The notes under the pieces are model-generated. The model worked only from the letters and a program-made list of their open reading frames with translations, ran no database searches and had not been told where the DNA came from. From positions 1,715,001 through 1,779,000 of the forward strand of contig NZ_JBBOUK010000001.1 of NCBI RefSeq assembly GCF_038006045.1: a stretch of 64,000 nt of DNA, given 5' to 3'. The DNA is from Exiguobacterium sp. FSL W8-0210 (GTDB taxonomy: Bacteria > Bacillota > Bacilli > Exiguobacteriales > Exiguobacteriaceae). Of the stretch, positions 1-64,000 are shown one piece after another; the first letter of the stretch is position 1, and the number at the start of each line of letters is the position of its first letter. A program made the position numbers and the translations under genes.

Positions 1-234
1 CATGATGCCTATAAGGGTATGTTTCCGAATTCAGCTGTTTCTAATCGTCTAATTCACAGTTTTTAGAAACTGTATATTTAGTATACGTCATGACGCGCTA
101 AATGGTTCACTTTCCCCATCATTTCCCATCATTCGATGTGCTACAGATTGGAAACCCGCTCTTGCTAGTCGTCCGGATCTTCTACTGCTACAATAAAAGA
201 TATTCCAATTGAACAGAATCGAGTTGAATCTTTC
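1..234. other. Leading intergenic region
   Basis: No supportable gene is visible. It contains a short inverted repeat, ACAGTTT-TTAG-AAACTGT, at about 56-73, and a -10-like TACAAT at about 189-194, upstream of the first gene, without a convincing -35 box. The TACAAT could belong to the promoter of the downstream oxidoreductase. The upstream gene lies outside the window. Confidence 0.4.
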
Positions 235-1353
235 ATGTACTCCCATATCATCATTGGCGCCGGAATTCTCGGTGCCTCGACTGCCTATCATTTATCGAAG
301 GCTGGTGAACGCGTCTTACTCGTCGATCGGAAGGAACCCGGTCGAGCCTCTCATGCGGCAGCCGGCATCATCTGTCCATGGATGACACAGCGGCGAAATA
401 AGGCATGGTACAAATTAGCGAATAACGGGGCTCATTTTTATAAGACATTGATTCCTGAACTGGAAGCACTCGGTGAGACGAGTACGGGTTATCAGCAAGT
501 TGGCACGATCGCCTTACACGAAACATCAAAAATCGAAAAGATGGAGACGATTGCGCAAAACCGTTTTCCGGAAGCGCCTGCCATCGAACGTATCGAACGA
601 CTGGACCAAGATCGTGTCAAAACGCTCTTTCCACTCGTCGAACAGATCGAGGATGCCTTATTCGTTTCCGGTGGTGCCCGCGTTGACGGACGTGCCTTGT
701 GTGCCTCATTGATTCGTGGTGCTGTCGAACACGGTGCGACCGTCCTAGAAGGAGATGCTACTCTTGTCGTAGACAAGGGAGTCGTCACTGGTATAACCAT
801 GGAAAATGAACAGTACTCGGCAGAACAGTTCATTTTAACGGCGGGTGTTTGGTTAAATGACCTACTCCGTCCACTTGAGCTTAAAATCGATTTGCATCCG
901 GAGAAGGGACAGATCCTGCAACTCGATTTGACGGATTCTACATCAACGACTTGGCCCGTCGTCATGGGACAACGCGGATTATATCTCGTCTCAATCCACG
1001 AAGGGAAACTGATCGTCGGTTCAACACACGAAAAACAGACCGACTACGACTTGAAACCAACCGTTAAGGGGATGTATGCCTTATTGAATCGGGCTTTACC
1101 TGTCTTACCGCGTCTCGAAGAAACAACGATTGATGAACTGCGTATCGGCTTACGCCCGTATACGAAAAACTCCCTGCCGGTGATCGGACCGCTTCAAAAT
1201 CATCCGAACGTGTTCCTAGCGAACGGACTTGGTGCATCTGGTTTGACGATCGGACCCTATCTCGGTAGCCAATTAGCGAAGCTTGCACGTCATCAAGCGC
1301 CTGATTTCGAATGGACGACTTATGAGCCGACCTATGTCTCTCTCGACTCCTGA
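235..1353 (+). CDS. FAD-dependent oxidoreductase, DAO (glycine/D-amino-acid oxidase) family
   Basis: This 372-aa protein begins with the FAD/Rossmann dinucleotide motif IIGAGILGAS (residues 6-15), followed by an acidic residue closing the second strand (LLVDR). It ends with the FAD-contacting segment LGASGLTIGPYLG near residue 335. Length and layout are those of the DAO family (ThiO, glycine oxidase, YurR-like enzymes), which oxidise amines or amino acids and usually reoxidise FAD with O2. The substrate cannot be read from the sequence. No thiamine genes are adjacent, so a ThiO role is not supported. The ATG at 235 has only a weak ribosome binding site, but the dinucleotide fold begins immediately after it. 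It probably shares a transcript with the next gene, 36 nt downstream. Confidence 0.85.
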   Translation: MYSHIIIGAGILGASTAYHLSKAGERVLLVDRKEPGRASHAAAGIICPWMTQRRNKAWYKLANNGAHFYKTLIPELEALGETSTGYQQVGTIALHETSKIEKMETIAQNRFPEAPAIERIERLDQDRVKTLFPLVEQIEDALFVSGGARVDGRALCASLIRGAVEHGATVLEGDATLVVDKGVVTGITMENEQYSAEQFILTAGVWLNDLLRPLELKIDLHPEKGQILQLDLTDSTSTTWPVVMGQRGLYLVSIHEGKLIVGSTHEKQTDYDLKPTVKGMYALLNRALPVLPRLEETTIDELRIGLRPYTKNSLPVIGPLQNHPNVFLANGLGASGLTIGPYLGSQLAKLARHQAPDFEWTTYEPTYVSLDS

Positions 1354-1389
1354 CCAACTCTATGCTTCACTTTGAAAGGAAGTACACCA

Positions 1390-1719
1390 TTGTCCATGAA
1401 ACCAATCGTTCCTCTTGAATTATTCGATGCTTTAGATATACGTGTTGGTACAATCCAGTCGCTTTCGGATCTTACCGATGGCTCAATTCAGCTTGAACTA
1501 CAATTCGACGGATTTACGCGTTTATTCTCACTCGACTGGGAATCACTGCGACCCGATGTCCATGAATTGCTTGGAAAACAAGCGATTGCCGTACTCAATA
1601 TACCTGGTCGTACGCCTGAAGAGTCCGGTCGGGTGCTTGAGATCGGTCGCTCGGAACAATGGATGCCGATTCTCGTCGTACCGGAACATCCGATTCCGGA
1701 AGGAGCACGTGTCGAATAA
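1390..1719 (+). CDS. Small tRNA-binding-domain (OB-fold, CsaA-like) protein
   Basis: About 109 aa. The segment FDALDIRVGTI near the N-terminus is the typical opening of the EMAP/Trbp111 tRNA-binding OB-fold. The same fold is found alone in CsaA and at the end of MetRS and PheRS-beta. CsaA-like proteins bind RNA or act as chaperones. Here only a single OB domain is present, as in CsaA (about 110 aa). The C-terminal half is less typical than in CsaA, so this is a divergent member. I chose the TTG at 1390 because AAAGGAAG lies 8-9 nt upstream. An ATG at 1396 is the alternative. It lies 36 nt after the oxidoreductase and ends in a hairpin terminator. Confidence 0.65.
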   Translation: MSMKPIVPLELFDALDIRVGTIQSLSDLTDGSIQLELQFDGFTRLFSLDWESLRPDVHELLGKQAIAVLNIPGRTPEESGRVLEIGRSEQWMPILVVPEHPIPEGARVE

Positions 1720-1733
1720 GGCATATCATTTAG

Positions 1734-1789
1734 AAAAACACTCCCTGTGTCGCTTCGTAATGGAAGCTTTCAAGTGGGAGTGTTTTTTG
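1734..1789. terminator. Bidirectional rho-independent terminator
   Basis: AAAAACACTCCC (1734-1745) pairs with GGGAGTGTTTTT (1776-1787), giving a 12-bp stem flanked by A and T tracts. A smaller inner hairpin (GCTTC/GAAGC) lies within the loop. It sits between the convergent OB-fold gene and egtD and can serve both. Confidence 0.8.
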
Positions 1790-1797
1790 ATGTGCCG

Positions 1798-2754
1798 TTA
1801 CATTTTTTCTAAATAATGCACGCTGAATCGTTCATCGTCATCGATCCAACAATTGACTGAATGAAAACCACTTTGACGGGCAAGTGTCTCAAACTCTTCT
1901 TTACTATACTTATAGGAGTTTTCCGTATGAATCGTTTCCCCTTGTTTGAATGGAACCGTCACATCTCCAACTTGCACGAGTTGATCGAGTTGACTCCGAA
2001 GATGCATTTCGATTCGTCCTTTTTCTTCATTATAAAAAGCATGATGTTCGAATCGTGTCACATCAAACGTTCCCTCGAGCATCTGATTCAAATGCGTCAA
2101 CATGTTCAAATTGAATGCTTCTGTGACACCGGCTGCATCATTATAAGCCCGTTCAAGCACATCAACAGACTTTTTCAGATCAACACCGATCAAGAATCCA
2201 TCGCCCGTTTCAAGAATTCGTGAGGAATGACGTAAGAAGCGCATCGCTTCCTCCGGTTCAAAGTTACCAATCGTCGATCCCGGGAAAAAGATGACTCGTT
2301 TTTGAGACTCCTCGACCGGTAAAGAAATCGTTTGTGAGTAATCCCCACAGACCGCTTTAATATGCAGCGCAGGATACCGTTCCGACAATTGGCGTGCAGA
2401 TTCCATTAGGAAGTCTTTTGAGATATCAATGGGCATATACGTATCGAGATGTGTAAATGTCTCCAGTAACATCTGGATTTTACGACTGCTGCCACTTCCA
2501 TATTCAATCAGTGTATGCACATCGCCGATACTTCGTGCAATCTCCGCTCGATGCTGCTCCAAGATGGCGAGTTCTGTCCGTGTCGGATAATATTCCGGTT
2601 GTTGCGTAATCTGTTCGAACAACTGGGATCCGATATGATCATAAAAATATTTTGCCGGTAAGACCTTTTGTTCTCGCATCAGACCTTCAATGACTTCTAA
2701 ACGCATGTTTTGTTGCGGCGTATATAAATCGTACCCAATGACTGTCTCTCGCAT
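1798..2754 (-). CDS. egtD: L-histidine N-alpha-methyltransferase (ergothioneine biosynthesis EgtD)
   Basis: 318 aa, the normal EgtD length. It carries the SAM-binding loop EYGSGSSRKI (about residues 84-93) and the signature FFPGSTIGNF (about 156-165) of the Methyltransf_33/EgtD family. EgtD trimethylates histidine to hercynine with three SAM, the first step of ergothioneine synthesis. It is the second gene of an egtB-egtD pair. The start ATG at 2754 shares one base with the egtB stop (TGATG, translational coupling), with AGGTGA 6 nt upstream. The in-frame GTG at 2757 sits too close to that site. OvoA-type ovothiol synthases instead fuse a methyltransferase to the sulfoxide synthase, so the split arrangement argues for ergothioneine. 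Confidence 0.9.
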   Translation of the reverse strand: MRETVIGYDLYTPQQNMRLEVIEGLMREQKVLPAKYFYDHIGSQLFEQITQQPEYYPTRTELAILEQHRAEIARSIGDVHTLIEYGSGSSRKIQMLLETFTHLDTYMPIDISKDFLMESARQLSERYPALHIKAVCGDYSQTISLPVEESQKRVIFFPGSTIGNFEPEEAMRFLRHSSRILETGDGFLIGVDLKKSVDVLERAYNDAAGVTEAFNLNMLTHLNQMLEGTFDVTRFEHHAFYNEEKGRIEMHLRSQLDQLVQVGDVTVPFKQGETIHTENSYKYSKEEFETLARQSGFHSVNCWIDDDERFSVHYLEKM

Positions 2755-4034
2755 CACATGTCACCTGCCAATCGGAAGCCGCCAAATAACCAACGTTTAT
2801 CAGGCGGGAAGAAGTTGCGGTATGTCTCGCGAATGTGATCGTCAGGCGTCACGCACGCTCCTCCACGCAGTACCATTTGATTACACATGAACTTCGCATT
2901 GTATTCCCCGAGCGCTCCTTCGAGCGGTTTACTGCCTGGATATGAACTATAAGCGCTCGACGTCCACTCCCAGACGTTTCCGAACATGCTCGCAAGCGTT
3001 GTCTCTGACTCTTCGACGGCTACCGGATGGAAGGTTCCGCTTCCCATCATATTACGCTTCGTGACAGAATCGACTTGGCGAGAAGCCCATTCCCATTCCG
3101 CTTCTGTCGGCAAGCGTTTCCCTATAAAGCGACTATAAGCGTCCGCCTCATAAAAACTGACATGACAGACCGGTTCATCGAGACGAAGTGGTTCGACACC
3201 GTTCATCGTAAAGATCGCCCATTCTCCCGCGTCATCTTTCATCCAATATAACGGGGCTTTCCAGCCTTCTTTTTGAACCGTTGCGTACCCATCCGATAGC
3301 CAGTACTCTGATTTTTGATAGCCCCCTGCTTCAATGAACGCCAAATACTCCCCGTTCGTGACAGGACGCGTCGCTAATTCAAACGGATGTAACCACGTTT
3401 TATGACGTGGACTCTCGTTGTCAAACGCAAAACCGTCTCCTGTATGACCGATCTCGACGAGTCCTTCCTCGAATTGGATAAACGATGTTTCCTTGACTGC
3501 ATTTTCAGGCACATCTGTTGTCAACGACTTTGACTGATAAGCAGGTAACAGTGGATTCGTGAAAAAGTTATACTTCACGTCCATCAAGATCAATTCCTGG
3601 TGTTGTTGCTCGTGTTGCAGTCCCATCTCGACTAACGCTTCGATTTTCCGTTGGTCTTCTGGAGTCCGTTCTTCTTTCAAGAACTCGACCATTTGTCCAT
3701 CGACATATGCTCGGTAAGCAATGATGTCTTCGACGGTCGGACGTGACAACATCCCTCGTTGTTGACGAGGCTGGTAAGGACCGATTGAATTATAGTAAGA
3801 ATTGAATAGATAATTGTACTTCGGATGGAAGACTTGATAGCCTTCACTATATTCCTGTAGTATCATCCTTTCAAAAAACCAGGTCGTATGGGCGACATGC
3901 CATTTCGGCGGACTCACGTCCGAACTCGCTTGAATGATGAAGTCTTCTGCTTCGAGTGGTTCAATCAAGGCAATTGTTTGGTTACGAACAGTGGCAAATT
4001 TTTCGATTAAGTACGATGTCGTTTCAAATAGCAT
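2754..4034 (-). CDS. egtB: Ergothioneine biosynthesis protein EgtB (hercynylcysteine sulfoxide synthase family)
   Basis: 426 aa. The N-terminal DinB_2 four-helix part supplies likely non-haem iron ligands: His in AHTTW (about residue 49) and the HEQQHQE pair (about 141 and 145). The C-terminal half is an FGE/sulfatase-modifying domain ending RWLFGGFRLA. EgtB couples hercynine to a thiol (gamma-glutamylcysteine or cysteine) with O2. No egtA, egtC or egtE lies nearby, so the thiol donor and C-S lyase are unknown. SenA of the selenoneine pathway is a homologue, but no SenB or SelD-like gene is adjacent. The ATG at 4034 has GGGAG 8 nt upstream. The GTG at 4043 overlaps that Shine-Dalgarno and is rejected. 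Confidence 0.88.
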   Translation of the reverse strand: MLFETTSYLIEKFATVRNQTIALIEPLEAEDFIIQASSDVSPPKWHVAHTTWFFERMILQEYSEGYQVFHPKYNYLFNSYYNSIGPYQPRQQRGMLSRPTVEDIIAYRAYVDGQMVEFLKEERTPEDQRKIEALVEMGLQHEQQHQELILMDVKYNFFTNPLLPAYQSKSLTTDVPENAVKETSFIQFEEGLVEIGHTGDGFAFDNESPRHKTWLHPFELATRPVTNGEYLAFIEAGGYQKSEYWLSDGYATVQKEGWKAPLYWMKDDAGEWAIFTMNGVEPLRLDEPVCHVSFYEADAYSRFIGKRLPTEAEWEWASRQVDSVTKRNMMGSGTFHPVAVEESETTLASMFGNVWEWTSSAYSSYPGSKPLEGALGEYNAKFMCNQMVLRGGACVTPDDHIRETYRNFFPPDKRWLFGGFRLAGDM

Positions 4035-4119
4035 GTCAATCACTCCCTATCCAAAATATTCCGAATCTTTTGGTCCATTTGATGTATACCCCTCCAATGG
4101 AAGAGTTATGCTAAAGAAA

Positions 4120-4150
4120 CAAAAAAAGTCCGCTCCGTTAAGAGCGAACT
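4120..4150 (-). terminator. Terminator of guaC
   Basis: On the minus strand AGTTCGCTC-TTAACG-GAGCGGACT forms a 9-bp stem (one G-T pair) followed by seven T residues. It starts a few bases past the guaC stop. Confidence 0.85.
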
Positions 4151-4157
4151 GATCACT

Positions 4158-5141
4158 TTAATATACTTTATCACCGTTGAAGATCGAGTTCTTGACGACG
4201 ACGTAGTCGACCGTCCGAATCGCCTGCAATTTATTTCCACCAGCATACGAAATTGCCGATTGTAAATCTTGCTCCATCTCGATCAACGTATCCGCTAGAC
4301 TTCCTTTGTGCTCGACGAACATCTTCTTTCCTTCAACGTTTTTGCGTTCCCCTTTTTGGAACTCAGAAGCAGAACCGAAGTATTCCTTGACGAGCACCCC
4401 ATCTACTTCATGCGTCTCACCAGGCGATTCCTCGTGCCCTGCGAAGAGTGAACCGATCATGACCATCGACGCACCGAACCGGACTGACTTCGCGATATCG
4501 CCATGCGTCCGAATCCCGCCATCCGCGATGATCGGTTTACTTGCTGCTTTTGCACACCAACGAAGTGCCGCGAGTTGCCAACCACCTGTACCGAATCCTG
4601 TCTTAATCTTCGTAATACACACTTTACCTGGTCCGATCCCGACTTTTGTTGCGTCGGCTCCCGCATTCTCAAGTTCGCGCACCGCTTCTGGCGTACCGAC
4701 GTTACCCGCGATGACGAAACTTGCTGGTAGAAGCGACTTGATGTGACGAATCATCTGAATGACGGCTTCCGAATGACCGTGTGCGATATCAATCGTGATG
4801 TATTCAGGAGTCAGCCCTTCTGCTGCGAGCTGTTCAATCAGCTGATATTCCTCTTCCTTGACACCGACGCTAATTGAAGCGAACAGTTGGCGTTCTTGCA
4901 TCATACGAACGAATGCCAAACGACGAGCCGGTTCGAATCGATGCATGATATAAAAATAATCGCCTTCCGCTAAGAACAAAGCAATCGATTCATCAATGAT
5001 CGTTTGCATGTTTGCCGGTACGACTGGAAGCTTGAAACGTCTACCACCGAACTCGACTGACGTATCACATTCCGAACGACTACCAACGATTGATTTTGCT
5101 GGAATTAATTGAATATCTTCATAATCGAATACTACATCCAT
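4158..5141 (-). CDS. guaC: GMP reductase
   Basis: 327 aa, the size of Bacillus GuaC. It is a TIM-barrel IMPDH/GMPR-family enzyme without CBS domains. The catalytic loop [11 protein letters not shown] places the nucleophilic Cys at residue 175. The phosphate-binding segments [14 protein letters not shown] and [15 protein letters not shown] are present. It deaminates GMP to IMP using NADPH in purine salvage. The ATG at 5141 was chosen because AGAGGTG lies 6 nt upstream; the longer reading would start with a GTG inside that site. It is a single-gene unit, with a near-consensus promoter upstream and its own terminator. Confidence 0.93.
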
Positions 5142-5204
5142 GAATAACACCTCTAATTACGAATATTTTTTAATATATTGGCGATAATCATTCGCCCCTT
5201 GACT

Positions 5205-5233
5205 ACTATAACGAACTGTCATCATAGTGTCAA
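5205..5233 (-). promoter_or_regulatory. Sigma-A promoter of guaC
   Basis: On the minus strand the -35 box TTGACA (5233-5228) and -10 box TATAGT (5210-5205) are separated by exactly 17 bp. This gives a leader of about 55 nt before guaC. Confidence 0.75.
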
Positions 5234-5301
5234 AGAAATTTTCGCGTTTTTAAGGTTTTTCAAGAACTTTATTCCGTTATCAGCAATTTAATGTTCGGTT
5301 T

Positions 5302-5808
5302 TTACCGATTTTGTTGTTGTAAATCTGTCAACCAGTGCTCTTCCCAGTCAAAATAGCTCGTTGCTTCGGATGCTTCAAACACGTGATCAGGATAAGTCAG
5401 TGCTAAAGGAGGACGATCCTGTTTCGGAAAATACGCCAGTTGCTTTGATTCGCCATCGATGGCTTCGAGCGTTCCGCCGACTACCTTACACTCGAATACC
5501 GTCGCTACATATTCAACTTCGTTTCCATCTGGGTACGTCAAACGGAACGACTCTCCACCGAAGGTCGCAATCAGACGGACCGGTCGGACGAATAGACCTG
5601 TCTCTTCATAGACTTCGCGAATGACTGCCTGTGCCGGTGATTCCCCCAGTTCGATTGCTCCAGCAGGCAAACTCCAAAACGGACCTCCTGGATCCTGAAA
5701 GAGGATGTGACCTGCTTCGTTTCGAATGATCGCTGCGACGCATGGTATAAAAAGACGCTGCGTTCCGACAAGTTGGCGCAGATTGGCATAATAATTAGAG
5801 ATTGGCAT
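5302..5808 (-). CDS. Nudix hydrolase
   Basis: 168 aa. The Nudix box is complete: Gly50, Glu56, Arg64-Glu65, Glu68-Glu69 and Gly71 are in the GX5EX7REUXEEXGU spacing. This motif binds Mg2+ and cleaves nucleoside diphosphate-X compounds. The substrate is not deducible; the domain architecture is that of the short housekeeping or ADP-ribose type. The start overlaps the end of the upstream acetyltransferase gene by 14 nt. It has its own AAAGGAG seven bases before the ATG, so the two genes form one operon. Confidence 0.88.
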   Translation of the reverse strand: MPISNYYANLRQLVGTQRLFIPCVAAIIRNEAGHILFQDPGGPFWSLPAGAIELGESPAQAVIREVYEETGLFVRPVRLIATFGGESFRLTYPDGNEVEYVATVFECKVVGGTLEAIDGESKQLAYFPKQDRPPLALTYPDHVFEASEATSYFDWEEHWLTDLQQQNR

Positions 5809-6352
5809 GACGTGACTCCTTTCGGTCTTCTTTTAATAGGGCAAACAAAACAAAGTCTTCCCAGGCATCGTTGATGAAGAGATTTTGTTTCGCGATTCCT
5901 TCTTTACGAAATCCGACTTTTTCAAGGACACGGATCGAGCCGATATTCTCTGGCATGACTTCAGCTCGGATCCGGTGGAACTGGTGGACATCAAATAAAT
6001 GATCCACGAACAATCCGACCGCTTGTGCCATATATCCTCGTCCTGAAAAGGCGGCATCCAACTGGTAGCCAATCATGCACGTCTCCGCTGGTCCACGTTG
6101 AATGAACATCGCCGAAACATCCCCAATCAACTGGTCCGTCTCGGATAAAAAAACACCATACGCATAATACGCATCTTGACGCATTAACTCTTGATGACGA
6201 TGAATCCGTTCTCGTTGCCCTTCTATCGTGTATTGTTCAGGTGACGGCTTGATAGGCATCCAGTATTCAAAGTGATCACGGTTTCTCAAATTCACATCAA
6301 GGATCGCCGCTGCATCCTCCAAGATGTACGGGCGAATGTATACAGGAAACAT
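5795..6352 (-). CDS. GNAT-family N-acetyltransferase (RimJ/RimL-like)
   Basis: 185 aa. The acetyl-CoA binding loop is recognisable in GYQLDAAFSGRGYMAQAV (consensus Q/RxxGxG/A). It is followed by RIRAEVMPENIGSIRVLEKVGF, a hallmark of the RimJ/RimL group that acetylates N-terminal residues or small substrates; the acceptor here is unknown. The ATG at 6352 has GGAGG eight bases upstream, better than the in-frame ATGs further upstream. It forms the first gene of a two-gene operon with the Nudix hydrolase. Confidence 0.85.
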   Translation of the reverse strand: MFPVYIRPYILEDAAAILDVNLRNRDHFEYWMPIKPSPEQYTIEGQRERIHRHQELMRQDAYYAYGVFLSETDQLIGDVSAMFIQRGPAETCMIGYQLDAAFSGRGYMAQAVGLFVDHLFDVHQFHRIRAEVMPENIGSIRVLEKVGFRKEGIAKQNLFINDAWEDFVLFALLKEDRKESRHANL

Positions 6353-6496
6353 ATAACGTCCCTCCATTTCCATTATTATCTTTAGTTCAAGAAGTTTAGG
6401 TGTTTCATAATTTATATAGCGGGAATCTACATAATAGTTTTATTACATTACAGTGACAGCATACTATAGAGAAAACTGTCGAAGAAGGAGTGACCT

Positions 6497-6757
6497 ATGT
6501 ATTCAGACATTGATTTGCTCAATCAAATCAAACAACGCGATTCCGTCGCGTTAGAACGATTATACGATCGTTACGAAAAAACACTCTTTCTTCTATTCCG
6601 TCGCACACAAGTCGAGGATGCACTCATTCATGCCGCGATGACGCAATTGTTTCGTACCGTTTGGGAACAACCGACACGTTATCCGAACTTCCAAGGATTC
6701 ATTTTGCATACATTACGACAACTCAGTAGTAAAAGAGAACATATTCCGATTTGTTGA
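6497..6757 (+). CDS. Mini-protein resembling sigma-70 region 2 (ECF-like), no region 4
   Basis: 86 aa with a strong AAGGAG ribosome binding site. The sequence DIDLLNQIKQRDSVALERLYDRYEK..., then LFRTVWEQPTRYPNFQGFI and a final LRQLSSKR, follows the pattern of region 2 of ECF sigma factors (LLxxIxxGDxxALExLYDRY...VFxxVW). The usual linker and promoter-recognising region 4 (about 80 further residues) are missing, because a stop follows directly. It may be a sigma remnant, a core-RNA-polymerase binder or a sigma antagonist. Family membership is inferred by eye only. It is monocistronic and ends in a hairpin with a T run. Confidence 0.6.
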   Translation: MYSDIDLLNQIKQRDSVALERLYDRYEKTLFLLFRRTQVEDALIHAAMTQLFRTVWEQPTRYPNFQGFILHTLRQLSSKREHIPIC

Positions 6758-6822
6758 AAGAATCAGTTATACTCTTTCGACACAAGTAGAATGAACCCTT
6801 TAATTGCATGCTTTATTCAGAG

Positions 6823-6849
6823 AAGAACAGTTTCGTTTGTTCTTTTTTT
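6823..6849 (+). terminator. Terminator after the sigma-region-2-like gene
   Basis: AAGAACA (6823-6829) and TGTTCTT (6839-6845) form a short stem, followed by a T-rich run. Confidence 0.55.
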
Positions 6850-6881
6850 GTTTTGTCCTTTCTTTTTCGATTCAGGCATGC

Positions 6882-7000
6882 TATATTATTAAGTAATTAT
6901 TGTTGTTCGGTGGAGATACGAAGTGTTTCACTTTATATTCGATGAAATTGATCACGGTAGTAATAATCAGTGTGCCAGTCACACGCAGGAGGCAATACAC
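6882..7000 (+). promoter_or_regulatory. Cold-shock gene leader (-10 box and long 5' UTR)
   Basis: A -10-like TATATT at 6882-6887 is followed by about 110 nt of untranslated leader before csp, typical of cold-shock mRNAs. A small hairpin, GTGTG-CCAGT-CACAC, sits just upstream of the AGGAGG ribosome binding site. I see no good -35 box. A structure-based temperature response is an inference from the family. Confidence 0.4.
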
Positions 7001-7201
7001 ATGGAACAAGGTAAAGTAAAATGGTTTAACGCAGAAAAAGGATTCGGCTTCATCGAGCGCGAAAGCGGAGACGACGTATTCGTACACTTCTCAGCAATCC
7101 AATCTGAAGGTTTCAAATCACTTGACGAAGGTCAAGAGGTTTCTTTCGAAGTTGAAGAAGGTCAACGTGGACCACAAGCAACTAACGTTGTAAAACTTTA
7201 A
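7001..7201 (+). CDS. csp: Cold shock protein (CspA/CspB family)
   Basis: 66 aa, exactly family size, a single OB-fold cold-shock domain. The RNP1 motif KGFGFIE and RNP2 motif VFVHF, which bind single-stranded RNA/DNA, are both intact. It acts as an RNA chaperone in the cytoplasm. The ATG at 7001 has AGGAGG nine or so bases upstream; the longer in-frame extension to 6923 lies in the leader. It is monocistronic with a strong terminator directly after the stop. Confidence 0.95.
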
Positions 7202-7209
7202 TTTCTTTT

Positions 7210-7238
7210 AGACCCTGCTCACGCAGGGTCTTTTTTTG
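7210..7238 (+). terminator. Terminator of csp
   Basis: AGACCCTGC-TCAC-GCAGGGTCT is a perfect 9-bp stem with a tetraloop, followed by T residues. Confidence 0.92.
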
Positions 7239-7283
7239 TTTATATATGCTACACTAGCGATTCAGGAAGAAAGGAGATGTAAC

Positions 7284-7649
7284 ATGACACTCGAACAAAC
7301 GATGCAACACCTTCAAGATGCTATGCTAAAAGGAGATTTATCACAAGTCTCGCATCTATTATCTCCCGAATTTACGTTCATCGATGCATTAGGGCGGTCA
7401 TTTGATGCCGAGACCTACCTCGATCATTACGTGGATCCTGCAAACATCCGCTGGTTATCCCGGACCGATGATTTTTCATACATTGATCATTTCGAAGATA
7501 CGGCAATCCAGTATAGTTTGACAGAAGACCGATTTGAATACGGGACAACTCAATACGTTGGTCGTTTCCGGATCGTATCCATCTATCGTGCTACGTCAGA
7601 TGGTTGGAAATGGCACTTTGGTCAATTGACATCTCTTGATCCGTCGTAA
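7284..7649 (+). CDS. SnoaL/DUF4440-like (NTF2-fold) protein
   Basis: 121 aa with AAAGGAG before the ATG at 7284. The layout TLEQTMQHLQDAMLKGDLSQVSHLLS, then FTFIDALGRSF, and a closing YRATSDGWKWHFGQLTSL is the NTF2-like pattern of DUF4440/SnoaL proteins: helix pair, curved sheet, and a final strand with a conserved Trp-containing WKWHFGQ. These proteins form dimers with a small-molecule pocket. Some are isomerases and many have no known role; no catalytic residues can be assigned. It is a single gene between the csp terminator and the serC promoter. Confidence 0.65.
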   Translation: MTLEQTMQHLQDAMLKGDLSQVSHLLSPEFTFIDALGRSFDAETYLDHYVDPANIRWLSRTDDFSYIDHFEDTAIQYSLTEDRFEYGTTQYVGRFRIVSIYRATSDGWKWHFGQLTSLDPS

Positions 7650-7700
7650 CGGATTCAAGGGATGTTTTTGTTTTCATTTTCCATTCATCGTCAGTTGGAA

Positions 7701-7729
7701 TTGCTTCTCATTTTTCATTCCGTTACACT
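7701..7729 (+). promoter_or_regulatory. Probable sigma-A promoter of the ser operon
   Basis: TTGCTT (7701-7706) and TACACT (7724-7729) are spaced by 17 bp, about 45 nt upstream of the serC start. No T-box or riboswitch structure is visible in the short leader. Confidence 0.5.
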
Positions 7730-7773
7730 TGAGTGGTACATATTTTCTGAAAATTCAAGAAGGAGTGTTCCTC

Positions 7774-8838
7774 ATGACGGTTTATAACTTTTCTGCCGGT
7801 CCAGCAGTCCTTCCTGCCCCGGTCCTATTGAAGGCTCAATCCGAGCTACTCGATTATGAAAATTCAGGACAATCCGTTTTTGAAATGAGTCATCGTTCGC
7901 CAATCTTTGAATCGATTCGAGAGGCAGCTGAACAATCCTTACGGAGACTGATGTCGATTCCCGATTCGTACTCCGTATTGTTTCTTCAAGGAGGAGCTAC
8001 ACTTCAGTTCGCGATGTTACCGCAAAATCTGGCGACGAAGACCGGACGGATTGATTTCATCGATACCGGCGGCTGGTCGACGAAGGCGATTGCAGATGCC
8101 AAACTGTACGCCACGGTCAACGTGCTCGCCTCTTCCGCTGATCACGGGTATCGCTTCATTCCAGAAGGTCCGTTCACGTCAACAGCCGACTATTTGCACA
8201 TCACTTGGAACAATACCCTCGAAGGGACGACTTATCAGACACCGCCTCATGTCGATGTGCCACTCGTCGCTGATGTCTCGTCATCGATTTTGTCTGAACC
8301 ATTGCCAATCGAGTCATTCGATGTGTTGTATGCTGGTGCTCAAAAAAACCTTGGTGTCGCTGGTTTAACGGTCGTCATCGTGAAGAACGAGTTGCTTGAT
8401 CGTGTTCCTGACACGATCGGTGCCTACTTACGGTATGACATCCATGCCAAACAGCGATCTCTTTATAACACGCCACCGACGTTTAGTCTTTATATGACGA
8501 AATTAGTGCTCGATTGGATTGAAGAGACGGGACTCGAGACGATCGCGGCACGAAACGTCTCACAAGCGCGCATGTTATATGAAGCAATTGATCAATCCGA
8601 TCTATTTCATAACCATGTAGCCGTCAAGGATCGAAGCCGGATGAACATTCCATTCTCGACTGGAAGCGAATCGGAAGACGCTGCTTTCTTGAACTTCGCT
8701 GCGCGTCACGATTTGATCAATCTTGCCGGTCACCGCTCGATTGGTGGAATGCGCGCGAGTCTTTACAATGCGATGCCGACCGAAGGGGTTACGGCACTGC
8801 TTCATATCATGCACCGTTTTGAACAGGGGGAACGTTAA
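7774..8838 (+). CDS. serC: Phosphoserine aminotransferase
   Basis: 354 aa, slightly shorter than the usual 360. It opens with the family signature YNFSAGPAVLP. The PLP-binding lysine lies in LYAGAQKNLGVAG, and the C-terminus has SIGGMRASLYNAM. SerC transfers an amino group from glutamate to 3-phosphohydroxypyruvate (serine pathway) and the analogous vitamin B6 precursor. The ATG at 7774 is preceded by AAGGAG; the long upstream extension lies in the leader. It is the first gene of a three-gene operon, and its TAA is followed immediately by the serA ATG. Confidence 0.94.
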   Translation: MTVYNFSAGPAVLPAPVLLKAQSELLDYENSGQSVFEMSHRSPIFESIREAAEQSLRRLMSIPDSYSVLFLQGGATLQFAMLPQNLATKTGRIDFIDTGGWSTKAIADAKLYATVNVLASSADHGYRFIPEGPFTSTADYLHITWNNTLEGTTYQTPPHVDVPLVADVSSSILSEPLPIESFDVLYAGAQKNLGVAGLTVVIVKNELLDRVPDTIGAYLRYDIHAKQRSLYNTPPTFSLYMTKLVLDWIEETGLETIAARNVSQARMLYEAIDQSDLFHNHVAVKDRSRMNIPFSTGSESEDAAFLNFAARHDLINLAGHRSIGGMRASLYNAMPTEGVTALLHIMHRFEQGER

Positions 8839-9996
8839 ATGTATCAAGTCCAACTATGGAATGATCTATCTGACAAAGGATTAAAACGATTTACAGACGA
8901 CTATCACGTCCAGCGGGAAACGGAGCAACCAGACGCCTTTCTCGTCCGCAGCAAGGATTTGCATGACATGCGCTTTCCAGATAGTCTCAAAGCCGTCGCC
9001 CGAGCTGGCGTCGGTGTCAATACGATTCCACTCGATCAACTCGCGAACCGCGGGATTCCCGTCTTTTCGACACCAGGTGCCAATGCGAATGCCGTCAAGG
9101 AACTTGTCATCGGTAGTTTGTTCCTGACGGCGCGAAAACTCGTACCGAGTCTGCTTTGGACGAATAACTTACGCGGACCGGATATTCCAGAGCGGATCGA
9201 AGCGAACAAAAAACAATTCGTCGGAACGGAGTTACTCGGGAAACGAATCGGGATCGTCGGACTTGGGGCGATCGGGGCAAACTTAGCCAACACCCTTCAC
9301 GAGCTCGGCATGACCGTCACAGGCTATGATCCACATATGTCCGTTGAGTCCGCTTGGCGCGTCTCGAATCAGATTCAGCGGGCAACACAGCTCGAGGATC
9401 TCCTCGCGACAAGCGACTACATCACGTTGCATCTCCCGCTCGTTGATGCGACGACGGGTTTACTCGATGCGTCACTCTTTTCAAAAATGAAACACGGCGC
9501 GACCCTACTCAACTTCTCGCGTGGTGAACTCGTCGATGAACAAGCGCTAGCCGAAGTGCTCAGGTCCGGTCGCCTGGCGAATTATGTGACGGATTTCCCG
9601 AACGCCTTCATCTTGTCCCTCCCCCGGGTCATTGCTTTACCACATATCGGGGCATCAACAAGTGAAGCGGAGGAAAACTGTGCCATCATGGCGGTCGATC
9701 AACTGCGTCTGTTCCTTGAGACAGGAAACATCCGCAATGCGGTCAATTTCCCAGCCGTCGAGTTACCGTTCACTGGAAAACGACGAATTACGATTGCTCA
9801 CCACAACATTCCGAACATGGTCGGTCAAATCGCCTCCGTGTTAGCGCAAGAGTCGATCAATATCGCGAATATGATCAATGGTAGTAAAGATGCGATTGCC
9901 TATACGATCATCGATATCGATAACCATGCGGACGAGATGATTTCGCTCGACCGACTGAATCAGATTCCTGGCGTCTTGAAAACACGCCTACTCTAA
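8839..9996 (+). CDS. serA: D-3-phosphoglycerate dehydrogenase with C-terminal ACT domain
   Basis: 385 aa. The NAD-binding Rossmann motif GIVGLGAIGANLA (about residues 137-149) is followed by the catalytic set: Arg in NFSRGELVDE, an acidic residue in YVTDFPN, and His in ALPHIGAST. The last 75 residues form an ACT domain (HHNIPNMVGQIASVLAQ...NIANM) that in homologues binds serine for feedback control. It converts 3-phosphoglycerate to 3-phosphohydroxypyruvate, the first step of serine synthesis. This is the short type without the intervening ASB domain of the 525-aa Bacillus SerA. It abuts serC with zero spacing. Confidence 0.93.
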   Translation: MYQVQLWNDLSDKGLKRFTDDYHVQRETEQPDAFLVRSKDLHDMRFPDSLKAVARAGVGVNTIPLDQLANRGIPVFSTPGANANAVKELVIGSLFLTARKLVPSLLWTNNLRGPDIPERIEANKKQFVGTELLGKRIGIVGLGAIGANLANTLHELGMTVTGYDPHMSVESAWRVSNQIQRATQLEDLLATSDYITLHLPLVDATTGLLDASLFSKMKHGATLLNFSRGELVDEQALAEVLRSGRLANYVTDFPNAFILSLPRVIALPHIGASTSEAEENCAIMAVDQLRLFLETGNIRNAVNFPAVELPFTGKRRITIAHHNIPNMVGQIASVLAQESINIANMINGSKDAIAYTIIDIDNHADEMISLDRLNQIPGVLKTRLL

Positions 9997-10009
9997 AGGA
10001 GTGAACCCC

Positions 10010-11212
10010 ATGCCAACTTTCGAACCTTTTGCGGCGTTACGACCGGACTCAAAATATGCGGCAGAATTTGCCGCCTTACCGTATGATGTTTATTCGCGCG
10101 AAGAAGCACGTTCCGAGATCCGACGTCATCCGCTGTCTTTTTTACGGATTGATAAAGCAGAAGCTACTCTTCCGTCATTAATCGCTGAAGATGACCCACG
10201 CGTTTATCAGCAAGCAGCGCTTGCCTTCGAAGAGAGTCAAACAAACGGCATCTTACAGCTCGATGCAGACGAGACGTATTACATTTATCAATTGTCAGAT
10301 GGAACACATACGCAATCCGGTTTCGTCGGATGTGTTGCCGTCAGTGATTATGAGACGAATCAAATTCGTAAACATGAGTTCACACGTCCTGATAAAGAGC
10401 GCGACCGTGTCCGACACGTCGAACAGTTACAAGCACATACGGGTCCGATTTTACTTGCGCATCAAACCGATGCACAACTCGAAGCAATCGTCACGACGAT
10501 TACTGCTGGCGATCCCCTATATGATTTCACCGTCGATGGAGTGACGCATCGAATTTATAAAATCACCGATCGCAATCATCTATTGACGATCGGGAGCCAG
10601 TTCGCCCGTCACGATGCTCTCTATATCGCTGATGGTCATCATCGTGCTGCAGCAGCAGCCATCGCTGCCAGTCGGACGGACCAGGAGGAAGCACAACGTT
10701 TTCTTGGCGTCTCCTTCCCGCAGGATCAATTACGGATTCTCGGTTACCATCGGGTCGTTGAAGATTTGTACGGTCAATCCGTCGTTGATTTCCTTGAGCG
10801 ATTAGCCCATCACTTTACGATCACAAAAGGACGTGCCGAACAAACGAAGCCTCACCAAATCGAGATGTATCTCAACCGGCAATGGTATACCCTTTCGTAC
10901 GATTCTGAACGAACAGGGACGAAAGCGAATCTCGACGTCTCGATTTTACAAGAAGAGTTGTTGACACCGTTACTCGGTATCGAGGATCCACGGACGGACG
11001 CACGGATCCAGTTCGTCGGTGGTCATAAGGGGTATGCCGGCCTTGAGCAAATCGTGGACTCTGGACATGCCGCTGTCGCTTTTCACTTGCATCCGACTTC
11101 GATCGAAGATTTAATGGCTGTGGCTGATGCGGGAGAAGTGATGCCGCCGAAGTCGACTTGGTTCGAACCGAAGCTTCGGAGCGGTTTACTGATCCATCCG
11201 TTTGATTCATAA
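10010..11212 (+). CDS. DUF1015 family protein of the serine operon
   Basis: 400 aa. It matches the pattern of DUF1015 (COG4198) proteins, often found beside serA/serC in Firmicutes. N-terminal features are FAALRP and AALPYDVYSREEA. Central blocks are RKHEFTRPDKERDRVRH and LYIADGHHRAAAAA, and near the end comes FVGGHKGYAGLEQIV. The DGHHR tract resembles the ParB/SerK-type phosphotransfer fold; I infer a possible nucleotide or phosphate role from that. Enzymatic function is not established. No serB phosphatase is in this operon, so involvement in the last serine step or in its control is possible but unproven. AAAGGAG precedes the ATG at 10010 by nine bases. Confidence 0.8.
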   Translation: MPTFEPFAALRPDSKYAAEFAALPYDVYSREEARSEIRRHPLSFLRIDKAEATLPSLIAEDDPRVYQQAALAFEESQTNGILQLDADETYYIYQLSDGTHTQSGFVGCVAVSDYETNQIRKHEFTRPDKERDRVRHVEQLQAHTGPILLAHQTDAQLEAIVTTITAGDPLYDFTVDGVTHRIYKITDRNHLLTIGSQFARHDALYIADGHHRAAAAAIAASRTDQEEAQRFLGVSFPQDQLRILGYHRVVEDLYGQSVVDFLERLAHHFTITKGRAEQTKPHQIEMYLNRQWYTLSYDSERTGTKANLDVSILQEELLTPLLGIEDPRTDARIQFVGGHKGYAGLEQIVDSGHAAVAFHLHPTSIEDLMAVADAGEVMPPKSTWFEPKLRSGLLIHPFDS

Positions 11213-11223
11213 TGCACACGCAC

Positions 11224-11267
11224 TAAAAAAGCAAGTCGCGGATTCGATATCCACGACTTGCTTTTTC
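11224..11267. terminator. Bidirectional terminator between the ser operon and the GH13 gene
   Basis: AAAAAGCAAGTCG (11226-11238) pairs with CGACTTGCTTTTT (11254-11266), a 13-bp stem with A and T tracts on the two sides. It serves both convergent transcription units. Confidence 0.9.
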
Positions 11268-13040
11268 TTATACGTGTCGCAAAAGAAGAGCTGACACAGC
11301 TTCTACTTGAATAGTTCCCGACAACGTCGTTGTGTCTAAAAGACTTTCATACGTTCCTTCAAGCGAAAGAGATTGTGCCTCTTCACTTACATTGACCACG
11401 AGCAAGTAAACCTGTTCGCCCTGACGTCGCTCGACGACAAATGTCTGTTTTGTATCATCAATCCTTTGGAAATGATACGTTCCGGCATTTGCTAAAACCG
11501 GATGCTGTTTTCGAAGAGCAACCAACTGTGCAACGTGATCGAACAACTCACGGTTCTGCTTCGTCTCATCCCATTCCATACACGCACGGTTTGCCGGGTC
11601 TTGCCCCCCAGTCATTCCAATCTCATCGCCATAATAGATGACGGGTGAACCCGGAAACGTCAACAGTGTAGTGAAGAGTAACTTCATTCGATCGATATTC
11701 CCTTTCGCACGCGTTAGAGCACGCGGCGTATCATGCGAGTCAATCAAATTGAACATGACTTCGTTGACATTTTGAGAATGCCAGTTTAAATTCCGGATGA
11801 CTGCATGTGAGAAATCACGAACGCTCGTCTCGCCCGTCGCAAAACAAGTCAAAAAGCTCTCTGTCAAACCGTAATTCATGACGGCATCAAATTGATCGCC
11901 GAGGAGCCATGGTTGCGAATCCGTCCAGCATTCGCCGACGATATAACATGTTCCGTTCGCAGCCCGGACTTCCTTTCTAAACTCACGCCAAAACGCATGA
12001 TCGACTTCACTAGCGACATCCAGACGCCAGCCGTCAATTCCGAATTCCTCGACCCAGTAACGTCCGACGTGAAGCAAATAGTCTTTGACGTCCGGATGGG
12101 CAGTATTCAACTTCGGCATGTTTCGTTCAAATGCAAACACTTCATAGTTTGGAATCGATGGATCGACCGGGAAGGAATCAATCGTAAACCAGTTGGCGTA
12201 TTTTGAGTCTTGTCCCTTTTCTAAGACATCTTGAAATGCTGGGTGCTCTTCACTAATATGATTAAAGACGGCATCGAGTAATACGCGGATACCGTTCTCA
12301 TGTAGCACATCGATCATCTTGCGGAACGTTTTCTCGTCACCGAACGCAGGATCAAGCTTCAAGTAATCAAGCGTATCGTATTTATGATTGGATGGTGCCT
12401 CAAAGACTGGGCAGAAGTAGACACCCGTGACGCCGAGACGTTGTAAATGATCGACGTGATCAATGACCCCTTGAAAATCTCCACCGAAGAAATTCTGAAA
12501 AGCCGGTGCTTCACTTCCCCACTCCTTCGTTCCCGCTGGATCATTCGTCGTGTCGCCATTCGCAAATCGTTCCGGGAAAATTTGATACCAGACCGTATCC
12601 TTCACCCAATCCGGTGTATCAAAGACATCCGTCGCATGAACATATGGCACAGAAAAATAATAGCCTGGATGATCGAGTGGTGCTTCGTCATACCAGCCAC
12701 GCTCGGTTAAAACGGCTATCTTATCGCCATGAACCTCAAACCCATACCGTACCCGCTTCCGTTCTGGACGGATTGCAATGAACCAATAGTCATACGTCGC
12801 ATCACTTCCATTGTGTTGCATCGGCGTCCGTTTCACTTTCCATGATTTTTCTTTCTCCGGATCAAAATTCCAATCTCGGTCTTCTTCTTTTTCCGCTTCC
12901 CATTCATACGGATCACCATATATCAATTCAACTTTTTCAATATCACCTTTAGCCGTCATAAGTCGGACATGGACGGTTTCTTGATCATAGGCATAAACGA
13001 ACGGTGATAATGCGCGATGAACTACTCCAGCCTGATTCAA
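11268..13040 (-). CDS. Neopullulanase/cyclomaltodextrinase-type glycoside hydrolase (GH13)
   Basis: About 590 aa. An N-terminal CBM34-like domain (YAYDQETVHVRLMTAKGDIE) precedes a GH13 barrel. The catalytic residues are the Asp nucleophile in GWRLDVASEV, the acid Glu in IVGECW and the stabilising Asp in NLIDSHDTPRAL. A small C-terminal beta domain follows. There is no signal peptide, so it acts in the cytoplasm on imported maltodextrins, cyclodextrins or pullulan fragments. The frame is open to an ATG at 13100, which has no ribosome binding site. I prefer the TTG at 13040 because AAGGGAGAG lies nine bases upstream and the length then matches the roughly 588-aa family. Confidence 0.85.
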   Translation of the reverse strand: MNQAGVVHRALSPFVYAYDQETVHVRLMTAKGDIEKVELIYGDPYEWEAEKEEDRDWNFDPEKEKSWKVKRTPMQHNGSDATYDYWFIAIRPERKRVRYGFEVHGDKIAVLTERGWYDEAPLDHPGYYFSVPYVHATDVFDTPDWVKDTVWYQIFPERFANGDTTNDPAGTKEWGSEAPAFQNFFGGDFQGVIDHVDHLQRLGVTGVYFCPVFEAPSNHKYDTLDYLKLDPAFGDEKTFRKMIDVLHENGIRVLLDAVFNHISEEHPAFQDVLEKGQDSKYANWFTIDSFPVDPSIPNYEVFAFERNMPKLNTAHPDVKDYLLHVGRYWVEEFGIDGWRLDVASEVDHAFWREFRKEVRAANGTCYIVGECWTDSQPWLLGDQFDAVMNYGLTESFLTCFATGETSVRDFSHAVIRNLNWHSQNVNEVMFNLIDSHDTPRALTRAKGNIDRMKLLFTTLLTFPGSPVIYYGDEIGMTGGQDPANRACMEWDETKQNRELFDHVAQLVALRKQHPVLANAGTYHFQRIDDTKQTFVVERRQGEQVYLLVVNVSEEAQSLSLEGTYESLLDTTTLSGTIQVEAVSALLLRHV

Positions 13041-13148
13041 ATTCTGCCACTCTCCCTTAAATTGATATTTCTCTATCGGTAAAGTTCCTTTCTTCCGCAT
13101 CGCTTAAACGTATTTAGTAGAAATTCAACTGTTCCACCGACATTTTAG

Positions 13149-13178
13149 TTCAGTCTGTCAGGTAGTTTAAGGTATACT
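13149..13178 (+). promoter_or_regulatory. Possible promoter of the yebC-family gene
   Basis: TATACT at 13173-13178 is a good -10 box. The best -35 is a weak TTCAGT at 13149-13154 (18-bp spacer). It sits about 55 nt upstream of the coding start. Confidence 0.35.
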
Positions 13179-13234
13179 GATAACGCATAGGAAATCAGGG
13201 ATTTCTGATATTACGGAAAGAGAGTGGATACGAA

Positions 13235-13948
13235 ATGGGTCGTAAATGGAACAACATCAAGGAAAAAAAAGCATCAAAAGACAAAAATACGAGTCGGATC
13301 TACGCAAAGTTCGGTCGTGAGATTTATGTAGCGGCTAAACAAGGCGAACCCGATCCAGAATCAAACCAAGCATTAAAGGTCGTTCTCGAACGAGCGAAAA
13401 CATACAACGTGCCACGTGCCATCGTCGATCGGGCGATTGAAAAAGCAAAAGGTGGAGCGGAAGAAAACTACGACGTCTTGCGTTATGAAGGATTCGGTCC
13501 AAGCGGTTCAATGGTCATCGTCGAAACGTTGACGAACAACGTTAACCGGACGGCTTCTGACGTTCGTGCTGCATTCGGAAAAAATGGTGGAAACATGGGC
13601 GTGAGCGGATCCGTCGCTTATATGTTCGATGCGACGGCAATCTTTGCCTTTGAAGGTAAAACTGCAGATGACGTTCTCGAATTGATGATGGAAGCGGATA
13701 TTGATGTGCGCGATATCCTCGAAGAAGACGAATCTGTCATCATCTACGCTGAGCCGGAACAATTCCATGCTGTACAAGAAGCGTTGAAAGCTGCAGGCAT
13801 TACTGAGTTCTCACTTGCCGAACTGGTCATGCTCGCCCAAAACGAAGTCGCGTTGTCTGAAGACGACGTCGCACAATTCGAGAAAATGATCGATGCACTG
13901 GAAGATCTTGAGGATGTGCAACAGGTCTACCATAACGTAGAGTTATAA
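13235..13948 (+). CDS. yeeI: YebC/PmpR-family protein, YeeI type
   Basis: 237 aa. It begins [18 protein letters not shown] and contains [39 protein letters not shown] and a closing [16 protein letters not shown], all typical of the YebC family and nearly identical to what I recall of Bacillus YeeI. YebC proteins have been described as transcriptional regulators, and more recently some act on ribosomes stalled at proline-rich stretches. Which applies to this branch is open. It is monocistronic, and its stop codon lies inside a very long perfect terminator palindrome. Confidence 0.92.
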
Positions 13949-13998
13949 TCAAAAAGACAAGAGGATGGTCACGACCATCCTCTTGTCTTTTTGATTAT
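13945..13998. terminator. 54-bp perfect palindrome terminator
   Basis: A 26-bp left arm (13945-13970) and its exact complement (13973-13998) are separated by only two bases (AC). The arms include AAAAAGACAAGAGGATGGTC. The upstream arm includes the yebC-family TAA. The palindrome contains A5 and T5 tracts and works as an intrinsic terminator in either direction, though no minus-strand gene feeds into it nearby. Confidence 0.85.
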
Positions 13999-14059
13999 AC
14001 AGTTTCTGTATCGGCTAACGCCCGCAATCGGTTACGCACCGTCTGTCATCATCATAAAG

Positions 14060-14077
14060 TATGAAACGCGTTTCATA
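14060..14077. promoter_or_regulatory. Perfect 18-bp palindrome, candidate operator
   Basis: TATGAAACGCGTTTCATA is an uninterrupted perfect palindrome about 50 bp upstream of the sigma-B-like promoter of the small gene at 14195. It resembles a LacI/CcpA-type site but has a central GC rather than the CG expected for cre. The cognate protein is unknown. Confidence 0.4.
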
Positions 14078-14105
14078 ACAAGATTAAAAAAGATTCATTT
14101 TTGAT

Positions 14106-14131
14106 GTTTATTTCTTCAATTTAATGGGAAA
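14106..14131 (+). promoter_or_regulatory. Sigma-B-like promoter
   Basis: GTTTAT (14106-14111), a 14-bp spacer and GGGAAA (14126-14131) match the Bacillus sigma-B consensus (GTTTaa, N12-15, GGGwAt/GGGAAA) better than sigma-A. It lies 63 bp upstream of the 97-aa gene at 14195. Confidence 0.4.
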
Positions 14132-14194
14132 AGTAATATTCGGAGTTGATTATAACTTATCTTGTTTTGGAAGAAATAAAGGGAGGAACGAACG

Positions 14195-14488
14195 ATGACA
14201 TATTCTTTGATTGAAACATTCAAACACATCGTAAGCGAGGCAACTAGCTTTAAGCGCGTTGATTTCGGGGGTTACGATATTTATATGCAGACGACAGATG
14301 GACGAACGATTACGGCACACATCCGCTATGATGGTGGTGGTACGGACTTCAATGAAGCTTATTTAATGCTTGAATCGAGTACTGGTCAACGTCGCACAGC
14401 GACCTTAACGCTTTATCAATTCGAACATCTCTCTTCTTATACTGCACATAGTGAACGGACACGTGCCCTAGTCACAACAAGTGCTTAA
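14195..14488 (+). CDS. Small protein of unknown function
   Basis: 97 aa, not recognised. It has a strong GGGAGG ribosome binding site, a real terminator and a plausible stress promoter, so it is a genuine gene. The protein is soluble, with no signal or membrane segment. A central stretch, MQTTDGRTITAHIRYDGGGTD, is followed by an S/T-rich C-terminus. The pattern suggests a small alpha/beta fold with a beta-hairpin. The sigma-B-like promoter suggests stress-linked expression, but function cannot be assigned. Confidence 0.65.
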   Translation: MTYSLIETFKHIVSEATSFKRVDFGGYDIYMQTTDGRTITAHIRYDGGGTDFNEAYLMLESSTGQRRTATLTLYQFEHLSSYTAHSERTRALVTTSA

Positions 14489-14495
14489 TGACCAT

Positions 14496-14530
14496 AAAAC
14501 ACGCCTCTCATTCGAGAGACGTGCTTTTTT
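14496..14530. terminator. Terminator between two small convergent genes
   Basis: CACGCCTCTC-ATTC-GAGAGACGTG forms a stem with a single mismatch (C against A), flanked by AAAA and TTTTTT. It follows the 97-aa gene and precedes, in reverse, the end of the 83-aa membrane protein. Confidence 0.8.
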
Positions 14531-14780
14531 AATTTTCTTCTCGCTCGAGGCGTTCGAGTTCTGCGTGTGTTTGTGGGAATCCATTCGCTTGCCAATCTGC
14601 CCGATGAATGGAATCCAGTTGTGTCAGTCCGACTTCAGCCGGATCGCGTTTCGCGTCGACACTTGGACGATGGTCAATATCATCTGAAGTCGATTTTCGT
14701 TGTTGGTATTGTTGATAGGCGATTGTCGCAATCGCTGCTAGACCACCTAAAATAACACCTGTTTTGAATGTTGCTCGCAT
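14529..14780 (-). CDS. Small membrane-anchored protein of unknown function
   Basis: 83 aa. Residues about 6-22 (KTGVILGGLAAIATIAY) form a single N-terminal transmembrane or signal-anchor helix. A charged, Gln/Arg-rich tail follows (QQYQQRKSTSDD) and ends with a Glu/Arg-rich helix, HAELERLEREEN. No family is recognised. AGAGGGGGAAC lies before the ATG. It resembles the many small single-pass proteins of Bacillales, and the tail is probably cytoplasmic by the positive-inside rule. Confidence 0.6.
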   Translation of the reverse strand: MRATFKTGVILGGLAAIATIAYQQYQQRKSTSDDIDHRPSVDAKRDPAEVGLTQLDSIHRADWQANGFPQTHAELERLEREEN

Positions 14781-15137
14781 GAAAGTTCCCCCTCTATGGT
14801 CATTAGTTGTGCTCTAGATAAATGTACCCGCGTTCCTTGAGTTTGAATCATTCTTCTCATGGATCCACGTGTTTTTTGAAAAAAATCAAAAAAATTTTCA
14901 GCCTATTTCTGCCGTGTTCCTACATATTTAATAATCAAGAGAAAAAATGGCTCTATCCCTTATGCTTCAACGCTTCACGTCATGCAAGAAGGAAAAAAGT
15001 GCGCTATACTTGATTCAGAAACATCTTCGACGAACAAAATGAATCGTGTCTTCTACTGGACAGTTCCGAGCTTCAACAGCTTGCGTTCGCGTCCCTTTTT
15101 CATTTTTGGTCGTCGATGTCACAAAGGAGGGAATTTC
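14781..15137 (+). other. 357-bp gap upstream of the mrp operon
   Basis: No gene is supported, although the mrpA frame stays open back to 14982. It holds an A/T-rich run around 14878-14900, a -10-like TATACT at 15005-15010 with no clear -35, and the mrpA ribosome binding site AAAGGAGG (15123-15130). If the TATACT is used, the mrp mRNA has a leader of about 120 nt. I recognise no riboswitch in it. Confidence 0.45.
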
Positions 15138-17543
15138 GTGTCCGTGATGCACGGGGCTATTTTACTGCCCATATTGATCAGTCTTTTCATTCCGCTTCTA
15201 GCGAAACGCCTTCCGAACATTCATACCGGTTGGTTTGTACTTGTCGTACCTGTACTGCTCGTTTCGTATTTCAGCCGCTTTCTCCCTGGTACGATGTCAG
15301 GTGAGACCTTTACGGCACGCATGCCGTGGATACCATCGCTCGGTATCGATTTCGTCACGTATCTTGACGGACTCGGCTTATTGTTCGCACTATTGATCAC
15401 AGGAATCGGATCACTCGTAGTTCTTTATTCGATTTTTTATCTAGATGCGAAAAAAGAATCACTCGGAACATTTTATGTCTATCTGTTGATGTTCATGACC
15501 GCCATGCTTGGGGTCGTACTGTCAGATAACATGATCGTCCTCTATCTGTTCTGGGAATTAACGTCGATTTCGTCGTTCTTATTAATTGCCTACTGGTACG
15601 AGCGAGAACGTTCTCGTTATGGCGCTCAAAAATCGATGTTGATCACCGTCTTCGGTGGACTGGCGATGCTTGGAGGAATTGCGATTCTCTCTACACTCAG
15701 TGGATCGTTAAGTATTCGTGAGACCTATGCGTCACTTGAATCGATTCAAGGTGAACCTTTCTTTACGGTCGCCCTTGTTTTATTCTTGCTAGCTGCCTTC
15801 ACGAAATCGGCTCAGTTTCCGTTCCACATCTGGTTACCGGATGCGATGGAAGCACCGACCCCTGTCAGTGCCTACTTGCACTCGGCAACGATGGTCAAGG
15901 CAGGGTTGTATCTTGTCGCTCGTTTCAGTCCGATTTTTGCGGATGAGTCGCTTTGGTTCTATCTCGTCTCATCTGTCGGAATATTCACCTTATTCTGGGG
16001 TTCACTCAATGCGGTGAAACAACATGATTTGAAAGGAATCCTTGCTTACTCCACGATTTCTCAGCTTGGATTAATCATGTCCTTACTTGGACTCGGAGCA
16101 GCCGCCTTGCACGTTGACGCGTTGGATGACGGATTATATACAATCGCGACAGTCGCTGCGATCTTCCACTTGATTAACCACGCGACGTTTAAAGGCAGTC
16201 TCTTCATGATGGCGGGAATCGTCGATCACGAAACTGGTACTCGTGATATTCGGAAGCTCGGTGGTCTTGCGCAACTCATGCCGATTTCGATGACGATCGC
16301 GATGATCGGAACCCTTTCGATGGCGGGGATTCCACCGTTCAACGGGTTCTTGAGTAAAGAGATGTTCTTGACAGGTGTTCTTCAAGTTTCAGGATCTGAC
16401 TTGTTCCACTTACCGTCTTACGGTTGGATCATTCCTGTACTCGCCGTCGTCGGAAGTATCTTTACGTTCGTCTACAGTATCTTAATTGTTCGCAGAACGT
16501 TCTTCGGTAAGCGTCAAGACGATAAGTTGCCGAAAACACCACACGAGGCACCGATTGGCATGTTGATTCCACCTCTCGTCCTCGTCTCGCTCGTCGTCAT
16601 CATCGGACTCTTCCCGAATCTATTATCGGATACGTTGATTCGACCGGCAGTCGAAGCGATCTTACCGCAAGTCGTTGATGCGGGTGGGAAGATTGATGTG
16701 CATATTTCAATGTGGCACGGATTCAATACTGAATTATTCCTGACACTCTTGATCATCAGTGCTGGCGTCATATTGTATAAAACACTGCCCCGCTGGCAAT
16801 CACTCTATAACCGGATGCCTCGTGCTGTCTCCTTGAATCATCAATATGACGCTTTGTTACGGCGTGGTGAACAGACCTCGACAAAGATTCACGATACGGT
16901 CATGACCGGATACATGCGGTCATATCTCGTCTACATCTTCGGATTCATCGTCATCTTGATCTTGACGGCATTATACGTATTTGATGCCTTCCGCTTCGCG
17001 GTTGATCCAATCAGCTCGATTGACGCGTATGAGATCATCCTTGCACTCGTTCTCGTTTCGAGTGCCCTTTCGATCACCTTTGCGCGTTCACGACTGACAT
17101 CGATCATCTTGCTCGGTGTGACAGGTTATACGGTCGCTCTATTCTTCGTCTTTTTCCGAGCGCCAGATCTCGCCTTGACACAACTCGTCATCGAGACCGT
17201 ATCGGTCGCTCTATTCCTGCTCGTTTTCTATCGTTTACCGGAAATCAGTCGGAAAGAAGAACGCATTCCGTTCAAGCTCGGCAACGCCTTGATTTCAGCA
17301 CTCGTCGGATTGACGGTGACACTCGTCGCTCTTGCTTCTCTAAGCCAACGATCGTTTACTTCAATCGCCAAGTATTACATCGATAATGTCGCTGATCTTG
17401 CCGCTGGCGGTAATATGGTCAACGTTATTCTCGTCGACTTCCGTGGCTTCGATACGTTGTTTGAGATTGCCGTTCTCGCACTTGCCGGAATCGGTATTTA
17501 CACGATGATTAAATTTAGACGAACAGGAGGGATCGATAAATGA
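15138..17543 (+). CDS. mrpA: Na+/H+ antiporter subunit A
   Basis: 801 aa, the exact length of Bacillus MrpA. It is the largest subunit, with about 20 transmembrane segments. It has the proton-pumping NADH-dehydrogenase ND5-like core (TSISSFLLIAYWYERER, FPFHIWLPDAMEAPTPVSAYLHSA) and a C-terminal MrpB-like part. MrpA and MrpD form the ion paths of the Mrp complex, which exchanges cytoplasmic Na+ for external H+ in alkali and salt tolerance. The start is the GTG at 15138, seven bases after AAAGGAGG; the longer open frame lacks a site. Its TGA overlaps mrpB (ATGA). Confidence 0.95.
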   Translation: MSVMHGAILLPILISLFIPLLAKRLPNIHTGWFVLVVPVLLVSYFSRFLPGTMSGETFTARMPWIPSLGIDFVTYLDGLGLLFALLITGIGSLVVLYSIFYLDAKKESLGTFYVYLLMFMTAMLGVVLSDNMIVLYLFWELTSISSFLLIAYWYERERSRYGAQKSMLITVFGGLAMLGGIAILSTLSGSLSIRETYASLESIQGEPFFTVALVLFLLAAFTKSAQFPFHIWLPDAMEAPTPVSAYLHSATMVKAGLYLVARFSPIFADESLWFYLVSSVGIFTLFWGSLNAVKQHDLKGILAYSTISQLGLIMSLLGLGAAALHVDALDDGLYTIATVAAIFHLINHATFKGSLFMMAGIVDHETGTRDIRKLGGLAQLMPISMTIAMIGTLSMAGIPPFNGFLSKEMFLTGVLQVSGSDLFHLPSYGWIIPVLAVVGSIFTFVYSILIVRRTFFGKRQDDKLPKTPHEAPIGMLIPPLVLVSLVVIIGLFPNLLSDTLIRPAVEAILPQVVDAGGKIDVHISMWHGFNTELFLTLLIISAGVILYKTLPRWQSLYNRMPRAVSLNHQYDALLRRGEQTSTKIHDTVMTGYMRSYLVYIFGFIVILILTALYVFDAFRFAVDPISSIDAYEIILALVLVSSALSITFARSRLTSIILLGVTGYTVALFFVFFRAPDLALTQLVIETVSVALFLLVFYRLPEISRKEERIPFKLGNALISALVGLTVTLVALASLSQRSFTSIAKYYIDNVADLAAGGNMVNVILVDFRGFDTLFEIAVLALAGIGIYTMIKFRRTGGIDK

Positions 17544-17980
17544 AAAAGCAGGCGAAAAAGCATACGAATGACGTCATCTTAGAGTCCGCGACTTCCTTTA
17601 TCACGTTCGTCATCTTCCTGTTTGCTGTCTACTTGTTCTTTGCTGGACACTATACACCGGGTGGCGGTTTCATTGGCGGTCTTGTGACGGCGTCTGCTCT
17701 TGTATTGATCTTACTTGCTTATGACATCAAGACGTTACGCCGGATTTTGCCATTCGACTACAAATGGATCACGGCTCTTGGCATGTTGATTGCCGTACTG
17801 ACGGCTTCAGGAGCGCTTGTCTTTAACGTACCGTTCTTCACACATGCACATGACTATTTCAACCTACCGTTATTCGGTAAGACATCACTTCATACAGCGA
17901 TGTTGTTTGATCTTGGTGTTTATCTTGTCGTCGTCGGTGTGACGATGACGATTATTCAAACGATTGGGGAGAGTGATTAA
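17540..17980 (+). CDS. mrpB: Na+/H+ antiporter subunit B
   Basis: 146 aa with four predicted membrane helices. The MnhB signature [19 protein letters not shown] is clear. It is a structural subunit of the Mrp complex. It overlaps the end of mrpA by 4 nt and is followed after 1 nt by mrpC. Confidence 0.94.
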
Positions 17981-17981
17981 T

Positions 17982-18323
17982 ATGGAAATCATCATGGCGA
18001 TCGCCGCAGGCATCCTGACGATGTGTGCCATTTATCTCATTCTTTCGAAAAGTATTCTTCGCATTATCATCGGAACAGGGTTGCTCAGCCACGCTGCCCA
18101 TCTGCTCGTCATGACGATGGGTGGATTAAAACGAGGCGCGGCTCCGGTCTTAAAGGATGGCGTGACTTCCTATACGGATCCACTACCGCAAGCACTCGTC
18201 TTGACCGCCATCGTCATCAGCTTTGGTGTCACTGCCTTTTTCTTGGTACTCGCTTACCGTGCTTATCAAGAACTCGGAACCGATAATATCGAAGAGATGA
18301 AAGGAACCGATTCGAATGATTAA
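17982..18323 (+). CDS. mrpC: Na+/H+ antiporter subunit C
   Basis: 113 aa, NuoK-like with three membrane helices ([20 protein letters not shown]..., [12 protein letters not shown]). The ATG at 17982 follows the mrpB stop by one base. GGGGAGAGTG upstream is the ribosome binding site, so the longer in-frame start at 17964 is not used. It overlaps mrpD by 8 nt. Confidence 0.93.
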
Positions 18324-19803
18324 CTTACCGCTACTACCAATCATCATCCCTTTGTTGACGGGTGTCCTCTTGATGTTTTTCCCGCGACACCTCAAAGGAC
18401 AACGAATCGTTTCCCTCTTTTCGACGATTTTGACTGTCTGTGCCTCCATCTATCTCGTGCTGACTGTCCGGTCAAACGGCATCTTAACAGTCACACTCGG
18501 TAGCTGGCCAGCACCTTTTGGTATCACGCTTGTCTCTGACATGCTATCCGCTTTACTCGTCACGACGACAAGCATTCTTGTTCTTTGTATCATCTGGTAT
18601 GCCATTGTCTACTTGAGCGTTTCCTATCAACGGTACTACTATTTCATCGCCGTTCAATTCCTGCTCGTTGGTGTCAATGGTGCCTTTACGACAGGTGATA
18701 TCTTTAACATGTTCGTCTTCTTCGAAGTCTTCCTGATTTCGTCTTATGTTTTAATCGTTCTCGGCGGGAAACCGGCACAATTACGAGAATCGCTGAAGTA
18801 TCTTTTGATTAATGTCATCTCGTCTGCATTATTCGTCATGACCGTCGCCTTCTTGTACGGAATCATCGGATCACTCAGCATGGCGGATATCAGTCAAAAG
18901 ATTTCAGAGGTCGGACAGCCAGCAATCCTCAACGTTATCGCCTTGTTATTCCTGATCGTCTTCGGATTAAAAGGTGCGATCTTCCCGCTCTACTTCTGGT
19001 TACCTGGTTCTTATCAAGTACCGCCGACGCCTGTTCTTGCTCTGTTCGGTGCCTTGTTGACAAAGGTCGGGGTCTACGGGATTTTACGGACGTATAGTTT
19101 GTTCTTCTCAAATGAGATTGGAACGATTCATCAAATCTTGAGTATCCTTGCGCTCAGTACGATCATCATCGGGGTGATTGGTGCGCTTGCGACACGGGAT
19201 GCGAAGCAAATCATCATCTACAACATCATCGTCGCGGTCGGGGTCATCTTGTACGGGGTTTCCCTCATGACACCGCAAGCGCTAGAAGGTGCGATTTTCT
19301 ACCTTCTTCATGATATGTTGATTAAAGCCGCTTTATTCCTACTCGTAGGAATCATGGTCGGAATTGCCGGCTCGAGTAAGCTGAAAGACATGGGCGGGAT
19401 GATCAAAGCCTATCCTGTATTAGGTTGGACGTTCTTCATCGCGGCGTTATCACTTGCCGGGATTCCACCGCTCAGCGGATTCATTGGGAAATTCCTGATC
19501 GTTCGTGGTGGTATTGAAGCCGGTGAGTTGATTGGACCAATCATCGTTCTACTATCCAGTCTACTCGTCTTGTATTCGGTCGTTCAATTGTTCATGCGTG
19601 CCTTTTGGGGAACACCGAAGACTTACTCTGGTGATAAACAAGCGCTTGTTCCAAAGCTACTAGTTCCTACGATTGCCTTAGTTGCGCTCAGCGTTCTCTA
19701 TGGAGTAGGTGCTGAGGCGATGCGTCCACTGATTCAACAAGCCGTCGAACCGTTGACGAATCCAACGCTCTATATCGATGCCGTACTAAAAGGAGGTCGT
19801 TAA
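18316..19803 (+). CDS. mrpD: Na+/H+ antiporter subunit D
   Basis: 495 aa, about 14 membrane segments. It is an ND2/ND4-like proton-channel subunit with the lysine-containing motif [19 protein letters not shown] and [12 protein letters not shown]. Together with MrpA it provides the second ion path. Its length equals the Bacillus protein (about 493). It overlaps mrpC by 8 nt, and AAAGGAGG at its end serves mrpE. Confidence 0.95.
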
Positions 19804-19806
19804 TTC

Positions 19807-20283
19807 ATGCCATTTCAAGTCTTGCTCAACTTATTTCTTGCATTCTTGTGGATGTTTCTCTCAAACAATTTCTCGGCCTCCGGTTTCGTCATTGGTTACG
19901 CGCTAGGGCTGATTGCGATGTTCGCTTTCCGTCGCGGCTTCAAAGGTCGTTTTTATCTCGGACCTGTCGTCGCACTCGTCCTATTGTTCTTCCGCTTTCT
20001 CTACGAGCTGGTCGTTGCGAACATCGATGTCTTGAAAATTATCTTAAAGCCGAAGTTAGATATTCAGCCTGGTATCTTCGCCTATGAGACCGAACTCGAT
20101 CAACCGTGGCAGATCACGTTGCTGTCGATGCTGATCACATTGACGCCGGGAACGCTTGTCGTTGATATCTCGGATGATAATAAGACACTCTACATTCATG
20201 CACTCCATATGCCAGAGGTCGATGAAGCAGTCGCTTCGATTCGTGATAGTTTTGAGAAAGCCATTCTGGAGGTGAGTCGGTGA
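19807..20283 (+). CDS. mrpE: Na+/H+ antiporter subunit E
   Basis: 158 aa, the typical MrpE length. Membrane helices are in the first 75 residues, followed by a cytoplasmic part with the family block LLSMLITLTPGTLVVDISDD. Translation is coupled through AAAGGAGG at the end of mrpD. Its TGA overlaps the mrpF ATG (TGATG). Confidence 0.94.
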   Translation: MPFQVLLNLFLAFLWMFLSNNFSASGFVIGYALGLIAMFAFRRGFKGRFYLGPVVALVLLFFRFLYELVVANIDVLKIILKPKLDIQPGIFAYETELDQPWQITLLSMLITLTPGTLVVDISDDNKTLYIHALHMPEVDEAVASIRDSFEKAILEVSR

Positions 20284-20567
20284 TGTTCGATATTTTAATC
20301 TACATCGCACTCGGGGGTGTCTTTCTCTCGATGCTTGGTCTATTTTACCGGGTCATCAAAGGACCAAGTGTGGCGGATCGTGTCATCGCGCTTGATTCAA
20401 TTGGTATCAGCTTGATTTCAATCGTTGGTCTTGTCTCGATCATCTTACGGACGAGCGACTATCTCGAAGTCATCCTGTTGATTGGTATACTCGCCTTCAT
20501 CGGTACGGTTGCCTTTTCAAAATATATCGAGAAAGGAGAGATCATCGAACGTGATCGCAATCAATGA
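20283..20567 (+). CDS. mrpF: Na+/H+ antiporter subunit F
   Basis: 94 aa with three membrane helices. The block RVIKGPSVADRVIALDSIG is the MrpF/PhaF signature. The ATG at 20283 is one base into the mrpE stop; a GTG at 20280 is a possible alternative because GGAGGTGAG lies seven bases before it. The 3' end overlaps mrpG by 17 nt. Confidence 0.93.
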   Translation: MFDILIYIALGGVFLSMLGLFYRVIKGPSVADRVIALDSIGISLISIVGLVSIILRTSDYLEVILLIGILAFIGTVAFSKYIEKGEIIERDRNQ

Positions 20568-20925
20568 ATTGATCGTCGCGGTCTTCGCCTTGCTCGGTAT
20601 GGGATTTAGTCTCGTCACCGCGCTTGGTCTGATCCGCTTACCGGATGTCTATACGCGTGCTCACGCTGCATCTAAAAGCGCGACATTAGGTGTCATGTCG
20701 ATTTTAATCGGCGTCATCATCTATTTCGTCACTGAAGATGGATTCTTCTCCTCTCGTGTCGTTCTCGGCATCCTGTTCGTGCTCATCACAGCGCCGATTG
20801 GAGGACATCTGATCGCCCGTGCTGCATATTACAGCAATGTGCCGTTATGGAAATCATCTGTTCGTGACGACTTGTCTCAGAACAAAGAACATGTGGAACC
20901 AAAGAAACGCCAAGATGATGTATAA
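20551..20925 (+). CDS. mrpG: Na+/H+ antiporter subunit G
   Basis: 124 aa, the same length as Bacillus MrpG, with three membrane helices. The PhaG/MnhG block LGLIRLPDVYTRAHAASKS is present. The start is the GTG at 20551, with AAAGGAG 11 nt upstream inside mrpF. It is the last gene of the operon. Its natural terminator just downstream has been split by an insertion sequence. Confidence 0.93.
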   Translation: MIAINELIVAVFALLGMGFSLVTALGLIRLPDVYTRAHAASKSATLGVMSILIGVIIYFVTEDGFFSSRVVLGILFVLITAPIGGHLIARAAYYSNVPLWKSSVRDDLSQNKEHVEPKKRQDDV

Positions 20926-20938
20926 GTATCGCTATGAC

Positions 20939-20964
20939 AAAACCCTCGCTTCCATTCACGGAAG
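20939..20964 (+). terminator. Left half of the interrupted mrpG/nsrR terminator
   Basis: AAAACCCTCGCTTCC (20939-20953), the loop ATTCAC and the first bases GGAAG of the return arm lie directly before the insertion element. The rest of the arm, CGAGGGTTTTTT, lies after it (22409-22420). Joined, they make a 15-bp stem with A and T tracts. Confidence 0.85.
20961..20964. repeat. Target-site duplication GAAG (left copy)
   Basis: GAAG directly abuts the left inverted repeat, and the same four bases follow the right inverted repeat at 22405-22408. Short 3-4 bp duplications are normal for IS3-family insertion. Confidence 0.85.
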
Positions 20965-20989
20965 TGAACTGCCCCATAAAAGTTGGACA
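20965..20989 (+). repeat. IS left inverted repeat
   Basis: This 25-bp end starts TGAACTG and ends AGTTGGACA. It pairs with the right end at 21 of 25 positions (mismatches at positions 8, 9, 13 and 21). Confidence 0.9.
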
Positions 20990-21018
20990 TAAAATCCAAC
21001 TTTTATGGGGTGTTTTTT
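20972..21018 (+). terminator. Terminator inside the IS left end, just before orfA
   Basis: CCCCATAAAAGTTGGA (20972-20987) and its exact complement (20995-21010) form a 16-bp stem with a 7-nt loop. TGTTTTTT follows, ending at the base before the orfA ATG. It would stop read-through from mrp, and it folds up the sequence that acts as the orfA ribosome binding site. Confidence 0.85.
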
Positions 21019-21528
21019 ATGGTCAAATATACAAAGGCGTTTAAAGTCCAAGTCGCTGAGCGTTATCTAACAGGACGAGACGGATACCGAGGTGTGGCGA
21101 AAGAATTCGGGATAGCGCATAACCTGGTCCGTGAGTGGTCACGTCTCTATGAGCGTTGGGGGGAAACGATCTTCGATCCTTCCTATACAACACACTCGCT
21201 GGCATTTAAACTGGAGGTATTAAACGACATGGCGACCAATAAGCTGTCCAATAGAGAGACGGCCGTAAAATACCGAATTTCCTCCCCGGGGATGATCTCG
21301 AGATGGCGATCGACGTATGATCGGGAAGGGACCGCAGGTCTGGTCGCCAGACCGAAAGGACGTGCCCCGATGGCGAGACGCAAGAAGAAGGAATTTGAAG
21401 AGATGACAGAAGTCGAGAAGCTCAAAGAGCGGATCGAGTATCTCGAGATGGAGAACGCTGCGTTAAAAAAATTGAAAGCCTTGGTTCAAGAAGAGAATGC
21501 GCGACGAACCGGATCAAGGCACAAGTAA
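21019..21528 (+). CDS. IS3-family transposase OrfA (helix-turn-helix)
   Basis: 169 aa. It has two helix-turn-helix units of the IS150 type ([19 protein letters not shown] and [20 protein letters not shown]) and a C-terminal leucine-zipper-like coiled coil ([20 protein letters not shown]). It binds the IS ends and also forms the N-terminal part of the OrfAB transposase. The seven-A run at 21465-21471 (A_AAA_AAA in the reading frame) is the expected -1 frameshift site. The -1 frame stays open from there into orfB. Confidence 0.93.
21465..21471 (+). promoter_or_regulatory. -1 programmed ribosomal frameshift site
   Basis: A_AAA_AAA follows TT in the orfA frame, matching the X_XXY_YYZ slippery rule. 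Slipping back one base joins OrfA to OrfB without a stop (the shifted reading reaches [14 protein letters not shown]). This gives a fused transposase of about 450 aa. Confidence 0.8.
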
Positions 21529-21536
21529 TCGATGAA

Positions 21537-22367
21537 TTGCGATCAATCTATCCCGTTCCGGGACTCCTCCGCGTGCTCGGTATGGCACGAAGCGTTTATT
21601 ACTATTGGCGGACGCGCCTGACGGGCGAAGACAAGTATGCGGAAGTGAAGGCGGCCATCCATACCCTCTTCCACGAACACGAAGGACGATGTGGCTATCG
21701 TCGCATCCACGCACTTCTCGAACGCCAGGGCTTCCGGCACGATCCGAAGACCGTGCGCCGTCTCATGAACGAACTCGGTCTCAAATGTCTCGTCCGCATG
21801 AAGCGATACCGCTCCTATAAAGGACGGGTCGGAAAGGTCGCACCGAATCTTCTTCAACGTGACTTCAAGGCCACCGGTCTGAACCAGAAATGGGTGACTG
21901 ACGTCACTGAATTTCACCTGTTCGGAGAGAAGCTCTACCTTTCTCCGATGATGGACTTGGGAAACCGTGAGATCATCGCCTATACCCTATCGGACCGTCC
22001 TACATATCGATTCGTTGGCGAAATGTTAGATCAGGCAATCGGGAAGCTCGACGGAGAGGCGCGCCCAATCCTTCATTCCGATCAAGGGTGGCATTATCAA
22101 TACAGAGCGTTCACTGGTACGCTCCACGAGCACGGCATTACGCAAAGCATGTCCCGTAAGGGCAACTGTCTCGACAACGCAGCCATCGAAAGCTTCTTCG
22201 CCGTGCTCAAGTCAGAGCTCCTGTATCTCAAGGAGTTCGATGACATGGACCACTTCAAATGTGAGCTCGAGCGTTACATCGAGTACTATAACCATCGTCG
22301 TATCAAGAGACGACTAAAAAACCTGAGCCCGGTTGAATACCGGACTCAGGTCCTCAAGGTCGCCTGA
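21537..22367 (+). CDS. IS3-family transposase OrfB (DDE integrase core)
   Basis: 276 aa. It carries the retroviral-integrase-like rve domain with the catalytic triad: Asp in WVTDVTEF, Asp in [10 protein letters not shown] and Glu in [14 protein letters not shown]. The HTH_21 segment [14 protein letters not shown] precedes it. It is normally made as an OrfAB fusion by the upstream frameshift; the independent start (TTG at 21537) is uncertain. Its last codons also encode a hairpin that acts as a terminator on the opposite strand. Confidence 0.93.
22316..22350 (-). terminator. Minus-strand terminator inside the IS right end
   Basis: Read on the minus strand, CCTGAGTCCGGT-ATTCA-ACCGGGCTCAGG is a 12-bp stem with one G-T pair, followed by six T residues. 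It lies within the orfB coding sequence. It faces transcription entering from nsrR. Confidence 0.8.
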
Positions 22368-22379
22368 CAAATTATTTAT

Positions 22380-22404
22380 TGTCTAACTTTTTTGGTTCAG
22401 TTCA
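22380..22404 (-). repeat. IS right inverted repeat
   Basis: Reverse complement starts TGAACTGAACC and matches the left end at 21 of 25 positions. Confidence 0.9.
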
Positions 22405-22420
22405 GAAGCGAGGGTTTTTT
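22405..22420 (-). terminator. Right half of the interrupted terminator with second GAAG copy
   Basis: GAAG (the duplicated target) is followed by CGAGGGTTTTTT, the missing outer part of the terminator arm found at 20939-20964. It now directly follows the nsrR stop on the minus strand and no longer forms a hairpin locally. Confidence 0.8.
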
Positions 22421-22422
22421 GA

Positions 22423-22866
22423 TTAAGAACGCTGTAAAGGTGAGGCAGCAAACAAGAGTGCCAACTCATCACGATTATCCAGCAATTCTTCTAATGTATG
22501 CTGTTCCAGTTCCCGGATAAAAGCTCGAAGCGCTCGTCCGAGCACACTTTTTAGACGGCATCCAGGTTCAATGACACAATGGCCGTTGCTTCCAAAACAT
22601 TCGACGATATCCATCGGTTCCATTTCCCGAACGACTTTCCCGATGTTGATGTCTTTTGGATCACGAATCAAACGGAGTCCGCCTGACCGACCTCTTGTTG
22701 ATTCGACATAGCCAAGTTTCGCTAATTGTTGTGTCACCTTCATTAAATGGTTGGATGAGATGCCATAATGCTTGGCAATCTGCGGCATTGGTGTGATGAC
22801 ATCCCGGTGCACCCCGAGATACATCAACACACGTAGTCCATAATCCGTATACTGTGTAATTCTCAC
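22423..22866 (-). CDS. nsrR: Rrf2-family transcriptional regulator, NsrR-like
   Basis: 147 aa. The winged helix begins MRITQYTDYGLRVLMYL and includes SSNHLMKVTQQLAKLGYV and GRSGGLRL. Three cysteines at about 90, 97 and 103 (ECFGSNGHCVIEPGC) have the spacing that holds the NsrR iron-sulfur cluster, which senses nitric oxide. DINIGKVVREME is also NsrR-like. The GTG at 22866 was chosen because GGAG lies eight bases upstream and the protein then starts as in other NsrR proteins. No nitrosative-stress target gene is adjacent. Confidence 0.87.
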   Translation of the reverse strand: MRITQYTDYGLRVLMYLGVHRDVITPMPQIAKHYGISSNHLMKVTQQLAKLGYVESTRGRSGGLRLIRDPKDINIGKVVREMEPMDIVECFGSNGHCVIEPGCRLKSVLGRALRAFIRELEQHTLEELLDNRDELALLFAASPLQRS

Positions 22867-23024
22867 GACCCTCACTCCATTTCTTCCCAAAACTGCACTG
22901 TTATCGTACCATGAAATACGAAACTGACTACATTGTTTTGTCTCACGATTCGAAATTCTGATAAACCTCTATTAGGTTTACGTATGAAATGAAATATTGG
23001 ATTTAAAATACGAGTTTTAAAAAC

Positions 23025-23065
23025 AAAAAAACTATTCCTCCTTTCCTGTTCGAAAGAAGAAATAG
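23025..23065 (-). terminator. Terminator of glpQ
   Basis: On the minus strand CTATTTCTTCTTTC-GAACAG-GAAAGGAGGAATAG makes a 14-bp stem with G-T pairs, followed by seven T residues. Confidence 0.8.
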
Positions 23066-23083
23066 TACTATTTCCTTTTTACT

Positions 23084-23980
23084 TTATTTTTTGTACAGCC
23101 CTTTCACGACATCATTAAAACGGTCAGCATAGTTCGTAAAGACACCTGTGACACCATAATCAAGCATACGTACCATATCCGCTTTTTCATTTACAGTATA
23201 CGGGTGAAGTAACAAATCATGCGCCCGAATTGCTGCGACGTTCTCACGTGTCAATGCTTTGAAGGAAGGACCGACACCGACCGCATATTGGCGGATTGCT
23301 GTTAATCGATCATCCGTCAATGCCTTGACTTCATTTGCTTCCATCAACTGAACCAATGAAACGTTCGGGTCGATGGCTCTGACTTTTTGAAGACTCGCTT
23401 CACTAAACGACTGAATCAAGACTTGTCCTGATTTGACCTTGTTACTCGACAATCCGTTCTGCTTTAGTACGTCGAGCAATTTCTGTTCCATTCCCGGGTA
23501 CACTTCCGGTGATTTCGTCTCGATATAGTAATTCGCATGCTTCCCATACTTACTCAAGACTTCTTGAAGCGTCGGAACTTTCAAACCGACATACGATTTT
23601 TTCGCAAGGGTCGGGTTCGCTTCATTGAACCAGCTACCGGCATCAAGTTTCTTGATTTCAGCAAGCGTTTTATCTTTGACGGCACCCGTTCCGTTCGTCG
23701 TCCGATCAATCGTTTCATCGTGCATCGCAATCAATTGACCGTCTTTCGTCATCTGTAAATCAATTTCGATGTAATCTGCTTTGAATGTCTTATGTCCCAT
23801 TTCATAAGCTGGCATCGTATGCTCTGGCGCGTATCCTGAAGCTCCGCGGTGAGCAACATTGATGATGCGATTTGGATCGAGTAACGATTTCCCTTTTGAA
23901 TGTGCGCTGACATCTTCTGTCGGAAGACCTGTACTTAATACGGCTCCTGCTACCATCGTCAATCCAATTTGTTTCAACAT
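23084..23980 (-). CDS. glpQ: Secreted glycerophosphodiester phosphodiesterase
   Basis: 298 aa. An N-terminal signal peptide (MLKQIGLTMVAGAVLSTGL, cleavage probably after VSA) is followed by the GDPD barrel. The catalytic set is intact: HRGASGYAPEHT, EIDLQMTKDGQLIAMHD and ETKSPEVYPG. It hydrolyses glycerophosphodiesters to glycerol-3-phosphate outside the membrane, and related enzymes also degrade teichoic acids for phosphate. The ATG at 23980 lies seven bases after GGGGGA; an upstream TTG is too close. It is a single gene with its own terminator. Confidence 0.92.
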   Translation of the reverse strand: MLKQIGLTMVAGAVLSTGLPTEDVSAHSKGKSLLDPNRIINVAHRGASGYAPEHTMPAYEMGHKTFKADYIEIDLQMTKDGQLIAMHDETIDRTTNGTGAVKDKTLAEIKKLDAGSWFNEANPTLAKKSYVGLKVPTLQEVLSKYGKHANYYIETKSPEVYPGMEQKLLDVLKQNGLSSNKVKSGQVLIQSFSEASLQKVRAIDPNVSLVQLMEANEVKALTDDRLTAIRQYAVGVGPSFKALTRENVAAIRAHDLLLHPYTVNEKADMVRMLDYGVTGVFTNYADRFNDVVKGLYKK

Positions 23981-24096
23981 AATCAATTCCCCCTTGAAAT
24001 ATTCTTACAACACTTATCCTAAATCGTATGTATGAAGCTGATATAGAGATGATGTAAATGTCGTTTCGTGTTTTGATGACAAAGTGATATCAACAA

Positions 24097-24127
24097 AAAA
24101 AGACCCGCATCTAAAACGGGTCTTTTA
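24097..24127 (-). terminator. Terminator of odhAB
   Basis: On the minus strand AAAGACCCG-TTTTAGATG-CGGGTCTTT is a 9-bp stem, followed by a T run. Confidence 0.85.
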
Positions 24128-24130
24128 TGA

Positions 24131-25387
24131 TTACGCTTCGAAAATCAATGACTCTGGATCTTCGAGGAGATCTTTAATGTGCTTCAAGAACGTAACCGCT
24201 TCTTTTCCATCAACGATTCGGTGATCGTAGGAGAGTGCGACGTACATCATCGGACGGTTTTCCATGCGTTCAGCATCGATCGCCACAGGGCGCAAGTTGA
24301 TTGCGTGCATCCCGAGAATTGCGACTTGTGGACCGTTTAAGATCGGTGTCGACATGAGTGAACCGAATGTACCACCGTTCGTGATCGTGAACGTACCACC
24401 CGTCAAGTCAGATAGACCGAGTTTGTTATCGCGCGCCTTGACCGCTAATTGAATGATGTCTTTTTCAATCTCAGCAAAGTTCTTTTTGTCCGCATCACGA
24501 ACGACTGGAACGACGAGACCGTCTGGTGCTGAAACGGCAATCCCGATATCGTAGAATTTCTTCAGGACGATTTCGTCACCTTGAATCTCAGCATTCAAGT
24601 ATGGCATCTTTTTAAGTGCTGCGACTGCTGCTTTTGTAAAGAATGACATGAAGCCGAGTTTGACTTCGTTTTCCTTCACGAATTTTTCTTGGCGACGTTT
24701 ACGCAGTGCCATGACCGCTGACATATCGATCTCATTGAATGTCGTCAACATCGCTGCCGTTTGTTGGACTTCAACGAGTCGGTTCGCAATCGTCTTACGA
24801 CGGCGTGACATCTTGATTCGCTCTTCCGGTTTCCCAGGAGCGGCTGCAGGTGCTGGTGCCGGTGTAGCGGGTTTCGTAGGAGCCGGTTTTGCTTGCTCAC
24901 GTGGTGCTACTTCAAACGTCGCGACGTCTTGGACGCGGATGCGACCAAGTGGATCTTGTGTTGCCACTTGTGCTAAATCAATTCCTTTTTCACGAGCCAG
25001 TTTACGGGCAGCAGGTGAAGCAATCGGACGATCCGCAACAGATGTACTTTCAGTCGCTGCCACAGCCACTGGTTGTTCCGCTTTTTCTTCTGCTTTTGGT
25101 GTCTCTTTTGGAGTTTCTTGTACTGGTTCTGCCGCAGCCGGTTTTGGAGCCTCGCCACCAGCAGAGATGATAGCAATCGTTTCCCCGACGCGAACTGTAT
25201 CTCCTTCAGCAGCCATCACTTCCGTCAATGTACCTGCTTCTTCTGACGGTACTTCGATGTTGACTTTATCTGTCTCGAGCTCAACGATGGCTTCCCCTTT
25301 TTCCACGTGATCACCTGGTTGTTTTAACCAAGACGCCACCGTTCCTTCTGTAATTGATTCGGCAAGTTCTGGTACTTTGATTTCCAT
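24131..25387 (-). CDS. odhB: 2-oxoglutarate dehydrogenase E2, dihydrolipoamide succinyltransferase
   Basis: 418 aa in three parts. The lipoyl domain has Lys41 in ETDKVNIEV. The E3/E1-binding domain (about 122-160) starts [15 protein letters not shown]. Then comes the catalytic acyltransferase domain with the active-site His389 and Asp393 in [11 protein letters not shown]. Ala/Pro/Glu-rich linkers join them. It transfers the succinyl group to CoA in the TCA cycle complex. It is second in the odhA-odhB operon, 35 nt after odhA. The E3 subunit is not in the window. Confidence 0.95.
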
Positions 25388-25422
25388 CGTATTCTCCCCC
25401 TATGACTCGATTCTATCTTAAG

Positions 25423-28263
25423 TTATGATGTGTGATTCGATACGTGTGATGGTGCTGTTGAAGTAGAAACAGTCGCTGTGAGTGCATCATTGATGATACG
25501 TGCCTGCTCTACTTTATGACCTGACGGGTCACCTTCCGCTGTACTCGAACGGCGACGACGCCCGATGTAACGGACGGTTTGGATGCCGTTCGGTGCAACT
25601 GTCTCAAGTCGCGGTTCCATGAAGGACCACGCCCCCATGTTTTTCGGTTCTTCTTGCACCCAGACCATCTCTTCGACGGCTTCATAGCGCGCAATGACTT
25701 CTTGTAAGGCTTTCGCCGGGAACGGATACAACTCCTCGACCCGGACGATCTGTAGCCAATCGAGATTCTCATCTGATTTCGAAACGGCTTCCGCTAGATC
25801 GATTGCCATCTTCCCAGAACAGAACACAAGACGTTTAACACGATCTGGTGCTTCTCCGAGCCCTGATTGTTCGATGACACGTTGGAAACTACCTTCCGTC
25901 AACTCAGAAACATCGGATGTCGCAAGCGGATGACGCAAGAGACTCTTCGGTGTCATGACGACGAGCGGTCGGACTTCCTCTTTCCCGAGAATCGCTGCTT
26001 GTCGGCGCAACAGGTGGAAATACTGGGCTGCGCTCGATACGTTCGCGACCGTCCAGTTTTTCTCACCCGATAACGTCAAGAAGCGTTCTAAACGACCACT
26101 CGAGTGTTCTGGTCCTTGCCCCTCATAACCATGCGGAAGCAACATGACGAGACCTGACGTTTGTCCCCATTTCGCGCGGCTAGCTGAGATGAACTGGTCG
26201 AAGATGACTTGACCTGAGTTCGCAAAGTCCCCATATTGCGCTTCCCATAATACAAGTGTTTCCGGAGCGAAGACGTTATAACCGTATTCAAAACCAAGTA
26301 CACCTGCTTCAGACAACGGACTGTTGTAGACCGAGAATGATGCAGTTGCCGTTGACAAGGCATGGAGTGGCGAGAAGCCTTCTCCTGTTTTCACATCATG
26401 AAGATTAATGTTCCGTTGTGCGAACGTTCCCCGTTCAGAATCTTGACCGCTCAAGCGGATGGGTGTTCCATCTGAGAGGATCGAAGCGAACGCCAACGTT
26501 TCGGCATGTCCCCAGTCAATTCCGTTCTTCGTCGAGAACGCATCCGTCCGGCGCTTCAGGACCTTCTCAAGTTTATGGAACACTTGGAAGCCATCCGGCC
26601 ACTGTAATAATTCTTCATTGTACGCCGTCAATGTTTCGATCGAGACCCCTGTCTCGATTGTCGGAACGCCTTTAAAGACGACGTCCGGCATGACCCCACC
26701 ATACTCTTTCTCGACGTTCGGTACTTTTTCGCGCGCCGCTTTCATTTGGTCATTGATTGATGTTTCAATCGATTGAATTTCGTCAGCTGTCGCATCCCCG
26801 CTCGCGACAAGTGTTTTCCCGTACAAGACACGAATTGGATCATGTTTATGAATCAAATCGTATAAGACCGGGTTCGTATTCATCGGTTCATCCATTTCGT
26901 TATGACCAAAACGACGATATCCGATTAAATCAATCATGACATCCTTCTTAAACGTTGCCCGGTACTCGCTCGCGAGCAACGCGACTGCGAGACAGCTTTC
27001 CGGCTCATCCGCGTTGACGTGGAAGACTGGGATCTCGTAACCCTTAGCCAGATCACTTGAGTAGCGCGTCGAACGGGAGTCCGTCGGCTCCGTCGTGAAG
27101 CCGATCGTGTTGTTCGCGATGATATGAATCGTTCCGCCGGTGTTATATCCTTTGAGATTCGCTAAATTCAATGTTTCAGCCACAATTCCTTGACCTGGGA
27201 ACGCTGCATCACCGTGAATGAGGATCGCAGCAGCTGCTGCTTGCTCTTGGCGTGGTGCTCCTTTTTGTGAGCGATCATCTTGTGCCGCACGTGTGAAGCC
27301 TTCGACGACTGGGTCGACGAACTCAAGGTGCGACGGATTGTTCGCAAGCGTCATCCGCACGTTACGTGTCTCTTGCTCGAGTTTTCGATTTAACCCGAGG
27401 TGATACTTCACGTCGCCCGTCCAACCGTATGTGATCCCAATCGAACCTTCAGATGGTACGAGGTCGTGGTTCGGTGCATGCTGGAACTCAGCAAAGATCA
27501 TTTCATATGGCTTCCCGAGTACGTGCGCCAAAACATTCAACCGTCCACGGTGTGCCATTCCGATATTGATCGTCTCCGACCCGTTCGAGATGAGGTGTCC
27601 GACGATCGTGTCGAGCAACGGCACCATCGCGTCAAGTCCTTCAATCGAGAAGCGTTTTTGACCGACGTATGTTTTGTGCAAGTATTTTTCGAAGAGATCC
27701 GTTTCAGCTAAGCGTTTGAACAACTGTTTCTTTTGTTCAGCGTCTAGCGTCGCTGTCAAAGCACCTTGCTCGATTTTCTGACGAAGCCATTTCTTTTCAT
27801 CGAGATCGTCGACATGCTGGAACTCAACTGCGGCTGCTCCCGTGTACTGCGCCTTTAAGTGTTCAATGCCTTCAAACGCGTCCTGTACACCAGTTGGTGG
27901 TTCAGGACAGACGAGTGAGACTGGCATTTTTCGAAGATCTGCCTCTGTCAATCCGTACTGACTCAATTCGAATAGTCCTGTTTCTCGCGGATGGTCCTTC
28001 AGCGGATAGATATCCGCCGCAAGATGTCCTTTTGCACGAATTTGTTCCGCTAAACGATTCGCCGCAAGATATTTTTCGAAATCTCCTGTCTCGACTTGCA
28101 TCGGTACGACTGGTTCCGTCACAGGTGCACCATGCTCTTCGAAATAAGCACGTGTCTCCTCATCAACGGATGTCTTGTCTTCTAAAAAACGCTCGTACAA
28201 TTCAATGATGTAGCCAAGGTTTGGTCCATAGAATGCTTGTTGATCTTGCTCGTGGCCTGCCAT
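25423..28263 (-). CDS. odhA: 2-oxoglutarate dehydrogenase E1 component
   Basis: 946 aa, the usual length. The thiamine diphosphate region includes NIGMAHRGRLNVLAHVLG (about 233-250), IHGDAAFPGQG (about 349-359) and a Mg-binding NNTIGFTT segment. The C-terminal transketolase-like half has EAQYGDFANSGQVIFDQFI and PHGYEGQGPEHSS. It decarboxylates 2-oxoglutarate and succinylates the E2 lipoyl arm. It is the first gene of odhAB, with a cre-like box in its leader region. Confidence 0.95.
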   Translation of the reverse strand: MAGHEQDQQAFYGPNLGYIIELYERFLEDKTSVDEETRAYFEEHGAPVTEPVVPMQVETGDFEKYLAANRLAEQIRAKGHLAADIYPLKDHPRETGLFELSQYGLTEADLRKMPVSLVCPEPPTGVQDAFEGIEHLKAQYTGAAAVEFQHVDDLDEKKWLRQKIEQGALTATLDAEQKKQLFKRLAETDLFEKYLHKTYVGQKRFSIEGLDAMVPLLDTIVGHLISNGSETINIGMAHRGRLNVLAHVLGKPYEMIFAEFQHAPNHDLVPSEGSIGITYGWTGDVKYHLGLNRKLEQETRNVRMTLANNPSHLEFVDPVVEGFTRAAQDDRSQKGAPRQEQAAAAAILIHGDAAFPGQGIVAETLNLANLKGYNTGGTIHIIANNTIGFTTEPTDSRSTRYSSDLAKGYEIPVFHVNADEPESCLAVALLASEYRATFKKDVMIDLIGYRRFGHNEMDEPMNTNPVLYDLIHKHDPIRVLYGKTLVASGDATADEIQSIETSINDQMKAAREKVPNVEKEYGGVMPDVVFKGVPTIETGVSIETLTAYNEELLQWPDGFQVFHKLEKVLKRRTDAFSTKNGIDWGHAETLAFASILSDGTPIRLSGQDSERGTFAQRNINLHDVKTGEGFSPLHALSTATASFSVYNSPLSEAGVLGFEYGYNVFAPETLVLWEAQYGDFANSGQVIFDQFISASRAKWGQTSGLVMLLPHGYEGQGPEHSSGRLERFLTLSGEKNWTVANVSSAAQYFHLLRRQAAILGKEEVRPLVVMTPKSLLRHPLATSDVSELTEGSFQRVIEQSGLGEAPDRVKRLVFCSGKMAIDLAEAVSKSDENLDWLQIVRVEELYPFPAKALQEVIARYEAVEEMVWVQEEPKNMGAWSFMEPRLETVAPNGIQTVRYIGRRRRSSTAEGDPSGHKVEQARIINDALTATVSTSTAPSHVSNHTS

Positions 28264-28536
28264 GTACGGTTCCCCCCGTTTCTATATTTCTCCCCACACA
28301 TCCAGTGGATACTCGATGTGTTTCCAGCCCTCTACCTGTTAGCGCTTTCAAAAGGAGTTGCATGAATGAAACGCTGAACGTCATGAGAAGGAATGATCGT
28401 GTCATTCTTCCATGAAAGTGCCTTCGTTACTATATTACTACTCTTTTCCTGTGTGTGCATTTCGAATTCCCAAATTCTCACGCTTAAATGTATAAGTTTT
28501 TCTTATGAGCACTTAGTCAGTTATTTATGATTCGTT
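28264..28536 (-). promoter_or_regulatory. odhA upstream region
   Basis: No gene is supported here. The region holds the cre-like box at 28337-28350 and a hairpin ACACATC/GATGTGT (about 28296-28321). The hairpin lies close before the odhA ribosome binding site (GGGGGG). I could not place a convincing -10/-35 pair. Confidence 0.4.
28337..28350 (-). promoter_or_regulatory. cre-like CcpA site upstream of odhAB
   Basis: On the minus strand TGAAAGCGCTAACA fits the cre consensus TGWNANCGNTNWCA at every fixed position, about 75 bp upstream of odhA. Bacillus odhAB is glucose-repressed, so CcpA control is plausible. Confidence 0.65.
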
Positions 28537-28572
28537 AAAAAACCGGCGTATCCGCAGTTAGATACGCCGGTT
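28537..28572 (-). terminator. Terminator of glnHPQ
   Basis: On the minus strand AACCGGCGTATC-TAACTGCG-GATACGCCGGTT is a 12-bp perfect stem followed by a T run. Confidence 0.92.
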
Positions 28573-28575
28573 CCA

Positions 28576-29304
28576 TCATAAGACTTTACTAAGGAACGAT
28601 TGCGTCCGTTCGTGTTGTGGAGAATCAAACAATGCTTGTGGTACGTTCTCTTCGACGATATAGCCACCATCCATGAATAAGACGCGATCTCCGACCTCAC
28701 GAGCAAATCCCATCTCATGGGTCACGACGACCATCGTCATGCCTTCAAGGGCAAGTTGTTTCATGACGGCAAGCACGTCACCGACCATTTCCGGGTCGAG
28801 CGCTGACGTCGGCTCATCAAATAACATGATTTTCGGGTTCATTGCAAGCGCGCGGGCAATTGCGACCCGCTGTTTTTGCCCCCCAGATAATTCACCTGGA
28901 TAATTATCGGCTTTTTCCCGTAATCCGACTTTATCGAGGAGTTCAAGCGCCCGCTGTTTCGCCTGTTCTTTATCCGATTTGCGCACTTTGATCGGTGCAA
29001 GCGTGACGTTTTCTAGCACGGTCTTATGCGGAAAGAGATTAAAATGTTGAAAGACCATCCCGACTTCTTCCCGGACCTTGTTGATATCGACCTTTGGACT
29101 CGTGATGTCGAAATTATCGACGATGACCGTACCACCCGTGATCTCTTCCAATCGATTCAAACAGCGTAAAAACGTACTTTTCCCAGATCCCGACGGACCG
29201 ATGACACAAACGACTTCTTTTTCGGCTATCGAGACGTTGATGTCTTTTAAGACTTCATTCGAACCGAAGGATTTTTTTAAGTTCTTCACTTCAATGATAC
29301 TCAT
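28576..29304 (-). CDS. glnQ: Polar amino acid ABC transporter, ATP-binding protein
   Basis: 242 aa. Walker A is GPSGSGKST (36-44), the Q-loop is in FQHFNLFPH, the signature is LSGGQKQR (139-146) and Walker B is [10 protein letters not shown] (161-170). It is a PAAT-family ATPase of GlnQ type. It overlaps the permease gene by 4 nt and completes a binding protein-permease-ATPase operon. The glutamine assignment rests on similarity of the binding protein and is tentative. Confidence 0.9.
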
Positions 29305-29945
29305 CGTAATGTAAACCTCCGTTCCAAGAACTTCGCCACTAAGGACAAAAGATAAATGATGACGAAGTACATCAATCCGACGACGGACCAGACGATGAAA
29401 GGCTCAAACGTCGTCGATTGCTGAACTTGACCTTGTTGCGTCAAATCAGCGATGCCGATGATCGACAGCAACGAGGTATCTTTTAAGCTGATGATCGATT
29501 GGTTCGTAATCGTTGGTAACATCCGCCGGAATGCTTGCGGTAAGATGATCTGCACCATCGTTTGACGCCCTGTCATCCCGAGTGAACGTGCAGCTTCTGT
29601 TTGTCCTTTATCAATCGACTGGATACCAGCTCGAATGATCTCTGCAAAATAAGCACCGGCATTGATTGCGACCGTCAGTATCCCTGCATACATCCGGTCC
29701 ATCGATAACCATTCGAGCGAGTTAAGTCCAAAATAGATGAAGAATAACTGAACGATGAACGGCGTTCCGCGAATGACATCAATATAGACAATCGCGATCC
29801 CGTTTAAGATTTTTGATGGTGATAACCGCATCAATGCGACGACTAAGCCAATCAGAAAGCCGACGATGACCGCGATGATGAAAATATACAATGTGACTTG
29901 AAGCCCTTCCAAGAAAAATGGAAATGCGGTTTTGACCACTTCCAT
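29301..29945 (-). CDS. glnP: Polar amino acid ABC transporter, permease
   Basis: 214 aa with about five membrane helices. The HisM-type EAA loop, [25 protein letters not shown], binds the ATPase. The N-terminal [17 protein letters not shown] is typical for PAAT permeases. It lies 31 nt after the binding-protein gene. A homodimeric permease is expected because only one permease gene is present. Confidence 0.9.
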
Positions 29946-29976
29946 TGGCTATCCCACTCCCTTATCGCCTTGCGAC

Positions 29977-30744
29977 TTATTTCAGATACGTGTCAACGAT
30001 TTTATCGTATTCACCGTTTTCTTTCAGATTCGCAAGCCCTTTGTTGATTTTCTTCATCAGATCCTCGTTCTCACCTTTTAAGACAGCGATCCCGTAGTTG
30101 TCCCCGTTGAGACGGTCTCCGACAAGTTTTAATCCAAGGTTTTGTTGTTTGTTTGCATATGAGATGACAGGATAATCTTCAATCAAAGCAGCAGCGTTAC
30201 CGTTCTTCACTTCTTGGAACATCGCTGGGCTGTCATTGAACTGTGTGACCGTGAAGCCCAGTTTGTCTGCGTTATCCGTTGCATATTTCGCACCCGTCGT
30301 TCCCTTTTTGACGGCTACTTTTTTCCCTTTTAAATCGTTGACGGATTTAATACCATTCTCATCTTCTTTGACGACTAGAATAAGACCAGCTTTGAAGTAT
30401 GGATCCGAGAATGTGACGACTTTCTTCCGTTCTGGCGTAATACTCATACCAGCAATGGCAACGTCCAATTGATTTGCTTGAAGTGCCGGAATAATGCCGC
30501 TAAAGTCCATCGCTTCAAATTGAATCTTGAAGTTCTGATCCTTCGCGATTGCTTTCATGAGATCGATGTCGATTCCTTTGTACGTATCCCCGTCTTTATA
30601 TTCGAATGGTGGATACGTGACGTCAATGCCGACCTTATACGTCTTTCCTTCAGACGACTCTTCTTCTTTCGAACCGATGCTACATGCACCAAGTACGAGA
30701 ACACAGCTCATCAAGAGCGCTAGCAAGATACTCCCTTTTTTCAT
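29977..30744 (-). CDS. glnH: Amino acid ABC transporter substrate-binding lipoprotein, GlnH-like
   Basis: 255 aa. The signal peptide ends in the lipobox VLGAC (Cys21), so it is a membrane-anchored lipoprotein. The SBP_bac_3 fold shows YKVGIDVTYPPFEYKDGD, DIDLMKAIAKDQN and LDVAIAGMSITPERKKVVTFSDPYF, like glutamine-binding proteins. It delivers substrate to the permease encoded next. A T-rich leader of about 150 nt precedes it, containing a -10-like TAAAAT near 30828 on the minus strand. Confidence 0.9.
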   Translation of the reverse strand: MKKGSILLALLMSCVLVLGACSIGSKEEESSEGKTYKVGIDVTYPPFEYKDGDTYKGIDIDLMKAIAKDQNFKIQFEAMDFSGIIPALQANQLDVAIAGMSITPERKKVVTFSDPYFKAGLILVVKEDENGIKSVNDLKGKKVAVKKGTTGAKYATDNADKLGFTVTQFNDSPAMFQEVKNGNAAALIEDYPVISYANKQQNLGLKLVGDRLNGDNYGIAVLKGENEDLMKKINKGLANLKENGEYDKIVDTYLK

Positions 30745-30898
30745 GTTTGTTTCCCCTCTCCTATGTGTTAAAGATTGTCTACTTCACTTAGTACTTTCCC
30801 TGAAGAGTACCCTCTTTAAAACGTATTTTACCAGAAAAATTCTAAAAAGATAAATATTTCTGAATTTTTATTCGTTGTAATCGTTTTCTATTCAGCAA

Positions 30899-30936
30899 CA
30901 AAAAAGAAGGCAACCCCTTGCTGGGATTGCCTCCTT
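30899..30936 (-). terminator. Terminator after tRNA-Leu
   Basis: On the minus strand GGCAATCCC-AGCAA-GGGGTTGCC (one G-T pair) is followed by TTCTTTTTT, about 15 nt past the tRNA 3' end. Confidence 0.85.
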
Positions 30937-30946
30937 CAATCATTTA

Positions 30947-31030
30947 TGCCGCCGAGAGGACTTGAACCTCCACGGTGTTGCCACCACTAGATTCTGAGTC
31001 TAGCGCGTCTACCAGTTCCGCCACGACGAC
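30947..31030 (-). tRNA. tRNA-Leu (anticodon CAG)
   Basis: 84 nt with the long variable arm of class II tRNAs. The anticodon stem-loop reads CTAGA-CTCAGAA-TCTAG, giving anticodon CAG for leucine CUG codons. The T arm is GGAGG-TTCAAGT-CCTCT. The acceptor stem GTCGTCG/CGGCGGC has two G-T pairs and discriminator A. The 3' CCA is not encoded, so it must be added enzymatically. Confidence 0.93.
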
Positions 31031-31046
31031 GTTGATTTATGATATT

Positions 31047-31076
31047 AATATAGCGGGTAACGAACTGAGTTGTCAA
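31047..31076 (-). promoter_or_regulatory. Promoter of tRNA-Leu
   Basis: On the minus strand TTGACA (31076-31071) and TATATT (31052-31047), 18-bp spacing, lie about 17 bp before the tRNA. The -35 overlaps the last codons of the hydrolase gene. Confidence 0.7.
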
Positions 31077-32005
31077 TCATTTCGCAAGATGTTGCGAACG
31101 AACTTCTTGACGACATCATCATACAATGCCGGATCCTCAAAATAGGCCATCGCATGAGCGGCATTTGGAATGACGACGAGCTCTTTTTCCGTTGGACAAG
31201 CTTCATACAGCTCATATACCATATCTGTCGGTACAAACGTATCCGCCCCACCATGGATGAACAAAATCGGTACCTGTGCTTTTTTGACTTGTTTCAACGC
31301 TGATGCTTCACGGAACGTATAACCTGCCTTTAGCTTCGTCAATACGCTCGTCATGCCTAAGAACGGAAAGTGTGGTAGTCGATACATCCGCTTCATCTGA
31401 TACGCAAGGACAGCATTGACGGACGTATAGGCACAATCAGAAATGATTCCTTTGATTTGTGGTGGGAGTTGTTCGCCACTCGTCATCAATACGGTCGCCC
31501 CTCCCATCGACACCCCATGCAAGAACAGTTTCGCATCCTGTCCGATCCGATCAATCAGATAGTTCGACCAACTGAGACAATCTTCCCGATCATGCCATCC
31601 GAATCCGATATAGTGACCGTCACTCATTCCGTGTCCACGATTATCGGGCATCATGACATGGAAACCGGCCTGATGGTACAGATAGGCGAATCCGGCTAAA
31701 TCCGTTCCGACGCCTCCGTACCCGTGCACGAGAATGACGATCCGATCTGACGGAACAGGTGACGGAAGAAAATGCCCTCGTAACGTCAAACCATCTTTCG
31801 CTTCAATCTCGATCCGCTCGAGCGGCTGCTCCTTGATCCAGGTCTGTCCAGGTTGCATCAATCGGACCATCTCATCACTCAAATCCCGATTATTCGATAA
31901 GAAAGGCTTCGGATTCGTGGCGATTGCCATCTCATAAAAATAATAACTCGCTGCTACTAATCCGGATCCGATGACTCCGATTCCAATTTTTGTTCTGCGA
32001 CGCAT
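31073..32005 (-). CDS. Membrane-anchored alpha/beta hydrolase
   Basis: 310 aa. A basic start (RRRTKIG) and one transmembrane helix (IGVIGSGLVAASYYFY) anchor it. The alpha/beta fold has LVHGYGG (oxyanion), the Ser nucleophile in HGVSMGGA, an Asp in HGGADTFVP and His in NAAHAMA. DNRGHGMSDG is also typical. It belongs to the YqkD/dienelactone-hydrolase-like group of esterases with unknown substrate. The ATG at 32005 is eight bases after GGAG; the GTG upstream overlaps that site. It lies close upstream of tRNA-Leu. Confidence 0.82.
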   Translation of the reverse strand: MRRRTKIGIGVIGSGLVAASYYFYEMAIATNPKPFLSNNRDLSDEMVRLMQPGQTWIKEQPLERIEIEAKDGLTLRGHFLPSPVPSDRIVILVHGYGGVGTDLAGFAYLYHQAGFHVMMPDNRGHGMSDGHYIGFGWHDREDCLSWSNYLIDRIGQDAKLFLHGVSMGGATVLMTSGEQLPPQIKGIISDCAYTSVNAVLAYQMKRMYRLPHFPFLGMTSVLTKLKAGYTFREASALKQVKKAQVPILFIHGGADTFVPTDMVYELYEACPTEKELVVIPNAAHAMAYFEDPALYDDVVKKFVRNILRND

Positions 32006-32026
32006 CTGCCCCACTCCTTCTTTCAG

Positions 32027-32368
32027 TTATAGCTCGATCTTCAGTTGAGCAGCATGGTCATCCTCTTCATCCTGCAAGACTTGTTGACGTAATCGTTGTT
32101 CTTGTTGCTGACGCCGGTAGGCAAATTCCTGGACAAGCTCTGTACCCGTGAATCCATCTTCTACGAGTTCGCTCAATAATTCCGTTTCTGTCTCGACGAC
32201 CTCCCCCGGACGTCGCATGACGAGAACATCTCCGACTTGTGCAATCAGCAATTCATCTTCTAGACGAAGTGCATCGTAAAATGGTTCCGGTAACGTCATC
32301 CGACGTGTCTCCGGGTTGATATGGACGCGTTTATAAACGCCTAATGCTTGAAACTTACGACGTGCCAT
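32027..32368 (-). CDS. AbrB/SpoVT-like small DNA-binding-type protein
   Basis: 113 aa. The N-terminal part, VHINPETRRMTLPEPFYDALRLEDELLIAQVGDVLVMRR, has the beta-hairpin pattern of the swapped-hairpin AbrB/MazE domain. A Glu/Gln-rich helical C-terminus follows (QQEQRLRQQVLQDEEDD), probably coiled coil. If it is antitoxin-like, a toxin gene would be expected beside it, but none is seen. It may instead be a transcription factor. It is in an operon with the S66 peptidase (15-nt gap) and the hydrolase downstream (21-nt gap). Confidence 0.55.
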   Translation of the reverse strand: MARRKFQALGVYKRVHINPETRRMTLPEPFYDALRLEDELLIAQVGDVLVMRRPGEVVETETELLSELVEDGFTGTELVQEFAYRRQQQEQRLRQQVLQDEEDDHAAQLKIEL

Positions 32369-32383
32369 TGCGTGCTCTCCTTT

Positions 32384-33394
32384 TTAGTTGAACGTCAGAT
32401 CGATTCGTGAATCTTTCCCTTGAATACGAATCGTCCCCGTCGCTCCATTGATTAACGTCAACTGTGGCGGTTGATGACCGATGTCAAGATCATATAAAAC
32501 TGGTAAGCCCGTCTCATCCGCGAGATATTGATATACGTCTAGCCATGTCAGGTCTTCTATAATCCTTGCAGACGTACGGCCAAATAAAAAGCCAGCCGCA
32601 TGGTCGAACCACCCAGCATACGCCATTTGTCGCAGCGTCCGGTGTACCTCTGCAGAATTCGCTTCAGACACCTCAAAGTACCAGAGTATCGGTTCTCCGT
32701 TGATCTCTTCACGCTGGAAACGCTGCACATCTCCATACGGTGTTCCAATCAGATGGCGAATCGTCTCCAGACACCCACCAAGTAACCGTCCGGTCACTTC
32801 TGTTCGCTCATCAAGTGCTTTCCATTCCGTCGCTTCCGTTAGCTGAAATAACGAACCTGTTGGACGTTCTTCATCAGTCCACTCGGGTTGATAACGATCG
32901 GAAGCCCATTGTGTGACGGTTCCTCCAGTTGGCGTCGCGAGCACCCGTCGCCAGGCACTTGTCGTCTCGTCCCATTCTTCACTCCGAAGCTCAACGAAAT
33001 TCGGACCATGTGCTGTCGCGATTCCCGTCTGAAGCGTCAGACTGAGCAATAACGTACTGATATCGGAATAGCCAAGCAACCATTTTGTTTGGTAAGTAGC
33101 TAGCGTCAACTCGGGTAAAAGATCAATGGCGCGTTCCCCGCCAAATGGCGGGATGACGGCATCAATCGTCTCATCCGTCATCATGTGATTCAATTCTTCG
33201 GCGCGTTGTTTGACCGGTGCACTCTCAGCAAGTTGATGCGACCAAATCGTTTCGCCTAAACGGACGTTCATTTGCCGTGCTTGTACCTGTTCAACTGCTT
33301 GTTCGACCCATTCCTGTTGCTGTTCACGTAATCCGGAGGAGGGCGCCGTCACTCCGATCGTTTGACCTGTCCAACCTAAAAATGGATATTTCAT
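32384..33394 (-). CDS. S66-family peptidase (LD-carboxypeptidase/MccF-like)
   Basis: 336 aa, S66 length. The serine nucleophile lies in LLGYSDISTL after PPFGGERAIDLLPEL. The C-terminal half contains the catalytic Glu region (YFEVSEANS) and His in LDIGHQPPQ. LdcA enzymes trim the tetrapeptide of recycled murein; MccF enzymes cleave microcin C-type peptides. The sequence alone does not distinguish them. No signal peptide is present, so it is cytoplasmic. It is the first gene of a three-gene minus-strand cluster. Confidence 0.85.
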   Translation of the reverse strand: MKYPFLGWTGQTIGVTAPSSGLREQQQEWVEQAVEQVQARQMNVRLGETIWSHQLAESAPVKQRAEELNHMMTDETIDAVIPPFGGERAIDLLPELTLATYQTKWLLGYSDISTLLLSLTLQTGIATAHGPNFVELRSEEWDETTSAWRRVLATPTGGTVTQWASDRYQPEWTDEERPTGSLFQLTEATEWKALDERTEVTGRLLGGCLETIRHLIGTPYGDVQRFQREEINGEPILWYFEVSEANSAEVHRTLRQMAYAGWFDHAAGFLFGRTSARIIEDLTWLDVYQYLADETGLPVLYDLDIGHQPPQLTLINGATGTIRIQGKDSRIDLTFN

Positions 33395-33511
33395 GGTGAC
33401 CCCCTATAATGTCATAGTGTGAAACTATCTTCTCGTCAAAATATGAGTTCATTATACCGTTCTTATGCCGCATTACCAACTTTTATCCTGTTAGAACGTC
33501 GTGATACGAAC

Positions 33512-33572
33512 AAAAAACACGATTCCGCACAAGCGACCTGAATGAACAAGTCACCTCGACGAAATCGTGTTT
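33512..33572 (-). terminator. Terminator of the ALDH/DUF779 operon
   Basis: On the minus strand AAACACGATT and AATCGTGTTT (10 bp) enclose a smaller inner hairpin. TTTTTT follows. Confidence 0.75.
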
Positions 33573-33581
33573 GAATCTTTT

Positions 33582-33950
33582 TTAACTTGATGCTGATAGT
33601 TCAGCATATTCCTCTTGCGTGAACGCATGGGAGCGTGTCAAAAAACGTTTCCCTTCGACACCCTCAAGAGAGAACATTCCGCCTCGACCATTCACGACAT
33701 CAATGATGAGTTGCGTATGTTTCCAGTACTCATATTGATCTTCATGAATATAAAACGGACAACCACCGATCTCTCCTAGTTTTTTATCCTGATCCCCTAG
33801 AAATAGATCACCCTGCGCAAAACACATCGGGGAACTGCCATCGCAACAACCACCAGATTGATGAAACATCAACGGACCGTGTTTTTCTCTCAACTGGTCG
33901 ATTAACTCTAAACAAGTTGCTGTCGCCTGAACACGTTCCACCATTTGCAT
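33582..33950 (-). CDS. DUF779 protein, aldehyde dehydrogenase partner
   Basis: 122 aa. It has the family's Cys-rich block FHQSGGCCDGSSPMCF and IGGCPFYIHEDQYEYWKH. DUF779 genes are commonly found beside aldehyde dehydrogenases, as here with a 16-nt gap, though the biochemical role is unknown. The conserved cysteines suggest metal or redox chemistry. AAAGGACG precedes the ATG. Confidence 0.85.
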   Translation of the reverse strand: MQMVERVQATATCLELIDQLREKHGPLMFHQSGGCCDGSSPMCFAQGDLFLGDQDKKLGEIGGCPFYIHEDQYEYWKHTQLIIDVVNGRGGMFSLEGVEGKRFLTRSHAFTQEEYAELSASS

Positions 33951-33966
33951 CCACGTCCTTTCCGAC

Positions 33967-35486
33967 TTAGAAGAAACCGAGTTTATTCGGGTTGTAACTA
34001 ACGAGTAGGTTTTTCGTCCGTTGGTAATGGTTGAGCATCATCTTATGGTTTTCACGTCCGATCCCTGACATTTTGTAACCACCAAACGCCGCGTGAGCTG
34101 GATATTGGTGATAACAGTTCGTCCAGACGCGTCCTGCTTCGATCGCACGCCCAAACCGATAAGCACGGTTCATATCACGTGTCCAGACGCCCGCACCAAG
34201 ACCATATAACGTATCATTCGCAATTTCGAGTGCTTCTTCTTCCGTCTTGAATGTCGTGACCGATAGAACCGGTCCGAAAATTTCTTCTTGGAAGATTCTC
34301 ATCTTATTGTGTCCTTTGAAGATCGTTGGTTGGATGTAATATCCTTCTGCGAGATCCCCTTCGAGCATATTGCGCTCTCCACCGATGAGACATTCTGCGC
34401 CTTCCGACTTACCGATTTTAAGATACGAAAGGATTTTCTCCATCTGTTCGTTCGAAGCTTGAGCCCCCATCATGACGTCCGAATCAAGAGGATTTCCGAT
34501 CTTGATGGCTTTGACGCGCTCAAGAACACGTTCCATGAACGGCTCGTAAATTGATTCTTGAATCAAGGCACGCGACGGACACGTACAGACTTCTCCTTGG
34601 TTCAATGCAAACATCAGTAATCCTTCGATTGCTTTATCGAAGAAGGCATCATCTGCCTGCATGATATCTTCGAAGAAGATGTTCGGTGATTTCCCACCAA
34701 GCTCGAGTGTGACCGGAATCAGGTTCTGTGATGCGTACTGCATGATCAAACGTCCTGTCGTCGTCTCACCCGTAAAGGCGATTTTGGCGATTCGTTTGCT
34801 TGAAGCGAGTGGTTTCCCTGCCTCAAGACCAAATCCATTGACGATGTTAAGAACACCTGGTGGAAGTAAGTCTTCGATGAGTTCAACGAGTACCATGATG
34901 CTTGCTGGTGTTTGTTCTGCTGGTTTTAAGACGACACAGTTTCCTGCCGCGAGAGCTGGTGCTAATTTCCAGACAGCCATTAAAAGCGGGAAGTTCCACG
35001 GAATGATTTGACCGACGACGCCAAGTGGCTCATGGAAGTGATACGCGACCGTATCTTGGTCAAGTTCACCGACCGAACCTTCTTGGGCACGGATGACGCC
35101 GGCGAAATAGCGGAAGTGATCAATTGCAAGCGGTAAATCCGCGTTGAGTGTCTCACGGACCGCTTTCCCGTTCTCAAGTGTCTCTGCATAAGCGAGCATC
35201 TCAAGGTTTTCTTCCATCCGATTCGCGATTTTATTTAAAATGTTTGAACGTTCCGTTACAGACGTCTTCCCCCATGCTTCTTTTGCGGCATGCGCTGCGT
35301 CAAGAGTCAGTTCGATGTCTTCCTTACCGGAACGAGCGACTTGGCACAATACTTTACCCGTGACAGGTGTTACATTATCAAATATTCTCCCCCGACAGGT
35401 GCCGTCCACTTTCCATTGATGTAATTTTCATACCGTTCCTTGTACTGTACCTTTGACCCTTGCTTGTTCGGAATGTCATAAATCAT
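33967..35486 (-). pseudogene. Aldehyde dehydrogenase with N-terminal frameshift
   Basis: The true start is the ATG at 35486, nine bases after GGAGG. It reads MIYDIPNKQGSKVQYKER... but meets a stop after 38 residues. The rest of the protein continues in another frame from about 35409 (residues [13 protein letters not shown] onward). Adding one base near 35380-35393 (an A3 or C5 run on the plus strand) gives exactly 506 aa, the normal length of this NAD-dependent ALDH class. The catalytic Cys ([11 protein letters not shown]) and Glu (LELGGKSPN) are intact. Either the gene is broken or this is a homopolymer sequencing error. A GTG at 35409 could start a shortened protein, but it lacks a proper ribosome binding site. 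Confidence 0.8.
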
Positions 35487-35535
35487 GCGTTATTTCCTCC
35501 CTCAACTAAAATGGTCAAGCAGTGAGACGGATTCT

Positions 35536-35549
35536 TGTATGCGCTTACA
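35536..35549 (-). promoter_or_regulatory. cre-like CcpA site of the ALDH operon
   Basis: On the minus strand TGTAAGCGCATACA fits the looser cre pattern, about 50 bp upstream of the ALDH start and downstream of the promoter-like pair. Confidence 0.5.
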
Positions 35550-35593
35550 TTTTAATATAGGCTAAAACAGCCCCTCGATACCATCGTACCAAA

Positions 35594-35621
35594 ATTATAT
35601 GAAAAGTCAAAAAATTACGGT
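35594..35621 (-). promoter_or_regulatory. Promoter-like pair of the ALDH operon
   Basis: On the minus strand TTGACT and TACGAT are separated by 16 bp about 100 nt upstream of the ALDH start codon; positions are approximate. It is a moderate sigma-A match. Confidence 0.4.
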
Positions 35622-35642
35622 AACTATTTGTGATTTTTTCGA

Positions 35643-35672
35643 GAAAAAAACATCTCCATTTTCGGGAGATGT
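35643..35672 (-). terminator. Terminator of the YteA-like gene
   Basis: On the minus strand ACATCTCC-CGAAAAT-GGAGATGT is an 8-bp stem, followed by seven T residues. Confidence 0.85.
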
Positions 35673-35680
35673 TTTGCCGG

Positions 35681-36205
35681 TCAAGACCGTGTCGGGTCAA
35701 TCCCGTCTTCTTGGTCAGACGGTGTATCGGAACTACCGAAATCACTTACTTTCGAGAATCCATCCGTATCACCGTCGATGTCTTTCCCGCGGGCAGTGAC
35801 AGATGGATCAAGTACATCTTCTTCACTTGGTCGCGAATTCGGATCGTTCTCGTTTTGTTCTGCTTCTTCTTTTGCATGCTCGATACATAATAACGTTTCC
35901 GGAATGATATCAAGACGTTCAATCTCAATCTCTTTTCCGCATACTTCACAAATACCATACGTCCCGTCCTCGATCGCTTTTAGGGCACGATCCACATCCG
36001 ACAGCATATCCTCTTGCATGTCCGTGATCGCTTGATCGCGTTCCCGCAAGAACAATTCATCGCCGGAATCGGCAGGATGATTATCGTAACTCGACAATTC
36101 ACCTTCATCGTAATCCGTATCGCGTTGTTCGATGTTTGATGTCGTCTTTTCTTTTTCCTTTAATAACCGTTGCTTGAATTCTTCCGTCTGTTGTTTAGAT
36201 AACAT
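35681..36205 (-). CDS. YteA/DksA-TraR-type zinc finger protein
   Basis: 174 aa. The N-terminal third is a charged helix (QQTEEFKQRLLKEKEK), followed by the TraR/DksA finger, GICEVCGKEIEIERLDIIPETLLCIEH, with Cys-X2-Cys and a Cys-X2-His in place of the fourth Cys. An acidic, Asp/Ser-rich tail of about 60 residues follows. It resembles the Bacillus YteA family, thought to act on RNA polymerase like DksA. It is monocistronic. Confidence 0.8.
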   Translation of the reverse strand: MLSKQQTEEFKQRLLKEKEKTTSNIEQRDTDYDEGELSSYDNHPADSGDELFLRERDQAITDMQEDMLSDVDRALKAIEDGTYGICEVCGKEIEIERLDIIPETLLCIEHAKEEAEQNENDPNSRPSEEDVLDPSVTARGKDIDGDTDGFSKVSDFGSSDTPSDQEDGIDPTRS

Positions 36206-36273
36206 GATTGTTCGACTCCCCTTCGTTAGAACCTCTGTTAAGAATGTAGCCTATTCGAAGAAGAATTAAACCA

Positions 36274-37071
36274 TCACGAACACTTATAAGACCGAATTGA
36301 TCCATGAAGATCACAGATGACCGTCATGCATTCATTCCCATCGTTAAAACAAATCTGATGTGATCGTCCATTCTTGGATGTCGTGATGTCATCAATCCAC
36401 AGTTGCGAAGCATCTGCTGAAGACAGCATCGCGATTTTGTCGCGAATCATGAATAAATCAAACGGTAACAGATTCAAGGATTGAATCGTCAAACCATGTT
36501 TACGGAAGAGTGGATCAAGCTGATATTGCGAGAGACTGTACAAACACTTCTCGGCCCCACCAATCAACAACTGAATCGAATGGGAGGGTTCATGACTATC
36601 GATGCGCTCCTTGTGCAGGATAATTCGTCCTCGAACACCAGACTCATTGAAAATTCGTTGCGTATCCTCTTGTGAAAGGCGTGGTCCACCTTCCTTAACC
36701 TTTAAGACGATGTGGGCGAATTCCGCGAAATCCGGTTTTCCGATTTCAAGCGCTGGGATATGACGGACTTCTTCACGTTCAATGATTTCAATCAAGTCAC
36801 GCTCGACTTGGATGCTGACCGTATCTGTTGAAAAGACACGGACGTCGATCACGAATTGATCAAGTACCGCATTTACTTCGATCGTATACGTTAAATCTAG
36901 GTTTTTTTCTTGCTCAACCAACAATCGATTCAAGATGAGTTGATGCAATAAATGGACTGGTGTACGTGAAGAAAACTGACTCGAATAAATCAAATGCTTC
37001 GGTCCGGTTCCTTTTGTTGCTTTTGGTCGTGTTCCGTTTAATCTATATACATTCACTTTATAATTCAACAT
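36274..37071 (-). CDS. Protein of unknown function
   Basis: 265 aa, not recognised. The start chosen is the ATG at 37071, where AGAAGGTG lies seven bases upstream; the frame is open 67 codons further back without a site. It is soluble, with no signal or membrane segment. Beta-rich stretches (TYTIEVNAVLDQFVIDVRVFSTDTVSIQVE) and helices around YQLDPLFRKHG alternate. It is a single gene between the YteA-like gene and mtlD. Codon use looks like its neighbours, apart from the A/T-rich upstream 200 bp. Confidence 0.6.
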   Translation of the reverse strand: MLNYKVNVYRLNGTRPKATKGTGPKHLIYSSQFSSRTPVHLLHQLILNRLLVEQEKNLDLTYTIEVNAVLDQFVIDVRVFSTDTVSIQVERDLIEIIEREEVRHIPALEIGKPDFAEFAHIVLKVKEGGPRLSQEDTQRIFNESGVRGRIILHKERIDSHEPSHSIQLLIGGAEKCLYSLSQYQLDPLFRKHGLTIQSLNLLPFDLFMIRDKIAMLSSADASQLWIDDITTSKNGRSHQICFNDGNECMTVICDLHGSIRSYKCS

Positions 37072-37264
37072 ATGATCACCTTCTCTTACCTGAAAAATCG
37101 GAATAGAGATGTTCCGTTCATATAGCGTACAATGTATTTTAATCGCTAAATATTCGTTTTCGAATATTCCGAATTTAATATACAAATTGTAATCAAATTG
37201 TGATAGTAAGATTTTTAGAAACTGCTTTTTTCGTTGATACCAAGACATATTTAAATCGCAAACT

Positions 37265-37295
37265 AAAAACACCCTCCACAGATATGAAAGGTGTT
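37265..37295 (-). terminator. Terminator of the mtl operon
   Basis: On the minus strand AACACC and GGGTGTT with T residues after, just past mtlD. The stem is short (about 6 bp) with a 15-nt loop. Confidence 0.55.
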
Positions 37296-37317
37296 CGGCT
37301 TACAGAGTTATTCATTC

Positions 37318-38460
37318 TTAAGCAATCGAATTGACTTGTTGTTGCATCGCTTCATAATGTTCGACGATTCGAGATCCAAGTGGATCCGTTGCTGACAGTT
37401 GTAGATATGCGTTCAGCGCATCTTCGATTCCATGTTTCGTAATATACGCATTTAATTCTGAAGATTCTGAATCATTTGGATCGAAATAGGTTAGGGCTGC
37501 TGCGATCCCACGCGCTAATCCATCTGCTTCGATGCCACGCTCCATCAATTCCTTTGCTGGTTTGACGAGTCGGTCACTTGGACTCAGTTTACGAATCGGG
37601 GAACGAGCGACACGTATGATTTCATCATGAATCCGCGGGTTTTCAAAGCGTTTCATATTCTTTTGGATATACGCACTATGATCGACCGGATTAAAGCCGT
37701 ACTTTTCAAGTAATAGCCATCCTGTTTCGTAAAGTGCTGTCTGGACACCACGACGGATGCGTGGATCCGTTAAACTTTCAGCGATTGTCTCTTTATGGAA
37801 TAGTGCTCCGAGATAAGAAGCGATCGCATGTCCCGTGTTGACAGTGAACAGCTTCCGCTCGATGAACGGTTCGATGTTCTCGACATAGGTGACGCCTTCG
37901 ATCCGTGGATAGGCTTCCGGTAGTCCAGTCGTCTCAATCACCCATTCGAAGAATTCTTCCACTTCGACGTACAACGGGTCTTCATGATGCTGAAGCGGCA
38001 CGATCCGGTCAACCGCTGCATTCGGGAAATACCAGTTTTCCGCTACCGGCTGATGTTTCGCCACCTCTGTTTGCAAGTGTTTTGACCCACCAATCATGTT
38101 CTCACACGCAATGACGTAGACAGGTGTCTGTTGATCACGTTGACGTAACCCTTCCGCGATCAAAGGAGCCACTTTCGACAACAAGCTCGGGCCGACAGCT
38201 GTTGTAATCACATCTGCATCGCGAATCGCTGCAATGACTTGATCCGGTTCAGATAAACTGTTGAGTGCTGTCACGCCGTTGACCCGTTCACGTCCTCCTC
38301 TTTCAGAGGCATAACCGACCTCATAGGTATGGCGTGCTTTTAATGCATCGACGACCGTCGTATTGACATCTACGAAACAGACTTCGTAACCCGTCTTGAC
38401 AAGTTGTAAGCCGATGAAACCACGTCCGATATTACCGGCACCAAAATGGATGGCTTTCAT
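37318..38460 (-). CDS. mtlD: Mannitol-1-phosphate 5-dehydrogenase
   Basis: 380 aa. The NAD fold starts HFGAGNIGRGFIG (5-17). The polyol-dehydrogenase signature FTVNTGHAIASYLG has the catalytic lysine region just before it (ERKLF). It oxidises mannitol-1-phosphate to fructose-6-phosphate. It is the last gene of the mtlA-mtlF-mtlD operon, 2 nt after mtlF. Confidence 0.95.
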   Translation of the reverse strand: MKAIHFGAGNIGRGFIGLQLVKTGYEVCFVDVNTTVVDALKARHTYEVGYASERGGRERVNGVTALNSLSEPDQVIAAIRDADVITTAVGPSLLSKVAPLIAEGLRQRDQQTPVYVIACENMIGGSKHLQTEVAKHQPVAENWYFPNAAVDRIVPLQHHEDPLYVEVEEFFEWVIETTGLPEAYPRIEGVTYVENIEPFIERKLFTVNTGHAIASYLGALFHKETIAESLTDPRIRRGVQTALYETGWLLLEKYGFNPVDHSAYIQKNMKRFENPRIHDEIIRVARSPIRKLSPSDRLVKPAKELMERGIEADGLARGIAAALTYFDPNDSESSELNAYITKHGIEDALNAYLQLSATDPLGSRIVEHYEAMQQQVNSIA

Positions 38461-38462
38461 GG

Positions 38463-38900
38463 TTACACCTCCGCTGTCAATAAGGCGATGATTTCTTCTT
38501 TTGATGTCGCTGCCACGATACGCTCGACGTTCTCCTCATCGGAGCAAATGACCGCGATATTTGATAACAACTCGAGGTGTTCGTCCCCGACGCCAGCGAT
38601 GCCGATGACGAGTCGTGCTTGTTCCCTTCCGAAAGCTACGCCTTGCGGTACTTGTAGAATCGATAGCCCCGTTTTCTTGACTTGTGATTTAGCCGACTCT
38701 GTTCCGTGGGGAATCGCGACATGATTACCGATATAGACCGTTGATAAAGCGTGACGCTCTTGCATTGAATCGATATAACCCGCTTCGACATATCCATGAT
38801 CGACGAGGAGTTGACCGGCAGCCGTAATGGCTGCCGTCTCGTCTGCGAATTGTTGGTCCAATAATACAAGTTCCGGTGAAAGGTTCATTGTCGTTGTCAT
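38463..38900 (-). CDS. mtlF: Mannitol-specific PTS EIIA component
   Basis: 145 aa, a PTS_EIIA_2 domain. The phosphorylated His65 lies in HVAIPHGTES. It passes phosphate from HPr to the EIIB domain of MtlA. The start is the ATG at 38900 with AAGGAGGAA before it; the frame is open upstream without a site. It lies between mtlA and mtlD. Confidence 0.93.
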   Translation of the reverse strand: MTTTMNLSPELVLLDQQFADETAAITAAGQLLVDHGYVEAGYIDSMQERHALSTVYIGNHVAIPHGTESAKSQVKKTGLSILQVPQGVAFGREQARLVIGIAGVGDEHLELLSNIAVICSDEENVERIVAATSKEEIIALLTAEV

Positions 38901-38934
38901 GTTTATTCCTCCTTGAATATCTCTATCTTTATTT

Positions 38935-40365
38935 TTAAGAAATCTTATTTCTTGCTGTTTCGATCTCATGAACGAGTTGATCATAATATCCGGCATTTAA
39001 GAAATTATCGACTGATCGGTGTTCTGCCGTTGGTACTTGTTCCTTCGCCCGCTCCGTCAAATCACGATGCGTGATGATCAGTTCGGCGTTTGGCGGCAAT
39101 TGACTGATCGACGTATTCGTTACCTTGATCGGTAAGCCCGCTTTATTGATCTTATTGCGAAGGACGGATGCTCCCATCGCACTCGATCCCATACCAGCGT
39201 CACAAGCGAAGATGATATGTTCGACTTCCGCAAGTGGTTTGGCATCAGCTGAAACGAGTGTCGAGGCAATCGATTGTTTTCCTTTCATCGCACTGACGTT
39301 CGCGCTTGCTTCTTCAAGGGATGTCTCTTTTGCTTTGCTTGTCTTCAGCAGAACAGTTGAGACAACGAAGGTCACAGATGCTGAAACAAGGACACCTGCA
39401 ATCAATCCGACGTAAGAACCGCGTGATGCCATTGCGAGGACCGCGATGATACTACCTGGTGAAGCGGGTGCGACTAATCCGACATCAAACAGGACGAAGG
39501 TGAGGATACCACTCATGCCACCTGCAATCATCGCAAGCAACAAGACTGGCTTCATCAAGACGTATGGGAAATAGATTTCGTGAATTCCACCGATGAATTG
39601 GATAAATGCTGCACCGGGTGCTGTTTTCTTCGCTGCACCAGAACCGAAGAACGAGTAAGCGAGTAACAATCCGAGACCCGGACCGGGGTTAGCTTCGAGT
39701 AAGAACAGAACTGATTTACCCGCCTCGTTTACTTGGTCGAGACCAAGTGGACTTAAGATGCCGTGGTTAATGGCGTTGTTCAAGAATAAAATTTTCGCTG
39801 GTTCAATGAACATACTCGCTAATGGTAGCAAGTGTGCACTGACGATCGCACCAACTGCTGCAGCCATGATGTCGTCAAGACCTGTCATGAGTGGTCCGAA
39901 TACTTTGAATCCACCGAGCATCAACAACCCACCGATGATTCCGACCGAGAAATTGTTGACGAGCATTTCGAGACCTGGTTTGATTTTTCCTTCGATCAAC
40001 TGATCGAACTTTTTGATGACGTATCCGCCAAGTGGTCCCATGATCATGGCACCGAGGAACATCGGAATCTCTGTTCCGACGATGACCCCCATCGTCGCGA
40101 GCGTCCCGACGACGCCTCCTCTGACGTCATGCATTAATTTCCCGCCTGTGTATCCGATCAGCAACGGTAAGAGATAGGTGATTGTCGGACCGACGAGTTC
40201 ACCGAGTTCCTTATTTGGTGCCCATCCAGTTGGGATGAACAGTGCCGTGATGATCCCCCAGGCGATGAATGCACCGATGTTCGGCATGACCATACCGCTT
40301 AAAAAGCTTCCGAACCGTTGAACTTGTACACGGATGCCCCGTGCTCCATTTTGAGCTGTCGCCAT
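38935..40365 (-). CDS. mtlA: Mannitol-specific PTS EIICB component
   Basis: 476 aa. The EIIC membrane part (about residues 1-340) begins RVQVQRFGSFLSGMVMPNIG and includes GGIHEIYFPYVLMKP. The EIIB domain follows, with phosphorylated Cys388 in FACDAGMGSSAMGAS. It transports and phosphorylates mannitol. The ATG at 40365 has GGAGG eight bases upstream. EIIA is separate (mtlF). It is the first gene of the operon and carries the operator, cre and promoter upstream. Confidence 0.94.
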   Translation of the reverse strand: MATAQNGARGIRVQVQRFGSFLSGMVMPNIGAFIAWGIITALFIPTGWAPNKELGELVGPTITYLLPLLIGYTGGKLMHDVRGGVVGTLATMGVIVGTEIPMFLGAMIMGPLGGYVIKKFDQLIEGKIKPGLEMLVNNFSVGIIGGLLMLGGFKVFGPLMTGLDDIMAAAVGAIVSAHLLPLASMFIEPAKILFLNNAINHGILSPLGLDQVNEAGKSVLFLLEANPGPGLGLLLAYSFFGSGAAKKTAPGAAFIQFIGGIHEIYFPYVLMKPVLLLAMIAGGMSGILTFVLFDVGLVAPASPGSIIAVLAMASRGSYVGLIAGVLVSASVTFVVSTVLLKTSKAKETSLEEASANVSAMKGKQSIASTLVSADAKPLAEVEHIIFACDAGMGSSAMGASVLRNKINKAGLPIKVTNTSISQLPPNAELIITHRDLTERAKEQVPTAEHRSVDNFLNAGYYDQLVHEIETARNKIS

Positions 40366-40422
40366 TGCGTTAGCCTCCATTTCGTGTATGAGTTGATAAG
40401 ATGATTGCTTTGCTATGACCTT

Positions 40423-40452
40423 ATTGTAAGAGTACTGCAAGCGCTTACTCAA
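40423..40452 (-). promoter_or_regulatory. Promoter of mtlAFD
   Basis: On the minus strand TTGAGT (40452-40447) and TACAAT (40428-40423) are 18 bp apart; the weak -35 fits activator dependence. The mtlA start is about 55 nt downstream of the -10. Confidence 0.6.
40436..40449 (-). promoter_or_regulatory. cre-like CcpA site inside the mtlA promoter
   Basis: TGCAAGCGCTTACT on the plus strand (AGTAAGCGCTTGCA on the minus strand) fits the cre consensus and lies in the spacer between -35 and -10, where CcpA binding would block RNA polymerase. Confidence 0.65.
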
Positions 40453-40464
40453 TCTTTCCTAGTT

Positions 40465-40494
40465 CAGTCTTTGTCCAAGAAGTTGGACAGACTG
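40465..40494. promoter_or_regulatory. Inverted repeat, candidate MtlR operator
   Basis: TGTCCAA-GAAG-TTGGACA, with flanking AGTC/GACT, is an interrupted palindrome centred about 30 bp upstream of the mtlA -35. That is where MtlR activators bind in other Bacilli. The sequence resembles but does not match the known TTGNCACA half site. Confidence 0.6.
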
Positions 40495-40515
40495 AAAAGA
40501 AGCCTGCTTGACGTG

Positions 40516-40558
40516 AAAAAATCCCTGTCACTTCAGGAATGGAGTGACAGGGATTTTT
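40516..40558 (-). terminator. Terminator of mtlR
   Basis: AAAAATCCCTGTCACT pairs with AGTGACAGGGATTTTT, a 16-bp stem just after and slightly overlapping the mtlR stop. Confidence 0.9.
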
Positions 40559-42570
40559 CAAGTGTGACCTAGGAATTGATCAATGACCGTTCGAAACGTT
40601 CGATTCAAAAGCAGACGAATCGTCTGTTCCTCCCCGAACTCGAATTGATCCATTTGTTCGGGACTCTCGATGATCGCAGCACTGATCGAACTGAGTAATT
40701 CAAGCAGTTCGTTCGAGGTCTCTTCCGGTGCGACCAAGACGAGGAGCCGTTCGACGGATTGTAACTGTTGATCCATTCCGAGCAAGTCGATCGGTTCAGG
40801 CAATTCAAAGATGAGAAATCCCCCTCGTTGAATCGTCGCATCGCGTCCGTGAAACAGCGCAAGCCGCGTTCCCGGAATACCAAGACCTGACATCTCATGA
40901 CGACGTAGCAATTGTCCAGAGAGCGAAACAGCTGACTTCGCTAATCTTTGCTCGACCATGCGTGTACTGATTTCAAACAAGAGCGATTCAATCCCATCGC
41001 CCACGCGCTCTAACCGTTCCATTCGGAATCCGTCCGATACTTGAATGGACGATGCAACGAGCCGATGCAATTGCTCAAGATCGAGCCATTCCGTTTTCGT
41101 CTTTCGCGGTGCCGGTTGAAAGGATTTAGGCAAGGCGAGAATTAATTTCCGGATACGTTCGACCTCATCCTGAGGAAGCAACGGGTTGACGAGAAGATGT
41201 GGTGGGCGAATATCAGGCAACGGCACAGTCGACAAAACGAAGTCGTACGAGTCGATTGGTAACCGTTCGATGCCAAAAAGGGACGAGTTATCGATGTGCT
41301 CGAGTTCAGCGAATTCTTGCCGTAACCGGTTCATCAATAACTTCGAAGAACCGAGTCCAGCAGAGCAAACGACGAGAACACGATATGGTAGTTTAGGTGT
41401 CGGTTTACTCAGGACAGCTCCGAAATGCATGACCCAAAATGCTAAATCTACGTCTTCAAATGTCGCATCGGTGAAGATAGACAGCGCTGCTTGTTTGACC
41501 GCATCGAACAAGCGCGGATATTCCCGTTCGATTTGTTTGATGACATAGGACGGATTGACGCTATTTTGACGTGTGTACGATTGAATATGCGAAACGAGTC
41601 CGCGTTCTAGCGCATGATCCTTCGTAAAGTTCGTTCCATATAGTAAGGAGACATGCTCAATCAATCGTTTTACACGAAGGCGCGTGACGAGTTCTTCCGT
41701 ATCCCCTGCGTCCGATTGAAAGAAAGCACGCAATTCTTCTGATAACCATTGGCGTTCAGCAATCGACAACGTGTCAGGTAAACGCTCTTCGACGCGTTCC
41801 ACCCATTTGAGGATTTCGACCGGATACGCTTTTAACTCGTAACGCATCGGAAACTGATCTTTGCGTAACGCTTGTAAAGCTAAGCTGAGTGTCGCACGCA
41901 TGATTTGTCGGTCATTGAGACGCCCTTCTTTCGTCAATGGTGCTATGACCGCGTACGCTTGATTGATCATCTCAAGCCAGGATGTTCGATTCATGCGTAA
42001 CAGATGAGGTAATTGCCCGGCGTCGCCTTGTAACAAGCGATAGAAAGCAAGAACATCCCATTGCGTAAAGATCAATGAAATCAGTAAACGGCGTTTGTTG
42101 ATTTCTTCGCCGATGACTTCGGCACCAATACCTTTTTTTCGCTTGATTTCAAGGTCATATTGTAGAAACCATTCATCAATCCGCTCTAAATCCTGGCTAA
42201 CCGTGCTCGGAGCCACATACATCGCATGGGCGATCGCCTGTAATTTGACCATCCCTTCTTCTTGTAGTAGCCGATACGCTAACTCGACTTGGCGATCTTC
42301 AGCGTTCGGTAATTGTTTATGTGACAACAAGAGTTGGTCCCGTAATGCATGTTTGGCTTCGTCTGTTCCTTCAATTAAGAGACCTCTGCCGCGGACATAT
42401 GTCAAACGCAAGTCATAATCTTCTAAAGATTGGGCAAGACGATCGCGTTCACGTTGAATCGTTCGTTCCGATGTCTCGAGTGTTTCCGCGATCTCTTGTA
42501 TTTGAACAGGTTCTTCGCGTGATAAGAGGAAAAATAAGATATCATGTTCCCGTGGTGTAAATTCAGTCAT
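40558..42570 (-). CDS. mtlR: Mannitol operon transcriptional activator (PRD/BglG family)
   Basis: 670 aa. Domains in order: N-terminal helix-turn-helix pair (VQIQEIAETLETSERTIQRE and a second HTH near APSTVSQDLERI), two PRDs (about 190-400), an EIIB-like domain with Cys in VVCSAGLGSSK (about 410) and an EIIA-like C-terminal domain (about 520-665). In MtlR the phosphorylation state of PRD2 and the EII-like domains sets activity, so mannitol is sensed through the PTS. It overlaps the upstream free EIIB gene by 8 nt. Confidence 0.9.
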   Translation of the reverse strand: MTEFTPREHDILFFLLSREEPVQIQEIAETLETSERTIQRERDRLAQSLEDYDLRLTYVRGRGLLIEGTDEAKHALRDQLLLSHKQLPNAEDRQVELAYRLLQEEGMVKLQAIAHAMYVAPSTVSQDLERIDEWFLQYDLEIKRKKGIGAEVIGEEINKRRLLISLIFTQWDVLAFYRLLQGDAGQLPHLLRMNRTSWLEMINQAYAVIAPLTKEGRLNDRQIMRATLSLALQALRKDQFPMRYELKAYPVEILKWVERVEERLPDTLSIAERQWLSEELRAFFQSDAGDTEELVTRLRVKRLIEHVSLLYGTNFTKDHALERGLVSHIQSYTRQNSVNPSYVIKQIEREYPRLFDAVKQAALSIFTDATFEDVDLAFWVMHFGAVLSKPTPKLPYRVLVVCSAGLGSSKLLMNRLRQEFAELEHIDNSSLFGIERLPIDSYDFVLSTVPLPDIRPPHLLVNPLLPQDEVERIRKLILALPKSFQPAPRKTKTEWLDLEQLHRLVASSIQVSDGFRMERLERVGDGIESLLFEISTRMVEQRLAKSAVSLSGQLLRRHEMSGLGIPGTRLALFHGRDATIQRGGFLIFELPEPIDLLGMDQQLQSVERLLVLVAPEETSNELLELLSSISAAIIESPEQMDQFEFGEEQTIRLLLNRTFRTVIDQFLGHT

Positions 42571-42856
42571 GCAGCCTCACTCTTTTCTGCCAAGATTCGA
42601 GGATGACATCATATGCAGTCGGATCAAGAACCCGATCGACTGGATGCACCGAACAATGTGTTTTCCATACGTGTCGATGGACGAGTTGCGTTTCTCCGAC
42701 GATAAAAGATGCCTGATCAGGTAGTTCTGCGATCCGACATGTCTTAACGTCTGTCGTAATACCGCATTCAAGTAAGCGCTTTCTTAAAATCGTAGCACCC
42801 ATGACACTACTCGCCATTCCACTCTCGCATACGAAATAGATGATTTCTGAATTCAT
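42563..42856 (-). CDS. Free-standing EIIB-like PTS domain protein
   Basis: 97 aa. YFVCESGMASSVMGATILRKRL matches the phosphorylation loop of mannitol EIIB (compare MtlA FACDAGMGSSAMGAS), with the Cys at residue 10. It is a lone EIIB without EIIC. It overlaps mtlR by 8 nt and is expressed with it, from AGGAGG before the ATG. It may donate or remove phosphate from MtlR, or serve an unknown permease. The rest of the protein is too diverged to name its sugar. Confidence 0.8.
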   Translation of the reverse strand: MNSEIIYFVCESGMASSVMGATILRKRLLECGITTDVKTCRIAELPDQASFIVGETQLVHRHVWKTHCSVHPVDRVLDPTAYDVILESWQKRVRLHD

Positions 42857-42966
42857 CTGTCATACCTCCTCTTCATTTTATAAGAATAGCAGAAATATTT
42901 TCGGTGTTTCACCTTGAAACAAAATCAATAGTTATTTTTGAACTGGCAGCTTTCTTTGCCAAACAC

Positions 42967-43006
42967 AAAAAAGCCTGGATTTCTGATGATGCCAGAAATC
43001 CAGGCT
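42967..43006 (-). terminator. Terminator of gltBD
   Basis: On the minus strand AGCCTGGATTTCT and AGAAATCCAGGCT (13 bp) are separated by about 9 nt, and six T residues follow. Confidence 0.92.
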
Positions 43007-43013
43007 ATGTGAT

Positions 43014-44480
43014 TTAGCCTGTTTGTTGCATTGCTTTTAAATAGTGTCCGACGGCTTCCGCTACTTCACGACCTTCGCGAATCGCCCAGACGATCAATGA
43101 TTGACCCCGTCTTGCGTCACCTGCGGCAAATACGCCTGGCCGGTTCGTCGCGTAACGCGTCGTCTTGATTTTTCCACGTTCCGAGGCGACCGCTAAATGT
43201 TCGAGTACATTCTCTTCGACACCACTGAATCCGATGGCGATCCAGACTTGATCGACCGGGAAGTAACGATCGCTCCCTTCGATCTCCTCAAAGATCACTG
43301 CTCCCGATTCATTTTTTGTTTTCGTTGTCTGAATCGTCCAGACACCCGTGACTTGACCCGATTCACTTGTTGTGAATCGCTTGATCGCGATCAAGTATTC
43401 ACGAGGATCCCGACCGAATTGTTGAAACGCTTCTGCGTACCCATAATCGATGGAGTAGAGTGACGGTGTATCCGGCCACATGTTTCCTGTTGCACGCGTC
43501 GTACCCGGTTGTTCATGTTTACCGAATTGGACGACGGAGCGACAACGTTGACGGAGTGCTGTTGCCACACAGTCCGCTCCGGTGTCGCCTCCACCGATGA
43601 CGAGAATATCTTTATCTTTTGCGTCATGATCAGCAGACAACGGTTCTTGCGAGAGCACGTGACGTGTTACCCCTGTCAAATAATCCATCGCATAACCGAC
43701 TCCACGCGTTGGCGCATCCATCAATTTGCGTGGTTCCGTCGCGCCGACACATAAGATGACGGCGTCATACTCCGCTTCAAGTGTCTCGAGAGTGATATCT
43801 GCGCCGATCGTGACGTTCGTCCGGAAGTGAACCCCTTCCGCTTCAAGCAAATCAACACGGCGCTGTACGACCTCTTTATCGAGTTTCATGGCTGGTATAC
43901 CGTACGTGAGTAATCCGCCAATCCGATCTTCCCGCTCAAAGACCGTCACTTGGTGACCGGCTTGATTCAGCTGATCGGCAGCCGCAAGACCGGCAGGACC
44001 AGATCCAACGATGGCAATCGAACGTGTCGATCGTATTGCTGGAATTCGGGGCACGACCCATCCTTTTTCGAAGCCAATGTCGATGATCGTCCGTTCGATA
44101 TCTTTGATCGCGACCGCAGGTTCATGAATCGACAACGTACACGATCCTTCACATGGCGCTGGGCAGACACGACCCGTGAATTCTGGGAAATTGTTCGTCT
44201 CAAGAAGGCGATCGAGTGCCTCTTGAAAACGTCCTTCTTCTACGAGCAAGTTCCATTCTGGAATCACGTTATAGACTGGACAACCAATCTTCACTTGATC
44301 AAATACTTCCCCTACATGGCAAAACGGGGTGCCACAATCCATACATCGACTTGCTTGTTGACTCGCTTCCGCTTCCGTCAAAGCCATCTTATATTCCTTA
44401 AAGTCACCCACCCGTTCGCTTGGATGTCGTTCCGTCCCACCCGAACGAGCAACTGTCATGAATTGATCGCGTCGTTTCAT
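43014..44480 (-). CDS. gltD: Glutamate synthase small (beta) subunit
   Basis: 488 aa. The N-terminal iron-sulfur region has CMDCGTPFCH and CPVYN with further Cys in GRVCPAPCEGSC. Two nucleotide-binding motifs follow: FAD (IVGSGPAGLAAADQL) and NADPH (VIGGGDTGADCV). It passes electrons from NADPH to the large subunit. GGAGG precedes the ATG, and the gene overlaps gltB by 4 nt. Confidence 0.94.
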   Translation of the reverse strand: MKRRDQFMTVARSGGTERHPSERVGDFKEYKMALTEAEASQQASRCMDCGTPFCHVGEVFDQVKIGCPVYNVIPEWNLLVEEGRFQEALDRLLETNNFPEFTGRVCPAPCEGSCTLSIHEPAVAIKDIERTIIDIGFEKGWVVPRIPAIRSTRSIAIVGSGPAGLAAADQLNQAGHQVTVFEREDRIGGLLTYGIPAMKLDKEVVQRRVDLLEAEGVHFRTNVTIGADITLETLEAEYDAVILCVGATEPRKLMDAPTRGVGYAMDYLTGVTRHVLSQEPLSADHDAKDKDILVIGGGDTGADCVATALRQRCRSVVQFGKHEQPGTTRATGNMWPDTPSLYSIDYGYAEAFQQFGRDPREYLIAIKRFTTSESGQVTGVWTIQTTKTKNESGAVIFEEIEGSDRYFPVDQVWIAIGFSGVEENVLEHLAVASERGKIKTTRYATNRPGVFAAGDARRGQSLIVWAIREGREVAEAVGHYLKAMQQTG

Positions 44481-47400
44481 CGTACCCCTCCTGTTCTGCG
44501 CCCTAGATGTGTCTCAAATGCGAGCAACATCGCTTCTTCGGTGTTGTGTCCTTGTTTTGCGAAATCAGCCATCAACGTCGTCACTTTCTCATACGTCGAA
44601 GGAATGACGCGGATGAACGAATGAATGACATGATCCCAGTTCGCTAGAATCGCATCTCCCTGCTCACTTCCGGTCCGTGCGACGTGACGTTCGATGAACG
44701 TCTTCAGTCGCGCAATCTCTTCGACATGCGTGACAGGTCCCGTCGAAACGAGTTCGCGGTTGACACGTTGTAAAAATTGTTCAGGATGACGCGGCAAGAC
44801 ATAGGCGACACCACCTGACATACCGGCAGCAAAGTTTTTTCCGACATCGCCAAGGACGACGACGGATCCACCGGTCATATACTCGAGTCCATGGTTGCCA
44901 ATTCCTTCGACGACGGCGACGGCTCCACTGTTTCGAACCGCAAATCGCTCACCTGCCTGACCGTTGACATAAAGTTCTCCACTCGTCGCCCCGTAAAGTG
45001 CGACGTTACCAATGATCGATTGATCGGACGAGACGAACGAAATCGAACGTGGAGGATGAACGGCGATGATACCCCCGGACAATCCTTTCCCGACGTAATC
45101 ATTTGCTTCTCCCGTGACATCAAGTGTTACTCCGCGTGGTAAATACGCGCCTAAACTTTGTCCGGCAGATCCATTCAGTTCGAGTTTCAATCGATCCGTC
45201 GGCAGACCAAGGGCCCCAAACCGTCTTGTCAGCATGGCACCGGTCTGTGTTCCGATCGCACGGTCTGTATTTTGAATCGTTAAACGTAATGTCTGAGGCT
45301 GACTGAAATCTGCCTCCTCCAAATACGGCGAGATTTCACGCGCGTCAAAGGAACGCTCAACATGATGCTGTTGTTGTTCAGCCGGACCGTGTGTCACATG
45401 GACGAGGAGACGCGAAAAATCAAGACTCTTCGCTTTCCAATGTGTCCGTTGTCGCTCCGATGGTTCGAGTAAATCCGTACGCCCTACGAGATCTTGCAGC
45501 CGTCTTACACCGAGTTTCGCTAAATGTTCTCGTACTTCCTCAGCAATGAACGTCATGAAATGGACGACGTCATCGGCAGATCCCGTGAATTTCTTACGGA
45601 GCTCTGGATCTTGCGTCGCGACACCAACAGGACACGTATCGAGATGACAAGCACGCATCATGATACATCCGACGGCGATGAGCGGAGCTGTCGCAAACCC
45701 ATACTCATTCGCTCCGAGCATCGCGGCGAGGATGACGTCGCGACCAGTCAATAGCTTTCCGTCGGTTTCAAGGACGACACGCTCGCGCAACCCGTTTAAT
45801 GTCAACGTTTGGTGCGTCTCAGCAAGACCAAGTTCCCATGGCAGTCCGGCATGTTGAATACTCGTCTTCGGCGAGGCACCCGTGCCGCCGTCATGACCAC
45901 TGATGACAATGACGTCCGCAAGCCCCTTCACAACTCCAGCCGCGATCGTTCCAACGCCACCTTTTGCGACAAGTTTGACGCTAATCCGGGCTTGATCGTT
46001 CGCACGTTTTAAGTCATGAATTAACTGGGCCAAATCTTCAATCGAATAGATATCGTGATGTGGTGGTGGGGAAATCAATCCAACACCCGGTGTCGATGCA
46101 CGCACCCGTGCGATCCACGGATAGACTTTTTCACCCGGCAATTGACCACCTTCTCCGGGCTTCGCACCTTGTGCCACCTTGATTTGTAATTCGTCCGCGT
46201 GAACGAGGTAATGACTTGTCACCCCAAAACGACCAGAGGCGATCTGCTTGATTCGGCTCATCCGGAAGTCACCATTTTCATCCCGTTCGTATCGTTCCTC
46301 CTCTTCACCGCCTTCACCACTATTACTCTTTCCGCCTAAGCGGTTCATCGCGATCGCAAGCGTCTCGTGCGCTTCTTTTGATAACGAGCCGTATGACATC
46401 GCACCCGTCTTGAAATATTTGACGATTTCGCTGACAGGCTCAACTTCTTCAATTGGGATCGCCGTCGTCTCCTTGAACGTCAACAGATGTCGTAGCACCG
46501 TTGCCGGTTCCTCCTGAATGCGTTGAGCGTACTTTTGATAAAGCCGGTAATCATTCGTCCGGCATGCGTGTTGCAACAAATGAATCGTTGCTGGGTTAAA
46601 GGCATGATGTTCTCCCGCTTGACGGTACCGGAAGACACTGCCGGATTCTAAATGAATCCGTTCGTCTGCAATCTGTTGTGCTCGTCGGACTTCTTCTTCC
46701 ATCAGTTCAAGCGTCATCCCGCTCAATTGAGAAACCGTACCTGTGAAATGCTGGTCGATGACGGCGTGGTCGATTCCGACTGCTTCAAAGATTTGCGCCC
46801 CCCGGTAACTGAAGACCGTCGAAATGCCCATCTTCGACATGACTTTGACGACGCCTTCCGTGACAGCCTTTTGATAACGTTTGTCGACATCCTTAAACCG
46901 ATCCCCTACTGCTTCTTCAAGCGTTGCGTATGCCAGGTATGGATAGATCGCATCCGCACCGTATCCGAGCAACGTCGCGACATGGTGGACTTCACGAATC
47001 TCTCCCCCTTCAACGATCAAGCTGAGATTTGTACGTAATCCCTTGCGGATCAGCGCATGATGAATCGCACTCGTCACTAAGAGGATTGGCATCGGCAATG
47101 TGCCGGGGCGTACGAGACAATCCGATAATGTCAATAATTCATACCCGTTTCGTGCAGCGGTCACAGCCTCATCAACGATTATGTCGAGCGCTTCTGCAAG
47201 CGAGTCGGTGAACGTCGTCGAAATCGTTTTTTGCTTAAGCCCACAATGTTTCAGCGCATGGGCTTCGTCTGGTCGCAGAATCGGGGTCTCTAAGCGAACA
47301 CGACGACAGTTCGCGCGGTTCGGCGTCAGCAGTTCCCCTTGTCGACCAAGCCATGTCAGCGTCGAGGTGACGATCTCTTCGCGTAACGCGTCGATCGGTG

Positions 47401-48949
47401 GATTCGTGACTTGTGCGAACAGTTGCTTGAAATATCGGAACAAGGATTGAGGGCGTTCACTTAAGACCGCTAGCGGTATATCCGTCCCCATCGCACCTAA
47501 CGGATCCTTTTGTTCTTCGACGAGCGGGATCAAGTATTGATCGATATCTTCACGCGTATATCCGAAGTGTCGTTGTTTCGTTCCAAGTTCAACGAGTGTT
47601 TCCTTGAAGTCGTTACTTGAAAGGGACACGACTTCTTGCGCGAGCCACTCCGCGTAGGGATGACGTGTCGCTAGCTCCCGTTTAATCTCTTCGTCTGTGA
47701 TCAACTGACCGGACGCAAAGTCGAGTAAAAGCAGTTCACCCGGTGCTAATCGTTTTTTGTACAGGATGTCTTGTTCACGAAGAGGGAGTACTCCTGCTTC
47801 TGACGACAACATGAAGTGACCATCGCGTAACAATACATATCGCGCTGGACGTAAACCGTTTCGGTCAAGCGTCGCACCGATCTGTTTTCCGTTCGTAAAG
47901 ACGATTGCAGACGGACCATCCCATGGTTCCATCATGCTACTGTGGTACTCATAATACGCGCGCTTCGCCGGTCTGATCTCAGCATGTTCGAATGGTTCCG
48001 GTACGAGCATCAGTGCTGTCTCAGCGAGCGAGAGTCCGGACAGATGGAGAAACTCAAACGCATTATCAAGCATCGACGAGTCGCTACCTGTCTCATCTAG
48101 AATCGGTAACACTTCCTCTGCCCGATTACCATACGTCGTCTCAGCAAGTCGACGTTCTCGACCGCGCATCGCCCGAATATTTCCTTGCAACGTATTGATT
48201 TCGCCGTTGTGAATCAAATAACGGTTCGGATGGGCACGTTTCCAACTGGGGAACGTATTCGTACTAAAACGTGAATGCACAATACCAAATCCTGATTGAT
48301 AACGTTCGTCTCGTAAGTCATCGAAGTACGCACGCAATTGATCCGTCGTCACGAGTCCTTTGTAAACGATTGTTTCACTCGAGCTACTGAGGACGTATTG
48401 TTCAAGACCGAGTTGTTCCGATTCACGTTCAAATGCGCGACGAATCAAAAAGAGTGTTCGTTCAAATGTCAATCCTTCCATCGCCTGTGCACCAATGAAA
48501 CATTGACGAATGACTGGCTCCGTGCGGCGGGCACCCGACCCAAGCACTTCGGACTGAACAGGTACGGTACGCCATCCTAAGACGTCTTGTCCTTCCGTCA
48601 AAATGATTGACTCTAACGTTCGTTCGAGTCGCATCCGTTCCCGTTCCTCACGTGGTAAGAACATCATGAAAACGCCATAATCCCCTTTTTTAGGGAAGGA
48701 AATGTGACGAACCGTTTCACGAAATAACCGATCGGGTAATTGCGTTAAAATACCCGCCCCGTCTCCGGTTTTCGCATCGCTTCCTTGTCCACCACGGTGT
48801 TCCATTTGACAAAGCATGGCCAATGCATGTTCAACGATTTCATGACTCGCTCGTCCTGTTTGATGTGCGTAAACCCCGATCCCGCACGCATCATGTTCCA
48901 TACGAGGGTCGTATAATCCCTGCTGTTCAGGGTATTGATGAAATGTCAT
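44477..48949 (-). CDS. gltB: Glutamate synthase large (alpha) subunit
   Basis: 1490 aa. The N-terminal amidotransferase nucleophile is Cys22 in MEHDACGIG after a 21-residue propeptide. The FMN/3Fe-4S synthase domain has CIMMRACHLDTC (Cys-X5-Cys-X4-Cys), and the C-terminal beta-helix has GG-repeats (GGIIAVHPP, GDVGKNFAAGMSGG). It makes two glutamates from glutamine and 2-oxoglutarate. It is the first gene of gltBD; the usual LysR activator GltC is not beside it. Confidence 0.95.
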   Translation of the reverse strand: MTFHQYPEQQGLYDPRMEHDACGIGVYAHQTGRASHEIVEHALAMLCQMEHRGGQGSDAKTGDGAGILTQLPDRLFRETVRHISFPKKGDYGVFMMFLPREERERMRLERTLESIILTEGQDVLGWRTVPVQSEVLGSGARRTEPVIRQCFIGAQAMEGLTFERTLFLIRRAFERESEQLGLEQYVLSSSSETIVYKGLVTTDQLRAYFDDLRDERYQSGFGIVHSRFSTNTFPSWKRAHPNRYLIHNGEINTLQGNIRAMRGRERRLAETTYGNRAEEVLPILDETGSDSSMLDNAFEFLHLSGLSLAETALMLVPEPFEHAEIRPAKRAYYEYHSSMMEPWDGPSAIVFTNGKQIGATLDRNGLRPARYVLLRDGHFMLSSEAGVLPLREQDILYKKRLAPGELLLLDFASGQLITDEEIKRELATRHPYAEWLAQEVVSLSSNDFKETLVELGTKQRHFGYTREDIDQYLIPLVEEQKDPLGAMGTDIPLAVLSERPQSLFRYFKQLFAQVTNPPIDALREEIVTSTLTWLGRQGELLTPNRANCRRVRLETPILRPDEAHALKHCGLKQKTISTTFTDSLAEALDIIVDEAVTAARNGYELLTLSDCLVRPGTLPMPILLVTSAIHHALIRKGLRTNLSLIVEGGEIREVHHVATLLGYGADAIYPYLAYATLEEAVGDRFKDVDKRYQKAVTEGVVKVMSKMGISTVFSYRGAQIFEAVGIDHAVIDQHFTGTVSQLSGMTLELMEEEVRRAQQIADERIHLESGSVFRYRQAGEHHAFNPATIHLLQHACRTNDYRLYQKYAQRIQEEPATVLRHLLTFKETTAIPIEEVEPVSEIVKYFKTGAMSYGSLSKEAHETLAIAMNRLGGKSNSGEGGEEEERYERDENGDFRMSRIKQIASGRFGVTSHYLVHADELQIKVAQGAKPGEGGQLPGEKVYPWIARVRASTPGVGLISPPPHHDIYSIEDLAQLIHDLKRANDQARISVKLVAKGGVGTIAAGVVKGLADVIVISGHDGGTGASPKTSIQHAGLPWELGLAETHQTLTLNGLRERVVLETDGKLLTGRDVILAAMLGANEYGFATAPLIAVGCIMMRACHLDTCPVGVATQDPELRKKFTGSADDVVHFMTFIAEEVREHLAKLGVRRLQDLVGRTDLLEPSERQRTHWKAKSLDFSRLLVHVTHGPAEQQQHHVERSFDAREISPYLEEADFSQPQTLRLTIQNTDRAIGTQTGAMLTRRFGALGLPTDRLKLELNGSAGQSLGAYLPRGVTLDVTGEANDYVGKGLSGGIIAVHPPRSISFVSSDQSIIGNVALYGATSGELYVNGQAGERFAVRNSGAVAVVEGIGNHGLEYMTGGSVVVLGDVGKNFAAGMSGGVAYVLPRHPEQFLQRVNRELVSTGPVTHVEEIARLKTFIERHVARTGSEQGDAILANWDHVIHSFIRVIPSTYEKVTTLMADFAKQGHNTEEAMLLAFETHLGRRTGGVR

Positions 48950-49086
48950 AGTAGCACTCTCCTTGCCTTCTTAATTTTCTGTATATTCAGTTAAATTATA
49001 CTTTACACCCTTTTATGTTTATTCGCTACTATGCATAATCTCCATTTTATTTAAGCTTCAAAGGTATAATTACCATATATCAACAT

Positions 49087-49100
49087 TGATAACGCTTACA
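49087..49100 (+). promoter_or_regulatory. cre-like CcpA site
   Basis: TGATAACGCTTACA fits the cre consensus at the fixed TG, CG and CA positions. It lies between the divergent gltB and substrate-binding-protein promoters, so it could act on either. Confidence 0.5.
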
Positions 49101-49133
49101 TAAACTTGGATATTCATTCAATATTTTTTTTGG

Positions 49134-49162
49134 TTGAATTCTACACTTTGTGCGCGTATTAC
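49134..49162 (+). promoter_or_regulatory. Promoter of the orphan amino acid ABC genes
   Basis: TTGAAT (49134-49139) and TATTAC (49157-49162) are 17 bp apart, about 80 nt before the binding-protein ATG. Confidence 0.45.
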
Positions 49163-49243
49163 TTTGCCCGAACATATGATTCTGTGGTATTTTTAACTAT
49201 GAAAAGAGTTATTGATCATGGAAATAAAGAGAGGAATAATACG

Positions 49244-50086
49244 ATGAAAAAAACAATGCAATTTACGGGTCTCTTGATCGCAGGAAGCTCGATTTTATTA
49301 AGCGCATGTGGTCAGCAAGAGGAGAAGGCAACCGCATATGACAAGATTCAAAAAGAAGGAACGATTGTCGTCGCTACGGCTGGTACACTTTTTCCGACAT
49401 CTTATCATGAAGAGAAAAACAATAAGTTGACTGGATTCGACGTCGAAGTCGTCAAAGAAGTAGCAAAACGTCTTGATTTGAAAGTGAAATTCAAAGAGAT
49501 GTCATTCGACGGTATGTTGACAAGCGTCAATACAGGTCAAGTCGATCTTGCCGCTAACGACATTACGATCACCGAAGATCGTAAAGAAAAATTCGCGTTC
49601 TCAAAACCATATAAATATACGTATGGTACGGCAATCGTCCGTAAAAGTGATTTATCAGGCATCAAGTCTCTTGAAGACTTAAAAGGGAAAAAAGCTGCCG
49701 GAGAAGCTACAACGACGTATATGCAGATTGCTAAAAAATATGGTGCAAAAGAAGTCACGTACGATAACGCGACGAACGATCAATATCTACGAGATGTCTC
49801 AAATGGTCGAACAGACGTCATCTTGAATGATTACTACTTGCAAACACTCGCTGTCGATTTCTTCAAGGACTTCGATATTACGATTCATCCTGATATCGCT
49901 TATAATCCAAGTCAGGTTGGTTTAATCATGGATTTAGATAACAAGGAACTTCAATCCAACATTAACGAACAACTCGATAAAATGAAGGAAGATGGCACAT
50001 TAAAGGAAATTTCGAAGCAATTCTATGCCGGAAAAGATGTCTCCCAAATGCCTGACGTCAAAACGACGATTGTCGATGTGAACTAA
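49244..50086 (+). CDS. Amino acid ABC transporter substrate-binding lipoprotein
   Basis: 280 aa. The signal peptide ends in lipobox LLSAC. The SBP_bac_3 body shows KEGTIVVATAGTLFPTSYHE, FDVEVVKEVAKRLDL, VDLAANDITITEDRKEKFAFS and NGRTDVILNDYYLQ. It resembles the Bacillus YckB/TcyA group, so glutamine or cystine are possible ligands, not decided. The start is the ATG at 49244 with GAGAGGAAT upstream; 46 upstream codons lack a site. The permease follows after 2 nt. Confidence 0.88.
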   Translation: MKKTMQFTGLLIAGSSILLSACGQQEEKATAYDKIQKEGTIVVATAGTLFPTSYHEEKNNKLTGFDVEVVKEVAKRLDLKVKFKEMSFDGMLTSVNTGQVDLAANDITITEDRKEKFAFSKPYKYTYGTAIVRKSDLSGIKSLEDLKGKKAAGEATTTYMQIAKKYGAKEVTYDNATNDQYLRDVSNGRTDVILNDYYLQTLAVDFFKDFDITIHPDIAYNPSQVGLIMDLDNKELQSNINEQLDKMKEDGTLKEISKQFYAGKDVSQMPDVKTTIVDVN

Positions 50087-50088
50087 CG

Positions 50089-50766
50089 ATGTCATCGATT
50101 GATTGGCGGTCCGTCTTCAATCCTGAATTGGCGGTCGATTCGTTTCCATATATTTTAAGTGGACTTGGACAAACATTATGGATTTCTTTGCTCAGCATGG
50201 CGATTGGTCTTGGAATTGGGTTAATTCTTGCCCTTTGTCGTCTCTCTCATTTTCGAGTATTGCGTATTGGAGCGAGCGCCTACATCTCATTTATGCGTGG
50301 TGTACCCATCCTTGTGCTATTGTTCATGTTGTATTTCGGGCTGCCAGTCATCAATATTCAACTGAACGCGTTGACCGCTGCGATTACTGGTTTTAGTTTA
50401 AACAGTGCGGCATACATGGCAGAAATCATTCGTTCTTCCTTACTCTCGATTGATCGTGGGCAGGAAGAGGCAGCGGCGTCCCTCGGTTTATCTAGGTATC
50501 GGACGTTTGTTGGCATCATTTTGCCGCAAGCGATTCGAATTGCCATCCCACCGCTTTCGAACGTCTTGCTAGATCTTGTCAAAGCTTCGTCGCTTGCTGC
50601 CATGATTACTGTCCCTGAAATTTTTCAAAAGGCAAAAATCGTTGGTGGGCGTGAATTCGACTATATGACCGTCTATTTTGTCGTTGCGTTCATTTACTGG
50701 GGTATATGTTCATGTATCGCAGTCATCCAAGAGATTCTCGAACGTCGTTTTGCCCGGTATCTCTGA
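50089..50766 (+). CDS. Amino acid ABC transporter permease
   Basis: 225 aa with five membrane helices. It has the PAAT permease motifs FMRGVPILVLLFMLYFGLP and the EAA loop EEAAASLGLSRYRTFVGIILPQA. It is translationally adjacent to the binding protein. No ATPase gene follows; a hairpin terminator ends the unit. It must borrow an ATPase from elsewhere, perhaps the GlnQ-type gene in this window. Confidence 0.88.
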   Translation: MSSIDWRSVFNPELAVDSFPYILSGLGQTLWISLLSMAIGLGIGLILALCRLSHFRVLRIGASAYISFMRGVPILVLLFMLYFGLPVINIQLNALTAAITGFSLNSAAYMAEIIRSSLLSIDRGQEEAAASLGLSRYRTFVGIILPQAIRIAIPPLSNVLLDLVKASSLAAMITVPEIFQKAKIVGGREFDYMTVYFVVAFIYWGICSCIAVIQEILERRFARYL

Positions 50767-50786
50767 TTTATTATCTCCTATATGGT

Positions 50787-50832
50787 AATACAAACAGGCG
50801 ATGGGCATGATCCTTCGCCTGTTTGTATTTTC
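50787..50832. terminator. Bidirectional terminator
   Basis: AATACAAACAGGCGA (50787-50801) and TCGCCTGTTTGTATT (50814-50828) make a 15-bp stem between the permease and the convergent GGDEF-EAL gene. Confidence 0.9.
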
Positions 50833-50849
50833 AATTGTTTGATATCTGT

Positions 50850-52691
50850 TTAGCCTTCTCGACACATCGCTAAAAAATATTCTAATTGTTGCGGCTGAAG
50901 CGGTCGATAGAATAGATATCCTTGCAACGTATGACACCCCATCTGTTCGAGCAATGTTGCCTCTTCTTCAAGTTCGATTCCTTCTGCTACGATTGTCATA
51001 TTTAATCGTTTTCCTAATTGAATGATCGTCTCGATCATCGCTCGTTTCCTTTCAGAATGAATCGCTTCTTGAACGATTTCTTTTGGAATTTTTAATTGAT
51101 CGAATGGTAGTTCCACGAGTGGTTGCATGGATGAGAATCCAGTTCCAAAATCATCAAGAGCGATTCGAATGCCATACAAATGGAGTGCGTTTAATGTTTC
51201 GATAATTTGCTCGGTTCCTTCGATAAAGATATGTTCTGTCATCTCGATTTCAAGTAGGGATGGAGGAAAACCTGTTTGCTTTAATATAGTGAGCACTCGA
51301 TTCGTAAAATCAGCTTGTCGTAATTCCCACGGTGAAACATTAACCGAAATCGTCAGAGGTTCCTTCCCTTCCTCCAACCAAGCTTTTCCTTGAAGACAGG
51401 CTTGACGCATGACCCATCGCCCTAATGTCTCAATAAATCGTGTTCTTTCCGCGAGTGGAATGAACTCAACTGGTGGAACAAGACCGTATTCCGGATGATT
51501 CCAACGAATTAAAGCCTCTACACCTGTAATTTGACGCGTTCTCGCATTGACTTGAGGTTGAAATAAAATAAAGAAGTCTCGATCCAATTCTGCATCATAT
51601 AAATCGCGCGTTAACTGGAGTGCTCGCTTCCGTTCATTTTGTGTTGCTAAGTCTGTGATCGCATACGTGTTCTTTCGATTTGCTTTGGCTGTAAATAATG
51701 CAATCTCCGCGTCATTGATGACATGGTCCGTCGATTCATCATTAATATAGGAAACACCAATACTCGCAGTAACATTGATTTGCTTAAAGTCAATTTGTAC
51801 ACGTTCTGATACACTTGATAAAATATCGTCACAGAGGACTCGTGCATCATGATGATAAGGCGCATGAAGTAAAAAAGCACTACCGCTCGCTTTCGCAATC
51901 GTACAATCTGAAAAACGATTCATCAATCGTCGACCAATGATGTGTAATGAACGGTCACCAGTTCGGTAACCGAATGCATCATTTACTGTTTTGAAATCAT
52001 CCAAATCCACGAGACAAATCATATCGCCATCTTGTTTTTTCTTATCTACTTCAATGACAAACGAAGAGCGGTTTGGTAAACCTGTCACGGGATCCGTAAA
52101 TGCTTGTTCCTGTAAACGGGCTAAGTATTCAATATTTCGTTCAAGACGGGTAACATATTGATTATGGATCAGTAAACTAATGATCGTCGCAATCAAGATA
52201 AGTCCAATACGCGCGATGTGATCGGATACAAACATCGAAGTGTTTTCAAGTGATGGAGTTTGATACCAAATATAAAGAAGAGAAACCGTCGTGATGCTTG
52301 TTGCGTACAGTAGCATCGTTCGGTTGATGACGACTAAGGAAGCTAATATGAATAGAAGGGCACATGCCCAAACTGTCTGGACTCCCCTACCGATGAATGG
52401 ATGATAAATATATGGAATCAATAAAAAAACGCTAGACATCATATGTGGCTTTAGTCGGTCTGATAATGTACTTTTACCGATGAAGTATTGAACACTCCCA
52501 GCACTCGCAATGACAAGTGCACGTATCCAATCCTCTCCTTTCAAACCATAACTACTAAATGTATTGGCAACGATATATAAAACGGCACCACAACTCGTCA
52601 AAATAAAAATGATCATCCCGAACAATTGATAATTTGCCCGAATTTCTCGATGATATTGCTGACTATTGGAAGAACGTCGCTGTGTATTCAT
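50850..52691 (-). CDS. Membrane GGDEF-EAL protein, c-di-GMP phosphodiesterase with inactive GGDEF
   Basis: 613 aa. Residues about 20-180 form five or six membrane helices of unknown sensing type. The GGDEF domain begins FTDPVTGLPNRSSF, but its active loop is KASGSAFLL instead of GGDEF, so it should not make c-di-GMP. The EAL domain keeps the metal and catalytic residues: EALIRW, EMTEH, DDFGTGFSS, a Lys in QLKIPKEI and EGIE. This predicts c-di-GMP hydrolysis, perhaps regulated by GTP bound to the dead GGDEF. The ATG at 52691 follows GAGGGG. Confidence 0.9.
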   Translation of the reverse strand: MNTQRRSSNSQQYHREIRANYQLFGMIIFILTSCGAVLYIVANTFSSYGLKGEDWIRALVIASAGSVQYFIGKSTLSDRLKPHMMSSVFLLIPYIYHPFIGRGVQTVWACALLFILASLVVINRTMLLYATSITTVSLLYIWYQTPSLENTSMFVSDHIARIGLILIATIISLLIHNQYVTRLERNIEYLARLQEQAFTDPVTGLPNRSSFVIEVDKKKQDGDMICLVDLDDFKTVNDAFGYRTGDRSLHIIGRRLMNRFSDCTIAKASGSAFLLHAPYHHDARVLCDDILSSVSERVQIDFKQINVTASIGVSYINDESTDHVINDAEIALFTAKANRKNTYAITDLATQNERKRALQLTRDLYDAELDRDFFILFQPQVNARTRQITGVEALIRWNHPEYGLVPPVEFIPLAERTRFIETLGRWVMRQACLQGKAWLEEGKEPLTISVNVSPWELRQADFTNRVLTILKQTGFPPSLLEIEMTEHIFIEGTEQIIETLNALHLYGIRIALDDFGTGFSSMQPLVELPFDQLKIPKEIVQEAIHSERKRAMIETIIQLGKRLNMTIVAEGIELEEEATLLEQMGCHTLQGYLFYRPLQPQQLEYFLAMCREG

Positions 52692-52836
52692 CGCCATCCC
52701 CTCTTTCAAGTTCCTGTCGTTTATTTTCCTTATCAGAACCAAAATAAAACTTGAATTTTCTAAAAATAATAAAATAATGGGAAGTCATGATTTTAAGCAA
52801 AATGGGAATAGATAGGTATAGAAAGGAGCGATCACT

Positions 52837-53466
52837 ATGTCTCATTTACTATTCATCGAAGCAAACGATAGCACGCATCAAAAAAAAGGCATTAGTTCTG
52901 AATTAAACGATGCCTTTCTGAATGCTTATCGTGAAAATCATCCTGAGGACAAAATTACGCTTTTGAATTTATTCGAGGAACGTCTTCCCTTCTTTGATCT
53001 AAAACTTGCGAACGCGGCAGGGCGGCTATTTAAAGGGGAAGAATTAACTGGAGATGATGCGACTCATGCACAACGGCTTCAAGAATATTTAAACGGATTC
53101 TTAGATGCCGATAAAGTTGTCTTTTCATTTCCGATGTGGAACTTAACGGTTCCGGCACCGCTTCACAATTACATGGATTATCTCGCCCAGGCTGGTCAAA
53201 CGTTTCGTTATACAGCCGAAGGTTCGATCGGACTTGTTGAAGACAAACAAGTGCTGTTGATTCATTCACGCGGTGGTGATTACTCGACAAAAGAGAAAGC
53301 CCCAAGTGAACACGCGGTTCGCTATATGTTGAACTTGTTAGCATTCTTTGGGATCAATGATGTATCAACTGTCATTTTAGAAGGACATCAGCAATACCCA
53401 GATCGTGCATCTGAATTGATCGAACAAGCGCTTCAAGAGTGCCGACAATTCGGTCGTTCGTTTTAA
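52837..53466 (+). CDS. azoR: FMN-dependent NADH-azoreductase
   Basis: 209 aa, flavodoxin-like. FPMWNLTVPAPLHNYMD is the FMN-binding signature, and HSRGGDYS and EGHQQYP match the family. It is a FMN-dependent quinone and azo-compound reductase, often linked to electrophile stress. AAAGGAG precedes the ATG. Its last bases overlap the stop of the convergent PlcR-like gene by 4 nt with no terminator between. Confidence 0.9.
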   Translation: MSHLLFIEANDSTHQKKGISSELNDAFLNAYRENHPEDKITLLNLFEERLPFFDLKLANAAGRLFKGEELTGDDATHAQRLQEYLNGFLDADKVVFSFPMWNLTVPAPLHNYMDYLAQAGQTFRYTAEGSIGLVEDKQVLLIHSRGGDYSTKEKAPSEHAVRYMLNLLAFFGINDVSTVILEGHQQYPDRASELIEQALQECRQFGRSF

Positions 53467-54338
53467 ATTGGGAATAGAACATACTCTGCATATTCTTCCA
53501 GAAGACGTTTTTCATGAATCGGCATATCAAATGCACAAAATAAGGAATAGGCCATCGTAAAATCACGCTGGATATCTGAGAGATCACCATTTAATTGCTG
53601 CTTAAAGTATCCCCTTTGAAAGTAAAAGTGACCTAAGAAATGACCGTCTTCCAATTGAAGACTCTCCTGAATACCTTGTTCGGTGATTTTTAGACCAGCA
53701 AGGTATTTTTTTTGCAGTGAAAGTTGTTGTCCATAGTTATATAAAATCTTGATTCGAACTTTTTTTAATTCGATCGTTTCGTATTTTGCTTGAATCAAAT
53801 TCTGAAAAAGATCATCCGCTAATTCAAAGTCACCGTGTTCGACATACAGATTCGCCATCCCCATCTGAATCCGTAGATACAAGGTAGCTGATTCAAACCA
53901 GAGTTGTTCTTTATTTAGTAACCGTTCGAGCGATTGAACAGCTTTTAAGTAATGAATTTGACCACTTCTTTCCTGCACAATGATTTGATAATATCTTGCT
54001 AAATTACGTACCTGTTCATATTCAGTTGTAGACAGTACGTGTTCGCTCAATTTCAGAGCATCTACATATTTATTAGTACGTAACAAGTCCGCTAATTGTT
54101 CATCATATGATTGAAAGACATCACTTCGTAAATGATCTTGAAACAACATCGATAATGGTACTTTCAGCCGTTTTGCCACTTGTTGGAGTAAATCAATGGT
54201 AGGTGAATTTTTACCGTTTTCGACTTTACTAATTTCAGCTTGGCTACAGATGCCTTCACATAATTCTGCTTGTGTGATCTTTTTTTCTTTTCGAAGTCGC
54301 TTGATTTCATAGCCAATGGAGACGGGTAAATGATTCAA
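53463..54338 (-). CDS. PlcR-type XRE/TPR regulator, copy 1 of 5
   Basis: 291 aa. The first about 65 residues form an XRE helix-turn-helix (IKRLRKEKKITQAELCEGICSQAEISKVENG), and the rest is all-helical, TPR-like, ending in the block LGHFYFQRGYFKQQ. This two-part design is that of PlcR/NprR/Rgg regulators (RRNPP), which bind short imported peptides, though no peptide gene is seen here. The TTG start at 54338 is six bases after AAAGGAG. It is the last of five tandem paralogues. Confidence 0.8.
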   Translation of the reverse strand: MNHLPVSIGYEIKRLRKEKKITQAELCEGICSQAEISKVENGKNSPTIDLLQQVAKRLKVPLSMLFQDHLRSDVFQSYDEQLADLLRTNKYVDALKLSEHVLSTTEYEQVRNLARYYQIIVQERSGQIHYLKAVQSLERLLNKEQLWFESATLYLRIQMGMANLYVEHGDFELADDLFQNLIQAKYETIELKKVRIKILYNYGQQLSLQKKYLAGLKITEQGIQESLQLEDGHFLGHFYFQRGYFKQQLNGDLSDIQRDFTMAYSLFCAFDMPIHEKRLLEEYAEYVLFPI

Positions 54339-54366
54339 ATTATACTCCTTTCTTTTACTTCCATGA

Positions 54367-55233
54367 TTACATTTGAAAGTAGAGAAACTGGTTTTTTCCT
54401 TTTAATACTAGCGCGGCATGATTTTCATTACCAAAAGCAGTAAAAAGAGAATAGGCGTAGGTAAACGCGTCACGAATATCACGTTCTGCGTAACTCAATT
54501 CTTCATAGAAACATCCCTTTTGATAAAAGAAGTGTCCTAACATCGCTGTATCTTTTCGCTCAACGGATAAGGCGATTCCTTTTTCAGTAATCTCTAACCC
54601 TGTTACAAAATCATTTTGAAAATAGAGCTGTTGCGCATGATTATATAAAATTTTACATTGTAACTTTTTCAGCGTATCCGTCGAGTAATCATAGGTTAGT
54701 AATTCTTGATAAATTTTTCTCGCGTACGGATACTGACTGTTTAAATAATAATAGTTTGCAACAGACATCCGGATACGTAAATAAAGAACAGGGTACTCTG
54801 TTTCCATTTGTTGTTCATCCGATAACCGAAGCAACTGTGAGATACATGTTCGATAATCGATATCTTTTTTCCCTTCGCGAGCGACCCATTCAAAATAACG
54901 AATCAATAACTGAACGGAAGGAGGAAGACTAGTTGGTAAACATCTCATGAAATCAAGCATCTCATCATAACGACGTTGTCTAGAAAAGTCCGCTAGTTGT
55001 ACCTCATAGCGCTGAAATAGTTTTACTTCATTTGAATCGATGAAAATCTGATCCATTGAAATATGTAACTTTTGAGACAAACGCTGAACAAGATCAATTG
55101 TTGGTATAGTTTTCCCGTTTTCAATCTTACTTAATTCAGCTTGACTGCATACATCCTTCGCTAATTCTTTTTGTGTCAACTTCCTCTCGATCCGTAGTTG
55201 TTTGATCTGTTTACCAAATGATTCAATACGCAA
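54367..55233 (-). CDS. PlcR-type XRE/TPR regulator, copy 2 of 5
   Basis: 288 aa. HTH IKQLRIERKLTQKELAKDVCSQAELSKIENG, then helical repeats with LGHFFYQKGCFYEELS near the C-terminus. It shares the CSQAEL/ISK(I/V)ENG core with the other four copies, indicating tandem duplication. The TTG start at 55233 has GAGGAG just upstream; 28 nt separate it from copy 1. Target genes are unknown. Confidence 0.8.
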   Translation of the reverse strand: MRIESFGKQIKQLRIERKLTQKELAKDVCSQAELSKIENGKTIPTIDLVQRLSQKLHISMDQIFIDSNEVKLFQRYEVQLADFSRQRRYDEMLDFMRCLPTSLPPSVQLLIRYFEWVAREGKKDIDYRTCISQLLRLSDEQQMETEYPVLYLRIRMSVANYYYLNSQYPYARKIYQELLTYDYSTDTLKKLQCKILYNHAQQLYFQNDFVTGLEITEKGIALSVERKDTAMLGHFFYQKGCFYEELSYAERDIRDAFTYAYSLFTAFGNENHAALVLKGKNQFLYFQM

Positions 55234-55269
55234 CGTTTCTCCTCTTTTCTCGTTTGTTAAGCAATGACC

Positions 55270-56151
55270 TCATTCAGGCATAGACTGCAAAAAAGAACGT
55301 TTCACCTCTAGAACGATGTCAGCATATTGTTTCATCTGAAAGGCAGAGAATAATTCGTAGGCCATCGTATAATCATGTTTCGTCTGCAAGATATCTACAC
55401 CCATTCGCTCATGAAATTCACCACGTTGATAATAGAAGTGCGCTAAATAGGATGTCTGTTTCAATTTTCGACTGAGCAGTATCCCTTCCTCGATGATACG
55501 AAGTCCCTTTTCTGACTGATTAACTTTATATAATAATTTCGCATAATTATAAAGAATCTTAAGTCGTTCTTCTTTTAAACCGCTAATTTCTGTCGTGAAC
55601 TGTAATACGTCAGTATATATTTTTTCTGCTTGTTGATACTGTTCGCACTCCGCATATAAAATGGATAGTGCCATCTTGACTCGAAAGTAAAGAATTGGAT
55701 CCTGCACCTGTAAACCTTCTTGATCGATCAATCGTGCAAATAAGACTGAGGTCGTTCGATAGTCAACGTGCTGTTGCCGATAGGCGATCACGATTTCATA
55801 GTATCTCATTATTCGCCTTACTTCGTCAGAAGATCGACTGGATGAGACTTGTTTCATTACACGAAGGCATTTATCAAATTTATTTTCTCGTACTAGCTTA
55901 CGAAGTGCTTGGTCAAGAATACGAGCTTGTTCCAAACGATGTTCAGCACCATCTTTAACGAGTTCGGATATAGGAACACAAAGCTTTATAGCAAGTTGCT
56001 GTAATAATTCAACGGTCGGCATTACCTTACCGTTTTCAATTTTACTAATTTCAGCCTGACTACAGATCCCTGTACTAATGTCTTTTTGTGATACGTTGTT
56101 CAAACGTCGATAAAATTTCAATGTCTCCCCAATTGGATGTACGTTTTTCAT
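55270..56151 (-). CDS. PlcR-type XRE/TPR regulator, copy 3 of 5
   Basis: 293 aa. HTH LKFYRRLNNVSQKDISTGICSQAEISKIENG and C-terminal LAHFYYQRGEFHERMG. The ATG at 56151 follows AGAGGTG; the longer frame starts with a GTG overlapping that site. It lies 36 nt before copy 2 and is separated from copy 4 by a terminator, so it probably begins a new transcript covering copies 3-2-1. Confidence 0.8.
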   Translation of the reverse strand: MKNVHPIGETLKFYRRLNNVSQKDISTGICSQAEISKIENGKVMPTVELLQQLAIKLCVPISELVKDGAEHRLEQARILDQALRKLVRENKFDKCLRVMKQVSSSRSSDEVRRIMRYYEIVIAYRQQHVDYRTTSVLFARLIDQEGLQVQDPILYFRVKMALSILYAECEQYQQAEKIYTDVLQFTTEISGLKEERLKILYNYAKLLYKVNQSEKGLRIIEEGILLSRKLKQTSYLAHFYYQRGEFHERMGVDILQTKHDYTMAYELFSAFQMKQYADIVLEVKRSFLQSMPE

Positions 56152-56189
56152 CTTATCACCTCTCACTACTCATTTGATTGCACTTTTAA

Positions 56190-56220
56190 TAAAAAAACCT
56201 TCTTGTTTGGCAAGAAGGTT
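56190..56220 (-). terminator. Terminator within the regulator array
   Basis: On the minus strand AACCTTCTTG-CCAAA-CAAGAAGGTT is a 10-bp stem with seven T residues after it. It follows copy 4 and divides the array into two transcription units. Confidence 0.88.
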
Positions 56221-56234
56221 ACGCATCCTATTTA

Positions 56235-57125
56235 TCACTTCTCAAAGGTAAATAACATATACTTTTCCTTCATGCGAAGAATCATCTGTTTTCGAACGTC
56301 GTGCTCAAACGCGTGAAACAATGTATAGGCGACGGAATACTGTTTTTGAAGTGACATCTCATCTTCACCTGACTGTTCGTGATAGTGCGCGAGTTGATAG
56401 TAAAAATGTCCAAATAAAAATGTATGATTATGCAGCAAACATAGTTTATATCCTTTCTTAGCGATGGCGATACTGTCCTCAGACTTTTCTTGGTATTCAA
56501 GAATCTGACAATGATTAAAATAAATTTTCAGTAACGCATTCAGATGGGCAGTCGACTGGAGCGCTTCAATTTCTTTTTCCAATTCCTGATATACGGATTC
56601 CGTTAAATGAAATAGATCCTGTTCTGAATACATATTTGCAATCGCCATTTTGATTCGAATGAACAATTGAATGGAATGCGACCACACTTCTTTTTCATTC
56701 AACAAGTTGCTGAGTAGGCTCGCAGCTGTTCGAAAGTCAATCCGATTTTGTTTTAGATCAATGATCGTTTTAATGTAACTTTTTAAAATATCGACTTCAG
56801 TGATCATATTTTTTTCTTGCTGATTAATTCGCTCCATTGCTTCTTCGTACTTCTCTTCTCGAAGCAAATCGGATAAGAATTGATCAATTTGAAAAAATTG
56901 TTCTTCATCCGTATGTTCTTGAAATAATAAAGAAATGGGCACCTTTAACCTTTTGGAAATTTGTTGCAACAAATCGACAGTCGGTGAATTTAAGCCGTTT
57001 TCGATTTTACTGATTTCAGCTTGGCTACAAATATCTTCACATAGTTCATTTTGTGTCATCTGCTTCTCAATTCGCAGTTGTTTGATTTTTGTACCAATCG
57101 ATGAAGTTAATGCAGTGATCTCCAT
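56235..57125 (-). CDS. PlcR-type XRE/TPR regulator, copy 4 of 5
   Basis: 296 aa. HTH IKQLRIEKQMTQNELCEDICSQAEISKIENG and C-terminal FGHFYYQLAHYHEQSG. Its middle is more diverged from the other copies (EEKYEEAMERINQQEKN). The ribosome binding site is weak (AAGTGAGTGAG in the tail of copy 5), suggesting translation coupled to copy 5, which ends 7 nt before. It ends in a terminator. Confidence 0.8.
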   Translation of the reverse strand: MEITALTSSIGTKIKQLRIEKQMTQNELCEDICSQAEISKIENGLNSPTVDLLQQISKRLKVPISLLFQEHTDEEQFFQIDQFLSDLLREEKYEEAMERINQQEKNMITEVDILKSYIKTIIDLKQNRIDFRTAASLLSNLLNEKEVWSHSIQLFIRIKMAIANMYSEQDLFHLTESVYQELEKEIEALQSTAHLNALLKIYFNHCQILEYQEKSEDSIAIAKKGYKLCLLHNHTFLFGHFYYQLAHYHEQSGEDEMSLQKQYSVAYTLFHAFEHDVRKQMILRMKEKYMLFTFEK

Positions 57126-57132
57126 CGTTTAC

Positions 57133-58020
57133 TCACTCACTTTCATTAAGCGGAAATAAGAGATGTTCGGAAAAATACGTTTCAAGGATTTTTAAATAAG
57201 AGTGATTCTGAGTCGCAATAAAAAAGGAATAGGCGGTTGTATAGGCTTCCGTTGTATCTCGTTCCGATGCTTTTAACGCCTCTAACAAAATGCCTTTTTG
57301 AAAATAAAACTGTCCAAGATACGTTAAATCTTGCAATTGTTTCGTTTCTTTAATTACCTGCTCAACTTTCTGCAACCCTTCTTCGAATCGTTCAAACTCT
57401 ACTAAGTTACGAATGAAATTATACATGATCTTCATTCGAATTTTTTTATATTCTCTCGTTTGATAAGGCAACTCTAATAATGCCTTGTAGATTTGATGAG
57501 CACGATTATATTCTTCATGGTTCGTATAAAGTACCGCTATCACCATCTGAATTCGTGTATAAAGTAAAAATGATTTTTCTTCCACCCGTTCCTCACTGAC
57601 AACTTGCAACAAGGACGCAATACAGGTCCGAAAATCAACATTTCCTCTTTCATATTCAAGTAATTCTTGATGATAACGAATTAAAATTTGAGTTTCGACA
57701 GCGTTTTTTGATTTTTCATATAACATTAAGTCCTTTGCCATGTCTGAATATGTTTTTTCGCGTAAATGACGAATCATTCGTTGATCAATTTCGTTTAACT
57801 TATGTGACACGATTTCATCTTCAAAAAACAATGAAATCGGAATGCGCAGTCTTCGACAAATTTGCTGTAGTAAATCAATCGTCGGAGAATTTCGACCATT
57901 TTCGATTTTGCTGATCTCAGCCTGACTACAAATTCCTTCACAAAGTGCTTTTTGTGTCATTCCTTGTTTTTTTCGTTCTTGCTTGATCTTATCGCCAACA
58001 GAATGAATGACTGGATGCAT
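57133..58020 (-). CDS. PlcR-type XRE/TPR regulator, copy 5 of 5
   Basis: 295 aa. HTH IKQERKKQGMTQKALCEGICSQAEISKIENG and C-terminal LGQFYFQKGILLEALK. The ATG at 58020 is eight bases after GAGGAG; an in-frame GTG upstream overlaps it. It is the first gene of the array, 35 nt after the tRNA terminator. As in the others the C-terminal two-thirds is helical repeat, the expected peptide-binding part. Confidence 0.8.
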   Translation of the reverse strand: MHPVIHSVGDKIKQERKKQGMTQKALCEGICSQAEISKIENGRNSPTIDLLQQICRRLRIPISLFFEDEIVSHKLNEIDQRMIRHLREKTYSDMAKDLMLYEKSKNAVETQILIRYHQELLEYERGNVDFRTCIASLLQVVSEERVEEKSFLLYTRIQMVIAVLYTNHEEYNRAHQIYKALLELPYQTREYKKIRMKIMYNFIRNLVEFERFEEGLQKVEQVIKETKQLQDLTYLGQFYFQKGILLEALKASERDTTEAYTTAYSFFIATQNHSYLKILETYFSEHLLFPLNESE

Positions 58021-58055
58021 GAAGTTCACTCCTCAATCAAAGATGAATCCATCAT

Positions 58056-58101
58056 AAAAAAAGTCTTTCGTTTCAAGTATATATCACTTGAGACGAAAGA
58101 C
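58056..58101 (-). terminator. Terminator after the tRNA
   Basis: On the minus strand GTCTTTCGTCTCAAGT and ACTTGAAACGAAAGAC (one mismatch) with loop GATATAT and seven T residues, just past the tRNA. Confidence 0.88.
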
Positions 58102-58108
58102 GCGTGTA

Positions 58109-58179
58109 TGCTTCCGGCGAGAATCGAACTCGCACTGCAGCATTACCATTGCTGAGGTCTGCCATTAACCTACGGAAGC
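58109..58179 (-). tRNA. tRNA-Thr (anticodon GGT), unusual 71-nt body
   Basis: 71 nt without encoded CCA. Acceptor GCTTCCG/CGGAAGC with discriminator A, anticodon arm CAGCA-ATGGTAA-TGCTG (anticodon GGT, threonine ACC/ACU codons) and T arm GCGAG-TTCGATT-CTCGC are all well paired. The D arm is short (TAGGTTAATGGCAGACC). G1-C72, C2-G71, G35 and U36 are the threonyl identity elements I know. The D arm resembles that of Bacillus tRNA-Gly(UCC) more than usual tRNA-Thr, as far as I recall both. Confidence 0.85.
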
Positions 58180-58196
58180 TTGTAAAATCTGTTTCT

Positions 58197-58225
58197 AGTA
58201 TAACTTATAAAAAAAGACAAGACAA
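58197..58225 (-). promoter_or_regulatory. Promoter of tRNA-Thr
   Basis: On the minus strand TTGTCT (58225-58220) and TATACT (58202-58197) are 17 bp apart, about 18 bp before the tRNA. It overlaps the terminator of the upstream small gene. Confidence 0.65.
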
Positions 58226-58258
58226 GAAGTCGACGTGATTTCCACGCAACTCCTTGTT
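58209..58258 (-). terminator. Terminator of the 65-aa gene
   Basis: On the minus strand ACAAGGAGTTGCGTG and CACGTCGACTTCTTGT form a stem with one bulge and G-T pairs, followed by a short run and TTTTTTT. Confidence 0.7.
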
Positions 58259-58264
58259 ACTTTT

Positions 58265-58462
58265 TTACAGTGTCGTTTTTGTTAATGAATTATCATAGAC
58301 GACTAAAACCGAATAATGTTCATCCGCTTTAGACGCGACGAATGTTGAAAACTTCAACGTAATGATGGCGTTTGATCCAACACCATTGTTCTCAAAAAAT
58401 TCGTTCAATCGTTCTTCTAATTCTTCAGGCGTTCGCCCGACAACTACTTTAGAATGTAACAT
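58265..58462 (-). CDS. Small conserved-type protein, unknown
   Basis: 65 aa: MLHSKVVVGRTPEELEERL..., then NAIITLKFSTFVASKADEHYSVLVVYDN. The beta-strand/helix/strand layout resembles small sporulation-associated Cse60-like proteins, but this is a loose match by eye. The ATG at 58462 is eight bases after GGAG. It is monocistronic. Confidence 0.6.
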   Translation of the reverse strand: MLHSKVVVGRTPEELEERLNEFFENNGVGSNAIITLKFSTFVASKADEHYSVLVVYDNSLTKTTL

Positions 58463-58618
58463 GATCATCACTCCGTTCTGTTATGGTAGGTTCGAGTTAA
58501 ATAATTGCCTGATCGAATAAATGTTAAACCTTTTATTTTCCGACTTGCTCCTTCCTCTCTTTATCCGCTATGGTGAAATGGAGTAGTTTAACTTAAAAAG
58601 AATAGGAAGTGAAGTCTG

Positions 58619-59794
58619 ATGGAACAGATTAATTTCGATGAAACGATTGAGAAACGAAATACAGGATCCGTCAAATGGGACGGACTTCATTCACTTTATG
58701 GATCCGATGAGCTGATTCCGATGTGGGTCGCCGACATGGATGTCCGTCCACCGCATCATCTCACAGAACGATTGACAAGACGTGCTGCTACAGGTCATTT
58801 CGGTTACTCGATGTTTGAAGACGAAGCAAAACGAGCGATTCAGCATTGGTTTCAAAAGCGGTATGACGTATCAATCACTACTGATTCCATTCTTTATTCA
58901 AGCGGTGTCGTTCCTGGACTTGCGCATACTGTCCTAGCATTGACTGAACCAAGTGGTGAAATCATCATCCAAACACCGGTCTATCCTCCATTTCATCAAA
59001 TCATTCAGTCTAATCAACGACAACTCATTGAAAGTCCGCTTCTTTTAGACAGTGAGACGTACCAGACCGACTTTCCACTTCTCGAACGACAAATGCGAAC
59101 AGCACGTATGATGATTCTCTGTAGCCCGCATAATCCAAGCGGTAAAGTCTATCCGAGAGAAGAATTACAACAAATCGTCGAACTCGCGAAGCAATATGAT
59201 GTTTATCTTGTATCCGATGAGATTCATGCGGACCTCGTCTATACAGGTTCCGTGCACACGCCTATTCTTGGTTTGGATTATGAAAAACTCATTTTAGTAA
59301 GTGCACCATCCAAAACGTTCAATATTCCGGGTCTCTATGCGTCTTATCTGATCGTACCTGACATCTCGATTCGTCAACAGATCGAGCGTATCCAGCAGCG
59401 TCATTTCGTTCACCCGAATGCATTAGCTTCAACTGCTATTACAGCAGCGTATGGTGATGTTGCGAGTGAGCAATGGCTTTCACAATTACTTGTGTATTTA
59501 GAAGGAAATCGTGACCATGCCATCCGACGGTTTCGCCAAGAGATGCCAAAATTAGACGTCGTCATTCCAGAAGCAACTTTCCTGTTGTGGATCGACTTCA
59601 AAGCACTCGAGCTAGATAGTAAAACACGAGCAGATTGGCTCGTCAAGGAGGCAAAAATCGCTCTAACGCACGGTTCTTCGTTCGGATCTGGTGGCGAAAC
59701 GTTTGAACGTTTAAACATCGGCTGTCCTCGTGCTCAATTAGATCAGGCAATAGACCGTTTAAGCGCCGCATACCAACGGTTTTGGACCAATTAA
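58619..59794 (+). CDS. patB: MalY/PatB-type aminotransferase, cystathionine beta-lyase
   Basis: 391 aa, a fold type I PLP enzyme. The N-terminal PMWVADMDV and the PLP-lysine region SAPSKTFNIPGL are MalY/PatB signatures, as is LCSPHNPSGKVYPREEL. It cleaves C-S bonds of cystathionine and related thiols; PatB in Bacillus releases homocysteine. It is not next to other methionine genes. GGAAGTGAAG precedes the ATG. If EgtB uses cysteine or gamma-glutamylcysteine, such C-S lyases are also candidates for the last ergothioneine step (inference). Confidence 0.88.
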   Translation: MEQINFDETIEKRNTGSVKWDGLHSLYGSDELIPMWVADMDVRPPHHLTERLTRRAATGHFGYSMFEDEAKRAIQHWFQKRYDVSITTDSILYSSGVVPGLAHTVLALTEPSGEIIIQTPVYPPFHQIIQSNQRQLIESPLLLDSETYQTDFPLLERQMRTARMMILCSPHNPSGKVYPREELQQIVELAKQYDVYLVSDEIHADLVYTGSVHTPILGLDYEKLILVSAPSKTFNIPGLYASYLIVPDISIRQQIERIQQRHFVHPNALASTAITAAYGDVASEQWLSQLLVYLEGNRDHAIRRFRQEMPKLDVVIPEATFLLWIDFKALELDSKTRADWLVKEAKIALTHGSSFGSGGETFERLNIGCPRAQLDQAIDRLSAAYQRFWTN

Positions 59795-59800
59795 CATCAC

Positions 59801-59838
59801 ATAAATGATCCTAATTTATTGGGATCATTTATTTTTTA
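59801..59838 (+). terminator. Terminator of patB
   Basis: ATAAATGATCC and GGGATCATTTAT frame a short loop, and TTTTTT follows. Confidence 0.8.
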
Positions 59839-59936
59839 TTCAATCATTCTGAATATTTCAAATTGATGAACTTCAATAGGGACTAAAACCGTCCCAATCC
59901 CTTAAGGCACTAGGCGTAGCGGCACTTTTCATGAAT

Positions 59937-59965
59937 TTGACGTGACTTGCAAAGTCGTTTTATCC
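59937..59965 (+). promoter_or_regulatory. Possible promoter of putP
   Basis: TTGACG (59937-59942) and TTATCC (59960-59965) are 17 bp apart, about 90 nt before putP. A hairpin GGGAC-TAAAACC-GTCCC lies further upstream (59879-59895). Confidence 0.4.
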
Positions 59966-60054
59966 CCTGTAAGGTGGGGAACATATCATTTGGCGAACAA
60001 GTCAATACATGCTTGATCGCTGAAAAAACTATTGCATTTGGAGGATTTAACTTT

Positions 60055-61527
60055 ATGACGCAAGAATGGATTTCGATCATCCTGTATCTTGTTCTCATGT
60101 TGGCAATCGGTTATTTTGCCTACAAGCGAACGACGAATACAGAAGATTACATGTTAGGCGGACGCGATCTCGGTCCAGGTGTCACAGCACTCTCTGCTGG
60201 TGCATCGGATATGAGTGGATGGATGCTCATGGGACTTCCCGGCGCCATGTATGCAACAGGTGTATCAGCCCTTTGGCTCGCACTTGGTTTATTGATTGGA
60301 TGTTACGTAAACTATATCGTACTCGCACCACGTTTCCGTCTCTATACGGAAATGGCAAACGACTCAATTACGATCCCTGATTTCTTAGAGAATCGCTTTA
60401 AAGACAAATCACGCGTGCTTCGTACCGTATCAGCACTCGTTATCATCATCTTCTTCACGTTCTACACATCAGCTGGAATCGTCTCAGGCGGAAAATTGTT
60501 CGTCAGCTCATTTGGATTTGATTACCACTATGGTATGCTCTTGACGATTGCGGTCGTAATCGCCTATACACTTTTCGGCGGTTTTCTCGCAGTTAGTTGG
60601 ACCGATTTCGTCCAGGGCTGTATCATGTTCATCGCACTCGTTCTTGTACCGATCGTCGCATTGACAGACGTCGGCGGAATCGATGGTGCGTACAACTACG
60701 CTGAAAAATTAGACCCTTCATTATTTGACCCATTCAAAGGGACAACAGTTCTTGGAATCATCGGATTCCTTGCTTGGGGACTTGGTTACTTCGGTCAACC
60801 ACACATCATCGTCCGCTTTATGGCGATTCGTTCTGTTAAAGATTTAAAAAGTGCCCGTCGCATCGGGATCGGTTGGATGTTCGTCTCTATCATCGGTGCG
60901 ATGATGACTGGTCTTGTCGGGATCGCTTATTTCGAAGGACAAGGCAATGGACTCGGTGATCCGGAAACAGTCTTCATCCGTTTCTCGGATGTCCTATTCC
61001 ACCCGTATATCACAGGATTCTTGATGGCTGCGATTCTTGCAGCGATCATGTCGACGATTTCATCACAATTGCTCGTTACTTCGAGTGCGTTGACAGAAGA
61101 TTTTTATAAGACGTTCTTGAAAAAAGACGCATCGGATAAAGAACTCGTCCTGACAGGTCGAATCGCCGTTCTTGTCGTTGCCGTCATCGCAAGTATTCTC
61201 GCGTGGAACCCATCAGCGACGATTCTTGCACTTGTCGGTTATGCATGGGCTGGATTCGGTTCTGCCTTTGGTCCGATCATCTTGCTTTCTCTCTACTGGA
61301 AACGGATGACGAAACAAGGTGCACTGGCTGGTATTATCTCAGGTGCCTTGACTGTCATCATCTGGGTTCAACTCGGACTTAGTACGACGCTTTATGAAAT
61401 GGTACCTGGATTCTTCACAAGCTTGATCTTTACGGTCGTTGTCAGCTTGATGACGAAACAACCGGTCAATGCCGTTCAGGAAACGTTTGAAGAGATGGAA
61501 GACGAATTAAAAGACGCAGTTCAATAA
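60055..61527 (+). CDS. putP: Sodium/proline symporter
   Basis: 490 aa, SSS family with about 13 membrane helices. Na+ and proline motifs include SAGASDMSGWMLMGLPGAMY, FGQPHIIVRFMAI and AAIMSTISSQLLVTSSALTEDFYK. It imports proline for osmoprotection or nutrition. The ATG at 60055 follows GGAGG by ten bases; the open frame upstream is leader. No proline dehydrogenase (putA) genes are adjacent. Confidence 0.93.
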   Translation: MTQEWISIILYLVLMLAIGYFAYKRTTNTEDYMLGGRDLGPGVTALSAGASDMSGWMLMGLPGAMYATGVSALWLALGLLIGCYVNYIVLAPRFRLYTEMANDSITIPDFLENRFKDKSRVLRTVSALVIIIFFTFYTSAGIVSGGKLFVSSFGFDYHYGMLLTIAVVIAYTLFGGFLAVSWTDFVQGCIMFIALVLVPIVALTDVGGIDGAYNYAEKLDPSLFDPFKGTTVLGIIGFLAWGLGYFGQPHIIVRFMAIRSVKDLKSARRIGIGWMFVSIIGAMMTGLVGIAYFEGQGNGLGDPETVFIRFSDVLFHPYITGFLMAAILAAIMSTISSQLLVTSSALTEDFYKTFLKKDASDKELVLTGRIAVLVVAVIASILAWNPSATILALVGYAWAGFGSAFGPIILLSLYWKRMTKQGALAGIISGALTVIIWVQLGLSTTLYEMVPGFFTSLIFTVVVSLMTKQPVNAVQETFEEMEDELKDAVQ

Positions 61528-61543
61528 TCAGCGAATAGCAAGT

Positions 61544-61579
61544 AAGACCTCTGCCGTATGATCGGCAGAGGTCTTTTTT
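61544..61579. terminator. Terminator of putP, also facing the methyltransferase gene
   Basis: AAGACCTCTGCC and GGCAGAGGTCTT (12 bp) with an 8-nt loop and TTTTTT, between convergent genes. Confidence 0.9.
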
Positions 61580-61582
61580 GAC

Positions 61583-62374
61583 TTACAGTTCAATCACGCC
61601 ATAATGCAACTTCGACGTCTTCCGCTTTGTTCGTTCGAACCCAAACCGTTCAAACAAGGGACTCTCATAATGTGCTTTTAAAACGATGCGCTGACGTGCC
61701 ACACGCTTCGCCTCCACCATCGCTTCCTCGGATAAGGCTTCATAATTCGCAAGCGTTCGTAAAGCATCGAGATGCGTCGATTCTTCGACGGTCTGTTCGA
61801 ACATGGGATCAAAGTAGATGACATCAAAGGAATTATCTGGACATTCTTTCAAATAGGTGAGATGGTGTTTGACTTTCACTTCAATTCGTCGCATCGCTTG
61901 ATTGATCGGTTCGTAGGATTCTTCCCATCGTTTTAATCCGTTCTTGACGACAAATGCTGTCTCAACCCGGCTTTCTAAGCCGGTGATCCGCCCTCGCTCT
62001 CCGATGGCATGACTCATGACGATGGCATCTGCTCCAAGACCAAGTGTGCAGTCAAGCACACGCATCCCTTCCGATAAGCGTCCGATTGTAACGAGAGGAT
62101 CGCCTCCTCCTGCATCAATTTGTTTGATACGAAACACCGCACTCGAAGGATGGAAAAAGAAAGATGTCGTCTCGCCTAGTGGATATAAATCAAGTCGCTG
62201 TTTATCGACGACAAGCACCGGTAATCCTGTCTCCTGTTGCAAGTGTTCTATGCTTTTTTTCTGACGCACGACGTAGATAAAATGTATCGTTTCATCCGCT
62301 AACAACTGCTTCACACGATGATGCACATCGTCAGTCGGACGAAGACATGTCGTCAGTCCAATGGTTGGTTTCAT
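61583..62374 (-). CDS. RsmJ-like class I SAM-dependent methyltransferase
   Basis: 263 aa. The SAM motif is LDCTLGLGADAIVMSH, followed by GLESR and the catalytic YFDPMFE (a D/NPPY-like loop). This matches the RsmJ/YpiP family: RsmJ methylates 16S rRNA G1516 in Gammaproteobacteria, while the Firmicute homologue has an unclear target. The ATG at 62374 follows GGAGG by eight bases. Confidence 0.83.
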   Translation of the reverse strand: MKPTIGLTTCLRPTDDVHHRVKQLLADETIHFIYVVRQKKSIEHLQQETGLPVLVVDKQRLDLYPLGETTSFFFHPSSAVFRIKQIDAGGGDPLVTIGRLSEGMRVLDCTLGLGADAIVMSHAIGERGRITGLESRVETAFVVKNGLKRWEESYEPINQAMRRIEVKVKHHLTYLKECPDNSFDVIYFDPMFEQTVEESTHLDALRTLANYEALSEEAMVEAKRVARQRIVLKAHYESPLFERFGFERTKRKTSKLHYGVIEL

Positions 62375-62389
62375 AATGTGTTCCTCCAT

Positions 62390-62421
62390 AAAAAAATAAG
62401 CTAGCCGGAGCTAGCTCATTT
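62390..62421 (-). terminator. Terminator of the coiled-coil gene
   Basis: On the minus strand AATGAGCTAGC-TCCG-GCTAGCTTATT (one G-T pair) with T residues after it. It overlaps the end of the 104-aa gene. Confidence 0.85.
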
Positions 62422-62730
62422 CTTTTTCTTCAATAATCCTTCGATATCTTCAATCAATGCTTTTTTCGAAATCAGGTCTTCTTGCTTTTCCTGTTCGACT
62501 TTTGCATCGACCGTCGTCCGCTTCATGAGTGCCTGAAGCGTCTCATCGATGCTTGACTTCAAATGATCGCGGTCTTCTTTATTAAGGGAAAGATCATGTT
62601 GAACTTCATCCCCTTGTTCATCTAATTGGCGTAAGCGTTCCGTCAATTGTTTCGCTTCACGATTCAAGTCCGAATACAATCGTTCGATTTGCTCTAGACG
62701 CAATTTGATTCCGTCACGTTCTGTGAACAC
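62416..62730 (-). CDS. Coiled-coil protein of unknown function
   Basis: 104 aa, almost entirely helical and highly charged with heptad-like spacing (RLEQIERLYSDLNREAKQLTERLRQLDEQ). It ends in a lysine tail. It is not recognised. The GTG start at 62730 has AAGGGG about nine bases upstream. It may be a scaffold or a partner protein. A terminator follows. Confidence 0.6.
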   Translation of the reverse strand: MFTERDGIKLRLEQIERLYSDLNREAKQLTERLRQLDEQGDEVQHDLSLNKEDRDHLKSSIDETLQALMKRTTVDAKVEQEKQEDLISKKALIEDIEGLLKKKK

Positions 62731-62934
62731 GTTTTCCAGCCCCTTCCAGTATGCAGTTGTCTACATCATTACTTTACCATATTCCGAGGTAATTAAAACA
62801 ATCACAAGATGATTACAGAATGACTTTTTTTAGATTTCTTCCTGCGGATTGATTCCAGTTAATTTTTGCAATTGCACGGAGGGTATCGCTATAATGTAAA
62901 CGAAGCATCAATTGGGATGAGGGAGGATTTTGTG

Positions 62935-63417
62935 ATGGAATTGAGACGTCGAACATTACGTCATGTCGATCAAGCTGAGTACGATCATTTCTTGAAGTAT
63001 GGCGAGCAAGCATATGGACTGACTCCGCAAGAAATCAAAGGGTATGACCATGAGCTTGGAGAAGAGCGGGCTTTTGATTCCGTCGAGCACAGTTATCCTG
63101 AAGATTATTACTTTGATATCGTTGAAGCGGATACGATCGTGGGGCGGGTTTTGCTCTTAAAAATGGGTCACTACTTCCAACTCGACTTCATGGTGTTTGA
63201 TCCCTATACGCGTCGGGGTCTAGCTACTCAAGCAGTTGCTGAAGCATTGACGTATTCCGGGGTACTAGATCGTCACGAAGTACGTGCGCGTGTCCTTGAA
63301 CAATCACCGCACGCTTCGTTTGCAAAACGCATTTTAGAAGCGAATGATTTTACATCGACAGAGAACTATTACGTCAAAGGAAGACGTCGTCGATACTCGC
63401 TGCAACGAATGGGCTAA
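62935..63417 (+). CDS. GNAT-family acetyltransferase
   Basis: 160 aa. The central FMVFDPYTRRGLATQAVAEAL is the acetyl-CoA P-loop motif (R-x-x-G-x-A/G), followed by RVLEQSPHASFAKRILEANDF, with ASFAKRILEAN typical of the RimJ class. The N-terminal part (about 70 residues) is not like the upstream acetyltransferase. GGGAGG precedes the ATG at 62935. The substrate is unknown. A terminator follows. Confidence 0.75.
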   Translation: MELRRRTLRHVDQAEYDHFLKYGEQAYGLTPQEIKGYDHELGEERAFDSVEHSYPEDYYFDIVEADTIVGRVLLLKMGHYFQLDFMVFDPYTRRGLATQAVAEALTYSGVLDRHEVRARVLEQSPHASFAKRILEANDFTSTENYYVKGRRRRYSLQRMG

Positions 63418-63427
63418 AGACCGTCCG

Positions 63428-63456
63428 AAAGACCATGAAACTCATGGTCTTTTTTA
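63428..63456 (+). terminator. Terminator of the GNAT gene
   Basis: AAAGACCATG (63428-63437) and CATGGTCTTT make a stem with a 5-nt loop, followed by T residues. Confidence 0.85.
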
Positions 63457-63479
63457 ATGCCCTCATCGCTTCATCACCT

Positions 63480-63508
63480 TTGACAGTTGATCGATTTCAG
63501 CGTACAAT
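63480..63508 (+). promoter_or_regulatory. Sigma-A promoter of the YhhQ-like gene
   Basis: TTGACA (63480-63485) and TACAAT (63503-63508) with an exact 17-bp spacer. The leader is only about 30 nt, too short for a preQ1 riboswitch. Confidence 0.75.
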
Positions 63509-63541
63509 TTTCATTTGTATGAACAGAAAGGAGTACATCTC

Positions 63542-64000
63542 ATGAACGAATGGTTATGGATCCCTTCCATTTTCTTAACGATGGGATTATTGATTTTCAG
63601 TTATTATTTATTTGGTAAGACAGGATTGTTGATGTGGATTGCCATCGCAACAATCATTGCAAACATCCAAGTTACACAAACCGTCGATATTTTCGGTTTC
63701 GTCTTCACGTTAGGGAACGTCGTGTATGGCAGTTGTTATCTAGCGACAGATATCCTCAATGAAAAATACGGAAAACAGGTCGCTCGTAAAGGCGTCTATA
63801 TGGGGTTCTTCTCCCTAATCACGACGACCGTTCTCATGCAGTTCAGTCTCTTGTATACACCACTTGCTGATAAGGCTGCACTCGAAACATCCGATTCCTT
63901 GCATTTATTGTTTGGACTCTTACCATGGATTGCTGTCGGTAGTCTTGCCGCTTATCTCGTCTCGCAACTATTCGATGTCTTTATCTATTCAAAGATCCGT
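63542..64000 (+). CDS. DUF165/YhhQ-type queuosine precursor transporter, 5' part
   Basis: The frame is open from the ATG at 63542 (AAAGGAG upstream) to the window end, 153 codons, so the gene is truncated. At least four membrane helices are visible. ANIQVTQTVDIFGFVFTLGNVVYGSCYLATDILNEKYG is the Vut_1/YhhQ signature. Such proteins import queuosine precursors (queuine, preQ0/preQ1). About a third of the protein lies beyond the window. Confidence 0.85.
   Translation, partial: MNEWLWIPSIFLTMGLLIFSYYLFGKTGLLMWIAIATIIANIQVTQTVDIFGFVFTLGNVVYGSCYLATDILNEKYGKQVARKGVYMGFFSLITTTVLMQFSLLYTPLADKAALETSDSLHLLFGLLPWIAVGSLAAYLVSQLFDVFIYSKIR

Follow-up and report, generated by a model that had tools for sequence, protein, structure and literature searches.

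A conserved tandem row of predicted PlcR-type receptor genes in Exiguobacterium, with a multi-copy PapR-like propeptide encoded at an unlinked locus

Layout and borders of the array

The window, a 64,000-nt stretch of the genome of Exiguobacterium sp. FSL W8-0210, carries five consecutive intact open reading frames (ORFs) on the minus strand between positions 53463 and 58020, each encoding a protein of 288 to 296 amino acids (Table 1). An earlier note on this DNA had described five tandem genes of this size, and the ORFs agree with it at 295, 296, 293, 288, and 291 amino acids. The HTH core that it gave as common to all, CSQAE(I/L)SK(I/V)ENG, was recovered in each of the five proteins; the C-terminal block, written as LGHFYxQxG, is present as well, in a looser form than quoted (LGQFYFQKG, FGHFYYQLA, LAHFYYQRG, LGHFFYQKG, and LGHFYFQRG). 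The gene at the downstream border is one that we take to be NADH-azoreductase-like (azoR).

Intergenic gaps within the array are, in transcription order, 7, 83, 36, and 28 nt, which leaves no space for a peptide gene, as had been claimed, and none was recognized adjoining the array. Its proposed division into two transcription units also holds, with the terminator between modules X and Y having a folding energy of -12.3 kcal/mol (z -4.5). Because array gene 1 starts approximately 40 nt after the hairpin and T run that follow tRNA-Thr, it is likely expressed by read-through past this hairpin. The AT-rich look of the array was borne out by a GC content of 35 to 40% in 1-kb steps, versus 37 to 51% in the other steps between positions 46000 and 64000.

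No ORF within the window matched a motif rule for PapR-like peptides. Four signal-like small ORFs were found in or just around the array, only one of which has a ribosome-site-like stretch, and this one lies antisense within array gene 1. The array was therefore rejected as a complete PlcR-PapR quorum-sensing system, as no propeptide gene was recognized beside its receptors.

Table 1. Features of the array, its borders, and a candidate operator (window positions)
Feature	Position	Strand	Remarks
Array gene 1 (module X, group OG1)	57133..58020	-	Predicted PlcR-type receptor-regulator, 295 aa; AlphaFold model
Array gene 2 (module X, group OG2)	56235..57125	-	296 aa
Intrinsic terminator dividing module X from module Y	56196..56220	-	10-bp stem
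Array gene 3 (module Y, group OG4)	55270..56151	-	293 aa
Array gene 4 (module Y, group OG5)	54367..55233	-	288 aa, TTG start
Array gene 5 (module Y, group OG6)	53463..54338	-	291 aa, TTG start
tRNA-Thr(ggt), upstream border of array	58109..58179	-	Present in 19/19 genomes
Hairpin and T run after tRNA-Thr	58063..58101	-	~40 nt before array gene 1 start
Presumed NADH-azoreductase-like gene, downstream border	52837..53466	+	Convergent; overlaps last array stop
Palindrome TATTCG-N4-CGAATA, perfect copy	37151..37166	.	Candidate operator
265-aa protein, family unassigned	36274..37071	-	Candidate target gene; starts 79 nt after palindrome

Receptor family, domain exchange, and predicted pocket

The Pfam domain RNPP_C was found in all five array proteins (E values from 3e-15 to 4e-29), as was HTH_3, and this resemblance is far above chance. 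In a profile search, an array receptor matched PlcR of Bacillus thuringiensis over its full length (E 5e-47); matches to Rgg and ComR were weaker (E 5e-6 to 7e-4), confined chiefly to the HTH and the first part of the domain that follows, and PrgX was absent among the matches listed. The PlcR-like assignment of the earlier note was thus confirmed by HMM search with PlcR far ahead of Rgg and ComR, and the far stronger PlcR match speaks against an array of the Rgg, ComR, or PrgX type. NprR, a receptor of about 400 amino acids with a longer TPR part, does not fit array proteins of 288 to 296 residues. A separate 418-aa gene of NprR-like size lies at L010:6011-7267.

The AlphaFold model, made for array gene 1 only, has a pLDDT of 90.1 and displays TPR repeats arranged as a superhelix, so that the anticipated C-terminal repeats are present in the one gene of the five that was modeled. 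When this model was compared with known structures, PlcR entries ranked top (Z 22.0 to 23.2, rmsd 7.9 to 9.6, 263 to 279 residues aligned), with the next-ranked structure at Z 17.5. The array genes are accordingly best annotated as predicted PlcR-type receptors comprising an HTH and an RNPP C-terminal domain, and they resemble PlcR of the PlcR-PapR system of the Bacillus cereus group in receptor length, HTH and TPR architecture, and the pocket residue Asn201.

Across array pairs within the same genome (n = 92), mean identity was 60% in the HTH and 32% in the TPR part. The DNA-reading segment, aligned to PlcR residues 27 to 42, is 69 to 88% identical among the five proteins of the window, and that of the array is nearly equal to that of the peptide-linked receptor described below. 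Between genomes G014 and G015, DNA identity of 97% extends from the tRNA side to approximately codon 57 of gene 1, beyond which only HTH stretches align until azoR, again at 97%. These alignments show array receptors exchanging their TPR parts and retaining their HTHs. The earlier suggestion that each copy is tuned to another signal is supported insofar as the TPR parts are divergent and could each suit a different one.

The predicted peptide pocket was compared, in PlcR numbering, across 62 array receptors and 19 peptide-linked receptors. Asn201, which we take to be a PlcR pocket residue, and Gln241 are kept in all members of both sets, and the position of PlcR Lys87 is occupied by Arg in 60 of the 62 array receptors. 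Docking of PlcRa agrees with the pocket role of Asn201 (PMC3519770), and Lys87 of PlcR has been proposed to bind the Glu of PapR (PMC6568020). Position 159 is Ser in 19/19 linked receptors and Met, Thr, or Leu in 62/62 array receptors; position 237 is Gln in 19/19 linked receptors and His in 56/62 of the array. Positions 89 and 275, which with 237 form the PapR-Glu-binding set (Lys89, Gln237, and Tyr275), differ among array groups, and no array group resembled the linked receptor of any one peptide class in this comparison.

The consistent differences at positions 159 and 237 may signal another class of ligand. It is a real if doubtful possibility that the array senses a different peptide class, such as peptides from unrecognized propeptides encoded elsewhere in the genome, or nutrient or degradation peptides, outside a PapR-like circuit; the retention of Asn201, Gln241, and the near-universal Arg87, together with a DNA-reading segment near-identical to that of the peptide-linked receptor, argues against this.

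Conservation of the array and the unlinked plcR-propeptide locus

The array locus was found beside tRNA-Thr in all 19 Exiguobacterium genomes searched, with one to six receptor ORFs each and two or more consecutive array genes in 18 of them, so that the relatives do not share an arrangement of a single gene with a neighboring peptide gene. Sixteen pairs of array genes gave dN/dS ratios of 0.04 to 0.23, indicating purifying selection on them. Accessory status, as earlier proposed, was not upheld, and mobile or random accessory DNA was ruled out by the fixed locus and this selection. Despite the fixed location, gene content differs between genomes, and broken copies occur in G002, G003, G008, and G012. 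These copies would fit ligand-independent or decaying paralogues, which we nevertheless consider very improbable given the low dN/dS, the retained pocket residues, and an array in every genome.

A profile search identified one propeptide locus in each of the 19 genomes, with a plcR unlinked to the array; this combination of an unlinked plcR and a predicted multi-copy PapR-like propeptide in every genome is new here. The papR-like gene is convergent to its plcR and encodes two to nine copies of an xPxE(Y/F/H) peptide, with nine in G015. Six peptide classes were distinguished across the genomes, and species have swapped both the peptide class and the TPR part of the linked receptor but kept its HTH. 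In the window genome the propeptide is of the PLEY type, holds five peptide copies, mostly KGLPLEY, and lies approximately 864 kb from the array. The idea of a distant peptide gains from this locus in the same genome; that the array reads its peptide is a proposal.

Elsewhere in the window genome, an xPxE(F/Y/H/L)-stop pattern expected of a single-copy PapR-like gene occurs at eight places (four with true stops), none of which is the end of a signal-peptide ORF, and a search for propeptide homologues at E values up to 10 returned just the known propeptide. The codon pattern P(L/F)E(Y/F) occurs at 36 places, five of them the propeptide's own repeats. Pfam matches of the propeptides to chitobiase, APC, and other models look like repeat artifacts and were discarded. 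Among six PlcR-type loci outside, one (L147) has an adjoining PxE peptide under the search rule used.

Copies of the palindrome TATTCG-N4-CGAATA, the candidate for a PlcR-box-like operator, are present with perfect arms in 19/19 genomes, and a conserved copy precedes the unlinked propeptide; none was found ahead of the array genes in their promoters. Loose matches in the window numbered 32 against a shuffle mean of 46, and since this is below expectation only conserved places were counted. Other places in the window genome with one or two mismatches (L119, L120, L122, L123, and L124) lie within ORFs and were dropped.

Array receptors, peptide classes, and a proposed role

In two genome pairs whose own peptides differ, the array TPR sets are more alike than the linked receptors (85% versus 40% in G001/G002 and 85% versus 51% in G005/G015). 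In two other sister pairs the array changed too (G014/G015, 42%; G011/G012, 60%), and in G010/G017, which share a peptide class, the array is at 64% versus 89% for the linked receptor. Co-variation of array and linked receptor gave a partial correlation of 0.26 across 18 genomes (26 of 5,000 permutations as large) and 0.21 across 19 (59/5,000). Fine co-variation was rejected, as the value fell to 0.02 (2,147/5,000) once G006 and three near-duplicates were dropped, a result that counts toward a different class of ligand.

With G016 excluded, module Y is present in 8/8 PLEY-type genomes and 3/10 others (Fisher P = 0.004), and is scored as intact in 8/8 versus 1/10 (P = 0.0004), a score that includes PLEY genomes G007 and G010, which lack OG4. 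Non-PLEY genomes G003 and G012 retain only OG6 scraps, that of G012 being identical to the window gene at 87/87 residues. A correlated-traits test on 17 genomes yielded a likelihood ratio of 8.96, matched by 0 of 100 simulations, with three of the four fitted rates at their bound. The five independent contrasts gave four to five in favor and none against (sign test P = 0.06 to 0.13). As the trait was picked after the data were seen, the link of module Y to the PLEY type is suggestive and post hoc. These associations would suit an array, or at least a module Y, of extra receptors for the genome's own PLEY-type pheromone; in view of the modest contrasts, an intact module Y in non-PLEY G001, the missing OG4 genes, and pockets that bear no likeness to those of PLEY receptors, we regard this as quite unlikely.

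Our tentative preference, held at somewhat less than an even chance, is that the array encodes orphan PlcR-type receptors for PapR-family peptides made elsewhere, acting on shared operators. The pocket differences from the linked receptors, the lack of likeness to any one peptide class, the sister pairs in which the array varies too, the differing arrays of G010/G017, and array promoters lacking the palindrome weigh against it. Most likely, the TPR pocket of each array receptor would bind a short peptide imported into the cell, and the receptor would then bind DNA through its HTH. The ligands would be xPxE(Y/F/H) peptides of the PapR family without a gene beside the array, supplied by the cell's own unlinked propeptide with its several copies or, with greater likelihood, by neighbors of other pherotypes, since array receptors remain similar between certain sister species whose own peptides differ. 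All copies would share the TATTCG-N4-CGAATA operators with the peptide-linked PlcR, which would make the array a many-input, one-output listening panel. A fuller two-locus pherotype system is unlikely: a multi-copy pheromone cassette with one receptor and, separated from it by approximately 0.86 Mb in the window genome, an orphan-receptor panel, with recombining TPR parts, modules kept or lost by pherotype, and one operator set, through which kin would be told from other pherotypes.

PlcR of the B. cereus group has papR alongside, and the AloR receptors of Paenibacillaceae form an expanded set of peptide receptors per genome, as receptor-peptide pairs. The Exiguobacterium array resembles AloR in receptor expansion but is an orphan tandem row; it has no adjoining papR, and the papR-like gene, which encodes several peptide copies, lies apart from the array and is convergent to a different plcR. 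PlcR-PapR has four pherotypes with a conserved HTH and a variable binding part (PMC7267880 and PMC6568020). B. cereus ATCC 14579 has two PlcR paralogues, PlcRb and PlcRc, that likewise lack an accompanying peptide gene (PMC3519770); these lie at two separate loci, whereas the array lines up as many as six genes in tandem, and their TPR parts have been exchanged. Multi-copy propeptides are known in AimR, NprR, Rap, and PlcR systems, with up to six copies, including 3 of 15 long PlcR propeptides (PMC9765709), and Phr propeptides have up to eight (PMC11343458); those of Exiguobacterium differ in reaching nine copies (G015), in occupying one locus in 19/19 genomes, and in genus-wide class exchange.

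The genus offers six natural peptide classes and a matching receptor with a species-exchanged signal-reading part, and its partnerless receptor row with near-identical DNA-reading segments provides a setting in which to study eavesdropping and kin discrimination, or a signal of another kind. This bears on the reasons for which Gram-positive bacteria maintain more than one kind of signal and on the function of receptors that lack a partner peptide. No paper joining PlcR, RRNPP, and Exiguobacterium was found in the library searched, and the main texts of three RRNPP papers, including PMC9765709 and PMC11343458, show no mention of the genus. Among the papers that name both PlcR and Exiguobacterium, PMC3171730 is on a different subject, and the genus is rarely tied to human infection (PMC5521131).

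Composition and distribution of the receptor array

The five array genes are separated by gaps of 7, 83, 36, and 28 nt, and all five proteins carry the Pfam domains HTH_3 and RNPP_C. A profile of the five matched Bacillus thuringiensis PlcR along its length (E 5e-47); matches of the same profile to Rgg and ComR were at E 5e-6 and weaker and lay mainly in the HTH. Using Foldseek, the first five matches to an AlphaFold model, made for gene 1 only (43-row alignment; mean pLDDT of 90.1), were PlcR structures with TM-scores of approximately 0.6. VIA-align placed three PlcR entries at Z 22.0 to 23.2, the next row (17.5) being a TPR protein of another kind. A regulator of NprR size (418 aa), with an HTH related to those of the array, was also read.

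Gene 1 shares 99% identity with its closest named match, Exiguobacterium sp. Leaf196, and dN/dS was 0.04 to 0.23 in 16 orthologous array pairs. The aminotransferase gene adjoining the array, presumably PatB-like, shares 87 to 88% identity with its counterparts in five close relatives, compared with 90 to 99% for their azoR, which suggests a recombination of its own.

A search with gene 1 identified PlcR-type genes in all 19 Exiguobacterium genomes, the window's own included. The array adjoins tRNA-Thr(ggt) in every one and azoR in 18; in the other (G016), azoR is on a different contig, and the contig ends at both the array and azoR look like insertion-sequence ends. Arrays range from one receptor ORF (G006) to six (G001, and G002 with two of its six broken). 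No array-type receptor was found in 19 genomes of the sister genus at a cutoff of E 1e-20, and at E 1e-15 one weak match each occurred in 4 of the 13 genomes among the matches listed. In a class-wide sample of 299 genomes (Exiguobacterium among them), with eight candidates scored per genome, 104 had a match. Outside Exiguobacterium, same-strand neighboring receptors were present, among the matches listed, only in genome G047, where one copy of the pair contains a stop.

From a tree of 85 receptors, array genes were assigned to six groups: OG1, OG3, and OG2 are tRNA proximal (module X), while OG4, OG5, and OG6 are azoR proximal (module Y). One species clade harbors X alone (G003 and G012) or X plus Y; in the other, relatives of X only occur in G004, G005, G015, G016, and G018 and relatives of Y only in G008, G009, G013, and G014. 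OG4 is missing from G007 and G010, and the sole array gene of G006 falls in no group. Scraps of OG6 remain in G003 and G012, the latter matching the window gene at 87 of 87 residues. Broken genes comprise OG3 and OG5 in G002, an OG5-like gene in G008, and an OG3 gene with stops in G012.

Features of the array, the linked plcR-propeptide pair, and related loci (L, stretch read)
Feature	Position	Strand
Five array ORFs (295, 296, 293, 288, 291 aa)	window 53463-58020	minus
Terminator between modules X and Y	window 56196-56220	
Aminotransferase gene	window 58619-59794	
Second palindrome	window 37151-37166	
265-aa protein, 79 nt after second palindrome	window 36274-37071	
cspA thermoregulator RNA	window 6882-7237	
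Unlinked plcR and convergent multi-copy PapR-like propeptide	L009:6643-7862	
Third palindrome, 61 nt ahead of 108-aa membrane-like protein (candidate target)	L121:1361-1764	
plcR and single-copy propeptide, second contig of G015	L072:3564-4588	
plcR and 57-aa propeptide, G306	L147:1061-2123	
418-aa NprR-sized regulator	L010:6011-7267	

An unlinked plcR-propeptide pair and candidate operators

The window genome contains one further full-length PlcR-type gene, approximately 864 kb from the array. Convergent to it, about 24 nt away, is a propeptide ORF of 106 aa that begins with a signal-like stretch and contains five repeats (AIKGLPLEY four times, AIDGIPLEY once). Comparable pairs were read in 17 of the 19 genomes, with two to nine peptide copies per propeptide; the remaining two pairs (G007 and G013) are cut by a contig end. 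A profile built from 16 propeptides identified one locus in each of the 19 genomes, split pieces aside, plus a weak second match in G005 (E 0.05). The propeptide core reads xPxE(Y/F/H), and the residue after proline defines six peptide classes (L, A, P, F, Y, and T; G007 was assigned to L). We infer that these repeats are secreted pheromones. The peptides PapR7 (ADLPFEF) and PapRa7 (CSIPYEY) have the same core (PMC3519770, section 5).

In G015, another plcR, accompanied by a single-copy propeptide ending in ELPFEH, lies on a second contig (110,633 bases) that may be a plasmid; this receptor clusters with B. thuringiensis PlcR, both on long branches. The ordinary arrangement, a single plcR with a convergent propeptide (ending in KLPFEF), was observed in G306, a genome outside the family.

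The palindrome TATTCG-N4-CGAATA lies upstream of the propeptide at all 17 chromosomal loci read, and an exact copy is present in all 19 genomes. Every genome also has a second perfect-arm copy (spacer TTTT or TTAT), located 77 to 80 nt ahead of a gene starting M(L/Q)NYKVNVY in 10 of the 11 read (two gene starts adjusted by one codon; exception, G006). A third palindrome, TATTCA-TATT-TGAATA, is likewise found in all 19 and precedes a 108-aa membrane-like ORF in 9 of 11 read, the other two being scored from another start. Neither the 265-aa nor the 108-aa candidate target matched Pfam or NCBIfam. The 6-4-6 geometry resembles, as we take it, the PlcR box, and the palindromes are candidate operators to which the array or linked PlcR-type receptors would bind. 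No such palindrome precedes the array genes. Gene 1 starts approximately 40 nt past the terminator of tRNA-Thr (-19.8 kcal/mol; z of -5.2), and the array is probably expressed by read-through from tRNA-Thr.

Exchange of TPR parts and the peptide pocket

On the TPR tree of the linked receptor (the unlinked plcR product), the six peptide classes require five changes, the minimum; 11 are needed on the species tree and likewise on the HTH tree, which is weak because the HTH part is nearly invariant. In 25-residue windows (G006 left out), the first 50 residues average 93 to 98% identity for every kind of pair, while past residue 75 different-class pairs average 32 to 66%, both within and between species clades. 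Between the sister genomes G011 and G012, identity amounts to 99.5% for the flanking genes and to 47% for the TPR part of the linked receptor. dN/dS was 0.03 and 0.04 in two linked-receptor pairs. The TPR part and peptide class are exchanged between Exiguobacterium species with the HTH kept, resembling PlcR pherotypes, whose binding part is variable and HTH conserved (PMC7267880).

The array, too, exchanges TPR parts. G014 and G015 are 97% identical in DNA from the tRNA border into gene 1, as far as about codon 57; beyond it, HTH stretches alone align until 97% identity returns at azoR. Their gene 1 products share 96% identity across the HTH and 32% across the TPR part, and G013/G004 and G009/G005 show a like pattern at the protein level. 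Mean HTH and TPR identities were 60% and 32% for array pairs inside one genome (n = 92) and 55% and 28% between array and linked receptors (63 pairs). The segment CSQAEISKIE, which by PlcR we take to be the recognition helix, is identical or has one conservative change across the window's five array proteins and linked receptor.

Pocket residues (PlcR numbering) were counted in 62 receptors of the array and 19 linked ones, after exclusion of G002_a2, G002_a5, and shorter fragments for insufficient length; G012_a2 is in no group. Asn201 and Gln241 are invariant in both sets, and position 87 is Arg in 60 array and 14 linked receptors. Position 159 is Ser in all linked receptors and neither Asn nor Ser in any array receptor; position 237 is Gln in all linked receptors and His in 56 of the array. 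Lys89, Gln237, and Tyr275 of PlcR are described as contacts of the PapR glutamate (PMC6568020). As the pocket is kept at 201, 241, and mostly 87 and changed at 159 and 237, peptide binding looks kept in the array receptors, and their ligand may differ.

Proposed role of the array and its relation to pherotype

Peptide receptors with no neighboring peptide, near-identical DNA-reading segments, and different pockets would suit a panel in which several peptide inputs reach shared outputs. Array TPR sets are 85% alike in G001/G002 and in G005/G015, with own peptides differing within each pair, and are changed in G014/G015 (42%) and G011/G012 (60%). These inputs would be peptides of other pherotypes, preferred to the genome's own peptide, a reading favored on balance; its main rival, suggested by the consistent pocket differences of the array receptors, is that the array senses an unrelated peptide class. 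Orphan PlcR paralogues (PMC3519770), PlcR pherotypes (PMC6568020 and PMC7267880), and multi-copy propeptides (PMC9765709 and PMC11343458) are already known. The literature searched yielded no account of a modular array of tandem orphan receptors that exchange TPR parts or of a genus-wide multi-copy PapR-like system accompanying such an array.

One lead is that module Y tracks the class L pherotype. With G016 left out, module Y was present in all 8 class L genomes and in 3 of the other 10 (Fisher P = 0.004); it was scored as intact in 8 of 8 and 1 of 10 (P = 0.0004), counting G007 and G010 as intact despite the missing OG4; the trait was, however, picked after seeing the data, and G001 is an exception. 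Four to five of five independent contrasts agreed and none opposed (P = 0.06 to 0.13), as did four to five of six, again with none opposed, when module Y was the leading trait. A correlated-traits test of 17 genomes gave a likelihood ratio of 8.96, reached by 0 of 100 simulations, with three of four rates at bound. None of the four genomes with broken array genes is of class L. Overall, however, array and linked-receptor divergence were uncorrelated after near-duplicate genomes were dropped. Apart from the array, the window contains an Rfam match to the cspA thermoregulator RNA.
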